This document shows, in pieces, positions 1-64,000 of a stretch of DNA of 64,000 nt (within the stretch, counting starts at the first letter, position 1; every line of letters starts with the position of its first letter). Source of the DNA: Streptomyces sp. Go-475 (lineage in GTDB: Bacteria; Actinomycetota; Actinomycetes; Streptomycetales; Streptomycetaceae); the NCBI RefSeq assembly GCF_003330845.1, contig NZ_CP026121.1, forward strand, positions 4,445,501 to 4,509,500, written 5' to 3'. Both the position numbers and the translations under genes were made by a program. Under the pieces are notes generated by a model, which saw only the letters and a list, made by a program, of their open reading frames with translations, was not told the DNA's origin and searched no databases.

Positions 1-394
1 GCACGGCCACCTCCCGGATCGGCATGTCAGCGTAGTAGTGGAGGAGGATCGGGACGCGCAGTCGCTCCGGCAGCGACCGCACGAGCAGCCGCACCGACGG
101 GTCGGCCTGCTCGGGGTGCGGGCGTACGGCGGCCTCCGAGGTGACGCGGTGCAGGACCCGGCGCTCGCGCTCCAGTTTGCGCCAGTGGTCCCGGACGAGG
201 TTGGCCGCGGTGACGTAGAGGAAGCCGCGGGGCTCCTCCACCTTCGTCCAGCGGGCCCAGAGACGGGTGAACGCCTCCGAGGCGATCTCGTGCGCCGTCT
301 CGTCGTCGTCGACGAGCCGGCGGCACCAGCCGGCCAGGCGCGGGTAGAGGGCGGCGAACAGCTCGGACGCGGCCTTCTCACGGGACCGTTTCAA
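1..394 (-). CDS. ECF RNA polymerase sigma factor, 3' end cut off by the window
   Basis: Extracytoplasmic-function sigma factor that would direct RNA polymerase to its own regulon. Only the first 131 or so residues are in the window. Region 2 is visible at about residues 17-80 (LYPRLAGWCRRLV, then FLYVTAANLVRDHW) and the start of region 4 at about 106-131 (LPERLRVPILLHYY); the recognition helix lies outside. The start is taken as a TTG that overlaps the sortase stop codon in a TTGA, which implies translational coupling. It is the third gene of a wall protein-sortase-sigma operon, and an ECF-type promoter upstream of that operon suggests autoregulation. No anti-sigma gene is visible in the window; it could lie beyond the left edge. 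Confidence 0.85.
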   Translation of the reverse strand, partial: MKRSREKAASELFAALYPRLAGWCRRLVDDDETAHEIASEAFTRLWARWTKVEEPRGFLYVTAANLVRDHWRKLERERRVLHRVTSEAAVRPHPEQADPSVRLLVRSLPERLRVPILLHYYADMPIREVAV

Positions 395-1041
395 CGCTCT
401 CCAGGGGTGGGGGACCCGGCGCCGCGCAGCGCGGCGGACACGATCACGTTGTCCGCGTAGCCGTCACCGGTCCGCGCTCCGCCGCACGTGATCAGCCGCA
501 GCTCCGGACGGTCCACGTTCCCGTAGACGTCGTCCGCCGGGAAGTCGTCCTTCGGGACCGTGCGGACGGCCGTGACGGCGAACTCCGGCGCCGTGCCGTT
601 CTCCAGGCGCGCCACGACGAGGTCGCCACGGCGCAGCCGGGCCAGGTGGCGGAAGACGCCGTCGCCGTACCGGCCGACCGTGACATGGCCGAGGATCACC
701 GACGGGCCGGTCCGGCCGGGCGGCGGCGAGTGCCGGTACCAGCCCGCCCGGTCGTCGGCCGTGACCGGCGGCACCTCCATCGTGCCGTCCTCGGCGAGCC
801 CCAGCCGGATCACCGGGGTGTCGACGCCGATCGCCGGGATCAGCAACCGGACCGGGACCGGTCGGGCCACGGAGCGCCTGCGTCCGGCCGCGACCGGCGG
901 CGGTGCCGTGCGGGAGGCGCCCCCGTCCGTCGCGGCGCCCCCGTCCGTCGCGGGGCCGCCGCCGCAGGCCGTCACCAGGGAGGCCAGGGCCCCGGCCGTG
1001 AACGCGCGCCTGGACACCGCGCGCCTGGAGAACGCGGTCAT
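391..1041 (-). CDS. Class F-like sortase with a lipobox-like N-terminus
   Basis: Sortase transpeptidase, 216 residues, which would cut sorting signals of secreted proteins and attach them to the cell wall outside the membrane. Catalytic residues are visible: His119 in ILGHVTVG, Cys186 in LRLITCGG and Arg190 just after it. This fits the class E/F sortases of actinobacteria. The N-terminus carries twin arginines (SRRAFTAG) followed by LVTAC, so Cys26 could be lipidated, instead of the usual uncleaved membrane helix. The ATG start overlaps the stop of the upstream wall-protein gene (ATGA), and its own stop overlaps the TTG of the sigma factor. The likely substrate is that upstream protein. Confidence 0.85.
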   Translation of the reverse strand: MTAFSRRAVSRRAFTAGALASLVTACGGGPATDGGAATDGGASRTAPPPVAAGRRRSVARPVPVRLLIPAIGVDTPVIRLGLAEDGTMEVPPVTADDRAGWYRHSPPPGRTGPSVILGHVTVGRYGDGVFRHLARLRRGDLVVARLENGTAPEFAVTAVRTVPKDDFPADDVYGNVDRPELRLITCGGARTGDGYADNVIVSAALRGAGSPTPGER

Positions 1042-1463
1042 GCCCCGGTGGCCCGGCGGCGGCGTACGACGAAGACCGTGCCGCCGCCGAGGGCGAGCAC
1101 CGCGGCGGCGCCCGCGCCGATCGCCGTGCCGCCGCTCCCCGACCCCTGGGACGCCGCCGCCACACCGGTGTCGGGCGCGCCGCTCGGCCGGACGGAGACC
1201 TGGTCCTCGGCCGGTGCCCGGGTCGGTTCGGCACTGGGCGCCGGACGGGCCGGTTCGGCACTGGGCGCCGGGGCCGTGCTCTCCGCCGGCCGGGTCGGTT
1301 CGGCGCTGGGCGCGGGTACGGCGCTCTCGGCCGGCCGGGCGGTGGGTGCCGCGGTCGCCGGGGCCGGGCTCGGGGCCGTCGTACCGCTCGCGACCGCGGG
1401 CCCCGTGCCCATCAGTACGGCGGTGCCCGTGAGGGCCAGGACGGTGAGGACGGTTCGGCGCAT
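1038..1463 (-). CDS. Small secreted Pro/Ala-rich protein with sortase-type sorting signal
   Basis: A 141-residue exported protein. It has a signal peptide (about residues 1-26, ending AVASG), a low-complexity stretch of repeated PAPSAEPTRP-like units at about 27-90, and a C-terminal sorting signal: APDTG at 96-100, a hydrophobic span at about 112-133 and RRRR at 134-137. The leucine of a canonical LPxTG is replaced by alanine. Overlap with the sortase gene by ATGA makes this its probable dedicated substrate. The repeats look like a wall-spanning stalk and no enzymatic domain is visible. Start: ATG about 40 bases downstream of an ECF-type promoter. Confidence 0.75.
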   Translation of the reverse strand: MRRTVLTVLALTGTAVLMGTGPAVASGTTAPSPAPATAAPTARPAESAVPAPSAEPTRPAESTAPAPSAEPARPAPSAEPTRAPAEDQVSVRPSGAPDTGVAAASQGSGSGGTAIGAGAAAVLALGGGTVFVVRRRRATGA

Positions 1464-1503
1464 GGAGTCGCACTCCCAGGTCGGGTGACAGGTCGTGCGA
1501 AGA

Positions 1504-1527
1504 GACGAGGCGGGGTCGCGGCAGGTT
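1504..1527 (-). promoter_or_regulatory. ECF-type promoter of the sortase operon
   Basis: On the minus strand the sequence reads AACC (1527-1524), exactly 16 bases, then CGTC (1507-1504). This matches the AAC-N16-CGTC pattern common for ECF sigma factors. It lies about 40 bases before the ATG of the wall-protein gene. As the operon ends with an ECF sigma gene, autoregulation is the simple reading. Confidence 0.6.
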
Positions 1528-1654
1528 GTAAAGAGCTGGCAAAGTCGCCCAGTGAATAATCCGTCGCGCCGGGGGGCGGGCGGCGCTAGCCTCCCCGCGT
1601 GACGACTCACTCTGTGAACAGATTGGGGGTCCCGTCCGCGCAAGGTGAGTGCTG

Positions 1655-3040
1655 ATGCTCACCGAGACCGCGAACGGGGAATCCCCGCGTACTGACGAAC
1701 CGCCCTCGCCGGAGCTGTTCTCTTCGGATCCGTTCTTCTGGCCGCGCGTGCGCGAGTTCGCCGTGCCGCCCGGCATGATCGAGACCGCGACCGCCCGGCG
1801 TCGTACCGGGGACTGGGCGGGTGCCTGCGCCGCCGCCAACATCGACGTCGACCTCCGGCCGCGTGCCGTGGCACGGCGGCACGGCACGGAGACCGCCGCC
1901 CTGCTCCGCGCCGACCTCCGCCACCTCGCCCCCGACCTGCTGCGCTGGCACATGCCGAGGATCGCCCCCGACGGGCTGCTGCGGCCCGGACTGACCCTCA
2001 CCCTGGCCCGGTACGACACGGCGGGCGCGGGGGAGCTGCACCTCGTGGTGCGGACCCCGCCGGCCTGGGCGGACGCCGGTCAGCGCATGAGCCTCGCGCT
2101 GTGGGACCCGTCCCGCACGGAACAGGCCGGCCGCGGCCACCCGCACCCCCGCCCCAGCCGGCGGTTCCGTCTCGACCTGCACCGCCACCTGTGGGACGCG
2201 CGCCGGGCCGGTGAACTGCGGGAGCGGTGCGGCGAGGGCCGTACCGACGGGGTCTCGGAGCTGTCCGGGCTGCTGCCGCGCGGGCACCGGTGTGCCGTCG
2301 ACCGGTGGGCGGCCGAGGCGGAGATCCTGCTGCGGGCCGAGGGGCGTCCGGGCGGCGGCCGGGTCGCGGTGCGGCTCGGCGCCCGCAACCGGCTGGTCCT
2401 GGACGTGTCCGACGGGGCCGCCGTCCCGTGCGGGCACACCGCCGGGCCAGCGCTGCCCGTCCTCCCCGACGCCGCGACCTGGGTGCTGCCCGACCTGGAG
2501 CTGCTCCGGGCCGGGGCGATCGACGCCGGACGGCTGCATCCGCTGGTCGCCTCGGCGCTCGGGGCGGAGCGGGCATCGGCCGGCTCGCCCCGGGCCGCGG
2601 AACGGGCGGGCGATCCGGGGCTGGTGGAGTGCCGGGGCGCCCGGCACCGGATCGGCCTGGTCGACGGCGTCCTGGCCGCGCTGGACCACGCCCCGGACGA
2701 GATCCGGCGGGAGGAGCTGCTGACCGCCCTGGGCGGTACCCCCCTGCCCTGCCTCCAGGCCATCGACCAGGCGCACCGCCGCCCCGACTGCCTCACCGGC
2801 GTCCGCGAACGCCTCCGGCACGGCGATGTCGCCGGTGCCCTGGCCGCCGTGGAGAGCCTGCTGGGCCCCGACGCGGTCATGCGCGGCGGCCCGTTGCGGG
2901 ACGCGCTGGAGACGGCGGCGCGGCGGCGGATCGCCCACGGGCTGTTCCGGGCGGGCCTGGACGGGCCCTCGCCCGGCAGCCTGCGCCCCTGGGACCGCCG
3001 CCGCTCCCGCGACCACGGCCCGCACCCGCGCCACATGTGA
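1655..3040 (+). CDS. Conserved hypothetical protein linked to MoxR/VWA genes
   Basis: A 461-residue soluble protein that I do not recognise. It is rich in Arg, Leu, Ala and Pro, with no signal peptide, no membrane segment and no clear catalytic motif. It precedes a MoxR-type ATPase and a VWA/metallopeptidase-like gene on the same strand (48 bases to the first, then an ATGA overlap), so it probably works with them. I chose the ATG at 1655 because AAGGTGAG at 1642-1649 is a well-placed ribosome site; a GTG at 1649 in the same frame would sit inside that site. It starts about 190 bases from the divergent sortase operon. Confidence 0.65.
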   Translation: MLTETANGESPRTDEPPSPELFSSDPFFWPRVREFAVPPGMIETATARRRTGDWAGACAAANIDVDLRPRAVARRHGTETAALLRADLRHLAPDLLRWHMPRIAPDGLLRPGLTLTLARYDTAGAGELHLVVRTPPAWADAGQRMSLALWDPSRTEQAGRGHPHPRPSRRFRLDLHRHLWDARRAGELRERCGEGRTDGVSELSGLLPRGHRCAVDRWAAEAEILLRAEGRPGGGRVAVRLGARNRLVLDVSDGAAVPCGHTAGPALPVLPDAATWVLPDLELLRAGAIDAGRLHPLVASALGAERASAGSPRAAERAGDPGLVECRGARHRIGLVDGVLAALDHAPDEIRREELLTALGGTPLPCLQAIDQAHRRPDCLTGVRERLRHGDVAGALAAVESLLGPDAVMRGGPLRDALETAARRRIAHGLFRAGLDGPSPGSLRPWDRRRSRDHGPHPRHM

Positions 3041-3088
3041 CCCGGGCCCTTTCCGGCCTCCTCCTCCTACACCCACAGGTGATCACCC

Positions 3089-4309
3089 ATGCCCATGAGC
3101 ACTCCCCTCTCCCGACTCGACGTCGCCGGTGACCTGCTGACCCTGCTCCGGGACACCACCACCGAACCCCGCCCCGACACCCAGCTGGAGGCGTTGACCC
3201 TCGCCGTGGCCGCCGACCTGCCCGTGCTGCTGTGGGGCGAGCCCGGCATCGGCAAGACCGCGGCCCTCACCCAGCTCGCGACCGCCCTGGACCTGCCGCT
3301 GACCACGGTGATCGCGAGCGTGCACGAGCCGTCCGACTTCTCCGGGCTGCCGATCGTCGGCGACGACCCCGCCGCGCAGGGCGTCCCCATGGCCCCGCCG
3401 GACTGGGCCGTACGGCTGGTGCGGGCCGGGCGGGGGCTGCTGTTCCTCGACGAACTGTCCACCGCGCCGCCCGCCGTCCAGGCCGCCCTGCTCCGGCTCG
3501 TGCTGGAGCGGCGGATCGGGGCGCTGCGGCTGCCGCCCGGGGTGCGGATCGTGGCCGCCGCCAACCCGCGCTCCTCGGCCGCCGACGGCTGGGAACTGAG
3601 CCCGCCGCTCGCCAACCGCTTCGTCCACCTCCAGTGGACCCACGACGCCGAGGTCGTCGTCCGCGGCCTCGGCGGGATCTGGCCGACGGCGACCCTGCCG
3701 TTGCTCGACCCGCACAAGCTCCCGGAGGCCGTGGACTTCGCCCGCCGGGCCGTGTGCGGGCTGCTCACCGCGCGTCCCGGGCTCGTGCACCGGCTGCCCT
3801 CCGGGGAGGCCCGCCGGGGCGGGGCCTGGCCGTCCCCGCGCAGCTGGGAGATGACGCTGCACCTGATCGCCTTCGCGACCGCGGCCGGTTCGTCACGGGA
3901 CGTGCTCTCCCTCCTGGTTCGGGGCACCGTCGGCGACGGCCCCGGCCTGGAACTGCTGGCGAGCCTGGACCGGATGGACCTCCCCGACCCGGAGACGCTG
4001 CTGGCCGACCCGGGCGGCGCGGAGCTGCCGCAGCGGGGCGATCTGCGCCAGGCCGCGCTGGACGCCGTCGTGGCCGCGGTCCGCGCCCGCCCGGAGCGGT
4101 CCCGCTGGGACGCGGCGTGGGCGCTCCTGGTCAGGGCGGTGGAGACCGGCCCCCCGGACGTGGTCGTCGTCCCCGCGACCACCCTCGCCGCACTGCGCCG
4201 CGAGGACTGGGACGTACCGGCGTCCATCGAGCGCCTCGCCGGGGTGGTGTCCCTGTCCCGGCGGGCGGACCACGCCGCGGCCCGCGGCACGGCGAAGGCG
4301 GGCCGATGA
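3089..4309 (+). CDS. MoxR-family AAA+ ATPase
   Basis: AAA+ ATPase of the MoxR group, 406 residues, expected to act as a chaperone that remodels or activates partner proteins, typically VWA proteins. Walker A is GEPGIGKT at 50-57, Walker B LLFLDE at 117-122 and sensor 1 AANP at 157-160. The C-terminal part carries the helical lid. Its TGA overlaps the ATG of the next gene (ATGA), which encodes a VWA/metallopeptidase-like protein; MoxR plus VWA is a well-known pairing. The ATG at 3095 is an equally possible start. Confidence 0.88.
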   Translation: MPMSTPLSRLDVAGDLLTLLRDTTTEPRPDTQLEALTLAVAADLPVLLWGEPGIGKTAALTQLATALDLPLTTVIASVHEPSDFSGLPIVGDDPAAQGVPMAPPDWAVRLVRAGRGLLFLDELSTAPPAVQAALLRLVLERRIGALRLPPGVRIVAAANPRSSAADGWELSPPLANRFVHLQWTHDAEVVVRGLGGIWPTATLPLLDPHKLPEAVDFARRAVCGLLTARPGLVHRLPSGEARRGGAWPSPRSWEMTLHLIAFATAAGSSRDVLSLLVRGTVGDGPGLELLASLDRMDLPDPETLLADPGGAELPQRGDLRQAALDAVVAAVRARPERSRWDAAWALLVRAVETGPPDVVVVPATTLAALRREDWDVPASIERLAGVVSLSRRADHAAARGTAKAGR

Positions 4310-5559
4310 CGACGGCGGAGACCGGCACGACCGGGGCCCTCGACCGCGGCAAGCTCTTCGCCGCCCGCCTGCACGCCGCCCGGGCGCGCCCCTACCTGGC
4401 GACGGCCCTGTTCGCCCTGCACGTCGTCGAGTCGCGGCGGGTGCCCACGATGGGCGTCGACCGGCACTGGCGCTGCTACGTCTCACCGGTGTTCGTCGAC
4501 CGCACGCCCGTCGAGGAACTGGCCGGCGTGTGGGTGCACGAGGTCTCCCACCTCCTGCGCGACCACCACGGACGCAGCGACCGCGTCGCCCGGGAGCGCG
4601 AGCTGCACGGCCCGGGGGAGCGGCTGCGGATGAACATCGCCGCCGACTTCGAGATCAACGACGACGTCTACGGCGACGGCCTCGCCCGCCCCGAGGGAGC
4701 CGTCGAGCCGGGCCTGCTGGGCCTGTCCGAGGGCGAGTTGATGGAGGACTACCTCCGGCAGTTCAGCATCGGCCCGCGTATGGAGGACCTGGCCTGGCTG
4801 GACTGCGGCAGCGGCGCCGACGGCCTGGACCGGGAGTGGGAGCTGGGCCCGGACGGCGCGCACGGCCTGAGCGAGCAGGAGCGGGACGCGGTCCGCTTCC
4901 GGGTGGCGCAGGGCATCACGGGCCGACCCGGCAGCGCCCCGCAGGGCTGGCGCCGCTGGGCCGAGGAGGCCTTCCACCCGCCCCAGCCGTGGCGGGAACT
5001 GCTGGGCGCGGCGGTCCGCTCGGCGGCGTCCGGCCCCGGCGCGGGCGAGGACTACACCTACGGCCGCCCGGCCCGCCGCTCCACCGCCGTACCCGGCACG
5101 GTCCTCCCCAGCCTGCGCCGCCGCCCGCCCCGCGTCTCCGTCATCATCGACACCTCCGGCTCGGTCAGCGACGCCGAACTCGGCAGCGCGCTCCTCGAAG
5201 TCGCCGCCATCGCCCGGGCCGTGGGCGGCCGCCGCGACCTGGTCACCGTGGTGCCCTGCGACGCCTCGGCGGGATTCGCGCGCCGCCTGTGCCGCGCCGA
5301 GGGCATCCCGCTGACGGGCGGCGGCGGCACGGACCTGCGCGCCGGCTTCACCCGCGCACTGCGCTCCCGCCCGGCCCCGGACGTCATCGTGGCCCTCACC
5401 GACGGCCAGACCCCCTGGCCGTCCACCCGCCCGCCCTGCCGGACGGTGGTGGGCCTGTTCCCCCGCCGCCGCACAGGCCACTCCTACGACGAGTCCGATC
5501 CCGAGTACGTCCCCGACACGCCACCGCCGTGGGCCCGCGTGGTGGACATCGGCTCATGA
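4306..5559 (+). CDS. VWA-like protein with HExxH metallopeptidase-like domain (DUF2201 type)
   Basis: A 417-residue cytoplasmic protein with two parts. The N-terminal half has a zinc-peptidase motif, HEVSH at 78-82. The C-terminal third is a von Willebrand A domain with the MIDAS motif DTSGS at 282-286 and later TDG, a metal-binding protein-interaction fold. This arrangement is that of the DUF2201 (VWA-like) family. It starts inside the stop of the MoxR gene (ATGA), so the two are translated together and probably form a MoxR-VWA complex; the unknown protein at 1655 may be the third partner. The substrate is unknown. Confidence 0.82.
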   Translation: MTTAETGTTGALDRGKLFAARLHAARARPYLATALFALHVVESRRVPTMGVDRHWRCYVSPVFVDRTPVEELAGVWVHEVSHLLRDHHGRSDRVARERELHGPGERLRMNIAADFEINDDVYGDGLARPEGAVEPGLLGLSEGELMEDYLRQFSIGPRMEDLAWLDCGSGADGLDREWELGPDGAHGLSEQERDAVRFRVAQGITGRPGSAPQGWRRWAEEAFHPPQPWRELLGAAVRSAASGPGAGEDYTYGRPARRSTAVPGTVLPSLRRRPPRVSVIIDTSGSVSDAELGSALLEVAAIARAVGGRRDLVTVVPCDASAGFARRLCRAEGIPLTGGGGTDLRAGFTRALRSRPAPDVIVALTDGQTPWPSTRPPCRTVVGLFPRRRTGHSYDESDPEYVPDTPPPWARVVDIGS

Positions 5560-6515
5560 CGCTCATGCCGCCCCACGGCCTGTGCAGCAGCCCCCGTTCC
5601 ATCGCCACCACCACCGCCCGCGTGCGGTCGTCGACGTCGAGTTCGGCGAACAGGCGGAGCAGGTGGGTCTTCACCGTGGCCTCGGCGATGACCAGGCGGC
5701 GGCCGATCTCGGCGTCGGTGAGGCCGTCCGCGACCGCGTCGAGGACGTCCGCCTCGCGGGCCCAGAGCGGGATCTGCGCGGGCTGGCGCATGCGGGCGAC
5801 CAGGCGTTCGGCGACCCGGGGGGCGGCACGGCCTCGCCGCGTGCCGCCGCGCGGATCGCGTCGGCCAACCGCTCCCGGGTGGTGTTCTTGAGGAGGTAGC
5901 CGATCGCCCCCGCCGCCACCGCGCGCTCGATCTCCGCGTCGGTGTCGTAGGTGGTCAGGATCAGGACCCGGGTGCGGGGGAAGCGCGGCACGATCTCGGT
6001 CGTCGTGGCGATTCCGTCCAGCTCCGCCAGCCGCTTGCGCATGCCGTCCAGGCCGAAGCCCGCCGACTCCTCCAGCACGTCGGCCAGGGACTCCTGGGCG
6101 CAGCGCAGCAGCGCGGTCCGGGTCTGCTGGTCGCACTCCAGGTCGGCGAGGTCGGCGTCGACGGTGAGGCCGGTGTCCTCGGTGAAGCGGTCCAGGACCC
6201 GGCGCAGGGTCCGGGCCACCGGGGCGAGCCGACCAGCTCGCGGGCCGGCGGGGTTCTCCCGCGCGGTGGACTCGATCGACCGCAACTGCTGGGCGCTGCG
6301 CGCAGTTTCGAAGGCGAGGCCCGCCCGGGCCGCCTCGGCCAGCACGATGATCGAGGCGTAACCCCGCGCGAGGGTGTCGTGGATCTCGCGGGCCATGCGC
6401 TCCCGCTCGTCCGCCGCGCCCTGGCGCTGGTGGGCCTGCGACAACTCCGCCCGCGCCTGCACCAGTTCGGAGATCAGCCGGGTCCGCTCGACGCTGTCGA
6501 GGCCCTGGGGACAAC
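5556..6515 (-). pseudogene. Collapsed histidine kinase plus LuxR-type response regulator
   Basis: Remains of a two-component pair fused and broken. From 6515 downward the frame gives a kinase linker, the H-box (AREIHDTLARGYASI) and the N-box start (CAQESLADV), then jumps to the G-box end (FGLDGMRKRLAELDG) with the nucleotide-binding middle missing. It runs straight into the second half of a receiver domain (TRVLILTTYDTDAEIERAV, then GYLLK), so the phospho-acceptor region is also gone. Near 5825 the frame shifts and the LuxR helix-turn-helix follows in another frame (TDAEIGRRLVIAEATVKTH). The kinase membrane part is missing too. At least three deletions or shifts make function very unlikely. 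Confidence 0.8.
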
Positions 6516-6529
6516 CCCCGTCCTGCGGA

Positions 6530-8515
6530 TCAGCTCGGCGTCAGGACGACCGCCTGGCCGCCCGCCGGGGCCATGGCCACGTCGAGCGTGTCGGCGGCGG
6601 TGACGGTGCGGGTGCCGACCACGACCGGCGTCTGGTACGGCTTCGCGCCCGGGGTGCCGTCGGCGTAGACCGTCGCCGTGTACGTGCCGCTGCCGAGGAA
6701 GGACAGGGGCAGGGAGAGGGTGCGGGAGGACTCGTTCGTCATCGCGCCGAGGTACCAGTCGGAGCCGCTGCGGCGGGCCACCGCGATGTACTCGCCGATC
6801 GATCCGGCCAGGGCGCGGCTCTCGTCCCAGGTCACCGGGACGGCGTTGAACCAGGGCAGCCCGGGCCAGGCGGCCGGGTTGCCGTACTTGGACGGCTTGT
6901 CGTACCAGAACAGGAAGTTGAGCGGCTGGTAGTACACCGCGGCCATCGCCATCTGGTGGGCGTTGGTCGTCTTGTCGCGGGACTGGCCGTAGCAGATCGT
7001 GTAGTCCATCGGGCCGCCGATGTTGCGGGCGAAGGGCAGCGTCACGTTGTGCGCGGCCGTCGGGAACTGCTCGTTGCCGCGCACGCCCTCCAGGCTGATC
7101 CAGTTCGGGTAGGTCCGCTCGTAGCCGAACGGCCGGACGTCGTCGTGCATGTCGATCAGCAGCTCGTACTTCGCCGCCGTCCTCGCCCAGTCGACGATCC
7201 GGTTGGTCATCGACTGTGTGCCGTCGTTGATGAACCCGAGCTTGACGCCGCGCACGCCCCAGCCCTTGTACAGGCCGAACAGCGAGTCCGCGTCGGTCAG
7301 CGCGAGCCGGTTGACGTAGAGGAAGACGCCGATGCCCTTGCTCGTGGCGTACGAGATGACGGAGGGGAGGTCGATCGCGGGGATCGGCTTCGTGGCGTCG
7401 GGGGTGGTGAACTCCGGGCCGTACCAGCCGGCGTCGTACTCGATGTACTCCAGGCCCCGGGCCACCGCGAAGTCCACGCCCTGGAGGCCGGCGGCGGTCG
7501 AGAGCTCGCAGCGGAAGACCTTGCCCGGCCTGATCCACGAGGTGTCGGACAGGGCGTTCGGCGGGGCCAGGTTGAGCACCAGTTCGGCGTTGTCGACGAG
7601 TTCGGCGTGCGTGGCGCCGACGACCACCGCGCGCCACGGCGTGGCGAAGGGGGCGGCGACGGTGGACGTCGTCTCGACCGGGCCGGTGCCGCGGGCGGTG
7701 TGCTCCATGAGGAAGGCGGCGAGGGTGTTCGGCTCGCCGGGGACGGAACTCAGCATCAGCCGGGGGTAGTCGACCCGGGCGGACTCGCAGACGCAGGCGA
7801 TGAGACCGTCGCCGAGCGTCGCCGTCAGCGGCAGGTCGGTCAGCGGGCCGTTGTCCGTGGTGGAGGTGCCGGTGACGGGTATGGCACCCGGCGCCACCGG
7901 CTCGTAGGCGTTCTCGTCGCGGGCGCTGTAGACGGTCGTGCCGTCGGGGAAGGCGAACGACGTCAGCTCGTCGGCGATGGTCGCGGTGCCCTCGTCGAGG
8001 AGGAGGTACCGGAGGGCGACGCCCGTCCTGTACGCCCGGACCTGCACGCCGAAGCGGATGCCCGTGGCCCGGTCCTGGAGGTCCCAGCGCTGCTCCTGGT
8101 AGTGGTCGGTGACGGTCGCGTTGCGGCCGTAGACCGGGGTCCAGGTGGTGCGCCGGGTGCGGTGGCGCCGGCCGGTCACCCTGACGTCGTCGCCGAGGAC
8201 CGTGCCGTCGCCGAGCCGCAGGCCGAGGGCGGAGTCGTCGAGCACCGTCCTGCCGCCGCGCCGAGCCGACCAGCGCAGGGCGCCCCCGAGGAGGGAGAGG
8301 GTGACGGAGGTGCCGCCCATGCGGGCGGTGACGCTCTCCGCACGGCCGCCGTCGCCGGCGTGGGCGGGCCCGGCCGCGGTGAGGCCCGCGGCGGCCAGCC
8401 CGGCGGTGACGGCGGCGCCCTTCAGCACCGTGCGCCGGGAGGCCGGGGCCGGACCCGCGGCCGCTCTGCCCGGCGTGGGCGCTTCCTGCGCTCGTGACCC
8501 TCTGGTCGGGCTCAT
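6530..8515 (-). CDS. Secreted glycoside hydrolase family 97 protein (alpha-glucosidase/alpha-galactosidase type)
   Basis: A 661-residue secreted glycosidase expected to cleave terminal alpha-glucosides or alpha-galactosides outside the cell. A Tat-type signal is visible (SRRTVLKG at about 28-35, then a hydrophobic stretch ending GPAHA). The middle shows the GH97 barrel signature MHDDVRPFGYERTYPN followed by EGVRGNE. One oddity: the strand that usually reads VDF is KLGF here. Start: ATG at 8515 behind GAGAGGGG; the GTG at 8518 is also possible. An 18-base LacI-type operator lies at 8540-8557, so sugar-dependent repression is likely; the repressor could be the LacI gene at 17201 or one outside the window. 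Confidence 0.82.
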   Translation of the reverse strand: MSPTRGSRAQEAPTPGRAAAGPAPASRRTVLKGAAVTAGLAAAGLTAAGPAHAGDGGRAESVTARMGGTSVTLSLLGGALRWSARRGGRTVLDDSALGLRLGDGTVLGDDVRVTGRRHRTRRTTWTPVYGRNATVTDHYQEQRWDLQDRATGIRFGVQVRAYRTGVALRYLLLDEGTATIADELTSFAFPDGTTVYSARDENAYEPVAPGAIPVTGTSTTDNGPLTDLPLTATLGDGLIACVCESARVDYPRLMLSSVPGEPNTLAAFLMEHTARGTGPVETTSTVAAPFATPWRAVVVGATHAELVDNAELVLNLAPPNALSDTSWIRPGKVFRCELSTAAGLQGVDFAVARGLEYIEYDAGWYGPEFTTPDATKPIPAIDLPSVISYATSKGIGVFLYVNRLALTDADSLFGLYKGWGVRGVKLGFINDGTQSMTNRIVDWARTAAKYELLIDMHDDVRPFGYERTYPNWISLEGVRGNEQFPTAAHNVTLPFARNIGGPMDYTICYGQSRDKTTNAHQMAMAAVYYQPLNFLFWYDKPSKYGNPAAWPGLPWFNAVPVTWDESRALAGSIGEYIAVARRSGSDWYLGAMTNESSRTLSLPLSFLGSGTYTATVYADGTPGAKPYQTPVVVGTRTVTAADTLDVAMAPAGGQAVVLTPS

Positions 8516-8539
8516 CACGGGACCCCTCTCGGCAAACAG

Positions 8540-8557
8540 GTAGTAAACGGTTTCTAC
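8540..8557. promoter_or_regulatory. LacI-family-like operator upstream of the GH97 gene
   Basis: GTAGTAAACGGTTTCTAC is an inverted repeat with a CG centre and one mismatched pair, the form bound by LacI/GalR-type repressors. It lies 25 bases upstream of the GH97 start, where it could block transcription. Confidence 0.6.
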
Positions 8558-8598
8558 CGCGTGTCAGTTGTAGGGCCTGCCACAAGAGGGGGTCAAGA

Positions 8599-8649
8599 CC
8601 CCGGAACCCCGGACTCCCCGTGCGGTACGGGGAGTCCGGGGTTCCGGGG
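8599..8649 (-). terminator. Strong hairpin terminator after the secreted peptidase gene
   Basis: Two perfectly complementary 23-base arms (8599-8621 and 8627-8649) with a 5-base loop lie 9 bases beyond the stop of the gene ending at 8659. It separates that gene from the GH97 gene downstream. There is no U-tract, as is usual in Streptomyces. Confidence 0.75.
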
Positions 8650-8658
8650 CGGAGCGGG

Positions 8659-10326
8659 TCAGCGCAGGGTGCCGATGCGGTCGAGCCGCTCGTTGACGCC
8701 GTTGCGCAGCTCGCCGAGGGTCGTGCCCGCGGGGGCCGACTTCGGCGTGGAGGAGGGCGGCTGGGTCTCGTCCGCGCAGGTCGTGCCGCGCGCCGGGACC
8801 TTCCCGTCGACGAGGTAGCTCGTCACGGCGTCCGTCGCGCAGGCGCTGCGCCCGAAGGCGGTGTGCCCCTCGGCCCGGAACGTGAGCAGCCGGCCGTTGT
8901 CCAGCTGCCGGGACAGGGCGACCGCGTCCCGGTACGGGGTGTCCGGGTCGCCGGTGGTGCCGAGGACCAGGATCGGCGCGGAGCCCTTGGCCCGGAAGGA
9001 CCCGGCGTAGCGGCTGGGCTTGTCGCCGGTCCACTGGGCGCACGTGGTGGCGTGCTGGTGGTCGTAGAGCGGCGGGCCGTACGCCATGGCCGGGCCGAGC
9101 AGCGGGGCCAGCGCGGCGTTGGTGGTGACCTGCCGCTTCAGCAGGGCCGGGCTGCGCGGGTAGTCCTTGTCGACGCACTCGACCACGATGTTCGGGTTGA
9201 GGAAGTCGTAGCTGGCCGGGGACGGCGGCCGGAGCAGGAACGAAGTGGTGTCGCGCTGCTGCGCCTTGCGCAGGGCCTCGCCGAGGGACGGCCAGATGAC
9301 CTTGCCCTCGTTGATGTTGAACATCAGGCGGTAGACGACGGTGTAGCCGTTCGCCTGACCGCCGTTGGCCGTCGGCACGGGGTTGGCGTCGAGGTCGGCC
9401 TTGAGCCTCTCGAACGCGGCCCGCGGGTCGCCGTCGCCGAATCCGCACGTCGCCTGGTCGGCCTCGCACCAGTCCAGGAAGCGGCTCATCGCGCCGTCCA
9501 GGGCCAGGTACTGGGGCCGGTCGTAGGCGTAGGGGTGGTTCGCGTAGCGCTCGGGGTCGTAGGCGCCGTCCAGCACCAGGGCGCGGACGCGCTCGGGGAA
9601 CATGGCGGCGTAGACGGTGCCGATGTAGCTGCCGAAGGAGCGGCCGTAGTAGGTGAGCTGCTCCTCGCCGAGGGCCTGGCGCAGCAGGTCGATGTCGCGG
9701 GCGACGTACCCGGTGCCGACGAACGGCCGCAGCGCGCCCGCCCGGTCCTGGCAGGCCTGGTCGAACGCGGCGCCCTGGCGCACGGCGTTGTCGTAGGCGT
9801 CCGGCCCGGGCGCGCCCTTGGCCTCCCTGATGGCCTTCGTGTACGTCGCGTCGTCCCAGCACTCCACCTGCGAGCTGCGGGCGACGCCCCGTACGTCGTA
9901 CCCGAAGACGTCGAAGGAGTCGCGCAGGTCGGCGGGCAGGTCGGCGTAGTTGTTGCGGACGAAGTCGACGCCCGAGTTGCCCGGTCCTCCCGGCTGGAGG
10001 AAGAGGGTGCCCTTCTTCCGGCCCTGGTCAGGGGCCTTCTTGCGGATCACCGCGAGGGTGATGGTCCTGCCCTGCGGATCGCGGTAGTCCAGCGGCACAT
10101 CGGCGTTCGCGCACTCGAAGCCGCCCTGGCAGTCGGACCAGGTGAGGTTCGGTACGGGCGGCTGCGTCGATGCCGCCGCGCCCTCGGCCGCCTGCGCGGC
10201 CGTCGCCTGGACCCCGCTCCCGGCGACGACGAAGGCGGCGGCGGTGGCCAGGGCGATTCTGAGCCGTAGGATGCGTCTGCGCGCTCCGGAGCCGGAGCGG
10301 CGCGAGGTGTGGTCGTGTGTGGTCAC
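8659..10326 (-). CDS. Secreted alpha/beta-hydrolase peptidase (tripeptidyl aminopeptidase Tap/Slp type)
   Basis: A 555-residue exported serine peptidase that should remove short peptides, typically tripeptides, from N-termini outside the cell. An arginine-rich n-region and a hydrophobic stretch (about 21-47) form the signal peptide. The alpha/beta-hydrolase core shows the oxyanion region QPGGPGNSG (111-119), the nucleophile Ser230 in GRSFGSYIG, the acid in GTTGDPDTP and the His in AEGHTAF; a C-terminal TAP-like extension follows. Length fits the Streptomyces Tap, SlpD and SlpE family. It is monocistronic, with a 23-bp hairpin after it. The proline-rich end (residues 525-540) may be a linker. 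Confidence 0.85.
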   Translation of the reverse strand: MTTHDHTSRRSGSGARRRILRLRIALATAAAFVVAGSGVQATAAQAAEGAAASTQPPVPNLTWSDCQGGFECANADVPLDYRDPQGRTITLAVIRKKAPDQGRKKGTLFLQPGGPGNSGVDFVRNNYADLPADLRDSFDVFGYDVRGVARSSQVECWDDATYTKAIREAKGAPGPDAYDNAVRQGAAFDQACQDRAGALRPFVGTGYVARDIDLLRQALGEEQLTYYGRSFGSYIGTVYAAMFPERVRALVLDGAYDPERYANHPYAYDRPQYLALDGAMSRFLDWCEADQATCGFGDGDPRAAFERLKADLDANPVPTANGGQANGYTVVYRLMFNINEGKVIWPSLGEALRKAQQRDTTSFLLRPPSPASYDFLNPNIVVECVDKDYPRSPALLKRQVTTNAALAPLLGPAMAYGPPLYDHQHATTCAQWTGDKPSRYAGSFRAKGSAPILVLGTTGDPDTPYRDAVALSRQLDNGRLLTFRAEGHTAFGRSACATDAVTSYLVDGKVPARGTTCADETQPPSSTPKSAPAGTTLGELRNGVNERLDRIGTLR

Positions 10327-10731
10327 TCTTTCCGTTCCCCCTTGGGCGGATGCGCCGACTGGCGCGTCCTGATGCCGGCGTGTTCCGCCGCATGTCTAGC
10401 CCAATCCGACGGGGCGCGCGACCCGATCCGGCGAGTCTTTCCACCGCATCTCTCCAGGACCCGGCGGTAGTTGCCGGCCCGTTCGCCTTCGGGACGGCTG
10501 AAAGCCACGCGGCGGGGGCGGTTTTCGGCCTCCCGTACGGCTGATCCGGCCCGTGTCCACCCGGCCGACGATGGCCGGACCGCCCTTGCGGCGCCCTCGG
10601 CCCAAGTCCCATGTGGGCACCCCCGGTTCGCCCGAGCGAATCCGCTTCTGCTCCAGGCCCTTGAACGCCGGGGCGGCTGACGGGGCGTGGGCTCGCCGTG
10701 ACTCGGCGACCATCTGTGAGGTGCCCGAGGG
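10327..10731. other. 405-base region without a supportable gene
   Basis: Lies upstream of the secreted peptidase gene and downstream of the cation transporter gene. Short open frames exist on both strands but have no recognisable domain or ribosome site. The peptidase promoter must be here; I could not place it with confidence. The block from about 10460 to 10680 looks to me like a dispersed Streptomyces intergenic sequence, but this rests on memory only. Confidence 0.4.
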
Positions 10732-11544
10732 TCACGCCCGCGGTGCCGTTGCGGGGCGCGTGCGGCGGCCCCCGCCCGGGGCGCAGCACGAGCAGCCCGG
10801 CCGGCATCCGCACGGGCCCTGCCCTGCGTCTTCCCTTGAGTCTTTCCCTGTGTCCTGGGTGGTGCCAGGGGACGACGGCGTGGTGTCGCGGGACGACGGC
10901 GGCGCGGCACAACAGCCCTCGCCGCGCCAGGCGTCCCGCCCCTCCTTGACCGCCACGGCGGCGATCACGAGGGCGGCGATCGGGTCGGCCCAGGACCAGC
11001 CCAGCGTGGCGTTGAGGACCAGACCGGCCAGGAGGACGGCGGACAGGTACGTGCACAGCAGGGTCTGCCGGGAGTCGGCGACCGCGGAGGCGGAGCCCAG
11101 TTCCCGGCCGGCCCGGCGTTGCGCGGCGGACAGGAACGGCATCACCGCGAGGGACAGGGCGGCGAGCACGATCCCCGGGACGGAGCGCTCCGCCTCGCCG
11201 GCGCCGGCGAGCGCCCGTACCGCGTCGACGGCGACGTACGCGGCGAGCGCGAAGAAGGACACGGCGATGATCCGCAGGGCGGTCTTCTCGCGCGCCTCGC
11301 GCACGGCGTGGTCGGCCGCGGAGAACTGCCAGGCGACGGCCGCGGCGGAGGAGACCTCGATGACGGAGTCGAGGCCGAAGCCGATCAGCGCGGTGGAGGA
11401 GGCGAGGGTCCCGGCGGTGAGGGCGACGGTCGCCTCGACGGCGTTGTAGGCGATGGTCGCGGTGACCAGGAGCCGTATCCGGCGGGTGAGCGCGTCGCGC
11501 CGGGCCGGGGCGGGGCCGAGCGCGAGCGGAGTCTCGGCGGCCAT
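10732..11544 (-). CDS. Cation diffusion facilitator family transporter with Cys-rich tail
   Basis: A 270-residue membrane protein of the cation transporter (CDF-like) group, expected to export a heavy metal in exchange for protons. Several membrane helices are visible, including a polar one with SSTALIGFGLDSVIE (the D-x-x-x-E/D motif of the transport site) and a second with ADPIAALVIAAVAVKEG. The C-terminal 60 residues are unusual: GEGCC at about 209-212 and a cluster of five cysteines at 245-254 that could bind soft metals. It starts 2 bases after the stop of the CmtR-like regulator, so they form one operon and the metal is probably cadmium or lead. Confidence 0.82.
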   Translation of the reverse strand: MAAETPLALGPAPARRDALTRRIRLLVTATIAYNAVEATVALTAGTLASSTALIGFGLDSVIEVSSAAAVAWQFSAADHAVREAREKTALRIIAVSFFALAAYVAVDAVRALAGAGEAERSVPGIVLAALSLAVMPFLSAAQRRAGRELGSASAVADSRQTLLCTYLSAVLLAGLVLNATLGWSWADPIAALVIAAVAVKEGRDAWRGEGCCAAPPSSRDTTPSSPGTTQDTGKDSREDAGQGPCGCRPGCSCCAPGGGRRTRPATAPRA

Positions 11545-11546
11545 GC

Positions 11547-11882
11547 TCAGCAGCAGCCCTTCGCGTCGGCGTCCGGGCAGCTGCGGTCGGTCTCGACGGC
11601 CACCACGGCGGTGCGCAGGTCGTCGAGGGCGTGGCCGAGCCGTTCGTCGGCAAGCTCGTAGCGCGTGCGCCGGCCGTCCGGGACGGTGACGACGAGCCCG
11701 CAGTCGCGCAGACAGGCCAGGTGGTTCGACAGCCGCGTCCGGGAGACACCGAGGGCGTCGGCGAGATCGGCGGGGTAGGCGGGGGCGTCGCGCAGGGCGA
11801 GCAGGATACGACAGCGGATCGGATCGGCGAGGGCGCGCCCGAACCGGGCGAGCACGGCGATGTCGGAGGCGACGGTCAGCAT
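11547..11882 (-). CDS. cmtR: CmtR-like ArsR/SmtB metal sensor
   Basis: Winged-helix repressor of 111 residues, released from DNA by metal. With the ATG at 11882 as residue 1, cysteines fall at 24, 57, 61 and 102; Cys57, Cys61 and Cys102 are exactly the metal ligands known for Mycobacterium tuberculosis CmtR, a Cd(II)/Pb(II) sensor. The recognition helix region is SRTRLSNHLACLRDCGLV. The C-terminus adds a CC pair. A GTG at 11897 would extend it by five residues, but then the start would lie inside the operator. The gene sits directly before the cation transporter gene, which it should control together with itself. Confidence 0.85.
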   Translation of the reverse strand: MLTVASDIAVLARFGRALADPIRCRILLALRDAPAYPADLADALGVSRTRLSNHLACLRDCGLVVTVPDGRRTRYELADERLGHALDDLRTAVVAVETDRSCPDADAKGCC

Positions 11883-11894
11883 GCGACGACAGTA

Positions 11895-11922
11895 CACGGT
11901 TCCCTGAATTCAGGAAACCGTG
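11895..11922. promoter_or_regulatory. 28-bp palindromic operator of the cmtR-like operon
   Basis: A 28-base inverted repeat centred on CCTGAATTCAGG with outer arms CACGGTT and AACCGTG; only one symmetric pair mismatches. It starts 13 bases upstream of the regulator ATG and is the obvious autorepression site. Confidence 0.7.
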
Positions 11923-12031
11923 GATCGTCTCTGGGCTTCCAGCAGGGCCGGACTGCCGGTTCCAACGCAGCCCACCGGCGTGCATCGCTGGGCAGGGGCC
12001 ACCGCGGACCGTCGGGGCTTCCCAGCCGGAC

Positions 12032-12150
12032 CGCACGGTCCGCAACCTGCTGAACGGCGCCTCCCGACGGCCCGTCGGGCGGACGTGTGCGGCGCTGGAG
12101 CGGGTGTTCGGCTGTCCGGTCGAGGACAGGCAGCCCTACGCTGTCGTGCC
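12032..12150 (+). pseudogene. Possible remnant of a helix-turn-helix protein
   Basis: One frame gives RTVRNLLNGASRRPVGRTCA followed by ALERVFGCPVED, which resembles the second half of an XRE-type DNA-binding domain. There is no start codon, no first helix and no stop at a sensible place; the frame runs into the PLP lyase gene in a different register. I regard it as a fragment, with low certainty. Confidence 0.3.
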
Positions 12151-13131
12151 ATGCGGGAAACGCGTCTCGACACCGCTCGGATCCGAGCGGCTCGCCGGGT
12201 CATCAACCCGGTCTTCCTCGACACTCCGCTGTACCGCTGCGAGGCGCTGGAGCCCGGCCTCGGGTGCGCGGTGAGCATCAAGCTCGAAACGGCGAACCCG
12301 GTCCGCAGCTTCAAGGCCCGCGGCACCGAGCTGGTCGCGAGCCTGCTCGCCGACGAGGACTCGCGGGCCGTGGTGTGCGCCAGCGCGGGCAACCTCGGCC
12401 AAGCCCTCGCCTGGTCCGGTCGCGGCCGGGGGCTGGACGTCACCGTCGTGGCATCCCGCTTCGCGACCGCGGCCAAGCTGGACCGCATCCGCGCACTGGG
12501 CGCCGGGCTGGAACTCGTCGACGGCGACCACGAGATGGCGCGCGAGCGGGCCGCGGCCATCGCGCGCCGCGACGGCATCCGGCTGGTCGAGGACAGCCTG
12601 GACATCGAGACCTGCGAGGGAGCGGCGACCATCGGCCTGGAACTGGTGGACGCCACGACGTCGTTCGACGCCGTGCTGATCGCCCTCGGCGGCGGAGCGC
12701 TGGCCACCGGCGTGGGCCACGTGGTGAAGGCCATGGCGCCCGAGACCGAGGTGATCTGCGTCCAGCCGCTGGGCGCACCCGCGCTGACCCACTCGTGGCA
12801 CCGGCGGCGCGTCGTCACCACCGACTCGACCGACACCATCGCCGACGGCGTCGCCGGCCGGTACCCCATCCCGGCCGTTCTGGACGACCTCCTCCTGGTC
12901 GCCGACGACGCCGTCCTCGTCCAGGAGGCGTCGATCATCGCCGGCATGCGGATGCTCCTCGACCATGCCGGCCTCATCGTCGAACCATCGGCCGCGCTCG
13001 GCATCGCGGCGATCCTCGAAGACCCCGACCGCTTCGCCGGCCGGCACGTGGTCACCATCCTGTGCGGCAGCAACGTCGACGTGGACGCCTATCACCGCTG
13101 GGTCGGTGCGGCCGGCCTCAACGGGTCCTGA
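12151..13131 (+). CDS. PLP-dependent threonine/serine dehydratase-like enzyme
   Basis: A 326-residue fold-type II PLP enzyme, most like threonine/serine ammonia-lyases, which deaminate the hydroxy amino acid to a 2-oxo acid. The PLP lysine is Lys55 in RSFKARG, the cofactor asparagine lies in ASAGNLGQALA, and the phosphate loop is ALGGGALATG. There is no C-terminal ACT or regulatory domain, so a catabolic rather than allosteric enzyme is likely; other substrates of this fold cannot be excluded. The ATG is chosen because the family N-terminus (TARIRAARRVINP) begins right after it. It stands alone, between a metal-resistance operon and gene fragments. Confidence 0.8.
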   Translation: MRETRLDTARIRAARRVINPVFLDTPLYRCEALEPGLGCAVSIKLETANPVRSFKARGTELVASLLADEDSRAVVCASAGNLGQALAWSGRGRGLDVTVVASRFATAAKLDRIRALGAGLELVDGDHEMARERAAAIARRDGIRLVEDSLDIETCEGAATIGLELVDATTSFDAVLIALGGGALATGVGHVVKAMAPETEVICVQPLGAPALTHSWHRRRVVTTDSTDTIADGVAGRYPIPAVLDDLLLVADDAVLVQEASIIAGMRMLLDHAGLIVEPSAALGIAAILEDPDRFAGRHVVTILCGSNVDVDAYHRWVGAAGLNGS

Positions 13132-13251
13132 GCCACGGGTGCCGGGTTGCCGGCATGCGGATGCTCCTCCCCTCGCGGCGCGCGAGCGGGCCGGCGACGC
13201 CGTCGGCAGCGGGAGAGGATCTGCCTGGCCTTCGGTGGCCCATCCGGCGGT

Positions 13252-13485
13252 TCAAAGGGTGAGGCCGAAGTCCGTGAAGTACAGGCGCCGTCCGTCGGTC
13301 AGGATGTTCTGGAAAAGGGCGTCGAAATGCAGAAGCCCACGAGCGTTCAGGAACAGCACGATGCTCGCCGAGGACTGCTGAAGGGCCTCGACACGTCGGC
13401 GCACCTCCGGCCTGCCTCCCCAATAGGCCACGACCCGCTCCTCGTCCGCGAGTTCCTCGGGAAGCGCGGTCGTGCCCGGCAGCAT
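13252..13485 (-). pseudogene. Fragment of a protein-kinase-like/phosphotransferase gene
   Basis: A 77-codon frame ends with GLLHFDALFQNILTDGRRLY then FTDFGL. This is the catalytic loop (HxD...N) and DFG motif of the kinase-like phosphotransferase fold, stopping right after DFG. The N-lobe and C-terminal lobe are missing; bits of plausible sequence in another frame just upstream (to about 13570) suggest a frameshift as well. The rest of 13132-13568 shows no supportable gene. Confidence 0.45.
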
Positions 13486-13568
13486 CCAGTCGCGCCTCTT
13501 CCGACATATCAGGACGCTCGACCGCTACCCGCATGAAACGCCGACCTCGTTTCCACCCTGCCCGGTCC

Positions 13569-14138
13569 TCAATGGCGAGGGCCTTGGGAAAGGTCACCCC
13601 GCCAAGGCGGTGGCCAGGGAACCGACTCCGCTATGCGTGTGCCTCGCACGCCGAGGCCGGCGCGTGCCAGCTCCAGGAAGTGATGCCGCGCCTGCCGGAA
13701 GTCCTGGTACGCCTGGTCCCAGCCGCCCTGCTCTCTGGTCGGGAGCTCGCGGGCCAGCCACTCCAGATGCCACAGGCAGTGGTTCAGCCTGACCGCGGCC
13801 GTGTTCGTCTTCACGTCCCCCAGCAGCCACACCGTCTCCGCGAGCGCCGAGCGTCGCAACTCGGCCTCCGCCACTTCGGCGAGGACCTCCGCCGTGGGCT
13901 CCAGCGGTGCGGCTCCGCTCGCTGCGATGCCCTTGGCGACCGCGATTCGTCGGTAGCGGTGCGCGAGTTCCTTCACGGCGTGGGCGTACTCGGCATACGC
14001 GCTCAACCGTCGCTCGTCCCACCGCACGGACTGCTCCCGCCGCCATCGTGCCTTCTCCACGACCATGGTGGCCGCCATCGACAGCACGGCGCCCAGCGCT
14101 ACGGCGAGCAGCGTCGCGAGTTGACCAGTCAGAGCCAT
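13569..14138 (-). CDS. Hypothetical protein with one N-terminal membrane helix
   Basis: A 189-residue protein of unknown function. Residues 1-28 (MALTGQLATLLAVALGAVLS and onward) form one membrane helix; the rest is a charged, helix-rich cytoplasmic part beginning VEKARWRREQSVRWDERRLS. This layout (short anchor, then a helical R/E-rich body with WDERRL) is common in small Streptomyces membrane-anchored proteins of unknown role. The ATG at 14138 is preferred; an in-frame TTG lies 33 bases upstream. Neighbours give no clear hint. Confidence 0.6.
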   Translation of the reverse strand: MALTGQLATLLAVALGAVLSMAATMVVEKARWRREQSVRWDERRLSAYAEYAHAVKELAHRYRRIAVAKGIAASGAAPLEPTAEVLAEVAEAELRRSALAETVWLLGDVKTNTAAVRLNHCLWHLEWLARELPTREQGGWDQAYQDFRQARHHFLELARAGLGVRGTRIAESVPWPPPWRGDLSQGPRH

Positions 14139-14240
14139 GAGTGCTTCATAACCCACCGGCCTGAGAGGCAACCGCCGACGGAGAGAGCGCCGATGGTCGT
14201 GAGGTGACTCCTGCGCCCAGCGCCCCCACAGGGAGCCCCC

Positions 14241-14717
14241 TCAACGCCGGTACGCCGTCGCGATGCGCTCCCGGAACGGCCGTCGCCCCACCGCCTCCGT
14301 CACCTCCCTCAGCAACGCGGCCAGCGGCATCGACAGCTCCGCGTCCAGTTCGGCCATCGCCGTCCGCGTGGCCTCCCACTCCGCCTCGATCCGGGGCAGC
14401 AGGGCACGGGCCTTGGGGGTGAGGGCGATCAGCCGGCGGCGGGCGTCCCGGGGGTCGGGGGTGTGGGTGACCAGGCCCGCGCGGGCCATCTGCGCCGCCG
14501 TCTGGCTCGCGGCGGAGTGCGTGACCCCCACCGAGGCGGCCACGTCGCGCACGGAGAGCGGGCCTTCGGCGACCAGGGCCCGTACGACCGGGGAGAACCG
14601 GGGCCGGTACCCGGCGAGGCCCTGCTCCTCGTAGACCTTGGCCACGTCCGCGTCGAGGAGTTCGAGGACGTGCCGGAGCAGGGTGCCCACGGCGACGGGA
14701 TCCGGATGACCGCTCAT
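14241..14717 (-). CDS. MarR-family transcriptional regulator
   Basis: A 158-residue winged-helix dimer regulator. The recognition region is VRDVAASVGVTHSAASQTAA at about 56-75, followed by the wing DPRDARRRLIALT. The gene is divergent from a proline iminopeptidase gene, and a perfect 14-bp palindrome lies 10 bases upstream of its start, so it probably represses itself and the peptidase. The ligand is unknown. Confidence 0.85.
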   Translation of the reverse strand: MSGHPDPVAVGTLLRHVLELLDADVAKVYEEQGLAGYRPRFSPVVRALVAEGPLSVRDVAASVGVTHSAASQTAAQMARAGLVTHTPDPRDARRRLIALTPKARALLPRIEAEWEATRTAMAELDAELSMPLAALLREVTEAVGRRPFRERIATAYRR

Positions 14718-14727
14718 GTTGTTAATC

Positions 14728-14741
14728 TAACAGCGCTGTTA
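14728..14741. promoter_or_regulatory. Palindromic operator between the MarR gene and pip
   Basis: TAACAGCGCTGTTA is a perfect palindrome, extended by two further symmetric pairs on each side after one mismatch. It is located 10 bases before the MarR start and 35 bases before the peptidase start, as expected for a shared operator. Confidence 0.65.
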
Positions 14742-14776
14742 TATCTCAGCGCATTCCACCGCGAGAGGCGGCGCAC

Positions 14777-15736
14777 ATGCCCGGGCTCCATCCCCCCGTC
14801 GAGCCGTACGAGCACGGCATGCTCGACGTCGGCGACGGCAACCGCGTCTACTGGGAGACCTGCGGGAACCCCGCCGGCAAGCCCGCCCTGGTGCTGCACG
14901 GCGGGCCGGGATCGGGTGCGGGGCCGTTCTGGCGGCGGCTGTTCGACCCGGCGGCGTACCGGATCGTGCTGTTCGACCAGCGGGGGTGCGGGCGCAGTAC
15001 GCCCGACGCCGCCGATCCGGGGACCTCGCTCGCCGCCAACACCACGCACCACCTCATCGCCGACATCGAGCTGCTGCGGCGCCACCTCGGCATCGACGAC
15101 TGGCTGGTCCTGGGCGGCTCCTGGGGCGTGACCCTCGCCCTGGCCTACGCCGAGCGGCACCCGGAGCGCGTCAGCGAGCTGGTCCTGTTCAGCGTCACCA
15201 ACACCACCCGCCGTGAAGTCGAGTGGGTCACCCGGGACATGGGGCGGATCTTCCCCGAGGAGTGGGCGCGGTTCCGGGACGCCGTGCCGGAGGCCGAGCG
15301 CGACGGCAGCCTGGTGGACGCGTACGCCCGGATGCTCGCCGACCCCGACCCGGCCGTGCGGGAGCGGGCCGCGCGGGAGTGGTGCCGGTGGGAGGACGTG
15401 CACGTCTCCACCCACCCCGGGCACAAGCCCGACCCCCGCTACGAGGACCCGCGCTTCCGTTTCCGCTTCGCCCGCCTCGTCACGCACTACTGGCGGCACG
15501 CCGCCTTCCTGGACGACGGGGCGCTGCTCCGTGACGCCGGGAAGCTCGCCGGCATCCCGGGTGTGCTGATTCACGGGCGCCTGGACATCAGCGGGCCCCC
15601 GGACATCGCCTGGCGGCTGGCCCAGGTGTGGCCCGACGCGGAACTGGTGCTGACCGGCGGGGAGGGACACGGGCTGTCGGGGGGCACGACGATGGACGCC
15701 GTGCTGGCGGCGACGCACCGCTTCAGCGTGGCGTGA
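14777..15736 (+). CDS. pip: Proline iminopeptidase
   Basis: A 319-residue cytoplasmic alpha/beta-hydrolase that releases N-terminal proline from peptides. Motifs: oxyanion loop LVLHGGPGSG (38-47), FDQRGCGRS (67-75), nucleophile Ser115 in GGSWG, acid in HGRLDISGP and His in GEGHGLSGG. Length and motif spacing match the S33 proline iminopeptidase family closely. It is divergent from a MarR regulator with a shared palindromic operator, so expression is probably controlled by that regulator. Confidence 0.9.
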   Translation: MPGLHPPVEPYEHGMLDVGDGNRVYWETCGNPAGKPALVLHGGPGSGAGPFWRRLFDPAAYRIVLFDQRGCGRSTPDAADPGTSLAANTTHHLIADIELLRRHLGIDDWLVLGGSWGVTLALAYAERHPERVSELVLFSVTNTTRREVEWVTRDMGRIFPEEWARFRDAVPEAERDGSLVDAYARMLADPDPAVRERAAREWCRWEDVHVSTHPGHKPDPRYEDPRFRFRFARLVTHYWRHAAFLDDGALLRDAGKLAGIPGVLIHGRLDISGPPDIAWRLAQVWPDAELVLTGGEGHGLSGGTTMDAVLAATHRFSVA

Positions 15737-15819
15737 GGGCAAGTTCTCCTGGACAGACGGTAGTTGTGCAGGCGACTGCTGCGGCCGCACAGGGGCCCGG
15801 CAACGCCTCCACGCCGCCG

Positions 15820-16704
15820 TCAGCCGGCGAAGGCCCGCCTGCTGTGGGCCAGCAGTTCACGCACCGCGGGGCCGTGCGAGCTCCTCCACACCAGGGCGAG
15901 CAGGGCCGGTGCCGTGACGTCGTCGATCGTGCGGGCGACCAGCCGGCCCAGGGACCCGCGATGGCCCGCCGCCATCGACTCGCTCAGCACGGCGACGCCG
16001 AGCCCGCGGGCCGCCAGGTCCGCGACGGCGTCCGCGGCGCTGGCCTGCAGGGCGATCACCGGCCGGAGGCCCTGCGCGGCGCAGGCGCGGTCGAAGACCG
16101 TGCGCAGGCCGGTGCCCGGGGGCATGCACACGAGGGGATGGTCGGCCAAGTCGGCCAGCAGCATCCGGCGTTGCTCTGCCAGCGGGTGTCCGGCCGGGAC
16201 CGCCACGACGAGCCGCTCGCTGATGACCGTCAGCGATTCCAGGCCCTCGGGCGCGCCCGCCGTCCCGACGAGAGCCAGGTCGACGGTCCCGTCGCGCACG
16301 GCCTCGACCAGCCGGTCGGAGTTGTCCTCCAGCAGGGAGAGCTCCACTCCCGGATGCGCCCGGTGGAAGGCGGAGAGGGCGTCGAACAGGGGCGTGAGCG
16401 TGCAGCCGATGACCATCCCGACCGCGAGCCGGCCCCGGATCAGGTCGGTCACCTCGCCCACCGCCTGCCCGACCGCCCCGGCCGCGGCGAGTGCCGCACG
16501 GGCGTGGTCGAGCGCGGCCCGGCCCGCGGCGGTGAGGGTGGCGGTACGCGCCGACCGGTCGAACAACTCGGCGCCCAGCTCCCGCTCCAGCTGGCGGATC
16601 TGGGCGCTGACCCCGGACTGGCTGATGTGCACCCGCTCGGCGGCCCGCGTGAAGTTCCGCTCCTCGGCGACCGCGACGAAGTACTCCAGCTGCCTCAGTT
16701 CCAT
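15820..16704 (-). CDS. LysR-family transcriptional regulator
   Basis: A 294-residue LysR regulator. The N-terminal helix-turn-helix is at about 1-60 (NFTRAAERVHISQSGVSAQI) and the rest is the periplasmic-binding-like effector domain. It is divergent from the small NTF2-like gene at 16809, with a T-rich inverted repeat between them, so that gene is the likely target. The effector is not predictable. Confidence 0.88.
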   Translation of the reverse strand: MELRQLEYFVAVAEERNFTRAAERVHISQSGVSAQIRQLERELGAELFDRSARTATLTAAGRAALDHARAALAAAGAVGQAVGEVTDLIRGRLAVGMVIGCTLTPLFDALSAFHRAHPGVELSLLEDNSDRLVEAVRDGTVDLALVGTAGAPEGLESLTVISERLVVAVPAGHPLAEQRRMLLADLADHPLVCMPPGTGLRTVFDRACAAQGLRPVIALQASAADAVADLAARGLGVAVLSESMAAGHRGSLGRLVARTIDDVTAPALLALVWRSSHGPAVRELLAHSRRAFAG

Positions 16705-16722
16705 GACTGGGAATTCTAGATA

Positions 16723-16742
16723 CCAGTAGATCCATCTGTTGG
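16723..16742. promoter_or_regulatory. Imperfect palindrome, candidate LysR site
   Basis: CCAGTAGATCCATCTGTTGG is an inverted repeat with two mismatched pairs, located between the divergent LysR and NTF2-like genes, 18 bases from the LysR start. It is a reasonable LysR binding site. Confidence 0.45.
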
Positions 16743-16808
16743 ACTTCTGGTCGGGGGGCGGGGACGCTGGAAGCGCCGAAGGAAGCCGTTCCGTCCGCAG
16801 GAGATGCC

Positions 16809-17168
16809 GTGTACGAGAAGGCCATGCGTCCCGAAGACCTCACCCGCCTGTTCGTCGAACGGTCCAACGCCGGTGACGCGGCCGGGGTCGCCGCGCTCTA
16901 CGAGGAGGACGCGGTGCTGGCCTACCCGCCCGGCGAGCGCACGGTGGGCCGGGAGGCGATCCGCGCCCTCTGGGAGAAGGTCCTGGCCGACCGCCCGCAC
17001 TTCGAGCCGGAACCGCCCCTGCCGACCCTGGTCAGCGGCGACATCGCCCTGACGGCGACCCCGCCCGGGGACGGGGCCGGGGCCCGGGCGCAGGTCGTAC
17101 GGCGCCAGCCCGACGGAAGCTGGCTGCGGGTGCTGGACCAGCCGGAATTCCTGCCGCCCGCCCACTGA
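16809..17168 (+). CDS. SnoaL/NTF2-like small protein (DUF4440 type)
   Basis: A 119-residue protein with the NTF2-like pattern: MRPEDLTRLFVERSNAGDAA, then ALYEEDAVLAYPPGE and REAIRALWEKVL, a cone-shaped fold used by ketosteroid isomerase-like enzymes and binding proteins. No catalytic function can be assigned. The GTG start at 16809 has AGGAG five bases before it. It is divergent from a LysR gene that probably controls it. Confidence 0.7.
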   Translation: MYEKAMRPEDLTRLFVERSNAGDAAGVAALYEEDAVLAYPPGERTVGREAIRALWEKVLADRPHFEPEPPLPTLVSGDIALTATPPGDGAGARAQVVRRQPDGSWLRVLDQPEFLPPAH

Positions 17169-17200
17169 AACCAACAGGGGGACCAGCCCGGCCAGCCCCG

Positions 17201-18262
17201 TCACCCCATCCTCGGCCCCGTGCTCCCCCGTCGTACCAACCGCGTCGGCACCAGGGTCGTCCCGTGCTCCGTGCCGTCCTGCCGCATCTTGCTCAGGACC
17301 CCCTCCACGCACAGCCGTCCCACCTCGGCGAAGTCCTGGTGGATCGTGGTGAGGGGTGGGAGGAAGGACGCGGACTCGGGGATGTCGTCGAAGCCGATGA
17401 CACTGATGTCCTCGGGGACGCGGCGGCCCCGTTCGTGCAGGGCCCGGAGCAGGCCCAGGGCCATCTGGTCGTTGGCCGCGAACACCGCCGTGCAGTCCGG
17501 CTCGTCGGCCAGGCGGAGGCCGGCCCGGTAGCCGGAGTCGGCCGACCAGTCGCCGCGGACCAGGGGCGGCGGAGTACGGCCCGACTCGGTGAGTGTCGCC
17601 CGCCAGGCGTTGGCCCGGCGCTGGGCGGCGAAGGAGCCCTCGGGGCCCGCCAGGTGCCACACCGTGTCGTGGCCGAGGTCCAGCAGGTACCGTACGGCGT
17701 CCCGCGCGCCGCCCGCCTGGTCGGTGTCGACGACGGTGTAGCGGTCGCCGGCGTCGGAGTCGGCCACGACGACCTGCACCCCGGGCGGCAGCGAGACCGT
17801 CGCCGCGTCGAGCAGGTGGATCTCCATGATGACGATGACGGCGTCCACCGCGAGTTCCCCGAGGCGCGAGAAGGCGCCGTTGACCTCGTCCTGGGTGGGG
17901 ACGGCCACGGGCAGCAGCGTGACGGCGTAGCCGTGCTGCGCCGCCGACAGGGCGATGGCCTCCAGGGTGCGGATGTTGCCCATGGTGGACAGGGAGAAGG
18001 TGATCACGCCGAGGGTGCGGAACTCACCGCGCCGGAGGGCCCGGGCCGCGCTGTTGGGGCGGTAGCCCAGTTCGCGCATGGCGTCCAGGACCTGGCGGCG
18101 GGTGTCCTCGGTGACTCCGGGGAAGCCGTTGGAGACGCGGGAGACCGTCTGGGACGAGACCCCCGCGAGCCGGGCGACGTCCGCCATCGACGCGCCCTGG
18201 CGGGGACGGGCCGCACGCCGTCTCGTACGGCTCGTGCCCCCCGGCACGCTCTCGCCGTCCAC
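17201..18262 (-). CDS. LacI-family repressor, probably of the GH30 gene
   Basis: A LacI/GalR regulator of about 353 residues. The DNA-binding headpiece reads MADVARLAGVSSQTVSRVSN with the hinge YRPNSAARAL, followed by a two-lobed sugar-binding domain (PDCTAVFAANDQMALGLL, ISVIGFDDIPES). The start is uncertain: GTG at 18262 and 18271 or ATG at 18187 are in frame; the 25 extra residues are basic and often kept in Streptomyces relatives. The gene is divergent from the GH30 gene, and a perfect operator palindrome lies between. It probably senses a galactan-derived sugar. Confidence 0.85.
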   Translation of the reverse strand: MDGESVPGGTSRTRRRAARPRQGASMADVARLAGVSSQTVSRVSNGFPGVTEDTRRQVLDAMRELGYRPNSAARALRRGEFRTLGVITFSLSTMGNIRTLEAIALSAAQHGYAVTLLPVAVPTQDEVNGAFSRLGELAVDAVIVIMEIHLLDAATVSLPPGVQVVVADSDAGDRYTVVDTDQAGGARDAVRYLLDLGHDTVWHLAGPEGSFAAQRRANAWRATLTESGRTPPPLVRGDWSADSGYRAGLRLADEPDCTAVFAANDQMALGLLRALHERGRRVPEDISVIGFDDIPESASFLPPLTTIHQDFAEVGRLCVEGVLSKMRQDGTEHGTTLVPTRLVRRGSTGPRMG

Positions 18263-18370
18263 GGTGCCCACCTGCCCCTCGCTGCCCTCGCCGCCCGACT
18301 GGCGCGAATTTCGGTCCGGAACGACTCCTTGACCCCTGAGATTCGGACAGTGTAGACATCCCGCCAGCGG

Positions 18371-18386
18371 ATGTTTACGTAAACAT
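18371..18386. promoter_or_regulatory. Perfect LacI-type operator between the LacI and GH30 genes
   Basis: ATGTTTACGTAAACAT is a perfect 16-base palindrome with the central CG typical of LacI/GalR sites. It lies 109 bases after the LacI start and 138 bases before the GH30 start. Confidence 0.75.
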
Positions 18387-18523
18387 TGCCTAGTCGAAAC
18401 CGTACGAGAAGCCGACAAAACCGCACCAGTCGCACCTCGAATCCGTACCACTCGCACCCCGTAGGCCCCGATCTCTGTGTCCCGCCGGGACGCGCGGCAC
18501 GCAGAAGAGCTGGAGTACTCGAG

Positions 18524-20572
18524 ATGGCACACCCCACCCGTAAGAGAAGGCTCCTCGGGGCCATCGGCGTCACCGCCCTGGCGACCGGAACCCTCCTGGC
18601 CACGACGACCCTTCCGGCCGCGCACGCCGATCCCGCGGTCCGGGCCGCCGGGGTCACGGTCCGGCCGGACCCCTCCTACTCGGGGGAGAAGTTCGAGGGC
18701 TGGGGCACGAGCCTGGTCTGGTTCGCCAACGCCACCGGCGACTACCCGCCGGCGATCCGCGAGAAGCTCTACAAGCTCCTCTTCGGCGACGAGGGCCTCA
18801 ACCTGAACATCGCCCGCTACAACATCGGCGGCGGCAACGCCCCGGACGTCAAGGACTACCTGCGGGCCGGCGGCGCGGTCGAGGGCTGGTGGAAGGCCCC
18901 GGCGGGCACCACCCGCGAGGACGTCGACTGGTGGGACGCCGAGGACCCGGCCGACTGGAACAAGAACGCGGACAAGACGCAGCGCTGGTGGGTGGACCGC
19001 ATCAAGAAGGACATCACCCACTGGGAGACCTTCAGCAACTCCCCGCCCTGGTTCATGACCGAGAGCGGCTACGTCTCCGGCAACTTCGACGCGGGCAAGG
19101 ACCAGCTGAAGCCCGAGTCCGTCGAGGACTTCGCCAAGTACCTGGTGGGCGCCACCGAGCGGCTGGAGAAGGCGCACGGCATCAAGGTCGACACCCTCGA
19201 CCCCTTCAACGAGCCGAACACCAACTACTGGGGCACCAAGCTCGGCCCGGACGGCGAGCCGACCGGCGGCCGCCAGGAGGGCGCCCACATGGGCCCCGAG
19301 CTCCAGCAGAAGGTGCTGCGCGCGCTCGCCCCGGTGCTGGAGAAGTCCAAGTCGGACGCGGAGATATCCGCGATGGACGAGACCAACCCGGGCACGTTCG
19401 CCACCAACTGGAACTCCTACCCCCAGGACGTGCGCGACCTGGTCGGCCAGATGAACGTCCACACCTACGGCACCGGCCAGCGCACCACGGTCCGCGACCT
19501 CGCGAAGGCCGCCGACAAGCCGCTGTGGATGAGCGAGGTCGAGGGCGACTGGGGCGACGGCCAGAGCTTCACCGACATGCGGCCCGGCCTCGGCCTCGCC
19601 CAGCGCATCGTCGACGACCTGCGCGAACTGGAGCCGAAGGCCTGGGTGTTCTGGCAGCCCGTCGAGGACTACGACAACATGAAGCCCGGCGGGGAGTCGG
19701 CGAAGGGCGGCAACTGGGGCGAGATCCAGCTCCCGTTCAGCTGCACCGCCAAGGACACCCTGGAGACCTGCCCGGTCTACACGAACACCAAGTTCGACAC
19801 GGCCCGCAACTTCACGCACTTCATCAAGCCCGGCGACCGGCTGATCAAGACGAACGACACGTCCAGCACCGCGGCGGTCTCCCGCAAGGGCGACGCGGCG
19901 ACCGTCGTCCACGTCAACAGCGCCACCGAGGCCCGCGAGGTCACGCTCGACCTGTCGAAGTTCGGCCGGGTCTCCTCCCGCGCCACCGTCACCCCGGTGG
20001 TGACCAGCGCCGACGGCAAGCTGGAGAAGCAGCAGGCCGTCCGGGTCACCGGCAAGCAGGCCACGATCGCCGTGCCCGCCCAGTCGGTGACGTCCTTCCT
20101 CGTCAAGGGCGTCTCGGGCGTCGCGAAGGACGCGGCCGAGCTGCGGAAGGGCCACACCTACCGCCTGACCGGCGTCCAGAGCGGCAAGGACCTCACGATC
20201 GCGGACAACGGCACGGGCCTGGTCATCCGCGGCGCTTCCGCCGACCCGGCCGGCCGGCAGTGGCAGGTGGAGCAGATCCGCGGCGGCGACAACCGCAAGC
20301 GGTACGTCCTCACCGAGACGTCCTCGGACAAGCGCCTGGCCGTCCGGAACGGCGCGCTGGTGGCGGAGCCCGACGAGGGCCGCCGCGACAAGGCCACCGA
20401 GTGGATCATGTCGACGACCGGTGACGGCACCTGGACCCTGGTGAACGCCGCGACCGGCCAACTCCCCGACGTCTCCGGCCAGTCCACGAACGAGGGCGCG
20501 TCCGTGGGCCTGTGGCAGCCGAACTCCGGGGCGAACCAGCGCTGGAAGGTGACGGAGGTGACGGGCGGCTAG
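18524..20572 (+). CDS. Secreted GH30 enzyme, endo-beta-1,6-galactanase-like, with ricin-type tail
   Basis: A 682-residue secreted glycosidase. A signal peptide spans about 1-35 (ending AAHA). The GH30 barrel and its beta-sandwich follow; the acid/base is Glu230 in PFNEPN and the nucleophile Glu338 in WMSEVEG. Sequence around these sites resembles the Streptomyces endo-beta-1,6-galactanases of GH30 subfamily 5, which act on arabinogalactan side chains. Residues from about 555 to the end resemble a ricin-type carbohydrate-binding module (repeated W and Q pattern, ending NQRWKV). Divergent from a LacI gene with a perfect operator between, so it is probably induced by sugar. Confidence 0.82.
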   Translation: MAHPTRKRRLLGAIGVTALATGTLLATTTLPAAHADPAVRAAGVTVRPDPSYSGEKFEGWGTSLVWFANATGDYPPAIREKLYKLLFGDEGLNLNIARYNIGGGNAPDVKDYLRAGGAVEGWWKAPAGTTREDVDWWDAEDPADWNKNADKTQRWWVDRIKKDITHWETFSNSPPWFMTESGYVSGNFDAGKDQLKPESVEDFAKYLVGATERLEKAHGIKVDTLDPFNEPNTNYWGTKLGPDGEPTGGRQEGAHMGPELQQKVLRALAPVLEKSKSDAEISAMDETNPGTFATNWNSYPQDVRDLVGQMNVHTYGTGQRTTVRDLAKAADKPLWMSEVEGDWGDGQSFTDMRPGLGLAQRIVDDLRELEPKAWVFWQPVEDYDNMKPGGESAKGGNWGEIQLPFSCTAKDTLETCPVYTNTKFDTARNFTHFIKPGDRLIKTNDTSSTAAVSRKGDAATVVHVNSATEAREVTLDLSKFGRVSSRATVTPVVTSADGKLEKQQAVRVTGKQATIAVPAQSVTSFLVKGVSGVAKDAAELRKGHTYRLTGVQSGKDLTIADNGTGLVIRGASADPAGRQWQVEQIRGGDNRKRYVLTETSSDKRLAVRNGALVAEPDEGRRDKATEWIMSTTGDGTWTLVNAATGQLPDVSGQSTNEGASVGLWQPNSGANQRWKVTEVTGG

Positions 20573-20587
20573 CGCCTCCCGCCGCGC

Positions 20588-20620
20588 AGTAGCCGCACAG
20601 CAGCCGCACAGCAGCCGCAC
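20588..20620. repeat. Three 11-bp direct repeats
   Basis: The unit AGCAGCCGCAC is repeated three times head to tail (first copy with T for C) just after the GH30 stop and before the terminator hairpin. Probably slippage-derived. Confidence 0.6.
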
Positions 20621-20621
20621 G

Positions 20622-20674
20622 CGACGCCCCCGCCTGCCACCGCCGGACGACGGTGGCAGGGGCTGGGGGCGTCG
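20622..20674 (+). terminator. Hairpin terminator after the GH30 gene
   Basis: Long complementary arms (CGACGCCCCC...CTGCCACCG and its complement) with a 3-base bulge form a stem of about 20 pairs 50 bases after the GH30 stop. It may also serve the convergent DUF1062 gene. Confidence 0.7.
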
Positions 20675-20702
20675 GTGTGCCCGGGGGCCGCAGCTCGTTG
20701 AC

Positions 20703-20755
20703 GAGGCCCCGAGGGCGGGATCAGCACGTGAGGCCCGAGGGCGGGATCAGCGCTT
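20703..20755. repeat. Tandem duplication covering the end of the DUF1062 gene
   Basis: Two near-identical copies (20703-20729 and 20730-20755) share GAGGGCGGGATCAGC. The second copy contains the stop codon of the DUF1062 gene, so the 3' end of that gene appears duplicated in tandem just beyond its stop. Confidence 0.6.
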
Positions 20756-21295
20756 GAGCGTGAAGCTGAAGTCGCTGGAGCGTGTGCCGCCCAGCCGTAC
20801 CGCCGACACGACCTTCCCCTCGGTGATCAGTCTCTCCACCTCGGCCCGGGACAGGCCGCAGCCCTCGGCGATCAGCCGCACCGGCCGAACGGGGATGCGT
20901 GCCGCGAAGCGGACCGAGACGTCGATGACCTCGCGGTCCAGGTGATCCGACCCGCCGGTGTCGAGCCTCCAGGCGTCGTCCCAGTCGAGGCTGATGTGGT
21001 TCCGGCGCCGCACGGCCGGATCCTGGAGGAGTTCGGCCGCCAGGCCGAGGTCGTTGTGGTGCAGCCGCTCCAGCAGCTCAGGTCGTACGGAGCGTACGTG
21101 CACCCGCTCCAGGACCGTGACCTTCGTGGTCTCCCCGCACCCGGTACAGAGCGCGAGGAGCCAGACGTCGAGGAGCTTGTGGTGGGCGTTGACGCGGAAT
21201 GTGCCGTGGGCCCGGAAACGCTCCGACGCGCAGGAGCGGCAACGGCGGGCGACGAGCGGCAGGCAGGTGGGCATGACCACCCAGTCTGTGAGCAC
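20747..21295 (-). CDS. DUF1062 family protein
   Basis: A 182-residue cytoplasmic protein of unknown function, recognised as DUF1062 by its cysteine pairs (CRSCASERFRAHGTFRVNAH and LCTGCGETTKVTV), which probably form a zinc site, and by the segment HISLDWDDAWRLDTGG. The C-terminal part (RLIAEGCGLSRAEVERLITE) looks like a small helical DNA- or RNA-binding region. Start: GTG at 21295, which keeps the family N-terminus including the Trp at position 5. Stand-alone gene. Confidence 0.8.
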   Translation of the reverse strand: MLTDWVVMPTCLPLVARRCRSCASERFRAHGTFRVNAHHKLLDVWLLALCTGCGETTKVTVLERVHVRSVRPELLERLHHNDLGLAAELLQDPAVRRRNHISLDWDDAWRLDTGGSDHLDREVIDVSVRFAARIPVRPVRLIAEGCGLSRAEVERLITEGKVVSAVRLGGTRSSDFSFTLKR

Positions 21296-21516
21296 AGAAG
21301 TACACCGGTTTCAGTGAGAAGTCCGCAGCAGAAAGGAGCGCGGCGCGGATGCGCGACGCGCGACGAATCAGTGCTCGGGGTGTCTCACGCGGTGTACAAC
21401 GGCCCGCCTTTGCCTGGACGACGTGGTTCGGCAGCACGGTAACGGCACCCGGCGGCGCCACTCGACTGGTTTTCGGATGCCTCGGCGTCAGGTTCCGGCC
21501 CGGGCGCCCGCGCCGC

Positions 21517-22194
21517 TCACCCGCCTTCCCCCGGCGTCACCAGCCCCGCCTCGTACGCCACGATCACCGCCTGCGCCCGGTCGCGCAGCTCCAGCTTCGT
21601 GAACAGGCGGTTGATGTGGGTCTTGACCGTGTGGTCGGTGATGGTGAGGCGGTCGGCGATGTCCGCGTTGGACAGGCCCTGCGCGATCAGCAGGAGGACC
21701 TCGACCTCGCGGGCGGTGAGGCGGTCCAGGAGGGCCTTGGGGGCGGTGACCGGTCGGCGCGGGGCGAACTCGGCGATCAGGCGGCGGGTGATACCGGGGG
21801 CGAGCATCGCGTCACCGGCGGCCACCACCCGTACGGCGTGGAGGAGTTCGGGAAACGTCGCGTCCTTCAGGAGGAAGCCGCTGGCGCCGGCCGCGAGGGC
21901 GTCGAAGACGTACTGGTCGAGGTCGAAGGTGGTGAGCATCAGCGCCTTCGTGGCGCCCTCGGTCTGCCGCAGGATCGTGCGCGCGGCCTGGATGCCGTCC
22001 AGCTTCGGCATGCGGATGTCGAGGAGCGCGATGTCGGGGCGGTGGACGAGCGCGAGGGCGACCGCCTGTTCGCCGTCCTCCGCCTCGCCGACGACGTCGA
22101 TGTCGTCCTGCGTGGACAGCAGGTTCACGAAGCCGGTCCGGACCACCGCCTGGTCGTCGGCCACGATCGCGCGGATCGCTTCCCCCGCCGTCAT
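21517..22194 (-). CDS. NarL/LuxR-type response regulator
   Basis: A 225-residue response regulator. Receiver domain: acidic pocket VADDQ at 11-15, phospho-acceptor Asp in ALLDIRMPK, Lys in LLKDA. The LuxR-type helix-turn-helix is at the C-terminus (LSNADIADRLTITDHTVKTH). Its ATG overlaps the stop of the upstream kinase gene by 4 bases, so this is the cognate pair of that kinase. The target is not evident; no transporter adjoins. Confidence 0.9.
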   Translation of the reverse strand: MTAGEAIRAIVADDQAVVRTGFVNLLSTQDDIDVVGEAEDGEQAVALALVHRPDIALLDIRMPKLDGIQAARTILRQTEGATKALMLTTFDLDQYVFDALAAGASGFLLKDATFPELLHAVRVVAAGDAMLAPGITRRLIAEFAPRRPVTAPKALLDRLTAREVEVLLLIAQGLSNADIADRLTITDHTVKTHINRLFTKLELRDRAQAVIVAYEAGLVTPGEGG

Positions 22195-23435
22195 TCGTAC
22201 ACACCCTCCGCGAAGCTCTTCGCCCCGGCCCGCACCGGGAGTTCGGCCTCGATCAGGAAGCCGCCCCCGGGACCGGCCGGCCCGCAGGTCAGACGTCCGC
22301 CGAGCAGGTTCGCACGCTCCCGCATGCCGCTCAAGCCGTGCCCGCCCGAGTCGTGGGGGGACCCCTGGGGGCCCGGGCCGTCGTCGGTGATCCGGATGCG
22401 GACCTCGTCGTCCGCGTAGGCGAGGCGGATGTCGACCGCGGCGCCGCGGGCGTGGCGGCGGGCGTTGGTGAGGGCCTCCTGGACGATGCGGTAGGCGGTG
22501 AGTTCGAGGGACGGGGGGAGGAGCGGGGGGCGGGTGCCCTCCGTGTGGAGGGTGACCTCCCCGCCGCCCGAGCGGTGGGCCTCCAGCAGCGCGTCCAGGG
22601 AATCCAGGGTCGGCTGGGGGAGGACGGGCGCGTCCTCGGCGGCGTCGTCCGCGCGCAGCACGCTCAGCAGGTGGCGCAGTTCCGTCAGGGCCGAGCGGGC
22701 CGAGGCGGCGATCTGCTGGAAGCCGTCGCGGGCGGGCGGGGACAGGTCGGGCGTGGTGTACGTGGCGCTCTCCGCCTGGACGGCGATCACGGACACCGAG
22801 TGCGCCACGATGTCGTGCAACTCCCGTGCTATAGCGGCCCGTTCCTGAGCCGCGGCGTGCCGGCGCTCCATGGCGATCAGCTCCCGCTGGGCGGCCTCGC
22901 GCGCCTGCCGGGACTCCTCCCGGCTGCGGAAGGCGTCCGCCACGCCGACCGTCGCCACCACGCCCACGGCCAGGACGAAGGACTCCGTGAAGTACGACAG
23001 CGAGCCGTCGGCGCCGACGGCGGGCGCCCGGCCCCCGAGGTCGTACACGCCCATCGCCACGTGGCCCGCGTTGACGAGGAGCGCGCCGGTGATCGCGCCC
23101 GTGATCAGTACGGCGGGGTGCAGGACGCGGTGGCGGGCGAGCGAGTAGAGGCCCATGACACCGGCCACGGCGACCGTCGACAGCAGTTCGGGGCGGAAGA
23201 GGAAGTTCAGCAGCGCGGCGGGCACCACCAGGAGTCCGACCCGGGGCTCCCTCCGGCGCCAGAGGAGCGGCGGCACCACGAAGGGCAGGGTCGCCAGGAC
23301 CGTCGTCGAGGTGACGCGGGAGTGCAGCACCTCGGCCACCGCGAGGAGGAGCAGCAGGACACCGGTGACGTACGGGTAGCGGGGCGAGCGCGGCCAGGCG
23401 GTGGGGCGCAGGGTCGGCGACTGACGCATGCCCAC
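22191..23435 (-). CDS. NarL-type sensor histidine kinase
   Basis: A 414-residue membrane sensor kinase. The N-terminal half has about five hydrophobic spans with little outside, so the signal is probably sensed in the membrane. The dimerisation/phospho-acceptor domain is HisKA_3 with the H-box RELHDIVAHSVSVIAVQAES at about 205-224, followed by the N-box YRIVQEALTNARRHA and the G-box GHGLSGMRERANLL. It is translationally coupled to the response regulator downstream. Confidence 0.88.
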   Translation of the reverse strand: MGMRQSPTLRPTAWPRSPRYPYVTGVLLLLLAVAEVLHSRVTSTTVLATLPFVVPPLLWRRREPRVGLLVVPAALLNFLFRPELLSTVAVAGVMGLYSLARHRVLHPAVLITGAITGALLVNAGHVAMGVYDLGGRAPAVGADGSLSYFTESFVLAVGVVATVGVADAFRSREESRQAREAAQRELIAMERRHAAAQERAAIARELHDIVAHSVSVIAVQAESATYTTPDLSPPARDGFQQIAASARSALTELRHLLSVLRADDAAEDAPVLPQPTLDSLDALLEAHRSGGGEVTLHTEGTRPPLLPPSLELTAYRIVQEALTNARRHARGAAVDIRLAYADDEVRIRITDDGPGPQGSPHDSGGHGLSGMRERANLLGGRLTCGPAGPGGGFLIEAELPVRAGAKSFAEGVYE

Positions 23436-23597
23436 ATTGTCGGCCGGGGGCGTTCCGCCCGCGTCACCGTACGGGTTGACCCGGGCGCCGGGTGAGTACC
23501 ACGGGTCGACGCCCAGGATCGGAATCCGGTGTGACGCTTCTCGTCCGCCCCTTGCGAAGACTTGCCGTCACGAGTGCCGGCTGACAAGGGGAGCGGG

Positions 23598-24968
23598 ATG
23601 CGGGGGACTTGGCGGGGAGCGGGCGGCGTGTCCAGCGCTTCGGCGGTGGCCGTGCGTACTGCGGCGGTGGTGCGTCCGGTGGTGGTGCCCGTCTCCCCCG
23701 TGCGGCTCCGGTGCCGTCGCTCAGCCTCGCGCTGGGAGACCGCCTGCTGGGTGGCCTGCGCGGTCTTCGCCCTGCTGCTGTGCCTGTGGACGACCCTCAC
23801 GCCACACCGCGTCTGGGGTGCCTGTGCCACCGTCGGGTACGGGCTCGCCGCGCTCGTCGCGCACCGTTCCGCACGGGCCTGGGGGCGGGCGAGCGCGGCC
23901 GTCGCCGCCGCCGGGTCGGTGCTCGTGCCGCTGGTGCTCCTGGTCGCCCACGGGTGGCGCCAGATGGAGGTCGCGGTCGTGGAGCGGTCCGGCCGGCTGC
24001 TGCTGGAGTCCGGCACGCCCTACGTACCGCATCCCTCCGAACTCGACGACCACAACCCGTACTTGCCCGGCATGGCGCTCTTCGGGCTGCCCCGGGCGGT
24101 CCTGGGCGACGTCCCCCTCGCGGACGCGCGGGTGTGGTTCGCGGGGGTGGCGCTGGGTGCCATGGGGCCGGCGGCCGTGCTGTGCCGCGCGGCCGTTTCT
24201 CCCCGGAGCCGCGAACTAGGGGCTCCGCACCCGGGCATCGAACGCCCGCGCACCGAGCCGCACCTCGCCCAGCCCCTCTCCACAACCCCGCACGCCACCC
24301 CTGACCGAGCCCTCCTCTGGCTCGCCGCCGCCCCGGCCGTAGCCCTCCCCCTCGCCGTCGGGGGCGTGGATCTGCCCGTCATCGCGCTGATGTGCCTCGC
24401 GCTCGCCCTCGCGGGGCGCGGCCGTCCCGTTGCCGCCGGGCTCGCGCTGGGGGCCGCCGCCTCGTTGAAGTGGACCGCCTGGCCGCTGCTGCCCGTCGGG
24501 CTCGTCCTGCTCGCCGCGACCGCCGGGCGGCGGGCCGCCGTCCGGGCCGGTGCCACGGCCGTCGCGCTGGGTGCGCTCGCTGTCGTGCCGGTGGCGCTGG
24601 CCGACCCGAGGGCGTTCGCCGAGCACGTGCTGCTCTTCCCGCTGGGCCAGGGCGGCACCGCGTCCCCGGCGGCCAGCCCGCTGCCGGGGCACCTCCTGGC
24701 GACCCGGGTGCCGGGCGGCTTCGCCCTCGCGGTGGCGGCGCTGGCGCTGGGCGCGGTCGCGGTGGCCGTGTCCCTCGTGACGCGTCCGCCGCGCACCACC
24801 GTCGCCGCGGCGGACCGGTTGGCGCTGGGCCTCGGGATCGCCATGTGCCTGATCCCCGCCACCCGCTTCGGATACGCCGTCTACCCGCTGGTGCTGTTCG
24901 GCTGGTTCCGGCTCGTGCCGCCCGGCCGCCGGACGGCCCGGCGCGGCGGAACCGTCGACGAGGACTGA
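23598..24968 (+). CDS. Integral membrane glycosyltransferase, GT87/DUF2029-like
   Basis: A 456-residue polytopic membrane protein with about nine or ten hydrophobic spans. The loop after the early spans holds DDHNPYLPGMALFGLP, typical of polyprenyl-phosphate-sugar-dependent transferases of the GT-C fold (GT87, alpha-mannosyl or arabinosyl type), and the later AASLKWTAWPLLPV matches the same group. It should act on the outer face of the membrane in lipoglycan or wall polymer assembly. The ATG at 23598 follows AAGGGGAG. A PimB-like mannosyltransferase gene starts 6 bases later, supporting a mannolipid pathway. Confidence 0.72.
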   Translation: MRGTWRGAGGVSSASAVAVRTAAVVRPVVVPVSPVRLRCRRSASRWETACWVACAVFALLLCLWTTLTPHRVWGACATVGYGLAALVAHRSARAWGRASAAVAAAGSVLVPLVLLVAHGWRQMEVAVVERSGRLLLESGTPYVPHPSELDDHNPYLPGMALFGLPRAVLGDVPLADARVWFAGVALGAMGPAAVLCRAAVSPRSRELGAPHPGIERPRTEPHLAQPLSTTPHATPDRALLWLAAAPAVALPLAVGGVDLPVIALMCLALALAGRGRPVAAGLALGAAASLKWTAWPLLPVGLVLLAATAGRRAAVRAGATAVALGALAVVPVALADPRAFAEHVLLFPLGQGGTASPAASPLPGHLLATRVPGGFALAVAALALGAVAVAVSLVTRPPRTTVAAADRLALGLGIAMCLIPATRFGYAVYPLVLFGWFRLVPPGRRTARRGGTVDED

Positions 24969-24974
24969 TCGACC

Positions 24975-26111
24975 ATGCCGCGCACGCTCGTCGTCACCAA
25001 CGACTTCCCGCCCCGCCAGGGCGGCATAGAGACCTTCGTCCACGCCATGACGGCGCGCTTCCCGGCCGACCGGGTCGTCGTCTACACCTCCGGCACCCCG
25101 GGCGGCCGGGCCTACGACGCCCGGCTGCCGTTCCCGGTGGTGCGGGACCGCACGCACATGCTGCTGCCGACCCGGCGGGTCACCGCCCGGGCGGCCGAAC
25201 TGGCCCGCGCCCACGACTGCGACAGCGTCTGGTTCGGGGCGGCGGCCCCGCTCGGGCTGATGGCGGGCGCACTGCGCCGCCGTACGGACGTCCGGCGGCT
25301 GGTCGCCACCACGCACGGGCACGAGGTGTGGTGGGCGCGCACGCCCGGGGCACGTGCGCTGCTGCGGCGGATCGGGGCCGGGGTGGACAGCGTCACGTAC
25401 CTCGGGGCGTACACCCGGGCGCGGATCGCCGCCGCGGTCGGACCGGAGGCGGCGGCGCGGATGCGGCGGCTGGCGCCCGGTGTCGACGCCGACGTCTTCC
25501 AGGGCTCCGAGACCGCGGGGGCCCGGGTGCGGGAGCGGTACGGACTGGGCGACCGGCCGGTGGTGCTGTGCGCGGCGCGGCTCGTTCCGCGCAAGGGCCA
25601 GGACACGCTGATACGGGCCCTGCGCCGGGTGCGCCGCAGCGTCCCGGGCGCGGTGCTGCTGCTGGTCGGGGACGGGCCGCACGCCCGGGCCCTGCGGCGG
25701 CTCGCGGTCCGGGAGCGGGTGGCGGACGCGGTCGTCTTCGCCGGCGGTCATCCGCACGAGGACATGCCCGGGTTCTACGCCGCCGCCCAGGTGTTCGCCA
25801 TGCCGTGCCGGACGCGCCGGGCGGGCCTGGAGGTGGAGGGCCTCGGGATCGTGTTCCTGGAGGCGTCGGCCGCCGGGCTGCCGGTCGTCGTCGGCGACTC
25901 GGGCGGGGCACCGGACACCGTCCGGGACGGGGAGACCGGGTACCTGGTCGACGGCCATGACGTACGGACGCTCGCCGACCGGCTCGCCCTGCTCCTCGGC
26001 GCTGCCGAACTGGCCCGGGACATGGGCCGCAAGGGCCGCGCGTGGGTACGGCGGGAATGGGGATGGGACCGGGCGCACGCGCAACTGACGTCCCTGCTCG
26101 GGGCGGACTGA
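24975..26111 (+). CDS. GT4 glycosyltransferase, PimB'-like mannosyltransferase
   Basis: A 378-residue cytosolic GT-B glycosyltransferase. The N-terminus (TLVVTNDFPPRQGGIETFVH) and the C-terminal donor site (GLGIVFLEASAAGLPVV, then GGAPDTV) match GDP-mannose-dependent alpha-1,6-mannosyltransferases that act on phosphatidylinositol mannoside (PimB'). It would work at the inner membrane face. It forms a two-gene unit with the membrane transferase just upstream. Acceptor identity is inferred from family resemblance only. Confidence 0.8.
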   Translation: MPRTLVVTNDFPPRQGGIETFVHAMTARFPADRVVVYTSGTPGGRAYDARLPFPVVRDRTHMLLPTRRVTARAAELARAHDCDSVWFGAAAPLGLMAGALRRRTDVRRLVATTHGHEVWWARTPGARALLRRIGAGVDSVTYLGAYTRARIAAAVGPEAAARMRRLAPGVDADVFQGSETAGARVRERYGLGDRPVVLCAARLVPRKGQDTLIRALRRVRRSVPGAVLLLVGDGPHARALRRLAVRERVADAVVFAGGHPHEDMPGFYAAAQVFAMPCRTRRAGLEVEGLGIVFLEASAAGLPVVVGDSGGAPDTVRDGETGYLVDGHDVRTLADRLALLLGAAELARDMGRKGRAWVRREWGWDRAHAQLTSLLGAD

Positions 26112-26244
26112 GTCGCGGGCGGACGGAGCGCGGGCATCGACAGGCCGGCCCGAGCCGCCGCGACCCGGGCCCCCACCGTCCGTCCCGGGCGTCGACCGTC
26201 CTGGGCCTCCCCCTCCTGGGACTCGACCCTCCGGGCCGACGACC

Positions 26245-26547
26245 GGAGCCGTCACCGCAGCGGTGTCACGGGCCTGGACAACGCCGCGTTCGACGCGGAG
26301 ACACCCCGCCGTGGACGCCGGGCGGCGCCGCCTGTGGTCGGTCTCCCTGACCACCGGCGAGTCCCGCGTCGCGGCCGATGGCCTGGCGGTCGGCCCGCCC
26401 CAGGCCACCGCGCCCGCCCCGGCCCTCTTCACGCACGGCGTACCCGGCCTCGCGCCCCCGTTCGCGGGCCTCGCCGCCGCGGACGGCTCGCTGCTGCTGT
26501 CGGCCGACGCGGAGGGCACGGTGCTCCGGCTGACGCCGGACGCGTGA
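26245..26547 (+). pseudogene. Remnant of an SMP-30/gluconolactonase-like gene
   Basis: The frame ending at 26547 gives RLWSVSLTTGESRVAADGLA and, later, DGSLLLSADAEGTVLRLTPD, resembling the last blades of a beta-propeller of the SMP-30/gluconolactonase type. Another frame just upstream gives VTGLDNAAFDAET, which fits the same family. No start and no complete propeller are present, so this is read as a truncated, frameshifted relic. The stretch 26112-26244 shows nothing supportable. Confidence 0.4.
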
Positions 26548-26562
26548 GGCCCGGCGGCGCGT

Positions 26563-28008
26563 TCAGCGGCGGCGGCCCCGGGACGAACCGCCGCGCCGCC
26601 CGCCCGGGGCGGAACCCGTGCGCGCGGGCCGGTTCTCGGCCGCCGGCGGGGCCAGGACGACCGGCACGCCGGACGGCTCCCGGGCACCGGTGATCCGGCT
26701 CAGCTCGGCCTCGCCGGAGCGGACCCGGGTGATCCGCGGCGAGATGCCGGCGTCGGCCATCAGCCGGCTCATCTCACGGCGCTGGTGCGGCAGGACCAGC
26801 GTGACGACGGTGCCGGACTCACCCGCCCGGGCGGTCCGGCCGCCCCGGTGCAGATAGTCCTTGTGGTCGCCGGGCGGGTCTACGTTGACGACCAGGTCGA
26901 GGTTGTCGACGTGGATGCCGCGGGCGGCCACGTTGGTCGCCACCAGCACCGTGACCTGGCCGTCCTTGAACCGGGCCAGGGTGCGGGTGCGCTGCGACTG
27001 GGACTTCCCGCCGTGCAGCGCCATGGCGCGCACACCGACCGCCAGCAGCTTCTTGGCCAGCCGGTCCGCGGCGTGCTTGGTGTCCAGGAACATGATCACG
27101 CGCCCGTCGCGGGCGGCGATCCGGGTCGTGGTGGCGTGCTTGTCGTCGTCCTCCACGTGCAGCAGGTGGTGCTCCATCGTGGCGACCGCGCCCGCGGACG
27201 GGTCGACCGAGTGCACGACGGGGTCGTGCAGGTACGTGCGGACCAGCCGGTCGACGTTGCGGTCCAGGGTGGCCGAGAACAGCATCCGCTGCCCCCCGGG
27301 CCGCACCTGGTCCAGCAGGGCGGTCACCTGCGGCATGAAGCCCATGTCGGTCATCTGGTCGGCCTCGTCGAGCACCGTGACGCCGACCTGGTCCAGCCGG
27401 CAGTCCCCGCGGTCTATGAGGTCCTTGAGCCGCCCGGGCGTCGCGACGACGACCTCGGCCCCGGTGCGCAGCGCGTTCGCCTGCCGGCCGATCGGCAGCC
27501 CGCCGACCACCGTGGTGAGCCGCAGCCGCAGCGCCCGGGCGAAGGGCGTGAGGGCGTCGGTGACCTGCTGGGCCAGCTCCCGTGTGGGCACCAGGACGAG
27601 CGCCAGGGGCTGCCGGGACTCGGCGCGCTGCCCGTCGACGCGGGCCAGCAGGGCGAGGCCGAAGGCGAGCGTCTTGCCCGACCCGGTGCGCCCGCGGCCC
27701 AGGACGTCCCGGCCGGCCAGCGAGTTGGGCAGCGTCGCCGCCTGGATCGGGAACGGGGCGGTCAGGCCCTCGGCGCGCAGCGCCGTCAGCAGCCGCTCGG
27801 GCAGGTCGAGTTCGTCGAACGACTCGACGGCGGGGAGCGCCGGGGTGAGGGTGACCGGGGGTGCGAACTCCCGGCCGGCGGCGGGGCGGTGCCCGCCGTT
27901 GCCGCCCGCCGGACGGGCGGCGGTGTTCTGTCCTGCCGCCTTGCGGGAGCGGAACCCGCCGTTGCGGGAGCGGGTGGAGCCGTTGTTCCTGCGAGCCGTG
28001 CGGTCCAA
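26563..28008 (-). CDS. DEAD-box ATP-dependent RNA helicase (first copy of csp-helicase module)
   Basis: A 481-residue RNA helicase, expected to unwind structured mRNA in the cold. The motifs are in order: Q motif FPIQAATLPNSLAGRDV, Walker A GRGRTGSGKT, PTRELAQQV, TPGRLKDL, DEAD in VLDEADQM, SAT in LFSATL, and HRGGRTARAG. The N-terminus is basic with RSRNGG repeats. The start is a TTG at 28008 after an excellent GAGGAAGG site. It follows cspA with a stem-loop between, so expression probably depends on read-through. A close paralogue lies at 51871-53376 in the same context. Confidence 0.87.
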   Translation of the reverse strand: MDRTARRNNGSTRSRNGGFRSRKAAGQNTAARPAGGNGGHRPAAGREFAPPVTLTPALPAVESFDELDLPERLLTALRAEGLTAPFPIQAATLPNSLAGRDVLGRGRTGSGKTLAFGLALLARVDGQRAESRQPLALVLVPTRELAQQVTDALTPFARALRLRLTTVVGGLPIGRQANALRTGAEVVVATPGRLKDLIDRGDCRLDQVGVTVLDEADQMTDMGFMPQVTALLDQVRPGGQRMLFSATLDRNVDRLVRTYLHDPVVHSVDPSAGAVATMEHHLLHVEDDDKHATTTRIAARDGRVIMFLDTKHAADRLAKKLLAVGVRAMALHGGKSQSQRTRTLARFKDGQVTVLVATNVAARGIHVDNLDLVVNVDPPGDHKDYLHRGGRTARAGESGTVVTLVLPHQRREMSRLMADAGISPRITRVRSGEAELSRITGAREPSGVPVVLAPPAAENRPARTGSAPGGRRGGSSRGRRR

Positions 28009-28105
28009 GGGGAACCTTCCTCGATGCGGCACGTATCGGGGAATGCGCGGCGGCGCCGGAGCGCCGCAGGATTCGCAAGAGCGAGCCGGTATGGGAAACG
28101 AAAAG

Positions 28106-28139
28106 AGCCGAGGCCCGCACCGCAAGGGGTGCGGGCCCC
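28106..28139 (-). terminator. Stem-loop between cspA and the helicase gene (copy 1)
   Basis: Arms GGCCCGCACC and GGTGCGGGCC pair across a 6-base loop, with outer pairs CCG/CGG after a mismatch. The same GC-rich hairpin occurs at the same place in the second module (53459-53494). It is likely a partial terminator that lets cspA be made in excess over the helicase. Confidence 0.6.
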
Positions 28140-28161
28140 GGTCAGGGCATGCGCGCCGACG

Positions 28162-28365
28162 TCAGGCGGGAACGATGTTCTCGGCCTGCGGGCCCTTCTG
28201 GCCCTGCGTGACGTCGAAGCTGACCTTCTGGCCTTCCTGCAGCTCACGGAAGCCGGAGGTGGCGATGTTCGAGTAGTGGGCGAACACGTCGGGACCGCCG
28301 CCCTCCTGCTCGATGAAGCCGAAGCCCTTTTCCGAGTTGAACCACTTGACGGTGCCGGTAGCCAT
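28162..28365 (-). CDS. cspA: Cold-shock protein CspA family (copy 1)
   Basis: A 67-residue cold-shock domain protein that binds single-stranded RNA and DNA. Both nucleic-acid motifs are intact: KGFGFIE (RNP1) and VFAHYSNI (RNP2). It begins [20 protein letters not shown] and ends [10 protein letters not shown]. The paralogue at 53519 differs at only about seven positions. It is preceded by a long structured leader and an extended -10 promoter, and followed by a hairpin and a helicase gene. Confidence 0.95.
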
Positions 28366-28547
28366 ATGAATCTCCCTTGAGGGGCAGTACTCAGGGCCCG
28401 CACCTTGCGGACCCGTAGTCGCCGAAATGATCACCCTGTGGAGAGATCCGAAAATCTCGGAAACAAAAAAGAGTGCTCGTCGACAAAAGGTCGATAGAGC
28501 ACTCGAAGTCTCTGGGAACCAAAACTGCAACAACAACGACGGTAGCA
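28366..28547 (-). promoter_or_regulatory. cspA promoter and structured 5' leader (copy 1)
   Basis: On the minus strand TGC-TACCGT (28547-28539) is an extended -10 element; transcription should start near 28532, giving a leader of about 165 bases. The leader starts GTTGCAG...TGGTTCCCAGA, a block also found in the second csp leader. It then folds into several hairpins: GAGTGCTC...GAGCACTC, CCGA...TCGG and GGGTCCGC...TGCGGGCCC near the ribosome site. This fits cold-responsive control at the RNA level. Confidence 0.55.
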
Positions 28548-28714
28548 CAGGGGGCGCCGGAAGGCCCGGAAAATCTCGTACCCGGGGTGGACACGGGCGC
28601 CGGTTCTACTGCGTGGCGAGTACCCCGGATTGTCGGCAGCCGCACGACGACGGCAGGCCCCTCGGACGGACACGCTGGGCGGACGATCGACACGAGATGT
28701 GGAGACCTCCTGCC

Positions 28715-30919
28715 GTGGCTACTTTCCTGTATCGAGTGGGCCGTATGGCCTTCCGGCGACGCTGGTACGTCGCCCTGGTCTGGGCGGCCGTCCTGGCCGC
28801 CGTGGGGCTGGGCGCCCTCAAGGCGCCGGGGGCCGTCGACGAGGAGTTCTCGATGCCCGGCATCGAGTCCCAGAAGGCGTTCGACCTGATGGAACAGCGC
28901 TTCCCCGGAGCCACCGCCGACGGCGCGACGGCCCGGGTCGTGTTCATCGCGCCGGGCGGCGAGAAGGTCACCGCCGCCGGCAACAAGCAGGCCATCGAGC
29001 AGGCCGTCGGCGACCTGGGCGACGGCACCCAGGTCGCGAGCGCCGTCGACCCGTTCCGGGCGAAGACGATCAGCCAGGACGGCCGCACTGCCTTCGCGAC
29101 CGTCACCTACAAGGTCGGCGCCAACGACCTCACCGACGCCAGCCGCACCCACCTGGAGCACGCCCTCGACCAGGCCCGGGACTCCGGGCTGACGGTCGAG
29201 GCCGGCGGCACCGCGCTGGCCGAGGAGGGCGGCCCGGGCGGCACGGCCGAGGTGATCGGCGTCGCGATCGCCGCCGTCGTGCTGCTCATCACCTTCGGTT
29301 CGCTGGCCGCCGCCGGACTTCCCCTGCTGACCGCCGTCATGGGCGTCGGCGTCAGCATGGCCACGATCCTCGCCCTGTCCAGCGCCCTTGGCCTGTCCAC
29401 CACCACCGGCACCCTCGCGATGATGCTGGGCCTCGCCGTCGGCATCGACTACGCCCTGTTCGTCGTCTCGCGGTACCGGGAGGAGCGCGCCAAGGGGCGC
29501 ACGCCGCAGGAGGCGACCGGGCTGGCCGTCGGCACGGCCGGGTCCGCGGTGGTGTTCGCCGGGCTCACCGTCGTCATCGCGCTCGCCGGGCTCGCCGTCG
29601 TCGGCATCCCGATGCTCACCAAGATGGGCCTGGCCGCCGCGGGCGCGGTCGCCGTCGGCGTGCTGATCGCGCTCACCCTCGTCCCGGCGTTCCTCGGCTT
29701 CTGGCCGAACGCCGTGCTCACCCGCAAGGCCCGCAAGAGCGGCCGGCTCGAGGAGAGCACCGAGGCCAACGGCGGCACCCGCTGGGCCCGGTTCGTGCTG
29801 CGCCGCCCCCTGCCCGTGCTGGTCCTCGGCGTCCTGGGCCTGGGCGCCCTCGCCGTGCCGGTGACCGGCCTGCAGCTGGGCATGCCCGGGGACGAGGCGA
29901 AGCCGACGTCCACCACCGAGCGCCGGGCCTACGACGCGCTCGCCGAGGGCTTCGGGCCGGGCTTCAACGGGCCGCTGACCGTCGTCGTGGACGGCAAGGG
30001 CGCCGCCGACCCGAAGGCCGCCGCCGCCACGATCGCCCAGGAGATCGGCGCCACGAAGGGCGTGGTGTCCGTCTCCCCGGCCCGCTTCAACGCCGCCGGC
30101 GACACCGCCGTCTTCTCGGTGGTGCCGTCCACCGCGCCGACCGACGAGAAGACCAAGGACCTGGTGACGGCCATCCGGGACGAGCGGCCCGGCATCGAAT
30201 CGGACAGCGGCGCGACCTACGAGGTCACCGGCACCACCGCGATGAACATCGACATCGCCGAGAAGGTGCAGGCCGCGCTGGTCCCGTACCTGATCGTGGT
30301 GGTCGGCCTGGCGATCGTGCTGCTGCTGGTGGTCTTCCGGTCGCTGCTCGTCCCGCTGAAGGCGGCCCTCGGCTTCCTGCTGTCGGTGCTGGCCTCCCTC
30401 GGCGCGGTCGTCGTGGTCTTCCAGGAGGGGCACGGGGCGGAGCTCTTCGGTGTGGAGCAGACCGGCCCGATCATGAGCCTGATGCCGATCTTCCTGGTGG
30501 GCATCGTCTTCGGCCTCGCGATGGACTACGAGGTGTTCCTCGTCTCCCGGATGCGGGAGGCCTACGTCCACGGCGAGACGGCCGCGCGGGCCGTCACGTC
30601 CGGGTTCCGGCACAGCGCCCGGGTGGTCGTGGCCGCGGCCCTGATCATGATCGCGGTGTTCGCCGGGTTCATCGGCGAGAGCGACTCCATGATCAAGATG
30701 ATCGGGTTCGGGCTCGCCTCGGCCGTCCTGTTCGACGCGTTCGTCGTCCGGATGGCGATCGTGCCGGCCGTCCTCGCCCTGCTCGGCGACAAGGCCTGGT
30801 GGCTGCCGAAGTGGCTGGACCGGCTGCTGCCCCGCGTCGACGTGGAGGGCGAGGCACTCAGCCGCGGGCCGGAGCCGGAGCCGGCCGCCGAGGCCGCGCC
30901 CGAGCTGGCCCGCACCTGA
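28715..30919 (+). CDS. MMPL/RND-family membrane transporter
   Basis: A 734-residue exporter with about eleven or twelve membrane spans in two related halves, each with a large outside loop. The proton-relay signature appears twice: GLAVGIDYALFVVSRYREER and GLAMDYEVFLVSRMREAY. MMPL proteins in actinomycetes move lipids, drugs or secondary metabolites. Start: GTG at 28715 (family N-terminus ATFLYRVGRMAFRRRW); an ATG at 28697 is also in frame. A kinase-regulator pair follows on the same strand and may control it. It is divergent from the csp leader. Confidence 0.87.
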   Translation: MATFLYRVGRMAFRRRWYVALVWAAVLAAVGLGALKAPGAVDEEFSMPGIESQKAFDLMEQRFPGATADGATARVVFIAPGGEKVTAAGNKQAIEQAVGDLGDGTQVASAVDPFRAKTISQDGRTAFATVTYKVGANDLTDASRTHLEHALDQARDSGLTVEAGGTALAEEGGPGGTAEVIGVAIAAVVLLITFGSLAAAGLPLLTAVMGVGVSMATILALSSALGLSTTTGTLAMMLGLAVGIDYALFVVSRYREERAKGRTPQEATGLAVGTAGSAVVFAGLTVVIALAGLAVVGIPMLTKMGLAAAGAVAVGVLIALTLVPAFLGFWPNAVLTRKARKSGRLEESTEANGGTRWARFVLRRPLPVLVLGVLGLGALAVPVTGLQLGMPGDEAKPTSTTERRAYDALAEGFGPGFNGPLTVVVDGKGAADPKAAAATIAQEIGATKGVVSVSPARFNAAGDTAVFSVVPSTAPTDEKTKDLVTAIRDERPGIESDSGATYEVTGTTAMNIDIAEKVQAALVPYLIVVVGLAIVLLLVVFRSLLVPLKAALGFLLSVLASLGAVVVVFQEGHGAELFGVEQTGPIMSLMPIFLVGIVFGLAMDYEVFLVSRMREAYVHGETAARAVTSGFRHSARVVVAAALIMIAVFAGFIGESDSMIKMIGFGLASAVLFDAFVVRMAIVPAVLALLGDKAWWLPKWLDRLLPRVDVEGEALSRGPEPEPAAEAAPELART

Positions 30920-31024
30920 GGAACCCCACCCCGCGGCCGCCCGTGGCGAAGGACACGGGCGGCCCCCGGGCGTTCGCATCAGGAGTCGACCACGATGGTC
31001 ACAGCCCACCCACCGGAGAGCACC

Positions 31025-32263
31025 ATGATCACCAGCAGTCAGGAGCGGCGCTACGCGGACCGCCTGGAGGAGTTCGCCGTCCGGCACCCCTTCCTCGTCG
31101 ATCTGGCGATGGTCCTGGCGCTGCTGGGCTGCGCGACCTTCGGTGCCTCGCTCACCCTGCCCAACGCCGACCCGCCCGACCAGGACAAGACCGCCGTCGC
31201 CCTCATGGGCGTGTCCTGCCTCGTCCTGCTCAAGCACCGCGCCTACCCGCGCATCGCCGTCACCGTCACCGGGGCCTGCACCGTCGCGGCGGTCTCCATG
31301 GGCTACCTGCTCACACCGCTGCTGCTGGCACCGATCATGGCGGCGCTGTACTGGCTCGCCACCCTCACCGAGCGGAAGACCACCCGCGTCTACGGCATCA
31401 CCACCCTGGTGGGCGTGATCGGCGCGGCCGTGGTCGCCGACTCCATGGACCACCTCTCGCTGCTGCTGCGGACGATCGGCCCGTTCTTCTGGCTGATGCT
31501 GCCCCTCGCCGCCGGCAACATGACCCGGCTGCGGCGCGCCTACCTCCAGGCCGTGCAGGCCCGGGCCGAGCACGCCGAGCGGACCCGCGAGGAGGAGGCC
31601 CGGCTGCGCGTCACCGAGGAGCGGGTGCGCATCGCCCGGGAGCTCCACGACGTGGTGGCCCACCACATGGCCCTGGCCAACGCCCAGGCCGGCACGGCCG
31701 CCCACCTGGCCCTGACCAACCCCGAGCAGACGAAGAAGATCCTCACCGACCTGACCGGGACCACGTCCTCCGCGCTGCGGGAGCTGAAGGCCGCGCTGGG
31801 CCTGCTGCGCCAGGACGACGACGCCCCCGGCGCGCCGCCGCTGGAGCCGTCCCCCGGCCTGGCCCGGCTGCCCGAGCTGGTGTCGGCGTGCCGGTCGGCG
31901 GGCCTCGCGGTCACCGTCACCACGGAGGGCGAGCCGCAGCCGCTGTCGCCCGGCGTCGACCTGACCGCGTACCGGATCGTGCAGGAGGCCCTGACCAACG
32001 TCAGCAAGCACGCCGACGCCGAGTCCGCCCACGTGCGCCTGGAGTACACCGGCTCCCGGCTGCTGCTCACGGTCACCAACGAGGGCCCCAGCAAGCCGGA
32101 GCCCGCCCCGGGCCGCGGCTTCGGCGTCATGGGCATGCGCGAACGGGCCCAGTCCATCGGCGGCGAGCTGTGCGCGGGTCCCCGCCCCCAGGGCGGCTTC
32201 GAGGTCACCACGGCGCTGCCGCTGCAACCCGCCGCCCACCTCACGGAAGGACCGACACCTTGA
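31025..32263 (+). CDS. NarL-type sensor histidine kinase next to the MMPL exporter
   Basis: A 412-residue membrane kinase with about five N-terminal hydrophobic spans. The H-box is RELHDVVAHHMALANAQAGT, the N-box YRIVQEALTNVSKHA and the G-box GRGFGVMGMRERAQSI. The ATG at 31025 has GGAG six bases before it. The stop overlaps the TTG of the response regulator (TTGA). It lies 105 bases after the MMPL gene, so the pair may sense envelope stress or the exporter substrate. Confidence 0.87.
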   Translation: MITSSQERRYADRLEEFAVRHPFLVDLAMVLALLGCATFGASLTLPNADPPDQDKTAVALMGVSCLVLLKHRAYPRIAVTVTGACTVAAVSMGYLLTPLLLAPIMAALYWLATLTERKTTRVYGITTLVGVIGAAVVADSMDHLSLLLRTIGPFFWLMLPLAAGNMTRLRRAYLQAVQARAEHAERTREEEARLRVTEERVRIARELHDVVAHHMALANAQAGTAAHLALTNPEQTKKILTDLTGTTSSALRELKAALGLLRQDDDAPGAPPLEPSPGLARLPELVSACRSAGLAVTVTTEGEPQPLSPGVDLTAYRIVQEALTNVSKHADAESAHVRLEYTGSRLLLTVTNEGPSKPEPAPGRGFGVMGMRERAQSIGGELCAGPRPQGGFEVTTALPLQPAAHLTEGPTP

Positions 32264-32937
32264 GCATCAGGGTGCTGCTCGCCGACGACCAGGCCCTGCT
32301 GCGGGCCACGTTCCGGATCCTCATCGACTCCTGCGCGGACATGGAAGTGGTCGCCGAGGCCTCCGACGGCGCGGAGGCGGTGGAACTGACCCGGACCCAC
32401 CGCCCGGACATCGTCCTCATGGACATCCGCATGCCCGGCACCGACGGCCTGACCGCCACCTCCGCCCTGTGCGCCGACCCGGAGCTGTCCGCCACCCGTG
32501 TCCTGATCCTGACCACGTTCGAGACCGAGGACTACGTCGCCCAGGCCCTGCGCGCCGGCGCCAGCGGCTTCCTCGGCAAGGACGTCACCGCCGACACCCT
32601 CCTGACCGGCCTGCGCACCGTGGCCTCGGGCGAGGCGCTCCTCTCGCCCGGCGCCACCCGTTCCCTCATCACCCGCTTCCTCATGGCACCGGCCCCCGGC
32701 ACGCACCTGGCGCCGCCGGAGCGCCTCGCCGACCTCACGGTCCGGGAGCGGGAGGTGATGGCCCTGGCGGCGGAGGGGCGGTCCAACACCGAGATCGCCG
32801 AGGACCTCACGCTCAGCCCGCTGACCGTCCGCACCCACATCCACCGGGCCATGACCAAGCTGGGCGCCCGCGACCGGGCGCAACTGGTCGTCATCGCCTA
32901 CCAGACGGGCCTGGTCCGGGCGACGCCCCCGGCGTGA
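32260..32937 (+). CDS. LuxR-type response regulator, partner of the kinase at 31025
   Basis: A 225-residue response regulator starting with TTG, which overlaps the kinase stop and has GGAAGGA at a good distance. Receiver: LADDQ pocket, phospho-acceptor Asp in VLMDIRMPG, Lys in FLGKDV. C-terminal LuxR domain: RSNTEIAEDLTLSPLTVRTH. Probably regulates the MMPL gene upstream, itself or both. Confidence 0.88.
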   Translation: MSIRVLLADDQALLRATFRILIDSCADMEVVAEASDGAEAVELTRTHRPDIVLMDIRMPGTDGLTATSALCADPELSATRVLILTTFETEDYVAQALRAGASGFLGKDVTADTLLTGLRTVASGEALLSPGATRSLITRFLMAPAPGTHLAPPERLADLTVREREVMALAAEGRSNTEIAEDLTLSPLTVRTHIHRAMTKLGARDRAQLVVIAYQTGLVRATPPA

Positions 32938-32938
32938 G

Positions 32939-32965
32939 GGCCGTGGCCGCGGCGGGGCCACGGCC
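32939..32965. terminator. Bidirectional hairpin terminator
   Basis: GGCCGTGGCC and GGCCACGGCC form a perfect 10-bp stem around a 7-base loop, between the convergent stops at 32937 and 32987. Confidence 0.7.
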
Positions 32966-32986
32966 GGCGGCTGTGCGAGGGCGGGG

Positions 32987-34162
32987 CTACGGCCGGCCGA
33001 ACGCCGCCACCATGATGTTCTCCGCCACCTGGTTCATGTCCCGGCCCTTGGCGTCCGTGGAGTTGACGCTGTACACGAGGGTGCGCGAGCCGTCCCGGGT
33101 GGCGGCGACGGCCGTGTTGTAGCCCCAGCGTCCGCCCGTCTTGCCCCAGACCTCGCGTCCGCCCAGCTCCTTCATGGAGAGGCCGACGGAGTAGGCGGCC
33201 GGCTCGCCGCTGTGGAGGTCGGTCACCTTCGGCAGGGTGAACATCTCCTCCAGCAGCGGCCCGCGCACCACCCGCCCCTGGAACAGGGCCCGCGTGAACC
33301 GCTCCAGGTCCGCCGTCGTCGAGATGAGGTCCCCGGCCGCCCACGCGTCCGTCGCCCCCCACACGGACACGTCGCGCAGCCCGAGTGTCCCGTCGTCCAG
33401 CCGCATCCGCTGGTAGCCGTGGTTGTGCGGCCCGACGATGCGCGGGTTCGCCCCGGGGAAGTACGTGTCCCGCAGCCCCAGCGGCTTCAGCACCCGGCGC
33501 GCGACCTGACGCTCGTAGGCGTCGCCGGTGACGCGCTCGATGACCAGCCCGGCGATCTGGTAGCCGATGTTGAGGTAGTGCTGCCGCTCGCCCGGCGCGA
33601 ACTCGGGCTTCTTCGACGTCGCCGAGCGGACCAGGTCCCGGGTGTCGTGGACCTGGAAGCGGTGGGCGTACCACTCCTCGACGGTGGTCCCGGGGAGGTC
33701 CGGCGCGGGGATGCCGTGCGTGTGGTCGAGGAGCTGCCGGACGGTCACTCTCCCGTACGAGGCCGGGATCAGCTCCGGCAGGTAGGAGCGGGCGCTGCGG
33801 TCCAGGTCCAGCCGGCCCTCGGCGGCCAGTTGCAGGGCGAGTGCCGCCGTGAAGACCTTGGTGACGGATCCGACGCGGAAGCGGCCGGCCGGATCCGCCG
33901 GGCGGCCGGTCCGCAGGTCGTGCACGCCCGAACTGCCCCGCCAGACGCCCTCCTCGCCCCCGACCCGCACGAGCGCCGCCGTCGCGTCGGCGCCGGGGAG
34001 GCCGGCCAGGGCGGCTCGGAGGGCGGCTTCGAGGGCGGGGTCCGGGGACTGCGCCGCGGCGGACGGCGCGGCCGGGGCCGAGGCGGCGGCCGGCAGCGCG
34101 GACGGCCCCGCCATCACCCCCGCGACGAGCGCGGCGGCGAGCAGGCTGGTACGGGCCTTCAT
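32987..34162 (-). CDS. Secreted serine hydrolase, class C beta-lactamase/DD-carboxypeptidase type
   Basis: A 391-residue exported enzyme of the serine beta-lactamase-like fold. The signal peptide spans about 1-28. The nucleophile motif is SVTK at 99-102, the second motif YLN at about 196 and the third KTG in WGKTGGRWG. Most Streptomyces members act as D-alanyl-D-alanine carboxypeptidases or esterases rather than true beta-lactamases. Its ATG overlaps the stop of the response regulator upstream, so it is in one operon with a two-component system, which suggests a wall-stress response output. Confidence 0.83.
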   Translation of the reverse strand: MKARTSLLAAALVAGVMAGPSALPAAASAPAAPSAAAQSPDPALEAALRAALAGLPGADATAALVRVGGEEGVWRGSSGVHDLRTGRPADPAGRFRVGSVTKVFTAALALQLAAEGRLDLDRSARSYLPELIPASYGRVTVRQLLDHTHGIPAPDLPGTTVEEWYAHRFQVHDTRDLVRSATSKKPEFAPGERQHYLNIGYQIAGLVIERVTGDAYERQVARRVLKPLGLRDTYFPGANPRIVGPHNHGYQRMRLDDGTLGLRDVSVWGATDAWAAGDLISTTADLERFTRALFQGRVVRGPLLEEMFTLPKVTDLHSGEPAAYSVGLSMKELGGREVWGKTGGRWGYNTAVAATRDGSRTLVYSVNSTDAKGRDMNQVAENIMVAAFGRP

Positions 34163-34971
34163 GGTCGACTCCAGTGGTGGGGACCGTCGTTGTGGACGGC
34201 TCCATCCTCCGGACCGGGGGCGGCACGCGGATCGCCCCCGCGGGCGGTTCGGGCCGGCCGGTTCCTCGCCGGTGCGGGGGAGGCACCGGCCAGGGCCGCT
34301 CCCCCGGGCGGGGGACCCCCGGCCGTGACCAGGCCCGTCTCGTACGCGCAGATCACGGCCTGGATCCGGTCCCGCAGCCCCAGCTTCGCCAGGACGTTGC
34401 CGACATGCGTCTTGACCGTGTGGTCGCTGACCACCAGCTCGGCGGCGATCTCGGCGTTCGACAGGCCGCGCGCGAGCAGCAGCAGCGTCTCGCGTTCCCG
34501 CGCGGTCAGCACGTCCAGCCGGGGGTCGGGCCGGCGCGGCCGGGCGGCGGCGGGCCGGGTGTACTGCTCCACCAGGCGCCGGGCCACCGACGGCGCGAGC
34601 AGCGAGTCGCCCCGGGCGACGACCCGCACCGCGTGCACGAGGTCGTCCCGCCGGACGTCCTTCAGCAGGAACCCGCTGGCGCCCGCGTGCAGCGCCTCGT
34701 ACACGTACTCGTCGGAGTCGAAGGTCGTCAGCATCACCGTCCGGCAGCCGCCCGCCGCGCTGATGGCGCGGCAGGCCCCGATCCCGTCCAGGCGCGGCAT
34801 CCGGATGTCGAGCAGCGCCACGTCCGGAGCGTGCCGCCGCACCGCCTCGACCGCCGCCGCCCCGTCGCCCGCCTCCGCGACGACCTCGATGTCCGGCTGG
34901 ACGTCCAGGATCATCGCGAAGCCGCTGCGCACCAGCTCCTGGTCGTCCGCCACCACGACCCGGATCGTCAC
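34159..34971 (-). CDS. LuxR-type response regulator of the serine hydrolase operon
   Basis: A 270-residue response regulator. Receiver: VADDQ pocket, Asp in ALLDIRMPR, Lys in LLKDV; LuxR helix-turn-helix LSNAEIAAELVVSDHTVKTH. After the domain there is an extra disordered tail of about 55 residues rich in Pro, Gly and Ala, unlike the other regulators in this window; the tail may exist only because the frame runs on to overlap the serine hydrolase start. It overlaps its kinase gene by 4 bases upstream. Confidence 0.87.
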   Translation of the reverse strand: MTIRVVVADDQELVRSGFAMILDVQPDIEVVAEAGDGAAAVEAVRRHAPDVALLDIRMPRLDGIGACRAISAAGGCRTVMLTTFDSDEYVYEALHAGASGFLLKDVRRDDLVHAVRVVARGDSLLAPSVARRLVEQYTRPAAARPRRPDPRLDVLTARERETLLLLARGLSNAEIAAELVVSDHTVKTHVGNVLAKLGLRDRIQAVICAYETGLVTAGGPPPGGAALAGASPAPARNRPARTARGGDPRAAPGPEDGAVHNDGPHHWSRP

Positions 34972-36134
34972 GACCCCGCCTCCACCGCGACCGGTACGGG
35001 GATCCGCGCCCGCACCTCGAACCCGCGCCCGTCCGCTCCCGGCCCGGCGACCGCGCTGCCGCCGTGGGCCGCCGCCCGCTCCCGGACCCCCACCAGCCCG
35101 TGCCCGCCGGCCCCGGGCACGGGACGCGGCCCCCGCCCGTCGTCCGTCACACGTACCTCCAACTCGGCTTCCCGGTAGTCCAGTCGCACGGCCACGGTAC
35201 GGGCGTCAGCGTGGCGGACGGTATTGGTCAGGGCCTCCTGGACGACCCGGAAGACGGTGGCGGCGACCGCGTCCGGCACCGGCCGGACGCGGCCCGTCGT
35301 CCCGTACCCGACGGCGAGACCGCTGTCCCGCACCCGGTCGAGGAGCGCGGGCAGTTCGGCGAGCCCGGGCTGCGGGGCGCGCGGGGAGCCGCCGGGCTCG
35401 TCGCCGTCGCGCAGCACCCCCAGCATCCGGCGCAACTGGGCCATGGCGTCCCGTCCGGTGGCGGAGATCGCGTCGAAGGTGGCCTCCGCCCGCTCCGGCG
35501 CGTGCCGCACCGCGACCGGCCCGGCCTCCGCCTGCACGATCATCAGGCTCACCGCGTGGGAGAGGATGTCGTGCATCTCCCGCGCGATCCGGGCCCGTTC
35601 CCGCGCGGCGGCCCGCTCGGCCTCGACCAGGTGCGCCCGCCGGCGGGCGTCGGTCAGCCGCCCGAAGACGTAGGCGGCGGCCAGCACGAAGCAGGAGAAG
35701 GTCAGTTCACGCGCGGACCGCGTGTTCAGCCACACGCCCACGGGCACCGCGACGACCATGACCAGGGCGGCGACGAGCCGCTTCCGCGGGGGCGAGACCG
35801 CGGCGATGGTGTACACGACCACGAGCCCGGTGTACGGCAGCGGCTGCCCGGGCCCGTCCACGGTCAGCCGGTACAGCGCGTTGGCGGCCAGCACCGCGAA
35901 CAGCACGGCGACGGGCGCGCGCCGCCGCCACACCAGGGGCAGCACGGTGAGGGTGCTCAGCCCGTACGCGGCCCAGGTCGCGGGCGGCGTCCCGGGCGGG
36001 CGCGGCACGAGGAACGGCATGGTCATCGCGCCCTGGACGAGGAGCGCCACGCCGACGTCGAGCAGCAGCGGATTGGCCGCCGCCAGGGCCCGCCCCCGCT
36101 CCCACCACTCCCGCAGCACCCCGCGTATGCCCAT
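34968..36134 (-). CDS. NarL-type sensor histidine kinase of the serine hydrolase operon
   Basis: A 388-residue membrane kinase with about four or five hydrophobic spans in the first 160 residues. H-box: REMHDILSHAVSLMIVQAEA; N-box: FRVVQEALTNTVRHA; G-box: GHGLVGVRERAAAHGG. First gene of a three-gene operon (kinase, regulator, serine hydrolase), all joined by 4-base overlaps. Confidence 0.88.
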   Translation of the reverse strand: MGIRGVLREWWERGRALAAANPLLLDVGVALLVQGAMTMPFLVPRPPGTPPATWAAYGLSTLTVLPLVWRRRAPVAVLFAVLAANALYRLTVDGPGQPLPYTGLVVVYTIAAVSPPRKRLVAALVMVVAVPVGVWLNTRSARELTFSCFVLAAAYVFGRLTDARRRAHLVEAERAAARERARIAREMHDILSHAVSLMIVQAEAGPVAVRHAPERAEATFDAISATGRDAMAQLRRMLGVLRDGDEPGGSPRAPQPGLAELPALLDRVRDSGLAVGYGTTGRVRPVPDAVAATVFRVVQEALTNTVRHADARTVAVRLDYREAELEVRVTDDGRGPRPVPGAGGHGLVGVRERAAAHGGSAVAGPGADGRGFEVRARIPVPVAVEAGS

Positions 36135-36250
36135 GGCGACTCACGACCCCCGTCCCGTGCCGGCTGACACCGGAACGGTAAGGGATCCACCGCTCGGCGA
36201 CGGGGCGCAACGCGGCCGGTGCCGTGCGGGGTCGGGTCAGGGGGCAGGCG

Positions 36251-36634
36251 TCAGGGTGTCTCCGGTGGCGTCCACGCTGCCACCAGGTCGAGCAGGCCCG
36301 GGAAGCGGGCGTTGAGGTCGGTGACCCGGACGTGGCTGCGGCGTTCCAGGCCGTACTGGCGCTGGCGGGTGATGCCGGCCTCGCGCAGGGCCTTGAAGTG
36401 GTGGGTGAGGGAGGACTTGGGGCGGTCGAGGCCGAACCAGCCGCAGGAGTGGTCGAACGCCTCGGACTCCAGCAGCAGTTTCCGCACGATCCGCAGGCGC
36501 AGCGGGTCGCTCAGCGCGCCCAGCACCGTCTCGAGACGCAGGTCCTCCACCGCCGGCTCGGGCAGCGGTTCCGGCAGGTCGTCCGGCTCCGGCACCACCT
36601 TGATGACCGGCACCTGGCGCGTCGTCGCGGACAT
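36251..36634 (-). CDS. ArsR-type winged-helix regulator, divergent from an MFS gene
   Basis: A 127-residue winged-helix protein: VLGALSDPLRLRIVRKLL, then the recognition region PKSSLTHHFKALREAGITR and the wing RQYGLERRSHVRV. It has no obvious metal-site cysteine pair apart from one Cys (HSCGWFGLD), so it may sense an organic compound. The ATG at 36634 is chosen because the conserved core follows. It is divergent from an MFS exporter with inverted repeats between, so it most likely represses both. Confidence 0.82.
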   Translation of the reverse strand: MSATTRQVPVIKVVPEPDDLPEPLPEPAVEDLRLETVLGALSDPLRLRIVRKLLLESEAFDHSCGWFGLDRPKSSLTHHFKALREAGITRQRQYGLERRSHVRVTDLNARFPGLLDLVAAWTPPETP

Positions 36635-36665
36635 GGGCCGCCCCTTCCTCCCACCCGAATCCTCT

Positions 36666-36711
36666 GTACGAGTTTTATCGTACTGCATGCTAAGTTCGAA
36701 TGGACTCGTAC
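36666..36711. promoter_or_regulatory. Inverted repeats between the ArsR-type and MFS genes
   Basis: GTACGA (36666) and TCGTAC (36678) form an inverted repeat with a 6-base spacer, and ACTCGTAC at 36704 repeats the half site again. Three half sites in the 100-base divergent gap are a good candidate operator. Confidence 0.55.
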
Positions 36712-36735
36712 TGAGCTTGGCCGGAGGGAGCACCC

Positions 36736-37995
36736 ATGTCGGAGAGTCGGACCGTGCCCGCCGAGGCGGTGGACGCACAGCAACGCCCCGCGCCTCCCAC
36801 CCGGCCGGAGCGCCGTACGCCCACCTGGTGGGTGTGGCTGGCGGCGTGGCCCGTCACCGCCGTCTTCGTGCTGTCCAACGCGGCGACCCCGCTGTACGTG
36901 CTGTGGCAGCGCGACATCGGGTTCTCCAAGGGCACCCTGACCGTCGTCTTCGCGTTCTACATCGTCGGCCTGCTCGGCTCGCTGCTGGTCTCGGGCGTCG
37001 TCTCCGACCGGCTGGGCCGCAAGCCCGTGCTGCTGCCCGCGCTCGGCCTCGCCCTCGCCGCCTGCGCGATCTTCGCGACGGCCACGACGGTGACCGCGCT
37101 GATCATCGCCCGGCTGTTCACCGGCATCGCCGTCGGCGCCGTCGTCTCCGCCGGCATGGCGGCCGTGACGGACGTGGCGGGCCCCGAGCGCAAGCGGCTC
37201 GCCGCGCTGCTGGCCTCCTGCGCGATGGTCTTCGGGGCCGGCCTCGGCCCGCTCCTCGCCGGCCTGCTGTCCGAGACGCTCCCGGCCCCCACCGTGACCG
37301 TCTTCGCCGTGGAGGCCGTCCTGCTGGCCACGGCCGTCCTCGCCGTGCTGCGCATGCCCGTACGCCGTCCCGCCGCCCGCGGCAAGGGCGCCTGGGTGCG
37401 CGTGCCCGGCGTGCCGTACGGCAACGGCATCCAGCTCGCCCTCGGCATCGCGGTGTTCGCGCCCGGCATCACCGCCACGTCCTTCGTGCTGTCGCTCGGC
37501 CCCACCCTGCTGACCGAACTGCTCGGCACCACCAGCCGGATCGTCTCCGGGGCCATGGCCTTCGTCATGTTCCTCGCCGCCACCGGCGTCCAGTTCGCCG
37601 TGCGGCAGCTGCGCCGGCGCGCCATCCTGACCGCCGGCGCGATCAGCACCACCCTCAGCATGGGCGCGCTGATCGCCGCCGTGCACGCCTCGTCGGTCGC
37701 GCTGCTCGTCGCCTCCGCCCTGCTCGCCGGGGCCGGGCAGGGCATGGGCCAGCTCGGCGGCCTGTCCCTGCTCAACTCCACCGTCCCGGCGCGGCGGCTC
37801 GCCGAGGCCAACGCCGCGCTGAACGTGGGCGGTTACCTCCCGGCCGGGCTCCTGCCGGTGTCCACCGGCTACCTCATGGACGCTGTGGGCCTGCCCACCG
37901 GGGCGACCGTCTTCGGGACCGTCCTGATGGGCCTGGCCGTCATCGGCGGCATCGTCGTCCTGACCGGCCACCGCCGGGTGCCCGGGCCGGCGTGA
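36736..37995 (+). CDS. MFS transporter
   Basis: A 419-residue major facilitator superfamily protein with twelve predicted spans; the loop 2-3 signature is SGVVSDRLGRKPVLL. Probably a drug or metabolite exporter. It is divergent from an ArsR-type regulator, with a repeated GTACGA/TCGTAC operator in between, which suggests induction by its substrate. A 12-bp hairpin follows the gene. Confidence 0.87.
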   Translation: MSESRTVPAEAVDAQQRPAPPTRPERRTPTWWVWLAAWPVTAVFVLSNAATPLYVLWQRDIGFSKGTLTVVFAFYIVGLLGSLLVSGVVSDRLGRKPVLLPALGLALAACAIFATATTVTALIIARLFTGIAVGAVVSAGMAAVTDVAGPERKRLAALLASCAMVFGAGLGPLLAGLLSETLPAPTVTVFAVEAVLLATAVLAVLRMPVRRPAARGKGAWVRVPGVPYGNGIQLALGIAVFAPGITATSFVLSLGPTLLTELLGTTSRIVSGAMAFVMFLAATGVQFAVRQLRRRAILTAGAISTTLSMGALIAAVHASSVALLVASALLAGAGQGMGQLGGLSLLNSTVPARRLAEANAALNVGGYLPAGLLPVSTGYLMDAVGLPTGATVFGTVLMGLAVIGGIVVLTGHRRVPGPA

Positions 37996-38009
37996 CGCCA
38001 TGGCGAGAA

Positions 38010-38039
38010 CGCCGGTCCACCCCCCCCGGTGGACCGGCG
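38010..38039. terminator. Hairpin terminator between convergent MFS and ECF genes
   Basis: CGCCGGTCCACC and GGTGGACCGGCG pair perfectly (12 bp) around a loop of six C. It lies 15 bases after the MFS stop and 25 from the end of the ECF gene. Confidence 0.72.
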
Positions 38040-38063
38040 TGGACCTCGGCACGGCGGCGGTGG

Positions 38064-38645
38064 TCAGCCGTCGACGCCGCGAGCGGCCAGGGCCCGGCGC
38101 AGCGCGCGGATCGCGTAGTACGCCCGGGACTTCACCGTCCCCTGGGGAATCCCGAGGAGTTCCGAGACCTGCGCCACGCTGCTGCCGTCGAAGTACAGGT
38201 GCCGCAGGATCCCGCGCTGCTGCTCGGTGAGGTCGTCCAGCGCGTCCGTCACCACATGCCCCGTCAGCAGCCGGTTCACCTCGTCGGCGACGGGGACGTC
38301 CGTGTCCTCCAGCGCGTCCGCGGCCACCGGGCGCAGCACCTGCGCCCGGTGATCGTCGATCAGCAGGTTGCGGACGACCGTGAACAGCCACGGCCGCATC
38401 GTCTCCGGCGCGGTGCCCAGCGCCCCGGCGTGGCTCCAGGCCCGGACGACGGCCTCCTGGAGGATGTCCTCGGCCCGGTGCCAGTCGCCGCGCAGCCGTC
38501 GGACCGCGTACCGCAGCAGCACCGTGCCGTGCTGGGCGTACACCGCCCGGATGAACGTCTCGGCGTCCACGCCGTCGTGCTCCGGGGCCGCCAGGACCCC
38601 GCCCGCGGCCCGCGCCTCGGCCGACCGGACCTCTGCGACCGGCAT
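38064..38645 (-). CDS. ECF RNA polymerase sigma factor
   Basis: A 193-residue ECF sigma factor. Region 2 is AEDILQEAVVRAWSHA and WLFTVVRNLLIDDHRA; region 4 is LTEQQRGILRHLYFDGSSVA followed by LGIPQGTVKSRAYYAIRALR. It starts with 25 extra residues before region 2. No anti-sigma gene adjoins; the upstream gene on the same strand encodes a secreted DUF4232 protein but a strong terminator separates them. The nearby XRE membrane protein could be functionally linked, which is a guess. Confidence 0.88.
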   Translation of the reverse strand: MPVAEVRSAEARAAGGVLAAPEHDGVDAETFIRAVYAQHGTVLLRYAVRRLRGDWHRAEDILQEAVVRAWSHAGALGTAPETMRPWLFTVVRNLLIDDHRAQVLRPVAADALEDTDVPVADEVNRLLTGHVVTDALDDLTEQQRGILRHLYFDGSSVAQVSELLGIPQGTVKSRAYYAIRALRRALAARGVDG

Positions 38646-38704
38646 CAGAGCGCCTCACACTTCTTCACGCGAATCCCCCGTAGGCACAGACAGGCATCAC
38701 GAGT

Positions 38705-38746
38705 GCGTCCCACGGCACCGCCACCACCGGCGGTGCCGTGGGACGC
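38705..38746 (-). terminator. 18-bp perfect hairpin after the DUF4232 gene
   Basis: Arms at 38705-38722 and 38729-38746 are perfectly complementary with a 6-base loop, 9 bases after the stop of the DUF4232 gene. Confidence 0.75.
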
Positions 38747-38754
38747 GGGACGGC

Positions 38755-39309
38755 TCAGCCGAACAGCGCGTCGTACACGTCGCTCTGCCAGTACGTGACG
38801 AAGTTGGCGCTGTTGAAGTACGTGCCGTCGCCGGGCAGCTTCAGCGTCGTGCCCTTGCCGACGGAGCCGAACCCGCCCCTGTCGGCGAAGTTCACGCCCA
38901 GGTTCTTGGCGGTGTGGCCGTCCTCGCCGTCGGGGGAGGAGGTCCCGATGCCGGCGTACCCGGACTCGCCCGGTGCCAGGGTCACCACGGCCTGGGGCTT
39001 GCTGGACTCCAGCCACGGCATGGGGGCCTGGGCGTCGGGGTGGGTGGACAGGAAGGGCGCGCTGTAGAGGTTGCAGGGCTTGGTGCCGGTGTTGGTGGCC
39101 GTGAGCAGCAGGGTGTTGATCGGCCGGGAGACGTCCTCGACGGTCAGCTTGGTGTTCGCGGTGGTGCAGGCGGTCATCACGGGGCCCTGCGTCGAGGTGG
39201 CGGCGGAGGCGGTCTGGGCCGTGGCCTGGACACCGACGAGGGCGAACGCGGCGGCGGCGACCATGGAGGAGGCGGCGACGCGGGTGGTGATGCGGCGTGC
39301 GATACGCAT
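38755..39309 (-). CDS. Secreted DUF4232 protein
   Basis: A 184-residue exported protein. The signal peptide covers about 1-36 (ending ASAA). The mature part is a DUF4232 domain: MTACTTANTKLTVEDV, TATNTGTKPCNLYSAPFLST and the late LAPGESGYAGI; this is a beta-rich extracellular domain of unknown function with two cysteines that may form a disulfide. A second DUF4232 protein, a lipoprotein, lies at 41187. It is divergent from the membrane XRE gene at 39577, which may control it. Confidence 0.8.
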   Translation of the reverse strand: MRIARRITTRVAASSMVAAAAFALVGVQATAQTASAATSTQGPVMTACTTANTKLTVEDVSRPINTLLLTATNTGTKPCNLYSAPFLSTHPDAQAPMPWLESSKPQAVVTLAPGESGYAGIGTSSPDGEDGHTAKNLGVNFADRGGFGSVGKGTTLKLPGDGTYFNSANFVTYWQSDVYDALFG

Positions 39310-39506
39310 GGGTGAACTGCTTTCTGTGAGACGCGAAGTCCGGAGTCAGATGTTCCGGTTGATGGTTGCCGGCCGGTCAGATTCGCGGCCGAAAAGGGAA
39401 GTTGAGACCAGCGTCACCGCCTTCGAGCGGGGCGGCGTGCTTGGATGACCCAAGCCTGTGGCACGCTGCGTCCCATCCGCCATTCCAAGCTGACCTTTGG
39501 AACGCT

Positions 39507-39563
39507 GGGACGTCGAATCAGGCTCTGACCAGGGGGAACGTCCCACTCGTGGGATGTCGAATG
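39507..39563. promoter_or_regulatory. Direct repeats upstream of the XRE membrane-protein gene
   Basis: GGGACGTCGAATC (39507) and GGGATGTCGAATG (39551) are repeats 44 bases apart, about four helical turns, in the 267-base gap between the divergent DUF4232 and XRE genes. A GGGAACGTCCC palindrome lies between them. Candidate binding site for the XRE protein; nothing else is evident in the gap. Confidence 0.35.
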
Positions 39564-39576
39564 AGATGGAGGACCG

Positions 39577-41112
39577 GTGGGGGCGGCTGAGGAGACAGCT
39601 GATTTCGCGGAACTTCTACGCGTGTTGAAGCAGCGTTCGGGGCTCAGCTACGAAGCTCTGGCCAAGCGGGCGCACATGAGCACGTCGACGCTGCACCGCT
39701 ACTGCAAGGGGGAGGGGGTGCCCGCCGACTACGCCTCCGTCTCGCGTGTCGCGCGGGTGTGCAAGGCGACTCCGGAGGAGATGGTCGAACTCCACCGGCG
39801 GTGGGTCATGGCCGACGCGGCACGGGAACGCTCCCGACGAGCCGCGGCGGACGGGGCCGGCTCCGGGACCGGCCCCGGGACGGGCCTCGAAGCGGGTCCT
39901 GAGGCGGGAGTTGTGTCCGGGGCCGGGGCCGGGGTTGCTGCGGATCCCGGGCCGGTGTACGAGCCGGAGCCGGGGCGGGAGTCGATGTCCGAGCCGGGGC
40001 CGGGGCGGGAGTCGGTGTCCGAGCCGGGGCCGGAGCCGGGGCCGGGGCGGGAGTCGGTGTCCGAGCCGGGGCCGGTGTCCGAGGTGGTGGTCGGGGCCGG
40101 GAGCGAGGAACTGGTCGGACCCGGAGCGGAGGGGCCGCCGCACGCGGGCGGGTCCACGCGGCGTCCGGGGCGGCGACGGCGGGCCTTCTTCCGCAAGCGG
40201 CGGGTCGTGGTCGCCGCGAGCACCCTCGCCGTGGTCGCCCTGACGACGGCGGTCCTGGAGAACATCGACGCCGGCGCGGACCCGGGCGGCCGGCCGCGCG
40301 CCGCGACACTGTCCACCGGGTCCTGGGAACCGTACGGGTCGGCGACCCCGTCCACGTCCCCCTCCGCACGGCCGAGCGGCTCCGCCGCCTCGAAGTCGCC
40401 GAGCGCGACGCCGTCGGCGTCGGCGGGCGCGTCGGCGGGCACGGCGGGGGGCGGCGGTGCCGCCGCCACCCGGGACAACGGACCGAAGGCCGGCCCCGAG
40501 CGGGACGACGTGCCGCTGACGGTGAGCGCCCGCGCCCACGACTGGGAGGGGTACTGCGGCACGCACTACCTGGTCGACCGGCCCCCGGCCCAGGTCCCGC
40601 TGCCCCCCGCGACGCTGCAGGACGCCCCGAAGTGGGCGAGCGACGCCGACGCCGTCCCCGCGGGCCGGCACCGTGTGTCGCTGGCCGTCCAGGGCACCGG
40701 GGACCAGGCCGTCCTCATCGAGTCGCTGGACGTCCGCGTGGTCGGCTCGGGCGCGCCCCTGGACTGGAACGCGTACGAGATGGGCATCGGCTGCGGCGGA
40801 GGCGTGGAGCCGAGGGAGTTCGGTCTCGACCTCGACGCGGCACGGCCCGCCGTACGCCCGAAGGGGGGCCAGCGCGGCTTCCCCTACAGCGTCAGCCGGT
40901 CCGACGCGGAGGTGCTGTACATCACCGCCCGGACCAGCACCCGTGACGTGAAGTGGTACCTGGTGCTGGAGTGGAGCAGCGGCGGCCGCCAGGGAACGAT
41001 CGAGATCATGGACGGCGGGAAACCCTTCCACACCACCTCCATGACCGGCCGCCCGCTCTACGGCTACCTGCCCGGCAGCACCGAGTGGGAGAAGCAGGAG
41101 CCACAGGGTTAG
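39577..41112 (+). CDS. XRE-family DNA-binding protein with a membrane span and outer domain
   Basis: A 511-residue protein with an N-terminal XRE helix-turn-helix (about 10-65: SGLSYEALAKRAHMSTSTLH), a long low-complexity linker with SEPGPGRES repeats (about 128-168), a basic stretch and one membrane helix at about 208-228 (VVVAASTLAVVALTTAV), a Ser/Pro-rich region and a C-terminal extracellular domain of about 200 residues with paired cysteines (EGYCGTHYLVD, GIGCGGG). Such proteins can couple an outside signal to DNA. Start: GTG at 39577 with GGAGG. Convergent with a DUF4232 lipoprotein gene, divergent from another DUF4232 gene. Confidence 0.82.
   Translation: MGAAEETADFAELLRVLKQRSGLSYEALAKRAHMSTSTLHRYCKGEGVPADYASVSRVARVCKATPEEMVELHRRWVMADAARERSRRAAADGAGSGTGPGTGLEAGPEAGVVSGAGAGVAADPGPVYEPEPGRESMSEPGPGRESVSEPGPEPGPGRESVSEPGPVSEVVVGAGSEELVGPGAEGPPHAGGSTRRPGRRRRAFFRKRRVVVAASTLAVVALTTAVLENIDAGADPGGRPRAATLSTGSWEPYGSATPSTSPSARPSGSAASKSPSATPSASAGASAGTAGGGGAAATRDNGPKAGPERDDVPLTVSARAHDWEGYCGTHYLVDRPPAQVPLPPATLQDAPKWASDADAVPAGRHRVSLAVQGTGDQAVLIESLDVRVVGSGAPLDWNAYEMGIGCGGGVEPREFGLDLDAARPAVRPKGGQRGFPYSVSRSDAEVLYITARTSTRDVKWYLVLEWSSGGRQGTIEIMDGGKPFHTTSMTGRPLYGYLPGSTEWEKQEPQG
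39961..40080 (+). repeat. 30-bp-type coding minisatellite in the XRE gene
   Basis: Two 30-base units, one expanded 42-base unit and one 18-base unit run head to tail, built on GAGCCGGGGCCGGGGCGGG plus AGTCGGTGTCC. All lengths are multiples of three and encode SEPGPGRESV-type repeats in the cytoplasmic linker, so copy number can change without breaking the frame. Confidence 0.8.
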
Positions 41113-41127
41113 GGCCCGTCAGCAGAA

Positions 41128-41174
41128 CGCCGGTGGGCCGGCCGGACTCGGGAGGTCCGGCCGGCCCACCGGCG
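41128..41174. terminator. 20-bp perfect hairpin between convergent genes
   Basis: Arms 41128-41147 and 41155-41174 are perfect complements with a 7-base loop, placed between the stops at 41112 and 41187; it can serve both genes. Confidence 0.75.
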
Positions 41175-41186
41175 TGCGGGCGGTCC

Positions 41187-41936
41187 TCAGGAGAAGGGCA
41201 CCGCGTCCGCGGCGGAGGTGTGCCAGTTGGTGACGATCGGCCGGTCGACCGTGAACGTGCCGACCCGCAGGGACACCGGGTTGGGGTCGTCGTCGCCGAT
41301 CGCGACGATGAGGCTGTCCAGTTCCTTGCCGGAGTCGCCGCCGGTGGTCTTCGGGTTCACGCCGGCGTAGGCGGTGACCCCGGCGCGCAGCGTGATCGCC
41401 GGGCCCACGGACTGCTCGGCGGGTCCGGCCTCGGTGCCGTCCGAGCCGAAGGCCACGGTGGGCAGGGCGGCGGGCAGGGTGCAGGTGATGCCCGGCTTGG
41501 CCTTGGCCTGGATGAGGAAGTAGCCGCCGGCCTGCGTCCTGGACGCCACGCTCCAGGAGATGTCGTTGGCTCCGCAGGCCTGCCCGTAGCCGCTCTTGTC
41601 ACCGGTGCCGCCGTTCTTCCCCGCGCCGGACGCCCCACCCTGCTTCCCGGACGCACCGCCGGAACCACCGCCCGACGCGCCGCCCACCGCGGCCTCGCCC
41701 GCCGCGCCCCCCGTCTTGCCGCCCGCCGCAGTCCCCCCGCCGGAGGGCTCCGCGGTCCCGGAACCACCGCCGCTCCCCGCCCCCTGGCCGGAGCCCGCGG
41801 TGGCCGAGGAGCCGGGCGCCGCGGACGACGAGCCGCTCGGCGAAGCCGATGTCGTGTCGCCGCCCTGGCAGGCGGTCAGCAGCCCCGCGCCGAGCAGGAC
41901 GGTGGTGGCGAGGACGGTGCGCAGACGACGGTTCAT
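41187..41936 (-). CDS. DUF4232-type lipoprotein
   Basis: A 249-residue lipoprotein. The signal peptide ends in the lipobox LLTAC (Cys23). A Gly/Ser/Ala-rich linker runs from about 25 to 115, followed by a DUF4232-like domain: CGANDISWSVASRTQ, a central cysteine in PGITCTLPAALPTVAFG, and AITLRAGVTAYAGVN. It should sit on the outer membrane face with the linker reaching through the wall. Convergent with the XRE membrane protein, which has an extracellular domain that might interact; this is an inference from position. Confidence 0.8.
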   Translation of the reverse strand: MNRRLRTVLATTVLLGAGLLTACQGGDTTSASPSGSSSAAPGSSATAGSGQGAGSGGGSGTAEPSGGGTAAGGKTGGAAGEAAVGGASGGGSGGASGKQGGASGAGKNGGTGDKSGYGQACGANDISWSVASRTQAGGYFLIQAKAKPGITCTLPAALPTVAFGSDGTEAGPAEQSVGPAITLRAGVTAYAGVNPKTTGGDSGKELDSLIVAIGDDDPNPVSLRVGTFTVDRPIVTNWHTSAADAVPFS

Positions 41937-42146
41937 GACGGTGATTCCTCTCCGAGGTGCGGATGCGCGGCACCGAAGGCCCGGTGCCGCTCGTTGCCGA
42001 TCCGCCCTACGGCCGTGGACCGCCGCGGGTTCGATGCCGTCTTGCGTCCATGACAGTGCCGTGACGCGCCCGTGACACAGGATGCCGGCCTGGTCGCCGG
42101 CCGATCACTCAAGGACGCCGGCCATGACGTCGCCAGTCGGCCCGTC

Positions 42147-42420
42147 CTATCTCGCCACGAGCTTCTCGAAGAAGAACTCGTGCTTGAGGAACGACGTCTC
42201 GTGCTCCGCGCCGGGATACGGCGGGATGAGCTGGGCGGCTGGAAGAGCCGCCAGCCGTCCCGCAGGGCCGCGACGCCCGTCGGGTACGGGGTTGGTCGCT
42301 GTCGCCGGTCGTGGGGTGGCCGGCTCCCGTGCCGTCGTAGCGGGCCCAGCCGACGACGGCGGAGTCCAGGGCGGAGGTGTCCAGGTAGAGGACGAGGACC
42401 TGCTGCCGGGTGGTGGTCAC
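42147..42420 (-). pseudogene. Small conserved gene broken by two frameshifts
   Basis: Reading from GTG at 42420 gives TTRQQVLVLYLDTSALDSAV, continuing to HPTTGDSDQP. At about 42290 the sensible frame changes to PYPTGVAALRDGWRLFQ, and at about 42240 changes again to AQLIPPYPGAEHETSFLKHE and a TAG at 42147. Each break needs one missing base, both in C-rich runs. Joined, the pieces make a smooth protein of about 95 residues of unknown function. Either the gene is decaying or the sequence has two errors. Its GTG overlaps the end of the PhyH gene (GTGA), so it belongs to that operon. Confidence 0.7.
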
Positions 42421-43202
42421 GCGCTGCTCCTCGCGAGGGCGGGCCGGTTGGTGATGCGGGTGGCCCAGTAATCGATGTCGAAGCCGGGGTCGGCGGACAG
42501 GGAGCGCCACAACCGGATGCGGTTGTGGATCTCCAGACGTGCGGTGGCCTGCTCGTACCAGGGGAAGGTGCGCCGCGACTCCTCGCGGACGGCGGGGGCG
42601 TGCAGGTCCGCCGTGTCCCACAGCCGCACCTGCGGCACGGTCGGGTTGAAGCGGATCTTGTACATGTGGCGGACGGTGTCCCTGTCGTTGCGCCGGCCGC
42701 CGTGCCAGGTCCCGTGGTGCAGCAGCAGGACCGTGCCGGCCGGGCAGGTCAGCCGGGTCTGCCCGCGCAGGTTCTGGTAGCGGCCGGTGTCGGACTCGTT
42801 GGTGCGGCGCAGATGGCTGCCGGGGACGAGGAGCGTGCCGCCCATGTCGGCGGTGACCGCCTGCGGGTAGTACATGAGCTGCACGTCGAACGCGTCGGTC
42901 CGCGGATCGATGAGCGCGTCGGCGTGCAGGGGCTGCGCACTGCCCTCGTGGGGCAGGCGGGTGTGCGCGAAGTGGTGGTCGACGGTGGGGTCCGGTCCGA
43001 CCAGGCTCTCCAGGGCGCCCGCGACGGCGGGGAGTTCGACGAGCCGGCGGGCGAAGGACCCCGCGGGGAACGCCTCCGGCACGGGCGTGCCGTACGGCAC
43101 GGAGGGCAGCCCGGCGGCGAACACGCCGAGCGCCTCCTCGTTCATCTCCGGCGGGACGACGTCGTCGAGGCGCAGGAAACCGTGCGCCACGAACCGGGCC
43201 AC
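42417..43202 (-). CDS. Phytanoyl-CoA dioxygenase (PhyH)-family oxygenase
   Basis: A 261-residue Fe(II)/2-oxoglutarate-dependent dioxygenase. The metal triad is visible: His93 and Asp95 in PLHADALID and His167 in GTWHGGRR, followed by the Arg that binds 2-oxoglutarate (RHMYKIRF). The substrate is unknown; bacterial members hydroxylate small metabolites. The GTG at 43202 is the only good start, but readable codons continue upstream (TKQLLSSVQ), so a few N-terminal residues may have been lost with an original start. The divergent AraC gene starts 30 bases away and is the likely regulator. Confidence 0.78.
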   Translation of the reverse strand: MARFVAHGFLRLDDVVPPEMNEEALGVFAAGLPSVPYGTPVPEAFPAGSFARRLVELPAVAGALESLVGPDPTVDHHFAHTRLPHEGSAQPLHADALIDPRTDAFDVQLMYYPQAVTADMGGTLLVPGSHLRRTNESDTGRYQNLRGQTRLTCPAGTVLLLHHGTWHGGRRNDRDTVRHMYKIRFNPTVPQVRLWDTADLHAPAVREESRRTFPWYEQATARLEIHNRIRLWRSLSADPGFDIDYWATRITNRPALARSSA

Positions 43203-43231
43203 CTGGACGGAGCTCAGCAGCTGTTTGGTGG

Positions 43232-43984
43232 TTGGCAGGAAGCAACCGTAGAAAGGGAAGGGTTGCCAGTCGTGGGTTGTATTCGGCGGTCTTCCGCCTC
43301 CCGCACCTGTGGCAGCTCCACCTCTACGGCTACTCCGGCACCTTGGAGTTCGGCGGTGCGCGGCACCCGATCCGCCCGGGGCACCTGAGCCTCGTACCGC
43401 CCGGCACGGAGGTGCACTTCCACTACGACGCCCCGCGCTGCGAGCACCTGTACGCGCACTTCCGGCTGCCGGGCGACGGTGAGCGGCGCCGGGTCCCGGT
43501 GATGCGGGACGCCGGTGCGGACGCGGGCGTGCTGAGCGGGCTGCTGCGGCAGACGATCAGGGCGAGCGCGCAGTCCCCGTCCCGGGCGTCGGCGGAACTG
43601 TGGACGGTGCTGTGGCGCGTCACCGGCCTGACCGACGCCGGAATCGACCCCTCGGGATCTCGCCATCCCGCGCTGCGGGTGGCCATGGCCCACATCGAGG
43701 AGCACCTGGCCGACCCGCTGAGCGTCCCCGGGATCGCCCGTGCCGCCGGGGTGTCGCACACGCACCTGACCCGGTTGTTCCGTGAGGACACCGGGCACAC
43801 GGTCGTCGGCTACGTACGGCACCGCCGCATGGCGCGGGCCCGGCACCTGCTGATCGCCTCGACCCTGGCGATCCCGGCGGTCGCCGCGACCGTCGGCATC
43901 CCCGACCTGCAGGCGTTCAACAAGAGGTGCCGCAGGGAGCTGGGCGCCTCGCCGCGTGCCGTGCGCAACGCCGGGGGCGCGTGA
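43232..43984 (+). CDS. AraC-family transcriptional regulator
   Basis: A 250-residue regulator with an N-terminal cupin-like sensor (HLWQLHLYGYSGTLEFGG, IRPGHLSLVPPGTEVHFHYD) and a C-terminal double helix-turn-helix (IARAAGVSHTHLTRLFREDT, then AAVAATVGIPDLQAFNKRCR). The start is a TTG at 43232, which keeps the basic N-terminus; there is no better one. It is divergent from the PhyH oxygenase operon with a gap of only 29 bases, so promoters must overlap the coding ends. Confidence 0.82.
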   Translation: MAGSNRRKGRVASRGLYSAVFRLPHLWQLHLYGYSGTLEFGGARHPIRPGHLSLVPPGTEVHFHYDAPRCEHLYAHFRLPGDGERRRVPVMRDAGADAGVLSGLLRQTIRASAQSPSRASAELWTVLWRVTGLTDAGIDPSGSRHPALRVAMAHIEEHLADPLSVPGIARAAGVSHTHLTRLFREDTGHTVVGYVRHRRMARARHLLIASTLAIPAVAATVGIPDLQAFNKRCRRELGASPRAVRNAGGA

Positions 43985-44135
43985 GACCGGTGGTCCGGCG
44001 AGAACGGTGACGGAGGGCATCCGGCCAGAACGGCTCGAAGGCATCGGCGCACAGGCCGAATGCGCCGACCGGCCCCGGTGGCGCGGAGCAGGAGGGGACA
44101 ATCCCTGTCCAGGGAATTCGGAAGGAAGCGCCGGC

Positions 44136-44576
44136 ATGATCGACTGGATACCTCTGGCCACCGGGTCCAGGCCCGTCCCGCAGCCCGTGGCGACCCCGCT
44201 GGTCTGGGCCGGAGCCTTCGCCGGCGCACTGGTCCTGGTGGCGCTCATCAACACCGTGGTGGGACCCGACCGGCCCGAACTGGCCCTCACCGCGCTGTCC
44301 CTGCTGGCCGTCGTGCTCGGCCTGTGCGCACGCTTCACGGCGGCCCCCGGCACGGCCGTGCTCTGCTGGCTCTTCCTCAACGGCTTCGCCATCCCGCCCG
44401 CGGGCACCCTCACCTGGGCCGGGCACCGCGACACCACGTGGCTGGCCTGCCTGCTCACCGCCGCCCTCCTCGGCACGTCCCTGGCCCGCCTCGCCCACGC
44501 CCGCGCCGCCTACCGCCGCCTCGCCCCGGAACACGGCCGCCACGACGACGCGGACCAGGTGGCCGGACACCACTGA
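44136..44576 (+). CDS. Small membrane protein, DUF4118-like
   Basis: A 146-residue protein with three or four membrane spans (LVWAGAFAGALVLVALINTV, LALTALSLLAVVLGLCARF, AVLCWLFLNGFAIPPAG, WLACLLTAALLGTSLARL). The GFAIPPAGTLTW stretch resembles the DUF4118 membrane sensor part of KdpD-like kinases, but no kinase follows. The ATG at 44136 has GGAAGGAAG at the right distance. Function unknown; immediately downstream lies the 22-bp repeat block. Confidence 0.6.
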   Translation: MIDWIPLATGSRPVPQPVATPLVWAGAFAGALVLVALINTVVGPDRPELALTALSLLAVVLGLCARFTAAPGTAVLCWLFLNGFAIPPAGTLTWAGHRDTTWLACLLTAALLGTSLARLAHARAAYRRLAPEHGRHDDADQVAGHH

Positions 44577-44598
44577 CCCGGACACCCGCCGATGCCCC

Positions 44599-44752
44599 CC
44601 GGTCCGACGGCCGACGTCTTCCGGCTCGGCTGCCGATGTCCTTCGGTCCGGTTGCTGGCGTCCTCCGGTCCGGTTGCTGACGTCCTCCCGCCTGACGGCC
44701 GACGTCTTCCGGCCCGGCTGTCGGCGCCCCGCCGCACCGGCTGCCGATGTCC
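44599..44752. repeat. Seven tandem 22-bp units upstream of the ECF41 sigma gene
   Basis: Seven consecutive units of exactly 22 bases (starts 44599, 44621, 44643, 44665, 44687, 44709, 44731) share CCGGTYCGG and a GACGTC- or GATGTC-like core near the end. 22 is not a multiple of three, so it is not a coding repeat, and it equals about two helical turns. The array ends 104 bases before the sigma gene start. Confidence 0.75.
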
Positions 44753-44856
44753 CGCCGCGCCGCCCCCCGGCGGAAACACCGCCCCGGACCGCCGCCGCCC
44801 TACCACCCCCGTTCGCCCTCGCGCGTCCGCGGGGCACGGGAGTTAGGATCCCGGCC

Positions 44857-45804
44857 ATGGCGATGACCGTGCACGACGTGGACCGGTTCGAGGCGTCCAG
44901 GCCCCGCCTGGAGGCGATCGCCTACCGCCTCCTCGGCTCCGCGAGCGAGGCCGAGGACGCCGTGCAGGAGACGTATCTGCGCTGGCAGGCGGCCGACGCC
45001 GAGCACATCCAGGTGCCCGAGGCATGGCTGACGAAGGTGCTCACCAACCTCTGCCTCAACCAGCTGACCTCGGCCCGCGCCCGGCGCGAGACCTACGTCG
45101 GGCAGTGGCTCCCCGAGCCGCTGCTCGCCGGGGACCCGATGCTCGGCCCCGCCGACACCGCCGAACAGCGCGAATCGGTCTCGTACGCGGTCCTCGCCCT
45201 GCTGGAGCGCCTGTCCCCCAACGAGCGGGCGGTGTACGTGCTGCGGGAGGCCTTCGACTACCCGCACCGGGAGATCGCCGCGATCCTCGACATCACCGAG
45301 GCCGCCAGCCAGCAGATCCTGCACCGCGCCAAGAAGCACGTCGCCGACGGCAAGGCCCGCACGGAGGTCGACGAGGCCGCCGCCCGGCGGATCGTCGAGG
45401 AGTTCCTCGCGGCGGCCACCAGCGGCCGGACCGAGCCGCTCGTGCGGCTGCTCACCCAGGACGCCGTCTCGGTCGGCGACGGCGGCGGGAAGGTCCCGGC
45501 CCGGGCCAAGGCGTTCGAGGGCGCCCTCGCGGTCGCGCAGTTCATGCGGGGGCTGTTCAAGCCGAGCAAGGCCAAGCGCGCCCTGGTCGGCGGCTCCCCC
45601 GAGATGTACGCCACGACCGCCAACGGCGATCCGGCCATCGTGGCGGTCGTGGACGGCCGGGTCGTCGGCGTGACCTGCCTGGAGGTCGGCGCCGACGGCA
45701 TCGCCGCGTTCCGCAGCCAGGTCAACCCGGACAAGCTCGAGCGGGCGACCGCGCAGTGGGCCGCGACCGACCACGGCGAACCTCTGCTCCGCGCCGCCTT
45801 CTGA
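44857..45804 (+). CDS. sigJ: ECF41-type sigma factor with fused SnoaL-like domain (SigJ family)
   Basis: A 315-residue sigma factor of the ECF41 type. Region 2: AEDAVQETYLRWQ and WLTKVLTNLCLNQL; region 4: LSPNERAVYVLREAFDYPHR and ITEAASQQILHRAKKHV. From about residue 185 a SnoaL/NTF2-like domain follows (RRIVEEFLAAATSGRTEPLV), which in this group acts as a built-in regulator, so no separate anti-sigma is needed. ATG at 44857. The gene is followed by an FAD oxidoreductase gene, a typical ECF41 partner and probable target. Upstream lies the 22-bp repeat array. Confidence 0.88.
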   Translation: MAMTVHDVDRFEASRPRLEAIAYRLLGSASEAEDAVQETYLRWQAADAEHIQVPEAWLTKVLTNLCLNQLTSARARRETYVGQWLPEPLLAGDPMLGPADTAEQRESVSYAVLALLERLSPNERAVYVLREAFDYPHREIAAILDITEAASQQILHRAKKHVADGKARTEVDEAAARRIVEEFLAAATSGRTEPLVRLLTQDAVSVGDGGGKVPARAKAFEGALAVAQFMRGLFKPSKAKRALVGGSPEMYATTANGDPAIVAVVDGRVVGVTCLEVGADGIAAFRSQVNPDKLERATAQWAATDHGEPLLRAAF

Positions 45805-45907
45805 TGAGGGTGTGAGCTGCTTCACATCGGATTCCTGTCAGGAAACCGCGGGCCGCCCGGTTCAAGGGGCGAATCCGCTCAAGGTTGCTCACGACAGGAG
45901 CCAGGAC

Positions 45908-47107
45908 ATGCAGCACCGCATCGTCGTCCTCGGGGCCGGCTACACCGGCGCCACCGCCGCCGGGCGCCTCGCCAAGCGGCTGCACCACGAAGACGTCGCC
46001 ATCACTCTGGTCAACGCCGAGCCCGACTTCGTCGAACGCGTCCGGATGCACCAGCTCGCCGCCGGCCAGGACCTCACGCCCCGGCCCTTCAGCGAGATGT
46101 TCGCGGGCACCGGCGTCACCCTGAAGCTCGCGCAGGTCACCGGCGTCGACGTCGACGGCAGAACCGTCACCGTCACCGACGCGCAGGGCACCGAGGAACC
46201 GCTGGCCTACGACACCCTCGTGTACGCCCTCGGCAGCGGCTGGAACGACCAGGGCGTCCCCGGCACCGCCGAGCACGCTCACGAGATCGCCAGTCGCCCG
46301 GGAGCGCTCCGGCTGCGCGAGCGCCTGGCCCGGCTGGAGGCCGGCCAGTCCGTGGTCGTGGTCGGCGGCGGCCTCACCGGCCTGGAGGCCGCGACCGAGA
46401 TCGCCGAGGCCCGCCCGGACCTCGACCTGGCCCTCGCCGCCCGCGGTGGCCTCGGCGACTGGCTCTCGCCCAAGGGCCGCCGGCATCTGCGGAAGGTCTT
46501 CGACCGGCTCGGCATCACCGTGCACGAGCACGCCGCCGTCACCGCCGTGGAGGCCGACCACGTCACCACCGCCGAGGGCGCGCGGATCCCGGCCGCGGTC
46601 ACCGTGTGGACCACCGGCTTCGCCGTCCACCCGATCGCCCGCGCCACCACCCTGGAGGTCACCGACACCGGCCGGATCATGGTCGACCGGACCATGCGCT
46701 CGGTCTCGCACCCGGACGTGTACGCCGTCGGCGACGCGGCCCTGGCGCTGGGCGCCGGTGACAAGCCGCTGCGGATGTCGTGCGCCTCGGGCGTCCCCAT
46801 GGCCTGGCAGGCCGCCGACGCGATCGCGGCCCGGCTGACCGGCGGGAAGCTCCCGAACGTGCCGCTGCGCTACTTCAACCAGTGCATCTCGCTGGGCCGC
46901 AGGGAAGGCCTGATCCAGTACGTCACCGCCGACGACCGTGCCGTCGGGGCGGCGCTGACGGGCCGGTTCGCCGCCGTCTACAAGGAACTGATCTGCAAGG
47001 GCGCGGCCTGGGGCGTCGCCCACCCGGCGGCCGGCACGCTCGCCCGGCGCCGCCGCGTCGTACAGGCACCGGCCCGGACCGGCTCGCTGGTCAGGGAGTC
47101 GGCCTGA
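45908..47107 (+). CDS. NAD(P)/FAD-dependent oxidoreductase (NDH-2-like)
   Basis: A 399-residue flavoprotein with two dinucleotide-binding folds: FAD at the N-terminus (VVLGAGYTGATAAGRLA) and NAD(P)H in the middle (VVVVGGGLTGLEAATEIAE), plus the FAD-contact YAVGDAALALG. It resembles type II NADH dehydrogenases but lacks an obvious membrane anchor; the C-terminus is basic. Start: ATG at 45908 with AGGAG. Position right after an ECF41 sigma gene suggests it is the sigma target, as in other ECF41 loci. Confidence 0.83.
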   Translation: MQHRIVVLGAGYTGATAAGRLAKRLHHEDVAITLVNAEPDFVERVRMHQLAAGQDLTPRPFSEMFAGTGVTLKLAQVTGVDVDGRTVTVTDAQGTEEPLAYDTLVYALGSGWNDQGVPGTAEHAHEIASRPGALRLRERLARLEAGQSVVVVGGGLTGLEAATEIAEARPDLDLALAARGGLGDWLSPKGRRHLRKVFDRLGITVHEHAAVTAVEADHVTTAEGARIPAAVTVWTTGFAVHPIARATTLEVTDTGRIMVDRTMRSVSHPDVYAVGDAALALGAGDKPLRMSCASGVPMAWQAADAIAARLTGGKLPNVPLRYFNQCISLGRREGLIQYVTADDRAVGAALTGRFAAVYKELICKGAAWGVAHPAAGTLARRRRVVQAPARTGSLVRESA

Positions 47108-47132
47108 CCGCGTGGAACATCCGAGCTGCCCC

Positions 47133-47212
47133 TGGCGTCACGTGGCACCATGTGGCACCGCATGGCACCACGTGGCGCCGTGCGGTGCCATGTGGTGTCG
47201 AGTGGTGTCTGA
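47133..47212. repeat. Eight repeats of 10 bp, TGGCACCATG-type
   Basis: TGG (CGG once) recurs every 10 bases at 47133, 47143, 47153, 47163, 47173, 47183, 47193 and 47203, each followed by Y/R-Y-C giving TGGCACCA, TGGCGCCG or TGGTGTC. The same TGGYRYCA word reappears three times at 47294-47326 before the ribbon-helix-helix gene. One unit per helical turn puts all copies on the same DNA face, as in operator arrays. Confidence 0.7.
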
Positions 47213-47293
47213 CGGTCTCTGCTTCACATAGTCGCAGGTGAGGAGGCTGGCGGTCCGCCCCGTCCCACCCGAGGCGCCACACGGGCTTGCGTG

Positions 47294-47326
47294 TGGCGCC
47301 ATAGTGGTGCCATCATGGCGTCATGG
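47294..47326. promoter_or_regulatory. Three 11-bp operator-like repeats over the RHH gene start
   Basis: TGGCGCCATAG (47294), TGGTGCCATCA (47305) and TGGCGTCATGG (47316) are adjacent 11-base units; the last includes the ATG at 47323. Ribbon-helix-helix dimers bind short half sites spaced by about one turn, so this is a likely autorepression site that would cover promoter and translation start. Confidence 0.6.
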
Positions 47327-47841
47327 ACCTCACCCCGTATGTCGACACCCTCCGCCGTGAACTCGCGGTGGCCGCCGAGGCCGGCGGCGAGGAAGCCCGC
47401 GAGCTGGCCGAGAGGCTCACCGCTCCCCTGGAGTCGGCGACCCGGCTGGCCCTGCTCAACGTGCTCTCCGCCGCGATGGACGAGATCACCCGCGAACTCG
47501 CCCCGGGCTCGGTCGACGTACGGCTGCGCGGACTCGACCCCGACTTCGTGGTGACACCACCGCCCGCCTACGGCAGCGCCCCCGCGGCACCGACCGCGTC
47601 CCTCGAACCGGCCAGGGGGCACCTGCCCGCCGACGGCGACGAGGGCGGCACCGCCCGCGTCAACCTGCGGCTGCCGGCCCACCTCAAGGCCCGCGCCGAG
47701 GAGGCCGCGGCCGGTGAGGGGCTGTCGGTCAACGCGTGGCTGGTCCGGGCCGTTTCGGCCGCGGTCGAGGGCGGTGCCCGCCCGCACGCGACGGACAGGA
47801 CCCGCACCATCGGACAGAGCTACACCGGCTGGGTGCGCTGA
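47323..47841 (+). CDS. HicB-like ribbon-helix-helix protein
   Basis: A 172-residue protein. The N-terminal two-thirds (DLTPYVDTLRRELAVAAEAG onward) is helical and may be a multimerisation or partner domain. Residues 110-148 form a ribbon-helix-helix DNA-binding domain (ARVNLRLPAHLKARAEEAAA, then LSVNAWLVRAV), like HicB antitoxins. No HicA toxin gene is next to it; instead DUF4097 and ABC exporter genes follow on the same strand, so it is probably their repressor. The upstream repeat arrays are its likely binding sites. Confidence 0.78.
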   Translation: MDLTPYVDTLRRELAVAAEAGGEEARELAERLTAPLESATRLALLNVLSAAMDEITRELAPGSVDVRLRGLDPDFVVTPPPAYGSAPAAPTASLEPARGHLPADGDEGGTARVNLRLPAHLKARAEEAAAGEGLSVNAWLVRAVSAAVEGGARPHATDRTRTIGQSYTGWVR

Positions 47842-47923
47842 CCGCGTCCCGCCCGCCGCACCACTCATCCGCACCGCGCCCACCAGCGCGGACGCCCCAA
47901 GGACTCAAGAGGACGGGACAGCC

Positions 47924-48775
47924 ATGCCTTCTTTCGACACCCCGCAGCCGATCGCGGTCACGGCCCACGTGCCCGCCGCGGCCATCCGGTTCACCGCGGG
48001 CGACCGCGCCGACACGGTCGTCGAGGTGCGGCCCCGCGACCCCAAGCGGGACAAGGACGTCCGAACCGCCGAACAGACCGAGGTCACCTACGCGAGCGGC
48101 GTCCTGACCATCAGGACGCTGCCCAGGCGCCGCAGTCTCATCGGCCCCAACGGCCTCGTCGACGTGACGGTCGAGCTGCCCGCGGGCTCGGACGTCGACG
48201 TGTCCGGCGGCTCCTTCGCCCAAGTGCTCGGCGAGGGCCGGCTCGGCGAGGTCCGGGTGAAGACCTCGAGCGGCGACGTGCGCCTCGACACCACCGGCCC
48301 GCTGACGCTGACCGTGTCGCACGGCGCGGTCACGGTGGACCGGGTCGAGGGGGCGGCCGAGATCACCACCAGCTCCGGCAACGTGCGCGTCGGCCTGGTC
48401 GACGGCCCCGCCGTCCTGAAGAACTCCCACGGCACCACCACCGTCGGCGCCGTGACGGGCGAACTGCGGGTGAACGGGGCCAACGGCGCCATCGACATCG
48501 CGCGCGCCGAGGCGTCGGTCACCGCCACCACGACCAACGGCTCTCTTCGCCTCGCCGAAGTCGCCCGCGGGGACGTCCGGTTGGAGACCTCCAACGGCTC
48601 CCTCGAGATCGGCATCCGCGAGGGCACCGCCGCCTGGCTCGATGTCAGCTCCAACCGGGGGCAGGTGCGCAACAGGCTCGCCGCGTCCGACGCCCCGGAG
48701 GAGAGCGAGGACAGCGTGAAGGTCCACGCACGGACCAACTGGGGCAACATCGACGTCCTCCGCGCCAAGCCCTGA
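47924..48775 (+). CDS. DUF4097 (adhesin-like beta-helix) protein
   Basis: A 283-residue cytoplasmic protein of the DUF4097 family. The repeated pattern of short beta strands with TSSGDVRL, TSSGNVRV, NANGAID-like and TSNGSLEI units indicates a right-handed beta-helix. There is no signal peptide or membrane span. Function unknown; in Streptomyces it often sits with ribbon-helix-helix regulators and DrrA/DrrB-like exporters, as here (83 bases after the regulator, 48 bases before the ABC ATPase). Confidence 0.82.
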   Translation: MPSFDTPQPIAVTAHVPAAAIRFTAGDRADTVVEVRPRDPKRDKDVRTAEQTEVTYASGVLTIRTLPRRRSLIGPNGLVDVTVELPAGSDVDVSGGSFAQVLGEGRLGEVRVKTSSGDVRLDTTGPLTLTVSHGAVTVDRVEGAAEITTSSGNVRVGLVDGPAVLKNSHGTTTVGAVTGELRVNGANGAIDIARAEASVTATTTNGSLRLAEVARGDVRLETSNGSLEIGIREGTAAWLDVSSNRGQVRNRLAASDAPEESEDSVKVHARTNWGNIDVLRAKP

Positions 48776-48823
48776 ACACCACCGCCCCTCCCCACCCACT
48801 CCAGCCTTCTCACGGAGGGCCAC

Positions 48824-49825
48824 ATGCCCACTTCTGTCATGTCCACGTCCAAAGAGCGGGGCGGTCGGCCCTCTCCGGCCGCCGTCTCCGCCGTCGGACT
48901 GCGCAAGTCCTACGGCGGCAGGACCGTCCTCGACGGCATCGACCTGCACATCCCGACCGGGTCCGTGTTCGCCCTGCTGGGCCCGAACGGGGCCGGCAAG
49001 ACCACCGCCGTGAAGATCCTCTCCACCCTCATCACCCCCGACGCCGGACAGGCCCGGGTCGCGGGCCACGACCTGACCACCGAGGCACAGGCCGTGCGCG
49101 CCGCGATCGGGGTCACCGGGCAGTTCTCCGCCGTCGACGGCCTGATCACCGGCGAGGAGAACATGCTCCTCATGGCCGACCTGCACCACCTGCCCAAACG
49201 CCGAGGACGGCAGGTCGCGGCCGAACTGCTGGACCGCTTCGACCTCACCGAGGCCGCGAAGAAACCCGCCTCGACCTACTCCGGCGGCATGAAACGCCGC
49301 CTGGACATCGCCATGACCCTGGTCGGCGCCCCGCGGATCATCTTCCTCGACGAGCCCACCACCGGCCTGGACCCCCGCTCCCGCCACACCATGTGGCAGA
49401 TCATCCGCGAACTGGTCACCGGCGGCGTGACCGTCTTCCTCACCACCCAGTACCTGGAGGAGGCCGACCAGCTCGCCGACCGCATCGCCGTCCTGCACGA
49501 CGGGAAGATCGCCGCCGAGGGCACCGCCGAGGAACTGAAGCGGATCGTGCCCGGCGGACACGTCCGGCTCCGCTTCACCGACCCCGCCGCCTACCGCTCC
49601 GCCGCCTCCGCCCTGCGCGAGGCCACGGGGGACGACGACGCCCTCGCCCTGCACCTCCCCAGCGACGGCAGCCAGCGCGCACTGCGCTCCCTCCTCGACC
49701 GGCTCGACGCCGCCGGCATCGAGGCCGACGAACTGACCCTGCACACCCCCGACCTCGACGACGTCTTCTTCGCCCTCACCGGCGACACCGGCGTCCCCGA
49801 CCAGCCCAAGGAGACCGCCCGATGA
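48824..49825 (+). CDS. ABC transporter ATP-binding protein, DrrA-like
   Basis: A 333-residue ATPase of the daunorubicin-resistance (DrrA) type. Walker A is GPNGAGKT at 53-60, the signature SGGMKRRLD, Walker B IIFLDEPTTGLD, and a C-terminal DUF4162-like tail (about 245-325). It energises export by the membrane protein encoded next, whose ATG overlaps its stop (ATGA). The ATG at 48839 is an alternative start. Confidence 0.9.
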   Translation: MPTSVMSTSKERGGRPSPAAVSAVGLRKSYGGRTVLDGIDLHIPTGSVFALLGPNGAGKTTAVKILSTLITPDAGQARVAGHDLTTEAQAVRAAIGVTGQFSAVDGLITGEENMLLMADLHHLPKRRGRQVAAELLDRFDLTEAAKKPASTYSGGMKRRLDIAMTLVGAPRIIFLDEPTTGLDPRSRHTMWQIIRELVTGGVTVFLTTQYLEEADQLADRIAVLHDGKIAAEGTAEELKRIVPGGHVRLRFTDPAAYRSAASALREATGDDDALALHLPSDGSQRALRSLLDRLDAAGIEADELTLHTPDLDDVFFALTGDTGVPDQPKETAR

Positions 49826-50637
49826 GCACACCCCCGGCCCCCGCCCGCCCGGCCCGGATCTCCCTCGCCGCGCGCGACTCCTCCACCATGCTGCGCCGCA
49901 ACCTCCTGCACGCCCGGCGCTACCCGTCCCTCACCCTGAACCTGCTGCTCACGCCGGTCATGCTGTTACTGCTGTTCGTCTACATCTTCGGCGACACCAT
50001 GAGCGCGGGGATGGGCAGCGGCGGCGGCCGGTCCGCGTATCTCGCGTATCTCGTCCCGGGCATCCTGATGCTGACCATCGGCGGCACCACGATCGGCACC
50101 GCGGTCTCCGTCACCATGGACATGACCGAGGGCATCATCGCCCGCTTCCGCACGATGGCGATCCACCGCCCCTCGGTGCTCGTCGGGCACGTCCTCGGCA
50201 GCGTGCTGCAGTGCGTGCTGAGCGTGGTCCTCGTCGGCGCCATCGCCGTGGCCATCGGCTTCCGGTCCACCGACGCCACGGCTCTGGAGTGGCTGGCGGC
50301 GCTCGGCCTGCTGGTGCTCGTCTCCCTGGCGCTCACCTGGATCGCCGTCGGCATGGGCCTGTCCAGCCCGAACCCGGAGGCCGCCGGCAACAACGCCATG
50401 CCGCTGATGGTCCTGCCGCTGCTGTCCAGCGCCTTCGTCCCGGTCGACGCGATGCCGGGCTGGTTCCGGCCGGTCGCCGAGTACCAGCCGTTCACCCCGG
50501 CCATCGAGACCCTGCGCGGGCTGCTGCTCGGCACCGGGATCGGCCACCACGGATGGCTCGCCGTGGCCTGGTGCCTGGGTCTCGCGGTGCTCGGCTACGT
50601 CTGGTCGGCCTCGAAGTTCAACGCCGACCCGAAGTAG
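49822..50637 (+). CDS. ABC-2 type permease, DrrB-like
   Basis: A 271-residue ABC-2 family membrane protein with about six spans (LTLNLLLTPVMLLLLFVYIF, YLVPGILMLTIGGTTIGTAV and onward). The motif GLLLGTGIG near the end is typical of the family. With the DrrA-like ATPase it forms an exporter of drugs, lipids or metabolites. It closes the operon of RHH regulator, DUF4097, ATPase and permease; it is convergent with a MerR gene, only 39 bases away. Confidence 0.88.
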   Translation: MSTPPAPARPARISLAARDSSTMLRRNLLHARRYPSLTLNLLLTPVMLLLLFVYIFGDTMSAGMGSGGGRSAYLAYLVPGILMLTIGGTTIGTAVSVTMDMTEGIIARFRTMAIHRPSVLVGHVLGSVLQCVLSVVLVGAIAVAIGFRSTDATALEWLAALGLLVLVSLALTWIAVGMGLSSPNPEAAGNNAMPLMVLPLLSSAFVPVDAMPGWFRPVAEYQPFTPAIETLRGLLLGTGIGHHGWLAVAWCLGLAVLGYVWSASKFNADPK

Positions 50638-50676
50638 CGGCCAGGACGACACGCGTCAGGCACGGGGAGCGGCCGG

Positions 50677-51027
50677 TCAGCTCGCCCCGGAACCGGAGTT
50701 CCCGGCCGCCTCCTGCGCGGCGCGGCGGTACTCGGCGTTGATGCGCTGCGCCTCTTCGAGCTGGTCCTCGAGGATGACGATGCGGCAGGCGGCCTCGATC
50801 GGGGTTCCCCTGTCGACGAGCTCGCGGGCCCGCGCGGCGATCCGCAGCTGGTAGCGGGAGTAGCGACGATGTCCGCCCTCCGAGCGCAGCGGTGTGATCA
50901 GCCGGGCCTCGCCGATGGCTCGGAGGAAACCAGGGGTGGTGCCGAGCATCTCGGCGGCCCGTCCCATGGTGTAGGCGGGGTAGTCGTCGTCGTCCAGACG
51001 ATCGCTGAGCGGAGTATCTGCTGCCAT
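50677..51027 (-). CDS. MerR-family helix-turn-helix regulator
   Basis: A 116-residue MerR-type protein: YTMGRAAEMLGTTPGFLRAI (helix-turn-helix), EGGHRRYSRYQLRIAARARE (wing and second helix), then a short coiled coil (ILEDQLEEAQRINAEYRRAA). It has no effector-binding domain, so it probably works as a small constitutive or partner-controlled regulator. ATG at 51027 with GAGGTGAC just upstream. The predicted promoter is far upstream, giving a leader of about 340 bases with a large hairpin. Confidence 0.82.
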   Translation of the reverse strand: MAADTPLSDRLDDDDYPAYTMGRAAEMLGTTPGFLRAIGEARLITPLRSEGGHRRYSRYQLRIAARARELVDRGTPIEAACRIVILEDQLEEAQRINAEYRRAAQEAAGNSGSGAS

Positions 51028-51052
51028 GTCACCTCGTAGTGCAACGCGTCGA

Positions 51053-51084
51053 GGGGCCCTGGTGCCGTACGGCACCAGGGCCCC
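51053..51084 (-). promoter_or_regulatory. 32-bp perfect palindrome in the MerR gene leader
   Basis: The arms GGGGCCCTGGTGCCGT and ACGGCACCAGGGCCCC are perfect complements with no spacer, 26 bases before the MerR ATG. In RNA this is a very stable hairpin right before the ribosome site; it could be an attenuator, a processing site or, as DNA, an operator. Confidence 0.6.
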
Positions 51085-51374
51085 GAAGGAAATTCAACAC
51101 CATCTGTCGGCCCGTGATGCTCTGCCGACCTTCTGTTTCCGCTACCCGGCCCGGTGACGGGAGGGGTGCGGGGATCGCGGCTGCGTGACCGGGGACCACC
51201 ATCCAATCCGGGGTCTTGCGGTACCCGGACCGAGGGCGTCCCGGGCCGGGCGATCCTGATGGCGTCTGCTCCTCCGTTCTTCCTCTCTGAACCAACTACT
51301 GACCTGCGAACTTCAGGTACTGCTACCCGCCGGTCCGTGTGTGCGGGTCTCACTTGACCTTGTAGACGAGAAAA

Positions 51375-51403
51375 ATCCTAACCGCGGCCCGGCGCAATGT
51401 CTA
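51375..51403 (-). promoter_or_regulatory. HrdB-type promoter for the MerR gene
   Basis: On the minus strand TAGACA (51403-51398), 17 bases, then TAGGAT (51380-51375): a close match to the vegetative consensus of Streptomyces. Transcription would start near 51368, about 340 bases before the MerR start. The region 51085-51374 holds no supportable gene; it is read as untranslated leader. Confidence 0.6.
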
Positions 51404-51475
51404 CTCTGGCAAAGGTAGATTTTGGTGTTCGAGGGCCGCAGGATTGCGCGCCTCGCCGCCAAGGCGGCGACATGA

Positions 51476-51517
51476 CGATGAGGGCCCTGCCGACGCGCGT
51501 CGGCAGGGCCCTCATCG
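51476..51517 (-). terminator. 42-bp perfect palindrome, terminator of the CBS gene
   Basis: The sequence from 51476 to 51517 is a perfect inverted repeat of 21 bases per arm (centre GACGC|GCGTC), 25 bases beyond the CBS gene stop. It ends the helicase-CBS transcription unit and insulates the MerR promoter. Confidence 0.7.
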
Positions 51518-51541
51518 GGCCTTACGGGTGGAGCCTTGGGA

Positions 51542-51817
51542 TCAGCGGGCGGGGGCGAGGACGTCCCGCAGCCGGATCCGGTCCGTGTAGGCCGGGCTGT
51601 CCCGGAGGCCGGCCAGCCAGGCCAGGGTGACCAGGCCCGTGCTCTGGTCGTCCCCGTCGCAGAGGACGAGGTGATCGACCCGGGCACCGGCCATGAGGGA
51701 CAGCGCCACCTCGACCGTCATGTCGTCACGGATCCGGGGCCCGGGCCCGTGCCCGTCGTGGGCCACGGCCGTGGGGGAGCGGTGCCCCGCAGGGTGCTGC
51801 GTCTGAACCGGCGTCAT
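51542..51817 (-). CDS. Small single-CBS-domain protein
   Basis: A 91-residue protein with one CBS motif (MTVEVALSLMAGARVDHLVL, then DDQSTGLVTLAWLAGLRD). CBS domains work in pairs and bind adenosine nucleotides, so this protein should dimerise. It starts 53 bases after the DEAD-box helicase gene on the same strand and ends at a strong terminator, so it is probably part of the cold-shock operon; the first csp module has no such gene. Confidence 0.7.
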   Translation of the reverse strand: MTPVQTQHPAGHRSPTAVAHDGHGPGPRIRDDMTVEVALSLMAGARVDHLVLCDGDDQSTGLVTLAWLAGLRDSPAYTDRIRLRDVLAPAR

Positions 51818-51870
51818 GGGTGCCTCCTGGCGCGTACGGGTGGGCTGGTGGTCGCAGCGGCCCCAGGGGC

Positions 51871-53376
51871 CTAGGCGGCGGAGCCGAAGCCGGACCGTCG
51901 CGGGGACCTGGAGCGGACCGCCTCGCCGGCGGGGCGGCCCTGCCCGCGGCGATTCCGGCGCGGCCGGGACGAGGACGCGCCGCGGGGGCGCTCCACGACC
52001 GGTGCGGTGACGACGACCGGGATGCCGGAAGGGGCCTGGGCGCCGGTGATGCGGCTCAGCTCCGCCTCGCCCGACCGCACCTGGGCGACCCGCGGGGTGA
52101 TGCCCGCCGAAGCCATCAGCCGGGTCATACCGCGACGCTGGCCGGGGGTCACCAGGGTGACGACGCTGCCGGACTCGCCGGCGCGTGCCGTACGGCCGCC
52201 GCGGTGCAGGTAGTCCTTGTGGTCGCTGGGCGGGTCCACGTTGACGACCAGGTCGAGGTTGTCGACGTGGATCCCGCGGGCCGCGACGTTGGTCGCCACC
52301 AGGACCGTCACGTGCCCGGTCTTGAACTGGGCCAGGGTCCGTGTGCGCTGCGGCTGGGACTTGCCGCCGTGCAGGGCCGCGGCGCGGACACCGCTGTTCA
52401 GCAGGTGCTTGGTCAGCCGGTCCACCGCGTGCTTGGTGTCGAGGAACATGATCACCCGGCCGTCCCGCGCCGCGATCTCGGTGGTCGTGCGGTGCTTGTC
52501 CGCGTCGTGCACATGGAGGACGTGGTGCTCCATCGTGGTGACCGCGCCGGCGGACGGGTCGACCGAGTGGACGACGGGATCGTGCAGATAGGTCCGCACC
52601 AGCCGGTCGACGTTGCGGTCCAGGGTGGCCGAGAACAGCATCCGCTGCCCGTCCGGACGCACCTGGTCGAGCAGGGCGGTGACCTGCGGCATGAAGCCCA
52701 TGTCGGCCATCTGGTCGGCCTCGTCGAGGACGGTGACGGCGACGTCGTCCAGCCGGCAGTCGCCGCGGTCGATGAGGTCCTTGAGCCGCCCGGGCGTCGC
52801 GACGACCACCTCGGCCCCGCCGCGCAGCGCACCGGCCTGCCTGCCGAGGGACATCCCGCCGACGACGGTGGCCAGGCGCACGCTCAGGGAGCGGGCGTAC
52901 GGCGTGAGTGCGTCCGTGACCTGCTGGGCGAGCTCGCGGGTGGGGACGAGGACGAGGGCGAGCGGCTGCCGCGGCTCGGCCCGCCGGCCCGCCGTGCGGG
53001 CCAGCGCGGCGAGCCCGAAGGCCAGGGTCTTGCCCGACCCGGTGCGGCCGCGGCCGAGGACGTCACGGCCGGCCAGGGAGTTCGGCAGGGTCGCCGCCTG
53101 GATCGGGAACGGCACGCTCACGCCTTCGTGGCCGAGCGTGGCCAGCAGCGCCGCGGGCATGTCGAGATCGGCGAACGACTCGACGGCGGGCAGCGCGGGC
53201 GTGATCGTCTTCGGCGGCGCGAACTCGCCCTGGACGGCCCGTCCGGCCGGTCGATTCCCGTAGCCCGTGGAGCGGCGGGGACCGCCGGAACGGGTGCCGC
53301 CCGAGCGTTGGGCGCCGGAGCTTCCGGCGAAGCGGTCGTATGTGCGGGGGGTGCGGGATGTGCGGGCGCGCGTCAT
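51871..53376 (-). CDS. DEAD-box ATP-dependent RNA helicase (second copy of csp-helicase module)
   Basis: A 501-residue RNA helicase closely similar to the one at 26563 over the whole core (same Q motif, GRGRTGSGKT, PTRELAQQV, DEAD, SAT, HRGGRTARAG). It differs in both tails: the N-terminus is Ser/Gly/Arg-rich and the C-terminus is longer and basic (RPRRNRRGQGRPAGE). ATG at 53376 with AAGGAAGGTC. Located after cspA copy 2, with a hairpin between, and before a CBS protein. Confidence 0.88.
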   Translation of the reverse strand: MTRARTSRTPRTYDRFAGSSGAQRSGGTRSGGPRRSTGYGNRPAGRAVQGEFAPPKTITPALPAVESFADLDMPAALLATLGHEGVSVPFPIQAATLPNSLAGRDVLGRGRTGSGKTLAFGLAALARTAGRRAEPRQPLALVLVPTRELAQQVTDALTPYARSLSVRLATVVGGMSLGRQAGALRGGAEVVVATPGRLKDLIDRGDCRLDDVAVTVLDEADQMADMGFMPQVTALLDQVRPDGQRMLFSATLDRNVDRLVRTYLHDPVVHSVDPSAGAVTTMEHHVLHVHDADKHRTTTEIAARDGRVIMFLDTKHAVDRLTKHLLNSGVRAAALHGGKSQPQRTRTLAQFKTGHVTVLVATNVAARGIHVDNLDLVVNVDPPSDHKDYLHRGGRTARAGESGSVVTLVTPGQRRGMTRLMASAGITPRVAQVRSGEAELSRITGAQAPSGIPVVVTAPVVERPRGASSSRPRRNRRGQGRPAGEAVRSRSPRRSGFGSAA

Positions 53377-53458
53377 GCGGGACCTTCCTTGATGGGGCTC
53401 GTGGCAAGGAATTCCCGCAGCAGATGAGCGGCGCAGAGAAACTCCCTGAAAAGCAGCG

Positions 53459-53494
53459 AGCTGGGGCCCGCACCCAGCGGTGCGGGCCCCAGCT
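53459..53494 (-). terminator. Stem-loop between cspA and the helicase gene (copy 2)
   Basis: A perfect 16-bp stem (AGCTGGGGCCCGCACC and its complement) with loop CAGC. Same core (GGCCCGCACC/GGTGCGGGCC) and same place as the hairpin of copy 1; likely partial terminator. Confidence 0.65.
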
Positions 53495-53518
53495 GCGAAG
53501 TATGCGTCAGCGCCGTTG

Positions 53519-53722
53519 TCAGGCGGGGACGATGTTCTCGGCCGTCGGGCCCTTCTGGCCCTGCGCGATGTCGAAGGACACCTTCTGGCCTTCCAGCAGC
53601 TCACGGAAGCCGGAGGTGGCGATGTTCGAGTAGTGGGCGAAGACGTCGGCGCCGCCGCCGTCCTGCTCGATGAAGCCGAAGCCCTTTTCCGCGTTGAACC
53701 ACTTCACGGTGCCAGTAGCCAT
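53519..53722 (-). CDS. cspA: Cold-shock protein CspA family (copy 2)
   Basis: A 67-residue cold-shock domain protein with intact RNP1 (KGFGFIE) and RNP2 (VFAHYSNI). It begins [20 protein letters not shown] and ends [10 protein letters not shown], differing from copy 1 at only a few positions (for example Ala for Ser, Asp for Glu, LLEG for LQEG). Preceded by a leader and promoter related to those of copy 1 and followed by the second helicase gene. Confidence 0.95.
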
Positions 53723-53849
53723 TTTGCATTTCTCCTTCGGAGACGGTGCCAGGAACTCACCCTGTGTGAATTCCGTGTCGCCGTGATGATTAACCCGTCG
53801 GAAATGAACCTTCTGGCAACCACACCTGCAACTGAGATCGACAGTAGCA
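53723..53849 (-). promoter_or_regulatory. cspA promoter and 5' leader (copy 2)
   Basis: Extended -10 TGC-TACTGT at 53849-53841; start expected near 53834, so a leader of about 110 bases. It begins with GTTGCAG...TGGTTGCCAGA, as in copy 1, but lacks the GAGTGCTC hairpin. The stretch 53850-54121 upstream has no supportable gene. Confidence 0.5.
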
Positions 53850-54121
53850 CGGTGCGATCGGCCGTGTGCGGTCCCTGAATTTCGATCGGACCCGCTGCCG
53901 GGGAATACTTGGCGTGCCCCGACTCTATTTCTCATTTCGCGAGCACAGATATTGCCCCGCGCGGGCGCGGTTTTCCCGCCGGGCCTCTCCGCCCGCAGCC
54001 CTGTGACCTCCCCCGACGTCGGATGCGCCACGGCCGCAGCCGTCACCGGACGGCCCGGCGCCGGACGCGTCGGAAGCCCCCTGCCGCGATGTAGGTCACA
54101 TCGGTACGGCACCATGACCTG

Positions 54122-54535
54122 ATGACCCGCATCGCCGAAACCCGCGACGGCGCCCCCGGCCCGGCACGGACCCGTCTGGCGGCGGCCGGGGCGGCGGTGG
54201 CGACGGTCGGCGCGGGGCTGGGGCTCAGGACCGTCGCGGCGGGGGACGTGGCCAAGTACGGCGGGGACGCGCTGTACACCGTCCTGCTGCTCACCCTCGT
54301 CGTGCTGGCAGCCCCACGGGTGACACCCCTGGTGGCCGCCGGCGGCGCGCTGGCGGCCAGCTGGGCCGTCGAGTTCCTCCAGCTCAGCCCGGTACCGGCG
54401 GAACTCTCCGCGCGCAGCACCCTCGCCCGCCTCGTACTCGGTTCCACCTTCAACGCGCCCGACCTGCTCTGGTACGCGGTCGGCGCGGCGGCGGGCTGGC
54501 TCCTCCACACCTTGGTGAAGGAGCTCGTGCCCTGA
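54122..54535 (+). CDS. DUF2809 small membrane protein
   Basis: A 137-residue membrane protein with four spans. The pattern [20 protein letters not shown], then [29 protein letters not shown] and [20 protein letters not shown] is that of DUF2809, a family of unknown function. ATG at 54122. Convergent with the CHAT gene; only 27 bases separate the stops, and I see no clear terminator there. Confidence 0.75.
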
Positions 54536-54562
54536 CCGGCTTCCGCTGCGAACTCTCCTTCC

Positions 54563-57500
54563 TCACGGCCCAAGATGCACCACCGCGGCGCAGGCGAGCG
54601 CGTGTTCGGAGGATTCGGTGATGGCCTCTCGCACGACGTGGTGGAGGGCGTGGGCCGAGCGCTCCGGGTGAAGCCGTCCGTCCGGGCCCAGCAGTCGGTC
54701 GTACACGGCGCGGGCGAGGTCCTCGGCGGAGCCGTCCGCGCCCCACACCGGCAGCTGGATCACATGGTCGAAACCGGCGGCCTGGAAGCGCGTCGCCAAG
54801 GCCCATGCGTCGCTCTCGAGGACCAGGTCGCTGCCTTCCGTCTCGCGGACCGAGAGGTAGGCCAGTGCTCCGTCGACGGGACGGAGTGGGTACTGCTGTT
54901 CGTGTGAGCCGTCGGCGCCGAACCGCAGCTGCGGGGCGCCCTGGTGGAGACCCGCACGGCCGACGAAGTGGAAGCAGGGGTGATCGCCGAGCTGCGCCGC
55001 CACGGTCGCGCCCGTGGCCCGCTCGCCGTGCAGGACCCGGGCGTGCGGGACGCGCCGGCGGATCGCTTCGATCTCCCGCTGCCCGTACGGCAGGTCGTCG
55101 TCCGCGAGGACCAGCAGCATCGGCTGGAAGGGCTCGCGAGCCGTGTGCCTCTCGTGGTGACGCGCGGCCGTGAGCGCCTGGAGACTCGAGGTGTAGGAAT
55201 GAACCGCGTGATCCATGGCGTTGTCGTGCCGATGTCCCGCCAGGTGCAGGGGCAGGACCGTGAACGGGTCGGTGGGGCACCACCACACACGGGGCAGGGC
55301 GTCGGACGGGACCGTGCGGCCCACCCGGACATCCGTTGCGCCGGGGTATGCCCTGCCGCGGCCGGGGGGAACGGTCGTCCCGAGTGCGGTGAGGACCGGT
55401 CCCACCACTCGTTCTCGGAGCCAGTCGAGCACGGCCCACGCCTGGTTTTCCCGCGCCGCCGGATGGTCGTAGCCCATCGCGAGCCGGTATCTGACCGAGT
55501 TGTCCGACAGGTGGACGAGGCTCACCCCGGTCAGCGGGAGCACCGACACGCCCTGGCGTGTCACGAGCAGGGCGTCGCAGCGGTGGGCGGCGGCGTTGAG
55601 GACGACGACGGGGCCTTCGCTCGCGGCCGCCACCAGCCGTTCGACGGGCACGGGGGCGAGGAAGTCCTCGAAACCGGGAAGGGTGCGCGCGATTGCGACG
55701 AGTTGCTCCAGCCGGGCCGGTGCCGGACCCTGTCGCGGGTGGTTCCGCGCTGCGGGCGACTGGGGGGCGAGATGGAGGAACGCCCACCACCAGCGCAGTT
55801 CCGCGAAGAGTTCCGGCGCGGACTCCCACAGCCGGTCCACCCCGGCGTGGAGGTCCTGACGCCAGGCTGCCAGGAGAACGTTGCGCTGTTCCAGGAACTC
55901 CAGTGCGCGTTCCGGTGCCCCCGCCTCGATCGCGTGGGCGGCGGCCCCCCGGCTCAACTCCTCCCAGCTCCGGACGAGGTCCGCGTGCTCCCGGCCGGAC
56001 GTCAGCAGCATCAGAGGCATCAGAGCGGCGACGGTCTCGTAGCTCAGGACGACGTCCTCGGAACGGTTGTGGCGCATCGCCAGGTTTCCCCAGATGAGTC
56101 CGGCCCGGAGGCGTTGCATCGGTGGGGCGTCCCGGCTGACGGCGATGTCGCGCGCCCTCTCGGCCGCACGGCGGAGGGAGGCGTGCGACGGGTTCGGCCG
56201 GAGGGAGACGAACGCGGTCTGGGCCAGGACGATGGGCACCGACTCGGGATCCGTGAACCGGGGGTCGAGGTCGTCGTGGACCAGCAGCGAGTGCAACTCC
56301 TCCAGGGCGCTCGCGACCTCCGCCGACGAGGAGTCGAGGGTGTGCAGTTCGAGCAGGGCGGAGGCGCAGGCGACGCTCCGGCCGTCGTCCTGTGCGACAG
56401 CGAGCCCCCTGGTCGCTCTGAGGCTTTCGACGGCCTGGCCGAGTGCAGCGCTGTCCCCGGTCGCCTTGTATCTCAGGACCAGGCATTCGCCTTGCTGCAC
56501 CAGTGCCGCGTGCTGGTAGGGCAGCTCCGGCTCGTGCCGGGAGTGGAAGACGACGTCCCGCGAGGCGTCGACGGCCCGGTCGAGGGCGGACACGGCCCCG
56601 GTCCGGCGGAAGCTGTCGAGCAGGCACCGGTTCAGGCCGATGAGCGCCGCGAGCCTCCAGACGGACCTGCTCGGCAGGGATCTGGCCGCCCGTTCGGCGA
56701 GGTCGACCGCCTCGTCGAGATCCGCGTGCGCGGACAGCACGGCGGCGCGCGTCCGCAGCACGTCACTCAGCGCGTGTCGCAGCCGGGCGCGGAGCAGCTT
56801 GTCGTTTCCGGGGCAGATCCTCACCGCCGAACGGCACTGCGTCTGCGCTGCCTCGAGAGCTTCCCGCGAGCCGTCCCGCCAGAACCGGGCCATCTGCACC
56901 GACGCGAGCACAGCCGCCCGTTCGGCCTGCACGGAGCGCGGTTCCTGGCGGGGCGCGACGGCCTCCGCCCAGTGCTCGGCCTCGTCCAGGTCGACCGGAT
57001 CCCCTTCCGCCTCGTACCGGGCGACGAGGGCCCGGGCGAGCGGCAGCGCCGCGGCCTCCCGGTCGGCAGGTGACGCGAACGACCCGAACGCCGTGCTCGC
57101 GAGATCCAGAGCCTGGCGCAGCGAGCCCCGGCGCGGCTGGATCTCGTGGAGGAGCACGTAGGTGTCGAGGAGTTCCGCGACGAGCCGCCCGACGGGGACG
57201 GAGCCGCCGAGCAGCCGGTTCACCCACGTCTCGAGGGTGTCCACGGACCGGTACAGCTGGGAGACGTCCCCGGTGTGGCAGAAGATCTGGCGCTGGGCGG
57301 CCCCCATGAGGGCGCCGGCCCGCATGCTCAGCTCCAGGTCCGGACCGCCGGTGAGGTCCTGGACGACGTGGACGGTTCGTTCGAGTGACCTTCGCGAGCC
57401 GAGACGAAGACCGTGGAGGTACAGCGTCTCCGCCGCCTCGCGGCCGAGTCCGGGGAAGTCCTGTGGTTCGTACCCGGCGTCCAGGGCGCGCTGCGCGAGA

Positions 57501-58510
57501 GTGAGTGCCTGGCGGAGCACCACGGTGTCGTCGGTCCGGCGGAACTCGTCGAGCAGGTCTCTGATCGCCCGCGTCAGCCGGGGCACCAGCTCGGGGTCCA
57601 CCGCGGGTCCGATCAGGCGGGCCAGTTCCTCGTGGGGGGTCACGTCCGGTCGCGGCGCGGACGGTACGGGTGCGTCGATGACGTAGACGTGACCCGCGCC
57701 GGTGCGCAGACCGACGGGGCCGGTCCCCACGTCGACGCGGACGACCTCGGCCGCGTCGACCCGCACGGTACGGACGGTGGTGCCCGCGGTGACCTCGACG
57801 ACCCGGGGAGAGGTGTCGGGGACGAGCACGGCCGCCGCGTCCGTGCCCCTGACCTTCCCCAGCAGCAGCACCTCGCCCGCGCGCAGGACGCCCAGCGGGG
57901 CCTCGCCGAGGGCCGAGGCGATGGACGACACGGTGGCCAGGGTGAGTTCGGGCGGCGCGCCCGGGTCGAGGGACGGAACGTGCGGGCGGGCCGCGTTGGC
58001 GAGGCTCCACGCGGTGGCCGTCGACAGGGCCTCCGAGGGCAGCCGCCGCGAGGCCTCCGCGAACCAGCCGGCCAGGCCGGACCGGTTCTCCCGCACCAGC
58101 GCGTGCAGGGCGCTGCCGAGGTGCTGGGTCGCGCTGTCGGTGTCACCGCTGAGGCTGTCCCAGGTGATCTGTTCCTCCAGGAGCAGCGCGGGCGACAGGC
58201 CGCGGTGGAACTCGGTGACGATGTCCATGACCTCCCGGAGGCGCGGCTCGCCCTGCAGCCTGTCCACGAGGCCCGCCCGCAGGTAGGGCAGGCATTCCGG
58301 GATCAGCGCGATGGCCTCGGGCGTGCGGGCGCCCACCCAGTCGCTGAACCAGAGGTCGGCCTCGGCGCCGACGTCCAGGTGGGGCAGGAGCCGGAGCCTG
58401 ACCGCGCGGATCAGTTCGGGTTCCATGCGGGTCGCGATGCTCAGCACGGTGGCGAGTTCCATCGCACCGGCCGGCGGCGGGGGCGGCAGCTCCCCCGGTG
58501 GTCCGGTCAC
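54563..58510 (-). CDS. Giant TPR-CHAT protein with an apparently dead CHAT domain
   Basis: A 1,315-residue protein, last gene of the TIR-MoxR-vWA operon. Residues 1-350 are a unique N-terminal region, about 350-1000 are helical repeats of the tetratricopeptide type, and the last 300 are a CHAT (caspase/separase-like) protease domain ending WGADGSAEDLARAVYDRLL. In active CHAT domains the catalytic pair sits in HFxCHG and LSACxT; here these read HFVGRAG (Arg1185) and LSVRET (Arg1222), so both catalytic residues are replaced. It may be a pseudo-protease scaffold or sensor. The GTG start overlaps the stop of the vWA-like gene (GTGA). Confidence 0.82.
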   Translation of the reverse strand: MTGPPGELPPPPPAGAMELATVLSIATRMEPELIRAVRLRLLPHLDVGAEADLWFSDWVGARTPEAIALIPECLPYLRAGLVDRLQGEPRLREVMDIVTEFHRGLSPALLLEEQITWDSLSGDTDSATQHLGSALHALVRENRSGLAGWFAEASRRLPSEALSTATAWSLANAARPHVPSLDPGAPPELTLATVSSIASALGEAPLGVLRAGEVLLLGKVRGTDAAAVLVPDTSPRVVEVTAGTTVRTVRVDAAEVVRVDVGTGPVGLRTGAGHVYVIDAPVPSAPRPDVTPHEELARLIGPAVDPELVPRLTRAIRDLLDEFRRTDDTVVLRQALTLAQRALDAGYEPQDFPGLGREAAETLYLHGLRLGSRRSLERTVHVVQDLTGGPDLELSMRAGALMGAAQRQIFCHTGDVSQLYRSVDTLETWVNRLLGGSVPVGRLVAELLDTYVLLHEIQPRRGSLRQALDLASTAFGSFASPADREAAALPLARALVARYEAEGDPVDLDEAEHWAEAVAPRQEPRSVQAERAAVLASVQMARFWRDGSREALEAAQTQCRSAVRICPGNDKLLRARLRHALSDVLRTRAAVLSAHADLDEAVDLAERAARSLPSRSVWRLAALIGLNRCLLDSFRRTGAVSALDRAVDASRDVVFHSRHEPELPYQHAALVQQGECLVLRYKATGDSAALGQAVESLRATRGLAVAQDDGRSVACASALLELHTLDSSSAEVASALEELHSLLVHDDLDPRFTDPESVPIVLAQTAFVSLRPNPSHASLRRAAERARDIAVSRDAPPMQRLRAGLIWGNLAMRHNRSEDVVLSYETVAALMPLMLLTSGREHADLVRSWEELSRGAAAHAIEAGAPERALEFLEQRNVLLAAWRQDLHAGVDRLWESAPELFAELRWWWAFLHLAPQSPAARNHPRQGPAPARLEQLVAIARTLPGFEDFLAPVPVERLVAAASEGPVVVLNAAAHRCDALLVTRQGVSVLPLTGVSLVHLSDNSVRYRLAMGYDHPAARENQAWAVLDWLRERVVGPVLTALGTTVPPGRGRAYPGATDVRVGRTVPSDALPRVWWCPTDPFTVLPLHLAGHRHDNAMDHAVHSYTSSLQALTAARHHERHTAREPFQPMLLVLADDDLPYGQREIEAIRRRVPHARVLHGERATGATVAAQLGDHPCFHFVGRAGLHQGAPQLRFGADGSHEQQYPLRPVDGALAYLSVRETEGSDLVLESDAWALATRFQAAGFDHVIQLPVWGADGSAEDLARAVYDRLLGPDGRLHPERSAHALHHVVREAITESSEHALACAAVVHLGP

Positions 58511-59469
58511 GGAAGCCTCACCGTGGCCCGGCTCGCGGTGGTCGTGCGGTCCCAGCTGACCAGGGGCAGCAGGCCCGTCATCCACCGGGGCCAGCGCCGC
58601 GGGGGATACGGGGAGAGCGCGACGACGCCGCACCCGGCCCGGGTGACGAGACCGACGAAGTGCTCCCACTCCTGCCGGGTGCCGCGCTGCGGGTCGTCGG
58701 GCGGTCCGCCCAGGCCGAGGTCCGACAGCAGCAGGACGGGCCTGCCGGACTCGGGGGGGACGTAGGCGGTGCGGGTCCAGCGCGCGCCGGGCCCGGTGCC
58801 TCGCTGGGGGGTGCCGGAGAAATAGCCCACCTCGACCAGCGAGGGGCCGACCACCGCGCGGACGCGGTCGAGGAGTTCGTTCTGGTCGCGGCGGAAGGGC
58901 TGCATGCCGGGGCCTCGGTCGACCAGCACCTGGACGCCGTAGCGCATCGTGGGCACGGGGAGGCGGGGCAGTCGGCGGACCGGGCGCCCATGGGCGAGGG
59001 TGTCGATGAGCGCCGGGATGTCCACCGCGCCCTCGGGGACCCGCCTGGAGACCATGGCCCGGAGGATGGCGCTGGTCCAGCCGGGAACGAACAGCGGAAG
59101 ATGCGGGAGCGGGACGCGTTCGGCCGTCGGCCGGGCGAGTGGCCGCACCGGTTCCCGGGGTGTGGGCACGGCCTCGACGCGGACCGGCGGGAGCAACGGC
59201 AGTTCCTCCGGCAGGTCGGCGTTCGGCGTCTCCTCTTCCGCGGCGGTGGCCGGCGGCGGCTCGTGAGCGGGCTCCGGACGCCGTTCCCGGCGGGGGGCCT
59301 CGACCGGAGCCCGGGGCCCCTCGGGTTCGGCGTAGGGCGTGACCTGCCCGGTGTCCGGTACGGCAGGGGGGACGAACCCCAGCATCTCCAGGACTCGGGC
59401 CCGCTCCTCGTCGGTCCGGGCGACCTCCAGGGCCCGGACGACATCGCTCACCCAGATCTGCGCACGCAC
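58507..59469 (-). CDS. Degenerate vWA-like protein of the MoxR/TIR operon
   Basis: A 320-residue protein. Residues 1-32 (WVSDVVRALEVARTDEERAR) form a small helical unit that could be an adaptor; about 33-120 is a Pro/Glu-rich linker; about 170-320 looks like a vWA fold (YGVQVLVDRGPGMQPFRRDQ, then PVLLLSDLGLG), but the MIDAS motif DxSxS is changed to DRGPG, so metal binding is doubtful. It resembles the SAV_2336-type proteins of Streptomyces. It starts 4 bases after the MoxR gene with GGAGAGG and overlaps the CHAT gene, so MoxR, vWA and CHAT products are probably made together. Confidence 0.65.
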   Translation of the reverse strand: MRAQIWVSDVVRALEVARTDEERARVLEMLGFVPPAVPDTGQVTPYAEPEGPRAPVEAPRRERRPEPAHEPPPATAAEEETPNADLPEELPLLPPVRVEAVPTPREPVRPLARPTAERVPLPHLPLFVPGWTSAILRAMVSRRVPEGAVDIPALIDTLAHGRPVRRLPRLPVPTMRYGVQVLVDRGPGMQPFRRDQNELLDRVRAVVGPSLVEVGYFSGTPQRGTGPGARWTRTAYVPPESGRPVLLLSDLGLGGPPDDPQRGTRQEWEHFVGLVTRAGCGVVALSPYPPRRWPRWMTGLLPLVSWDRTTTASRATVRLP

Positions 59470-59473
59470 CGTG

Positions 59474-60397
59474 TCACCTCTCCTGCTGCGGCGACTTGGC
59501 CAGCGTCAGACTCCGCACCAGGGGCCACTGCGGGTACCCGGGGCGGACGTTCAGCTCGCGGCAGGCGCGCAGGGCGTCCAGATACTCGGCGGTACTGGGC
59601 AGCCGCTCGCGGCCGAGCTGCTCGTTCTCCCGCACGTGTACGAGCTCATCGGCCAGGGCGACGGCGAGATCGAGCATCTCGCTGTCGAAGGGCACGCCCT
59701 CGTGTTCCAGATGCGTTTGTGCGATCCGCACCAGGTTCTCGGGGGTGGGGCCGGGCAGGGTGTACGTGACGCAGCGCCGCAGGAACGCCTGCGGGAGCTG
59801 CCGTTCCCCGTTGGTGGTGATGACGATCAGCGGGGCGGGGACATCGGGCTCGCGCCGGACGGTCGTCCCGGTCTCGGCGATGGTGAACTCCTGCGAGCCC
59901 AGCGGGACGAGCAGGCTGTTCGGGACGTCCGGGTCGGCCTTGTCGATCTCGTCGATGAGGACGACGGCCCCCCGCGTCCCGTGCTCGTGCTGGAACCGGT
60001 TCAGCGGATCATGGTGATGGACGTCCCGGAGCAGGCCCCCGCGGGTGCGGGCGGACTCGGGGGCGAGCGACCACCACAGGACACCGGGGTTGACGTAGGC
60101 GCCGTCGTTCAGCCTGCCGTGGTGCGCCTGGGCGTCTCCCAGCCTGCGCACACTGTCGAACGTCCACAGCAGGTCCGTCGCCTGGGTCCTGGACGTGACC
60201 ACGTGTTCGTAGTACCGCAGGTGCTTCTCGCGGGCGTAGAACGGGGCCAGGGAGGACTTGCCCGATCCCGGGTCCCCGCTCAGCAGCAGCGGTCGGTCGG
60301 TGGCCAGGGCGACGTCGATCGCGAGCTGGAGCTCCTGCGACAGGACGTAGATCCTGCCGTCCCGCGAGTCCGGGCCATGGGGGGCGAATCGGGACAT
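59474..60397 (-). CDS. MoxR-type AAA+ ATPase of the TIR/CHAT operon
   Basis: A 307-residue AAA+ ATPase. Walker A GDPGSGKS at 41-48, Walker B VVLIDE at 145-150, sensor 1 ITTN near 196 and a candidate arginine finger in LRRC at 206-209. It is shorter than the MoxR at 3089 and lacks a lid extension. Expected to remodel or arm the neighbouring vWA/CHAT/TIR proteins using ATP. It starts 8 bases after the TIR gene. MoxR with vWA and a large associated protein is the core of the published VMAP-type conflict systems. Confidence 0.85.
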   Translation of the reverse strand: MSRFAPHGPDSRDGRIYVLSQELQLAIDVALATDRPLLLSGDPGSGKSSLAPFYAREKHLRYYEHVVTSRTQATDLLWTFDSVRRLGDAQAHHGRLNDGAYVNPGVLWWSLAPESARTRGGLLRDVHHHDPLNRFQHEHGTRGAVVLIDEIDKADPDVPNSLLVPLGSQEFTIAETGTTVRREPDVPAPLIVITTNGERQLPQAFLRRCVTYTLPGPTPENLVRIAQTHLEHEGVPFDSEMLDLAVALADELVHVRENEQLGRERLPSTAEYLDALRACRELNVRPGYPQWPLVRSLTLAKSPQQER

Positions 60398-60405
60398 GAA
60401 GGCTC

Positions 60406-61674
60406 CTAGCAGAGGCCGGCGAGACGGTCGGGCAGTTGTCTGAGGCGTTTGCTGCGGAGCGCTGCCGTCTTCTCGTCCTCCGCGGTGAGCAGGGGCTCCA
60501 GCAGCACCGCGTTCTTGAAGGCGCTCCTGACCTTGTCGTCCGGGGGCGCGGTGCCCGTGGTCACCAGGATGATCAGCCAGGAGAACGCACGGTGGAGGAG
60601 GTTGACGGCCTCGGCGAATTCGGCGTCGGGCGGGCGCAGTTCGTTGATGACGAGGTAGTGGGTCCGGGAGCCGAGGTCGTTCGGGAGCATCCGCTCCTCC
60701 GGGGAGTCGGCGTCGAAGAACTCCTTCCAGACCGCGTCCTCCCAGGTGCGGATCCGTTCCCCGACCCGGTCCTCGCCCACGGGCAGGCTTCCGATCGTCT
60801 TCGTCTCGAAGCCGTGGCTGGCGTTGCACGTGGCCCGGCGTATGTACTGCTCGGCCGTGCTGTGCGAGAAGGCGTTGAGCAGGAGGGTCATCTCGTGCGG
60901 CTGCCGGCCCGGGGCGGGCAGGGCACCGCGGGCGGCCTCCTCGTCGACCCAGGTGGCGTTCAGCGCGCTGGTCAGCCGGCGGATGGTCTGATCCTGGAGG
61001 GACGGAGCGAGGACGTCGAGTGCCTTCTCCATCCGCTCGGGAGGGGCCACGAGGAACTGATGGGCCAGGAAGAGGCAACCGCCGTGCCGGCCGGTGACGT
61101 GCGCGCGGAACTCCGGCTCGACCTTGAGCTCCCTCGCGGCCTCGGCCAGCACGCCCGGCTCTGTCCGGGCCTCGGACAGGTACAGGGCCAGCCGGCTGAG
61201 CCAGACACTCATCGGGTCCCGGCCCGTGGCCGCCCGGGGGAGTTCGGCGAAGCGTCCCAGAACCTTGTCGGCGAGGCTCCTGGCGTCCGGCTCGGCGTCC
61301 CGCGCGGTGCGCGCGAACTGGATCGGCCGGAGCTCCTCCAGGCCCGCGTGCTTGACTGCTCCGGTCGTCAGGCCGTCCAGCAGCACGGGCACCACGAGCA
61401 GGGGCGCGCCGAGCGCCCTGCGCCACATGAGGATGTTGACCTCGCGCCGTACCCAGTGGGACCGCAGGGCGGCCTCGTTGAGCAGGACGACGGCCGCGTC
61501 GCAGCGGGCGAGCCAGTCGACGAGTTCGGGACGCCACTCGTCGCCCGGTTCGATGCCCGACTGGTCCACGAGCGGGGTGTGGGACGTGCCGCGGAGGCCT
61601 TCCTCGATCTTCTGGAGTACGGCCATGGCGAACGCGTCGCCCCGCGCACTGTGACTGATGAACACGTCCCCCAC
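60406..61674 (-). CDS. TIR-domain protein with unknown C-terminal region
   Basis: A 422-residue protein. The TIR domain covers about 1-140: DVFISHSARGDAFAMAVLQK, EPGDEWRPELVDWLARCDAA and SHWVRREVN, where Glu78 matches the catalytic glutamate of TIR NAD-cleaving enzymes. Activated bacterial TIRs destroy NAD+ and kill or halt the cell. The C-terminal 280 residues are unfamiliar; they contain Cys/His-rich TCNASHGFETK and WLIILVTTGTAP and may receive the activation signal. GTG start at 61674. First of four closely spaced genes (TIR, MoxR, vWA, CHAT). Confidence 0.82.
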   Translation of the reverse strand: MGDVFISHSARGDAFAMAVLQKIEEGLRGTSHTPLVDQSGIEPGDEWRPELVDWLARCDAAVVLLNEAALRSHWVRREVNILMWRRALGAPLLVVPVLLDGLTTGAVKHAGLEELRPIQFARTARDAEPDARSLADKVLGRFAELPRAATGRDPMSVWLSRLALYLSEARTEPGVLAEAARELKVEPEFRAHVTGRHGGCLFLAHQFLVAPPERMEKALDVLAPSLQDQTIRRLTSALNATWVDEEAARGALPAPGRQPHEMTLLLNAFSHSTAEQYIRRATCNASHGFETKTIGSLPVGEDRVGERIRTWEDAVWKEFFDADSPEERMLPNDLGSRTHYLVINELRPPDAEFAEAVNLLHRAFSWLIILVTTGTAPPDDKVRSAFKNAVLLEPLLTAEDEKTAALRSKRLRQLPDRLAGLC

Positions 61675-61717
61675 GCAGCCGATTGTGATCCATCGTCAGC
61701 CGTGGTGCGGGCAAGTC

Positions 61718-62965
61718 TCACAAACCGGCGTCGAACTCGGACTTGGCGACGATGATGCGCCAGCGGCGGAGTTCCTCGGTGAGGGTCGACTCGACGCGGA
61801 CGACCAGCGACCGGAACCGGACGGCGCGTTCGGCGTCGGCGGGCCCGGCCAGCAGACCGCGCAGGGTGTGCTCGTGCTCCAGCAGTTCCTGGCGGGTCTC
61901 CCGGTAGGAGGCCGCCAGGCGCTGCGAGGCGAACAGGTTCTGCACCGCCAGGGCCATGTTGCACAGGGGTGGCAGGCCCGCGGCGAGCAGGGCGATGACC
62001 GACGAGGTGGTCGACGGATCGTCGCCGGTCCGGCCCGAGTGGAGGAGAACGGCGTACGCCACGGCGACGGCGACCGCCGCCAGGACCGCGGCCTTGGCCG
62101 TCCTGCCGAGCCTGTCCTCGGTGCGTTCGCAGGTACCGGCTGCCAGCTCGAAGAAGAGGATCTGCCGCTTGACGCGGTAGTCGAGATAGGTCCGCATCCG
62201 CTCGGTGGTCTCGGCGGGGGTGGCGGGCAGGCTGCCGTCCCCCTGCTGCCGGACCGCGTCCTGCCAGGGGCTCTCCGTGCCGTCCGGGCCCCGGTCGGAG
62301 AGCCGGGCGAACGTGCCGAGTTCGGCGGGGCCGGCGGCGGCGAGCCGGCTCAGCCGGGCGTCGCGGACCTGCCCGGCTTCCTCATCGGTGCGCCCCAGGT
62401 AGGGACCGACGGCCGCGAGGAGGAGGAACATCTCGCGGCGGAAGAGTTCGGCCCTGATCCGGCTGGTGACCCAGGGCTGGGACGGCTCCTGACTGGTCCA
62501 GACCGTCCACACCATGGAGACGAGGAGCAGGCACTCGGCGAGGACGAAACCGAGGCCCAGATCGCCGCCGTGCTCCAGGAACACCGTCTGCACGGTCAGG
62601 CACATCACCGCGAGCGCGGGCAGCACGGCGAGCCGGATGCCGGTCGCGCGGTACCGCCCCTGCTGGTCGACCGGGGTGTCGCCCGCCGGCCGCGGGAGGA
62701 TGTTCGGGTAGTCGATCGGCCGGCGTATCTCCGGTGCGGGGGCCCATGCCTCACGCCGCGGCCGGGCGGCCCGGCGCCGGCGACGGTGCGCCCACCGCCG
62801 GCCGAGCAGGTACCCGCAGTCCAGGAGCACCAGCAGCCAGATCACCCCGACGACCGGCAGCGAGACGACGAAAACCTTTGCTCCGCTCAGCACGGCCGCC
62901 GTGGTCCAGGCCGACAAGGCGAGGCTCACCCCGACGACCACCCATATCCGCACCGAAGTCCGCAC
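61718..62965 (-). CDS. SLATT/DUF4231-like membrane protein of the TIR operon
   Basis: A 415-residue protein with two spans near the N-terminus (about 10-55), two more at about 105-150 and a pair at about 275-325. After the second pair comes RIRAELFRREMFLLLAAVGP and later MRTYLDYRVKRQILFFELAA, a pattern like DUF4231/SLATT proteins, which are predicted pore-forming effectors in conflict systems. A helical C-terminus follows. The GTG start is the likely first gene of the operon; the gap to the TIR gene is 43 bases. The family assignment is by pattern only. Confidence 0.6.
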   Translation of the reverse strand: MRTSVRIWVVVGVSLALSAWTTAAVLSGAKVFVVSLPVVGVIWLLVLLDCGYLLGRRWAHRRRRRAARPRREAWAPAPEIRRPIDYPNILPRPAGDTPVDQQGRYRATGIRLAVLPALAVMCLTVQTVFLEHGGDLGLGFVLAECLLLVSMVWTVWTSQEPSQPWVTSRIRAELFRREMFLLLAAVGPYLGRTDEEAGQVRDARLSRLAAAGPAELGTFARLSDRGPDGTESPWQDAVRQQGDGSLPATPAETTERMRTYLDYRVKRQILFFELAAGTCERTEDRLGRTAKAAVLAAVAVAVAYAVLLHSGRTGDDPSTTSSVIALLAAGLPPLCNMALAVQNLFASQRLAASYRETRQELLEHEHTLRGLLAGPADAERAVRFRSLVVRVESTLTEELRRWRIIVAKSEFDAGL

Positions 62966-63085
62966 GTTCCCCCCTCTGTGGCGCGGAGGGTGACGGTATC
63001 GGAGATGACCGGGACCGGACCCGCGAACACCGCAAGAGGTCGGCCCGGGACCGTCACGCTCTGCAATCTCATCCGTTGAGCATGC

Positions 63086-64000
63086 GTGAACAGCACCTAT
63101 TCATCCGTCGAACGCCTGCTCGCGGCCGACCCCGCTTTCAGCCTTCGCCCCCTGCAAGTCGCCCAGCTCACCCGCGGCTGGGCCGTCGATGTCACCGCGG
63201 CCGACCTCGACATGCTCGCCGCGTCCGTCGACGCTCCGCGCCGGCTGTCGGCCAAGCGCGGTTGTCTCGGGGACACCGGCGCCAATGTGGAGCTGGCGCG
63301 GATGCTGGAGGAGCGGCCCGAGGACTTCGGCGCGGTCGGCCAGATCGTGCTGGGCGCGGATGCGGTCCAGCTCCAGCCCGGTCCGCGCCTGTTCGCCGAC
63401 ACCCTGTTCGTCGTCGGACTCGAATGCATCGACGGCCTCCAGCGGTTGAGGGTCATCGCCGACCTGCGGGACCGGCTGCCCCGCGAGCACCTGCGGCGGG
63501 CCGTGATCCGCCTGGAGATCCGCTGCGGCGCCGAGCGGGACCGGGCCCGCCATGCCTACGACGCCGAGGACCGCTACCGGAACGCGTCGACCGCCCAGGA
63601 CCGTTTGATCCGCTGTCCGAACATCCGCCGCCTGATGGAGGGCGACTGGGAGAAGGGGGACTTCGATCCCCGCCGGGGCATGACCGCGGGGCCCCATGGA
63701 TCGCGTTTCTCCATGGCCGAGGTGACGTCCGCCCTGGCCTGCCTGTCGGACGACCCGCTACCCATTGCCGCGAACCTGGCCGCCACGCCGGAGGGCCAGG
63801 AGGCCCTGTGGAGCGACCGCACCTCCGCGGTGTACCGCAGTGTCTTCCACGGCAGCATGACCCCGGTGGGCGTGATGCGTGCCGTCGAGGCGTGGCGGAC
63901 GGCGCGTGCGGCGCTGGCCGACATGCCGAGGAAGTCCCGGCAGGGGCACGGCCACCTCATCGAGTACGCGCCGGACCTGATCTGCTGGAAGGCCTGCCGC
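63086..64000 (+). CDS. DGQHR/AIPR-like protein, cut by the window end
   Basis: An open frame of 305 codons with no stop before the edge. The product starts NSTYSSVERLLAADPAFSLR and contains GLECIDGLQRL (DGLQR at 116-120), then RAVIRLEIRCGAERDRARH and ASTAQDRLIRCPNIRRLM. The DGxQR motif followed by a charged R/H-rich helix is the hallmark of DGQHR/DndB-like and AIPR (abortive-infection) proteins. The GTG start has no clear ribosome site; the gap to the divergent SLATT gene is 120 bases. Its position beside a TIR/MoxR operon supports a defence role, which is inferred. Confidence 0.55.
   Translation, partial: MNSTYSSVERLLAADPAFSLRPLQVAQLTRGWAVDVTAADLDMLAASVDAPRRLSAKRGCLGDTGANVELARMLEERPEDFGAVGQIVLGADAVQLQPGPRLFADTLFVVGLECIDGLQRLRVIADLRDRLPREHLRRAVIRLEIRCGAERDRARHAYDAEDRYRNASTAQDRLIRCPNIRRLMEGDWEKGDFDPRRGMTAGPHGSRFSMAEVTSALACLSDDPLPIAANLAATPEGQEALWSDRTSAVYRSVFHGSMTPVGVMRAVEAWRTARAALADMPRKSRQGHGHLIEYAPDLICWKACR

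Follow-up and report, generated by a model that had tools for sequence, protein, structure and literature searches.

A TERNS3-like MoxR-vWA cassette with a SLATT-type membrane protein and a TPR-CHAT giant in Streptomyces sp. Go-475

A five-gene cassette of TERNS3-like plan

The window, a 64,000-nucleotide stretch of Streptomyces sp. Go-475 DNA, contains a cassette of five ORFs at positions 54563-62965, all on the minus strand, as are the features whose coordinates are given below. These genes are a real unit and not a chance string of ORFs. By its gene plan, the closest published class appears to be the TERNS3-type MoxR-vWA systems. We lean slightly towards reading the cassette as an abortive-infection system, a TERNS3-type MoxR-vWA ternary conflict module with a SLATT output, in which the MoxR-vWA pair would set a threshold, TIR would provide an ADP-ribose signal, and SLATT would permeabilise the membrane. 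Sensing, threshold, messenger, pore and defence are all parts of this reading that we infer.

The ORF coordinates bear out the layout given in a preliminary description of this DNA, five minus-strand genes with gaps of 43, 8, 4 and -4 bases from gene 1 to gene 5; the GTG start of gene 5 overlaps the TGA of gene 4. The same description had named the products as a SLATT-like membrane protein, a TIR protein with an intact catalytic Glu, a MoxR ATPase, a vWA-like protein and a TPR-CHAT giant, and these assignments are upheld by the matches and models presented below. It had also made its case depend on the genes not being rarely found together. They travel together: each of the 7 contigs retrieved by the vWA protein has all five in unchanged order and orientation (in one of these, L015, the frames are broken). 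Plasmid NZ_CP108601.1 has the five-gene order too; its TIR, MoxR and vWA are 36-58% identical, and IS elements lie within a few kilobases.

The order TIR, MoxR, vWA and giant N-terminus was found in 20 of 29 places, and the presence of the cassette is patchy, in 27 of the 392 genus genomes. In clade III, the TIR gene is placed after the giant. L021 has a vWA score intermediate between clades I and II; its TIR is truncated and its 9-kb contig carries no giant, and for these last two reasons it is left out of the alignments A6 and A7. Those alignments also omit L015 for its broken frames, L042 because of a contig end, and L016, L017 and L019, which come from the same genomes as L010, L012 and L013. 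Of the 9 other clade-I loci, 7 show none of the window's flanking genes next to the cassette, and the DUF2809 neighbour was found in 7 of 41 relatives' genomes, its own included. No empty site was shown, and no other flank gene adjoins DUF2809 in the five stretches compared. In L018, a caspase/HSP90-type protein follows the cassette. This neighbour, the patchy presence, the differing flanks and the plasmid copy near IS elements, together with the high dN/dS of the TPR and CHAT regions described below, argue for a conflict-type role.

The TIR protein and the SLATT-type membrane protein

Gene 2 (60406..61674) encodes the 422-aa TIR protein, a candidate for the third component of TERNS3. It matches Pfam TIR_2 at 3e-14, and its TIR domain (residues 1-148, 61231..61674) retains Glu78 (61441-61443), the catalytic residue of TIR enzymes. 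This Glu is kept in 43 of 43 aligned rows, and TIR_2 scores above its cut-off in 9 of 10 scanned relatives from clades II, III and the plasmid, with L036 below. The motif suggests that TIR is of the NAD-cleaving type. Membership in Thoeris was rejected: the match to the type III ThcB4 model is weak (22.3 bits, where the cut-off is 220), and there is no ThsA-like partner among the five proteins.

In the AlphaFold model of the TIR protein (pLDDT 85.5), the C-terminal region (residues 154-418, 60421..61215) consists of helices (154-249) followed by an alpha/beta domain with five strands (262-418), and it aligns in rows from all three clades (A7, 39 rows). The TIR domain takes the rows of the structural matches, which barely probe the C-terminal region. 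The plant NLR RPP1 (TIR-NB-ARC) aligns with the model over 269 residues at 16 A rmsd, which we do not use as evidence.

Gene 1 (61718..62965) encodes a protein of 415 aa with a match to NCBIfam SLATT_1 at 6e-8 (32.7 bits, below the cut-off of 41) and weak Pfam matches to DUF4231 and SLATT_1. A hydrophobicity scan gave six hydrophobic segments, that is, three predicted transmembrane pairs (residues 7-25/31-49, 112-130/137-155 and 290-308/323-341). Its relatives P0208 and P0209 lie above the Pfam SLATT_1 cut-off, P0209 being below that of NCBIfam, and a profile comparison links the window SLATT to the short SLATT of L028 and its kin (E 2.9e-5, probability 74%). A search of solved structures by sequence returned nothing useful for gene 1. 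We consider it a probable membrane pore.

Every clade-I genome examined has SLATT, 10 in all (window, L009-L015, L018, L020); the count leaves aside L021, where no SLATT is found even at E 10. Among 29 chosen genomes, the clade-I SLATT profile matches exactly the 6 that have a clade-I cassette. Of the 14 clade-II loci, 4 have SLATT as the gene immediately upstream of TIR; of the 8 clade-III loci, 4 have it close to the cassette. It also turns up beside certain FxsB-linked and FxsC-linked relatives, and again on the plasmid, where the match to the window SLATT spans just 27 residues. Three lineages, and the plasmid besides, thus have a SLATT gene nearby, and an exclusive tie to the window's lineage was rejected; the added membrane protein of the preliminary description is present but not unique to this set. 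For the other 10 clade-II loci, both the long and the short SLATT query come up empty; since the clade-I SLATT, too, escapes the short query, these misses are no proof of absence.

The TIR might kill directly through NAD+ drain, with SLATT as a membrane anchor or regulator and not as a messenger-gated pore. Such killing would agree with the invariant Glu and with the 10 clade-II loci, where the core may do without SLATT, and is set against the presence of SLATT in every clade-I genome examined, its recurrence in other lineages and the retention of its hydrophobic pairs. Published TIR-SLATT pairs are also read, as a prediction, as messenger and pore (PMC9503650, in part). We regard direct killing as unlikely. 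In the TERNS3-SLATT reading, the link between TIR and SLATT is supported by the position of SLATT beside TIR or the cassette in clades II and III and from those published phage pairs.

The MoxR ATPase and the vWA protein

Gene 3 (59474..60397, 307 aa) matches AAA_5, a MoxR-type family, at 1.8e-11, Midasin at about 2e-6, and the MadB_ATPase model at 3e-18, the last far under its cut-off. The Walker A motif GDPGSGKSS (60251-60277) and Walker B motif VVLIDE (59948-59965) are present, and the MoxR motifs are invariant except for one Ser/Ala exchange (A2, 7 rows). No Trp lies ahead of Walker A, and the VMAP-specific N-terminal motifs WxhapG and PsWRxa are absent.

Gene 4 (58507..59469, 320 aa) has neither a family match nor a useful sequence match among solved structures. 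Its AlphaFold model shows a short helical N-terminus, a low-confidence linker and a vWA-like fold at residues 174-320, and its best structural matches are vWA domains, by a margin that is not wide. The model therefore supports a vWA fold for gene 4. The MIDAS is degenerate (DRGxG), with its serines replaced by Gly. D184 is invariant in both A3 (7 rows) and A6 (30 rows), whereas D250 is invariant in A3 and falls below 90% in A6.

The TPR-CHAT giant

Gene 5 (54563..58510) encodes a giant of 1315 aa. The window giant itself has no Pfam match; its relative P0024 matches CHAT at 3.2e-20, and for P0024 the solved-structure sequence search gave nothing useful. The first 300 residues or so, a constant module and candidate vWA-L domain (57614..58510), have a dN/dS below that of the remainder of the giant. 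The first 300 residues have 115 homologues, many with other C-termini (CHAT, NACHT-helicase, NACHT-WD40, NB-ARC-TPR and others), which suggests that the tail of the giant is swappable. As point estimates without a significance test, dN/dS is 0.54-0.67 for TPR and CHAT versus 0.24-0.37 for MoxR.

Some relatives of the giant lie near peptide maturases. FxsB-type maturases occur in six clade-II loci, L027-L032 (two were scanned, both above cut-off), and L027 carries a YxD-type cyclophane peptide slightly below cut-off. These neighbours would suit a Streptomyces signalling module for development or peptide response and not a defence system. We hold this to be improbable, as the cassette is patchy, is carried on a plasmid and has fast-evolving TPR/CHAT, and the window's genome lacks FxsB above cut-off, with one weak match of 28 bits genome-wide. 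No small precursor ending in FxSxx was found near the window cassette, which says little, because the same small-ORF script is blank even beside FxsB in L027-L032.

Active CHAT proteases carry a catalytic His-Cys dyad. The caspase-like giant of the window has lost it: in the CHAT region (54566..55645), Arg stands in place of both the His (54956-54958) and the Cys (54845-54847). We compared 45 giants (P0006-P0047, P0053, P0071 and the window, hence 44 of the 115 N-terminal homologues; P0112 and P0116, though CHAT-tagged, were left out). The dyad is intact in 17 and lost in 28, with at least six changes on the giant tree, a quick tree with no support measure other than SH-aLRT, in which some branches are long and some forks open. 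The plasmid giant keeps the dyad. The dead CHAT of the preliminary description therefore holds for the window but was rejected as a family trait, and it seems to belong to the window's subclade. Where the dyad is lost, the giant stays long and constrained: CHAT dN/dS in the dead subclade is 0.55 (L009) and 0.67 (L018) versus 0.56 for the dyad-intact pair L010-L011.

CHAT-type proteases activate other targets by cleavage in gasdermin systems and Craspase, and a TPR-CHAT protease that cleaves and activates SLATT or TIR would suit the 17 intact giants and the plasmid copy; with the dyad lost in the majority and the giant still constrained there, we judge this very improbable in general, and it cannot be the mechanism in the window.

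A proposed mechanism and its significance

In the TERNS3-SLATT reading, we speculate that the variable TPR/CHAT region of the giant, and perhaps also the C-terminal half of the TIR protein, detects an invader product. MoxR and its vWA co-chaperone would then remodel the complex using ATP and set a threshold, upon which the TIR domain would be released or multimerised and cleave NAD+ to an ADP-ribose-type signal. This signal, or the complex itself, would open SLATT, and the permeabilised cell would stop or die. The CHAT part may be a dead scaffold or decoy in the window's subclade and possibly a live protease in other lineages. Several observations count against this model: the SLATT misses in clade II and L021, the scores of the window SLATT below curated cut-offs, the shortness of the plasmid SLATT match, the clade-III position of TIR, the degenerate metal site of vWA and the lack of an empty site.

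A bolder version is a three-tier death circuit in one operon: the ATP-driven MoxR-vWA threshold would license the TIR to produce an NAD-derived messenger, and this would open a pore dedicated to it, the six-helix SLATT. The TPR-CHAT sensor/protease would have turned into an inactive decoy or scaffold on at least six occasions, with the other parts left intact. We offer it tentatively, as something that may well not hold. If true, it would connect the MoxR-vWA ternary class with TIR-SLATT signalling and supply a natural series in which to test why proteases of immune systems turn into pseudoproteases. The repeated loss of the dyad beside an unchanging TIR suggests that output runs via NAD and membrane and not via proteolysis, at least in those lineages. 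Because the cassette is compact and complete in one operon, with an assayable TIR and membrane potential and live and dead CHAT variants, the threshold-messenger-effector model is directly testable.

MoxR-vWA ternary systems have been proposed, in the published parts considered here, as antiviral suicide modules of multicellular bacteria, a case resting on sequence analysis. Measured against the main texts of PMC8195603 and PMC7159879, the elements added here are the nearby SLATT gene and the CHAT effector in a TERNS3-like plan, and the cassette looks like a previously undescribed variant of these predicted systems.

Comparison with known systems

The literature from 2021 gave nothing on the combination of TIR domain, MoxR and anti-phage in Streptomyces. 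In FxSxx-COOH/cyclophane peptide systems, to which the L028 giant is related by a match to FxSxx_TPR at 1.3e-236 with FxsB nearby, the giant is of NB-ARC-TPR type; the window has CHAT in its place and no FxsB. By analogy, the cassette may resemble Thoeris and the phage TIR-SLATT pairs in having a TIR with a partner driven by an ADPr-type signal; in the relevant part of PMC9503650, the SLATT of those pairs is predicted to be a permeability effector regulated by ADPr derivatives. Unlike Thoeris, it adds a chaperone pair and the TPR-CHAT giant. The GAP1 systems, as outlined in the main text of PMC7159879, likewise place a SLATT gene alongside nucleotide-related effectors such as TIR, around a GTPase core in contrast to the MoxR-vWA core here.

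The preliminary description had placed the cassette with the MoxR-vWA (VMAP) systems. A MoxR-vWA conflict-type module stands, and VMAP membership was rejected: none of the five proteins matches a VMAP family in Pfam at E up to 1, the gene order differs, the MoxR N-terminal motif described in the main text of PMC7159879 is absent, and the effector is not fused to the vWA protein. The likeness to the VMAP/iSTAND MoxR-vWA systems, as that text presents them (Kaur et al. 2020), lies in the MoxR-vWA core, the fast-evolving variable effectors and the use of inactive enzymes as effectors. The vWA-MoxR-VMAP genes near CRISPR loci, in the part of PMC10910872 considered, form a different set.

According to the main text of Kaur et al. 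2021 (PMC8195603), TERNS3 has at its 5' end a third-component gene that carries an alpha+beta domain, then MoxR, a separate vWA, and a separate effector gene, whose product has a helical vWA-L domain at its start and variable effectors at its end. The preliminary description had taken the separate TIR as a departure, a claim that falls, as fusion of the third component to TIR is the commonest TERNS3 arrangement in that text. The window cassette departs from the published plan in adding SLATT and in having CHAT, repeatedly inactivated, as effector; in clade III, the TIR gene follows the giant, unlike the published order. In the literature searched and the main texts of PMC8195603 and PMC7159879, neither SLATT nor a CHAT effector is described for TERNS3; in the former paper, the word SLATT does not occur and "chat" occurs only in an author's name. 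In the TIR protein, the modelled helices and alpha/beta domain would fit the TERNS3 third component, a fit that does not prove homology. As far as the main text describes TERNS3, the cassette shares with it the TIR-fused first gene, the MoxR, the separate vWA, a giant with a constant head and variable tail, and an actinobacterial host.

Conservation of the five-gene cassette

Scanning genome contigs with the vWA protein as query returned seven loci, each in Streptomyces. The five genes keep their order and orientation in all seven, with broken frames in L015, and they form a real unit. A vWA profile matched 27 of 392 genus genomes at 29 places, which were sorted with profiles of all five proteins. 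Clade I, to which the window belongs, accounts for six places with all five genes present: the window, three repeats of L010, L012 and L013, and the new loci L018 and L020. Given these repeats, clade I comprises 10 distinct genomes in all. In the 14 clade-II places (L022–L035), the order is TIR, MoxR, vWA and the N-terminus of the giant, and the gene map shows giants differing in length from the window's. The eight clade-III places (L036–L043) follow the order MoxR, vWA, giant and then TIR; on profile reading, L038 has no MoxR match and L040 no giant match, and the sequence of L042 stops before any TIR. The remaining place, L021 in genome G338, is in-between, with MoxR, vWA and a TIR truncated by its first ~92 residues; SLATT is absent even at E 10, the giant is absent from the contig, and a TIR N-terminal piece lies on a different contig. 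L021 is either a remnant or an assembly break.

With an E-value limit of 1e-30, the TIR profile matched 20 of the 392 genus genomes. Across the phylum, a broad vWA profile found three of 296 genomes: that of the window and two others from its genus. In protein listings of four assemblies (ACFY78, ABT373, OG562 and AB0D38), the CHAT and SLATT locus tags are 20 apart; a first and a fifth gene would be spaced like this if tags rose in steps of five.

SLATT as a recurring partner

SLATT is a recurring partner of the cassette. The clade-I SLATT profile was run on 29 selected genomes, comprising 22 of the 27 vWA-positive ones, six that lack a vWA match, and G220. Scored on the best candidates (at most 62 per genome), it matched six, exactly those carrying a clade-I cassette. 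The 296-aa SLATT of L028 matches DUF4231 (4e-17) and SLATT_1 (5e-17), both above cut-off. As a tblastn query, it placed SLATT directly upstream of TIR in four of 14 clade-II loci (L027, L028, L029 and L031) and a relative near the cassette in four of eight clade-III loci (L036, L037, L039 and L040), that of L036 being split in two pieces on the opposite strand. Absences in this search are soft, because it misses the clade-I SLATT. Profile comparison of the long and short SLATT (E 2.9e-5, probability 74%) suggests that they are related, though not strongly.

Variation of the giant and the CHAT dyad

Residues 1–300 of the giant, as query, matched at least 115 proteins among the best 7988 candidates by shared words. 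Their C-termini comprise CHAT, NACHT with a DNA/RNA helicase domain, trypsin-type with NACHT, NACHT-WD40, NB-ARC-TPR, TIR-NB-ARC-TPR, TPR and, once, a RelA/SpoT-type region. These were assigned from precomputed Pfam tags and source names. Pfam scans agree for the giants of L028 (TIR, NB-ARC, TPR), L022 (TPR) and L034 (CHAT). The giant joins a constant head to a changing tail. In P0086, the N-terminal module is joined to PF04607, PF13328 and PF02824 tags, which we take to be RelA/SpoT-type; this protein may place an alarmone enzyme or decoy in the effector position.

Comparing the window with L009, L018, L010 and L011 by a simple counting method without significance test gives dN/dS values of 0.24–0.37 for MoxR, 0.39–0.49 for giant residues 1–300 and 0.54–0.67 for TPR and CHAT, suggesting that TPR and CHAT evolve fast yet remain constrained.

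The CHAT His-Cys dyad is intact in 17 of 45 giants, the window's included, and lost in 28: Arg-Arg in 16 (the window's subclade), His-Asp in four, Pro with another residue in four, Ser-Cys in two, and Thr-Cys and Arg-Tyr in one each. The tree requires at least six changes, which we read as probable losses because intact outgroups and intervening intact lineages exist. The TIR glutamate is kept in 43 of 43 rows, four of which lack the domain's first residues.

Genomic surroundings and plasmid copies

The window occupies 4445501–4509500 of one 8570609-base contig. Among nine other clade-I loci, L009 alone has the flanking DEAD-box and DUF2809 genes next to the cassette; the divergent gene at 63086 is seen in this position in L009 and L018 but in none of the other seven. 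The surroundings of the cassette thus differ between loci. Tracing the DUF2809 neighbour in relatives' genomes revealed no empty site. The divergent gene (63086–64000, running past the window end; ~375 aa, DGLQR motif) is rare (5/199 genus genomes), and for its L009 relative neither Pfam (at 0.01) nor NCBIfam gives a match. In L018, a protein of 1719 aa (360–5516) that combines caspase, iHD-CE and HSP90-like ATPase domains starts 2 bases after the CHAT gene, and is predicted to be another conflict protein appended to the cassette.

The linear plasmid NZ_CP108601.1, typed as mobilizable, is annotated with a DUF4231 protein, TIR, MoxR, a hypothetical protein and a CHAT-TPR protein in this order (L050:8111–15977), and IS elements lie no more than a few kilobases away. 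Identity to the window is 36% for TIR, 58% for MoxR, 39% for vWA and 30% over 554 residues for the giant, whose CHAT dyad is intact. The plasmid SLATT, at 295 aa, belongs to the short class and shares 38% identity with the L028 SLATT, and its match to the window SLATT spans only 27 residues. A second plasmid, NZ_CP107864.1, carries TIR, MoxR, a hypothetical (vWA) and a TPR protein, with no annotated SLATT. The TIR protein query found no match among phage records.

Proposed mechanism and comparison with known systems

According to the proposal of Kaur et al., remodelling by MoxR-vWA acts as a threshold (PMC7159879, PMC8195603); for TERNS3, they propose a TIR-made, NAD-derived ADPr signal (Kaur et al., 2021; PMC8195603). 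In phage TIR-SLATT pairs, a passage of another study predicts SLATT to be a permeability effector regulated by ADPr derivatives (PMC9503650). Joining these proposals, we suggest that MoxR-vWA remodelling of the complex would set the threshold, past which TIR would make an NAD-derived ADPr-type signal, and that this signal would act through SLATT on membrane permeability. A dead CHAT fits, since inactive enzymes serve as effectors in several MoxR-vWA-type systems, as a section of Kaur et al. (2020; PMC7159879) describes.

In the clade-III locus L037 (11549–14315), the gene immediately 5' of MoxR encodes a TIR-like protein of FxsC type (171.6 bits, above cut-off) that also matches the model of the antiphage protein EruA weakly (24 bits, far below cut-off); SLATT lies upstream. 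By tblastn, FxsB-type radical SAM genes occur in six clade-II loci, L027–L032 (L027:4631–7098 and L028:11444–14901 among them), and TIGR04269 is above cut-off in both loci scanned, L028 and L030. An 88-aa ORF in L027 scores 53.5 bits against the YxD-tail cyclophane peptide model (cut-off 55). Such peptide systems are linked to VMAP and FtsH systems in the part of Kaur et al. (2020; PMC7159879) that treats them; here the FxsB and peptide genes accompany a TERNS3-like cassette.
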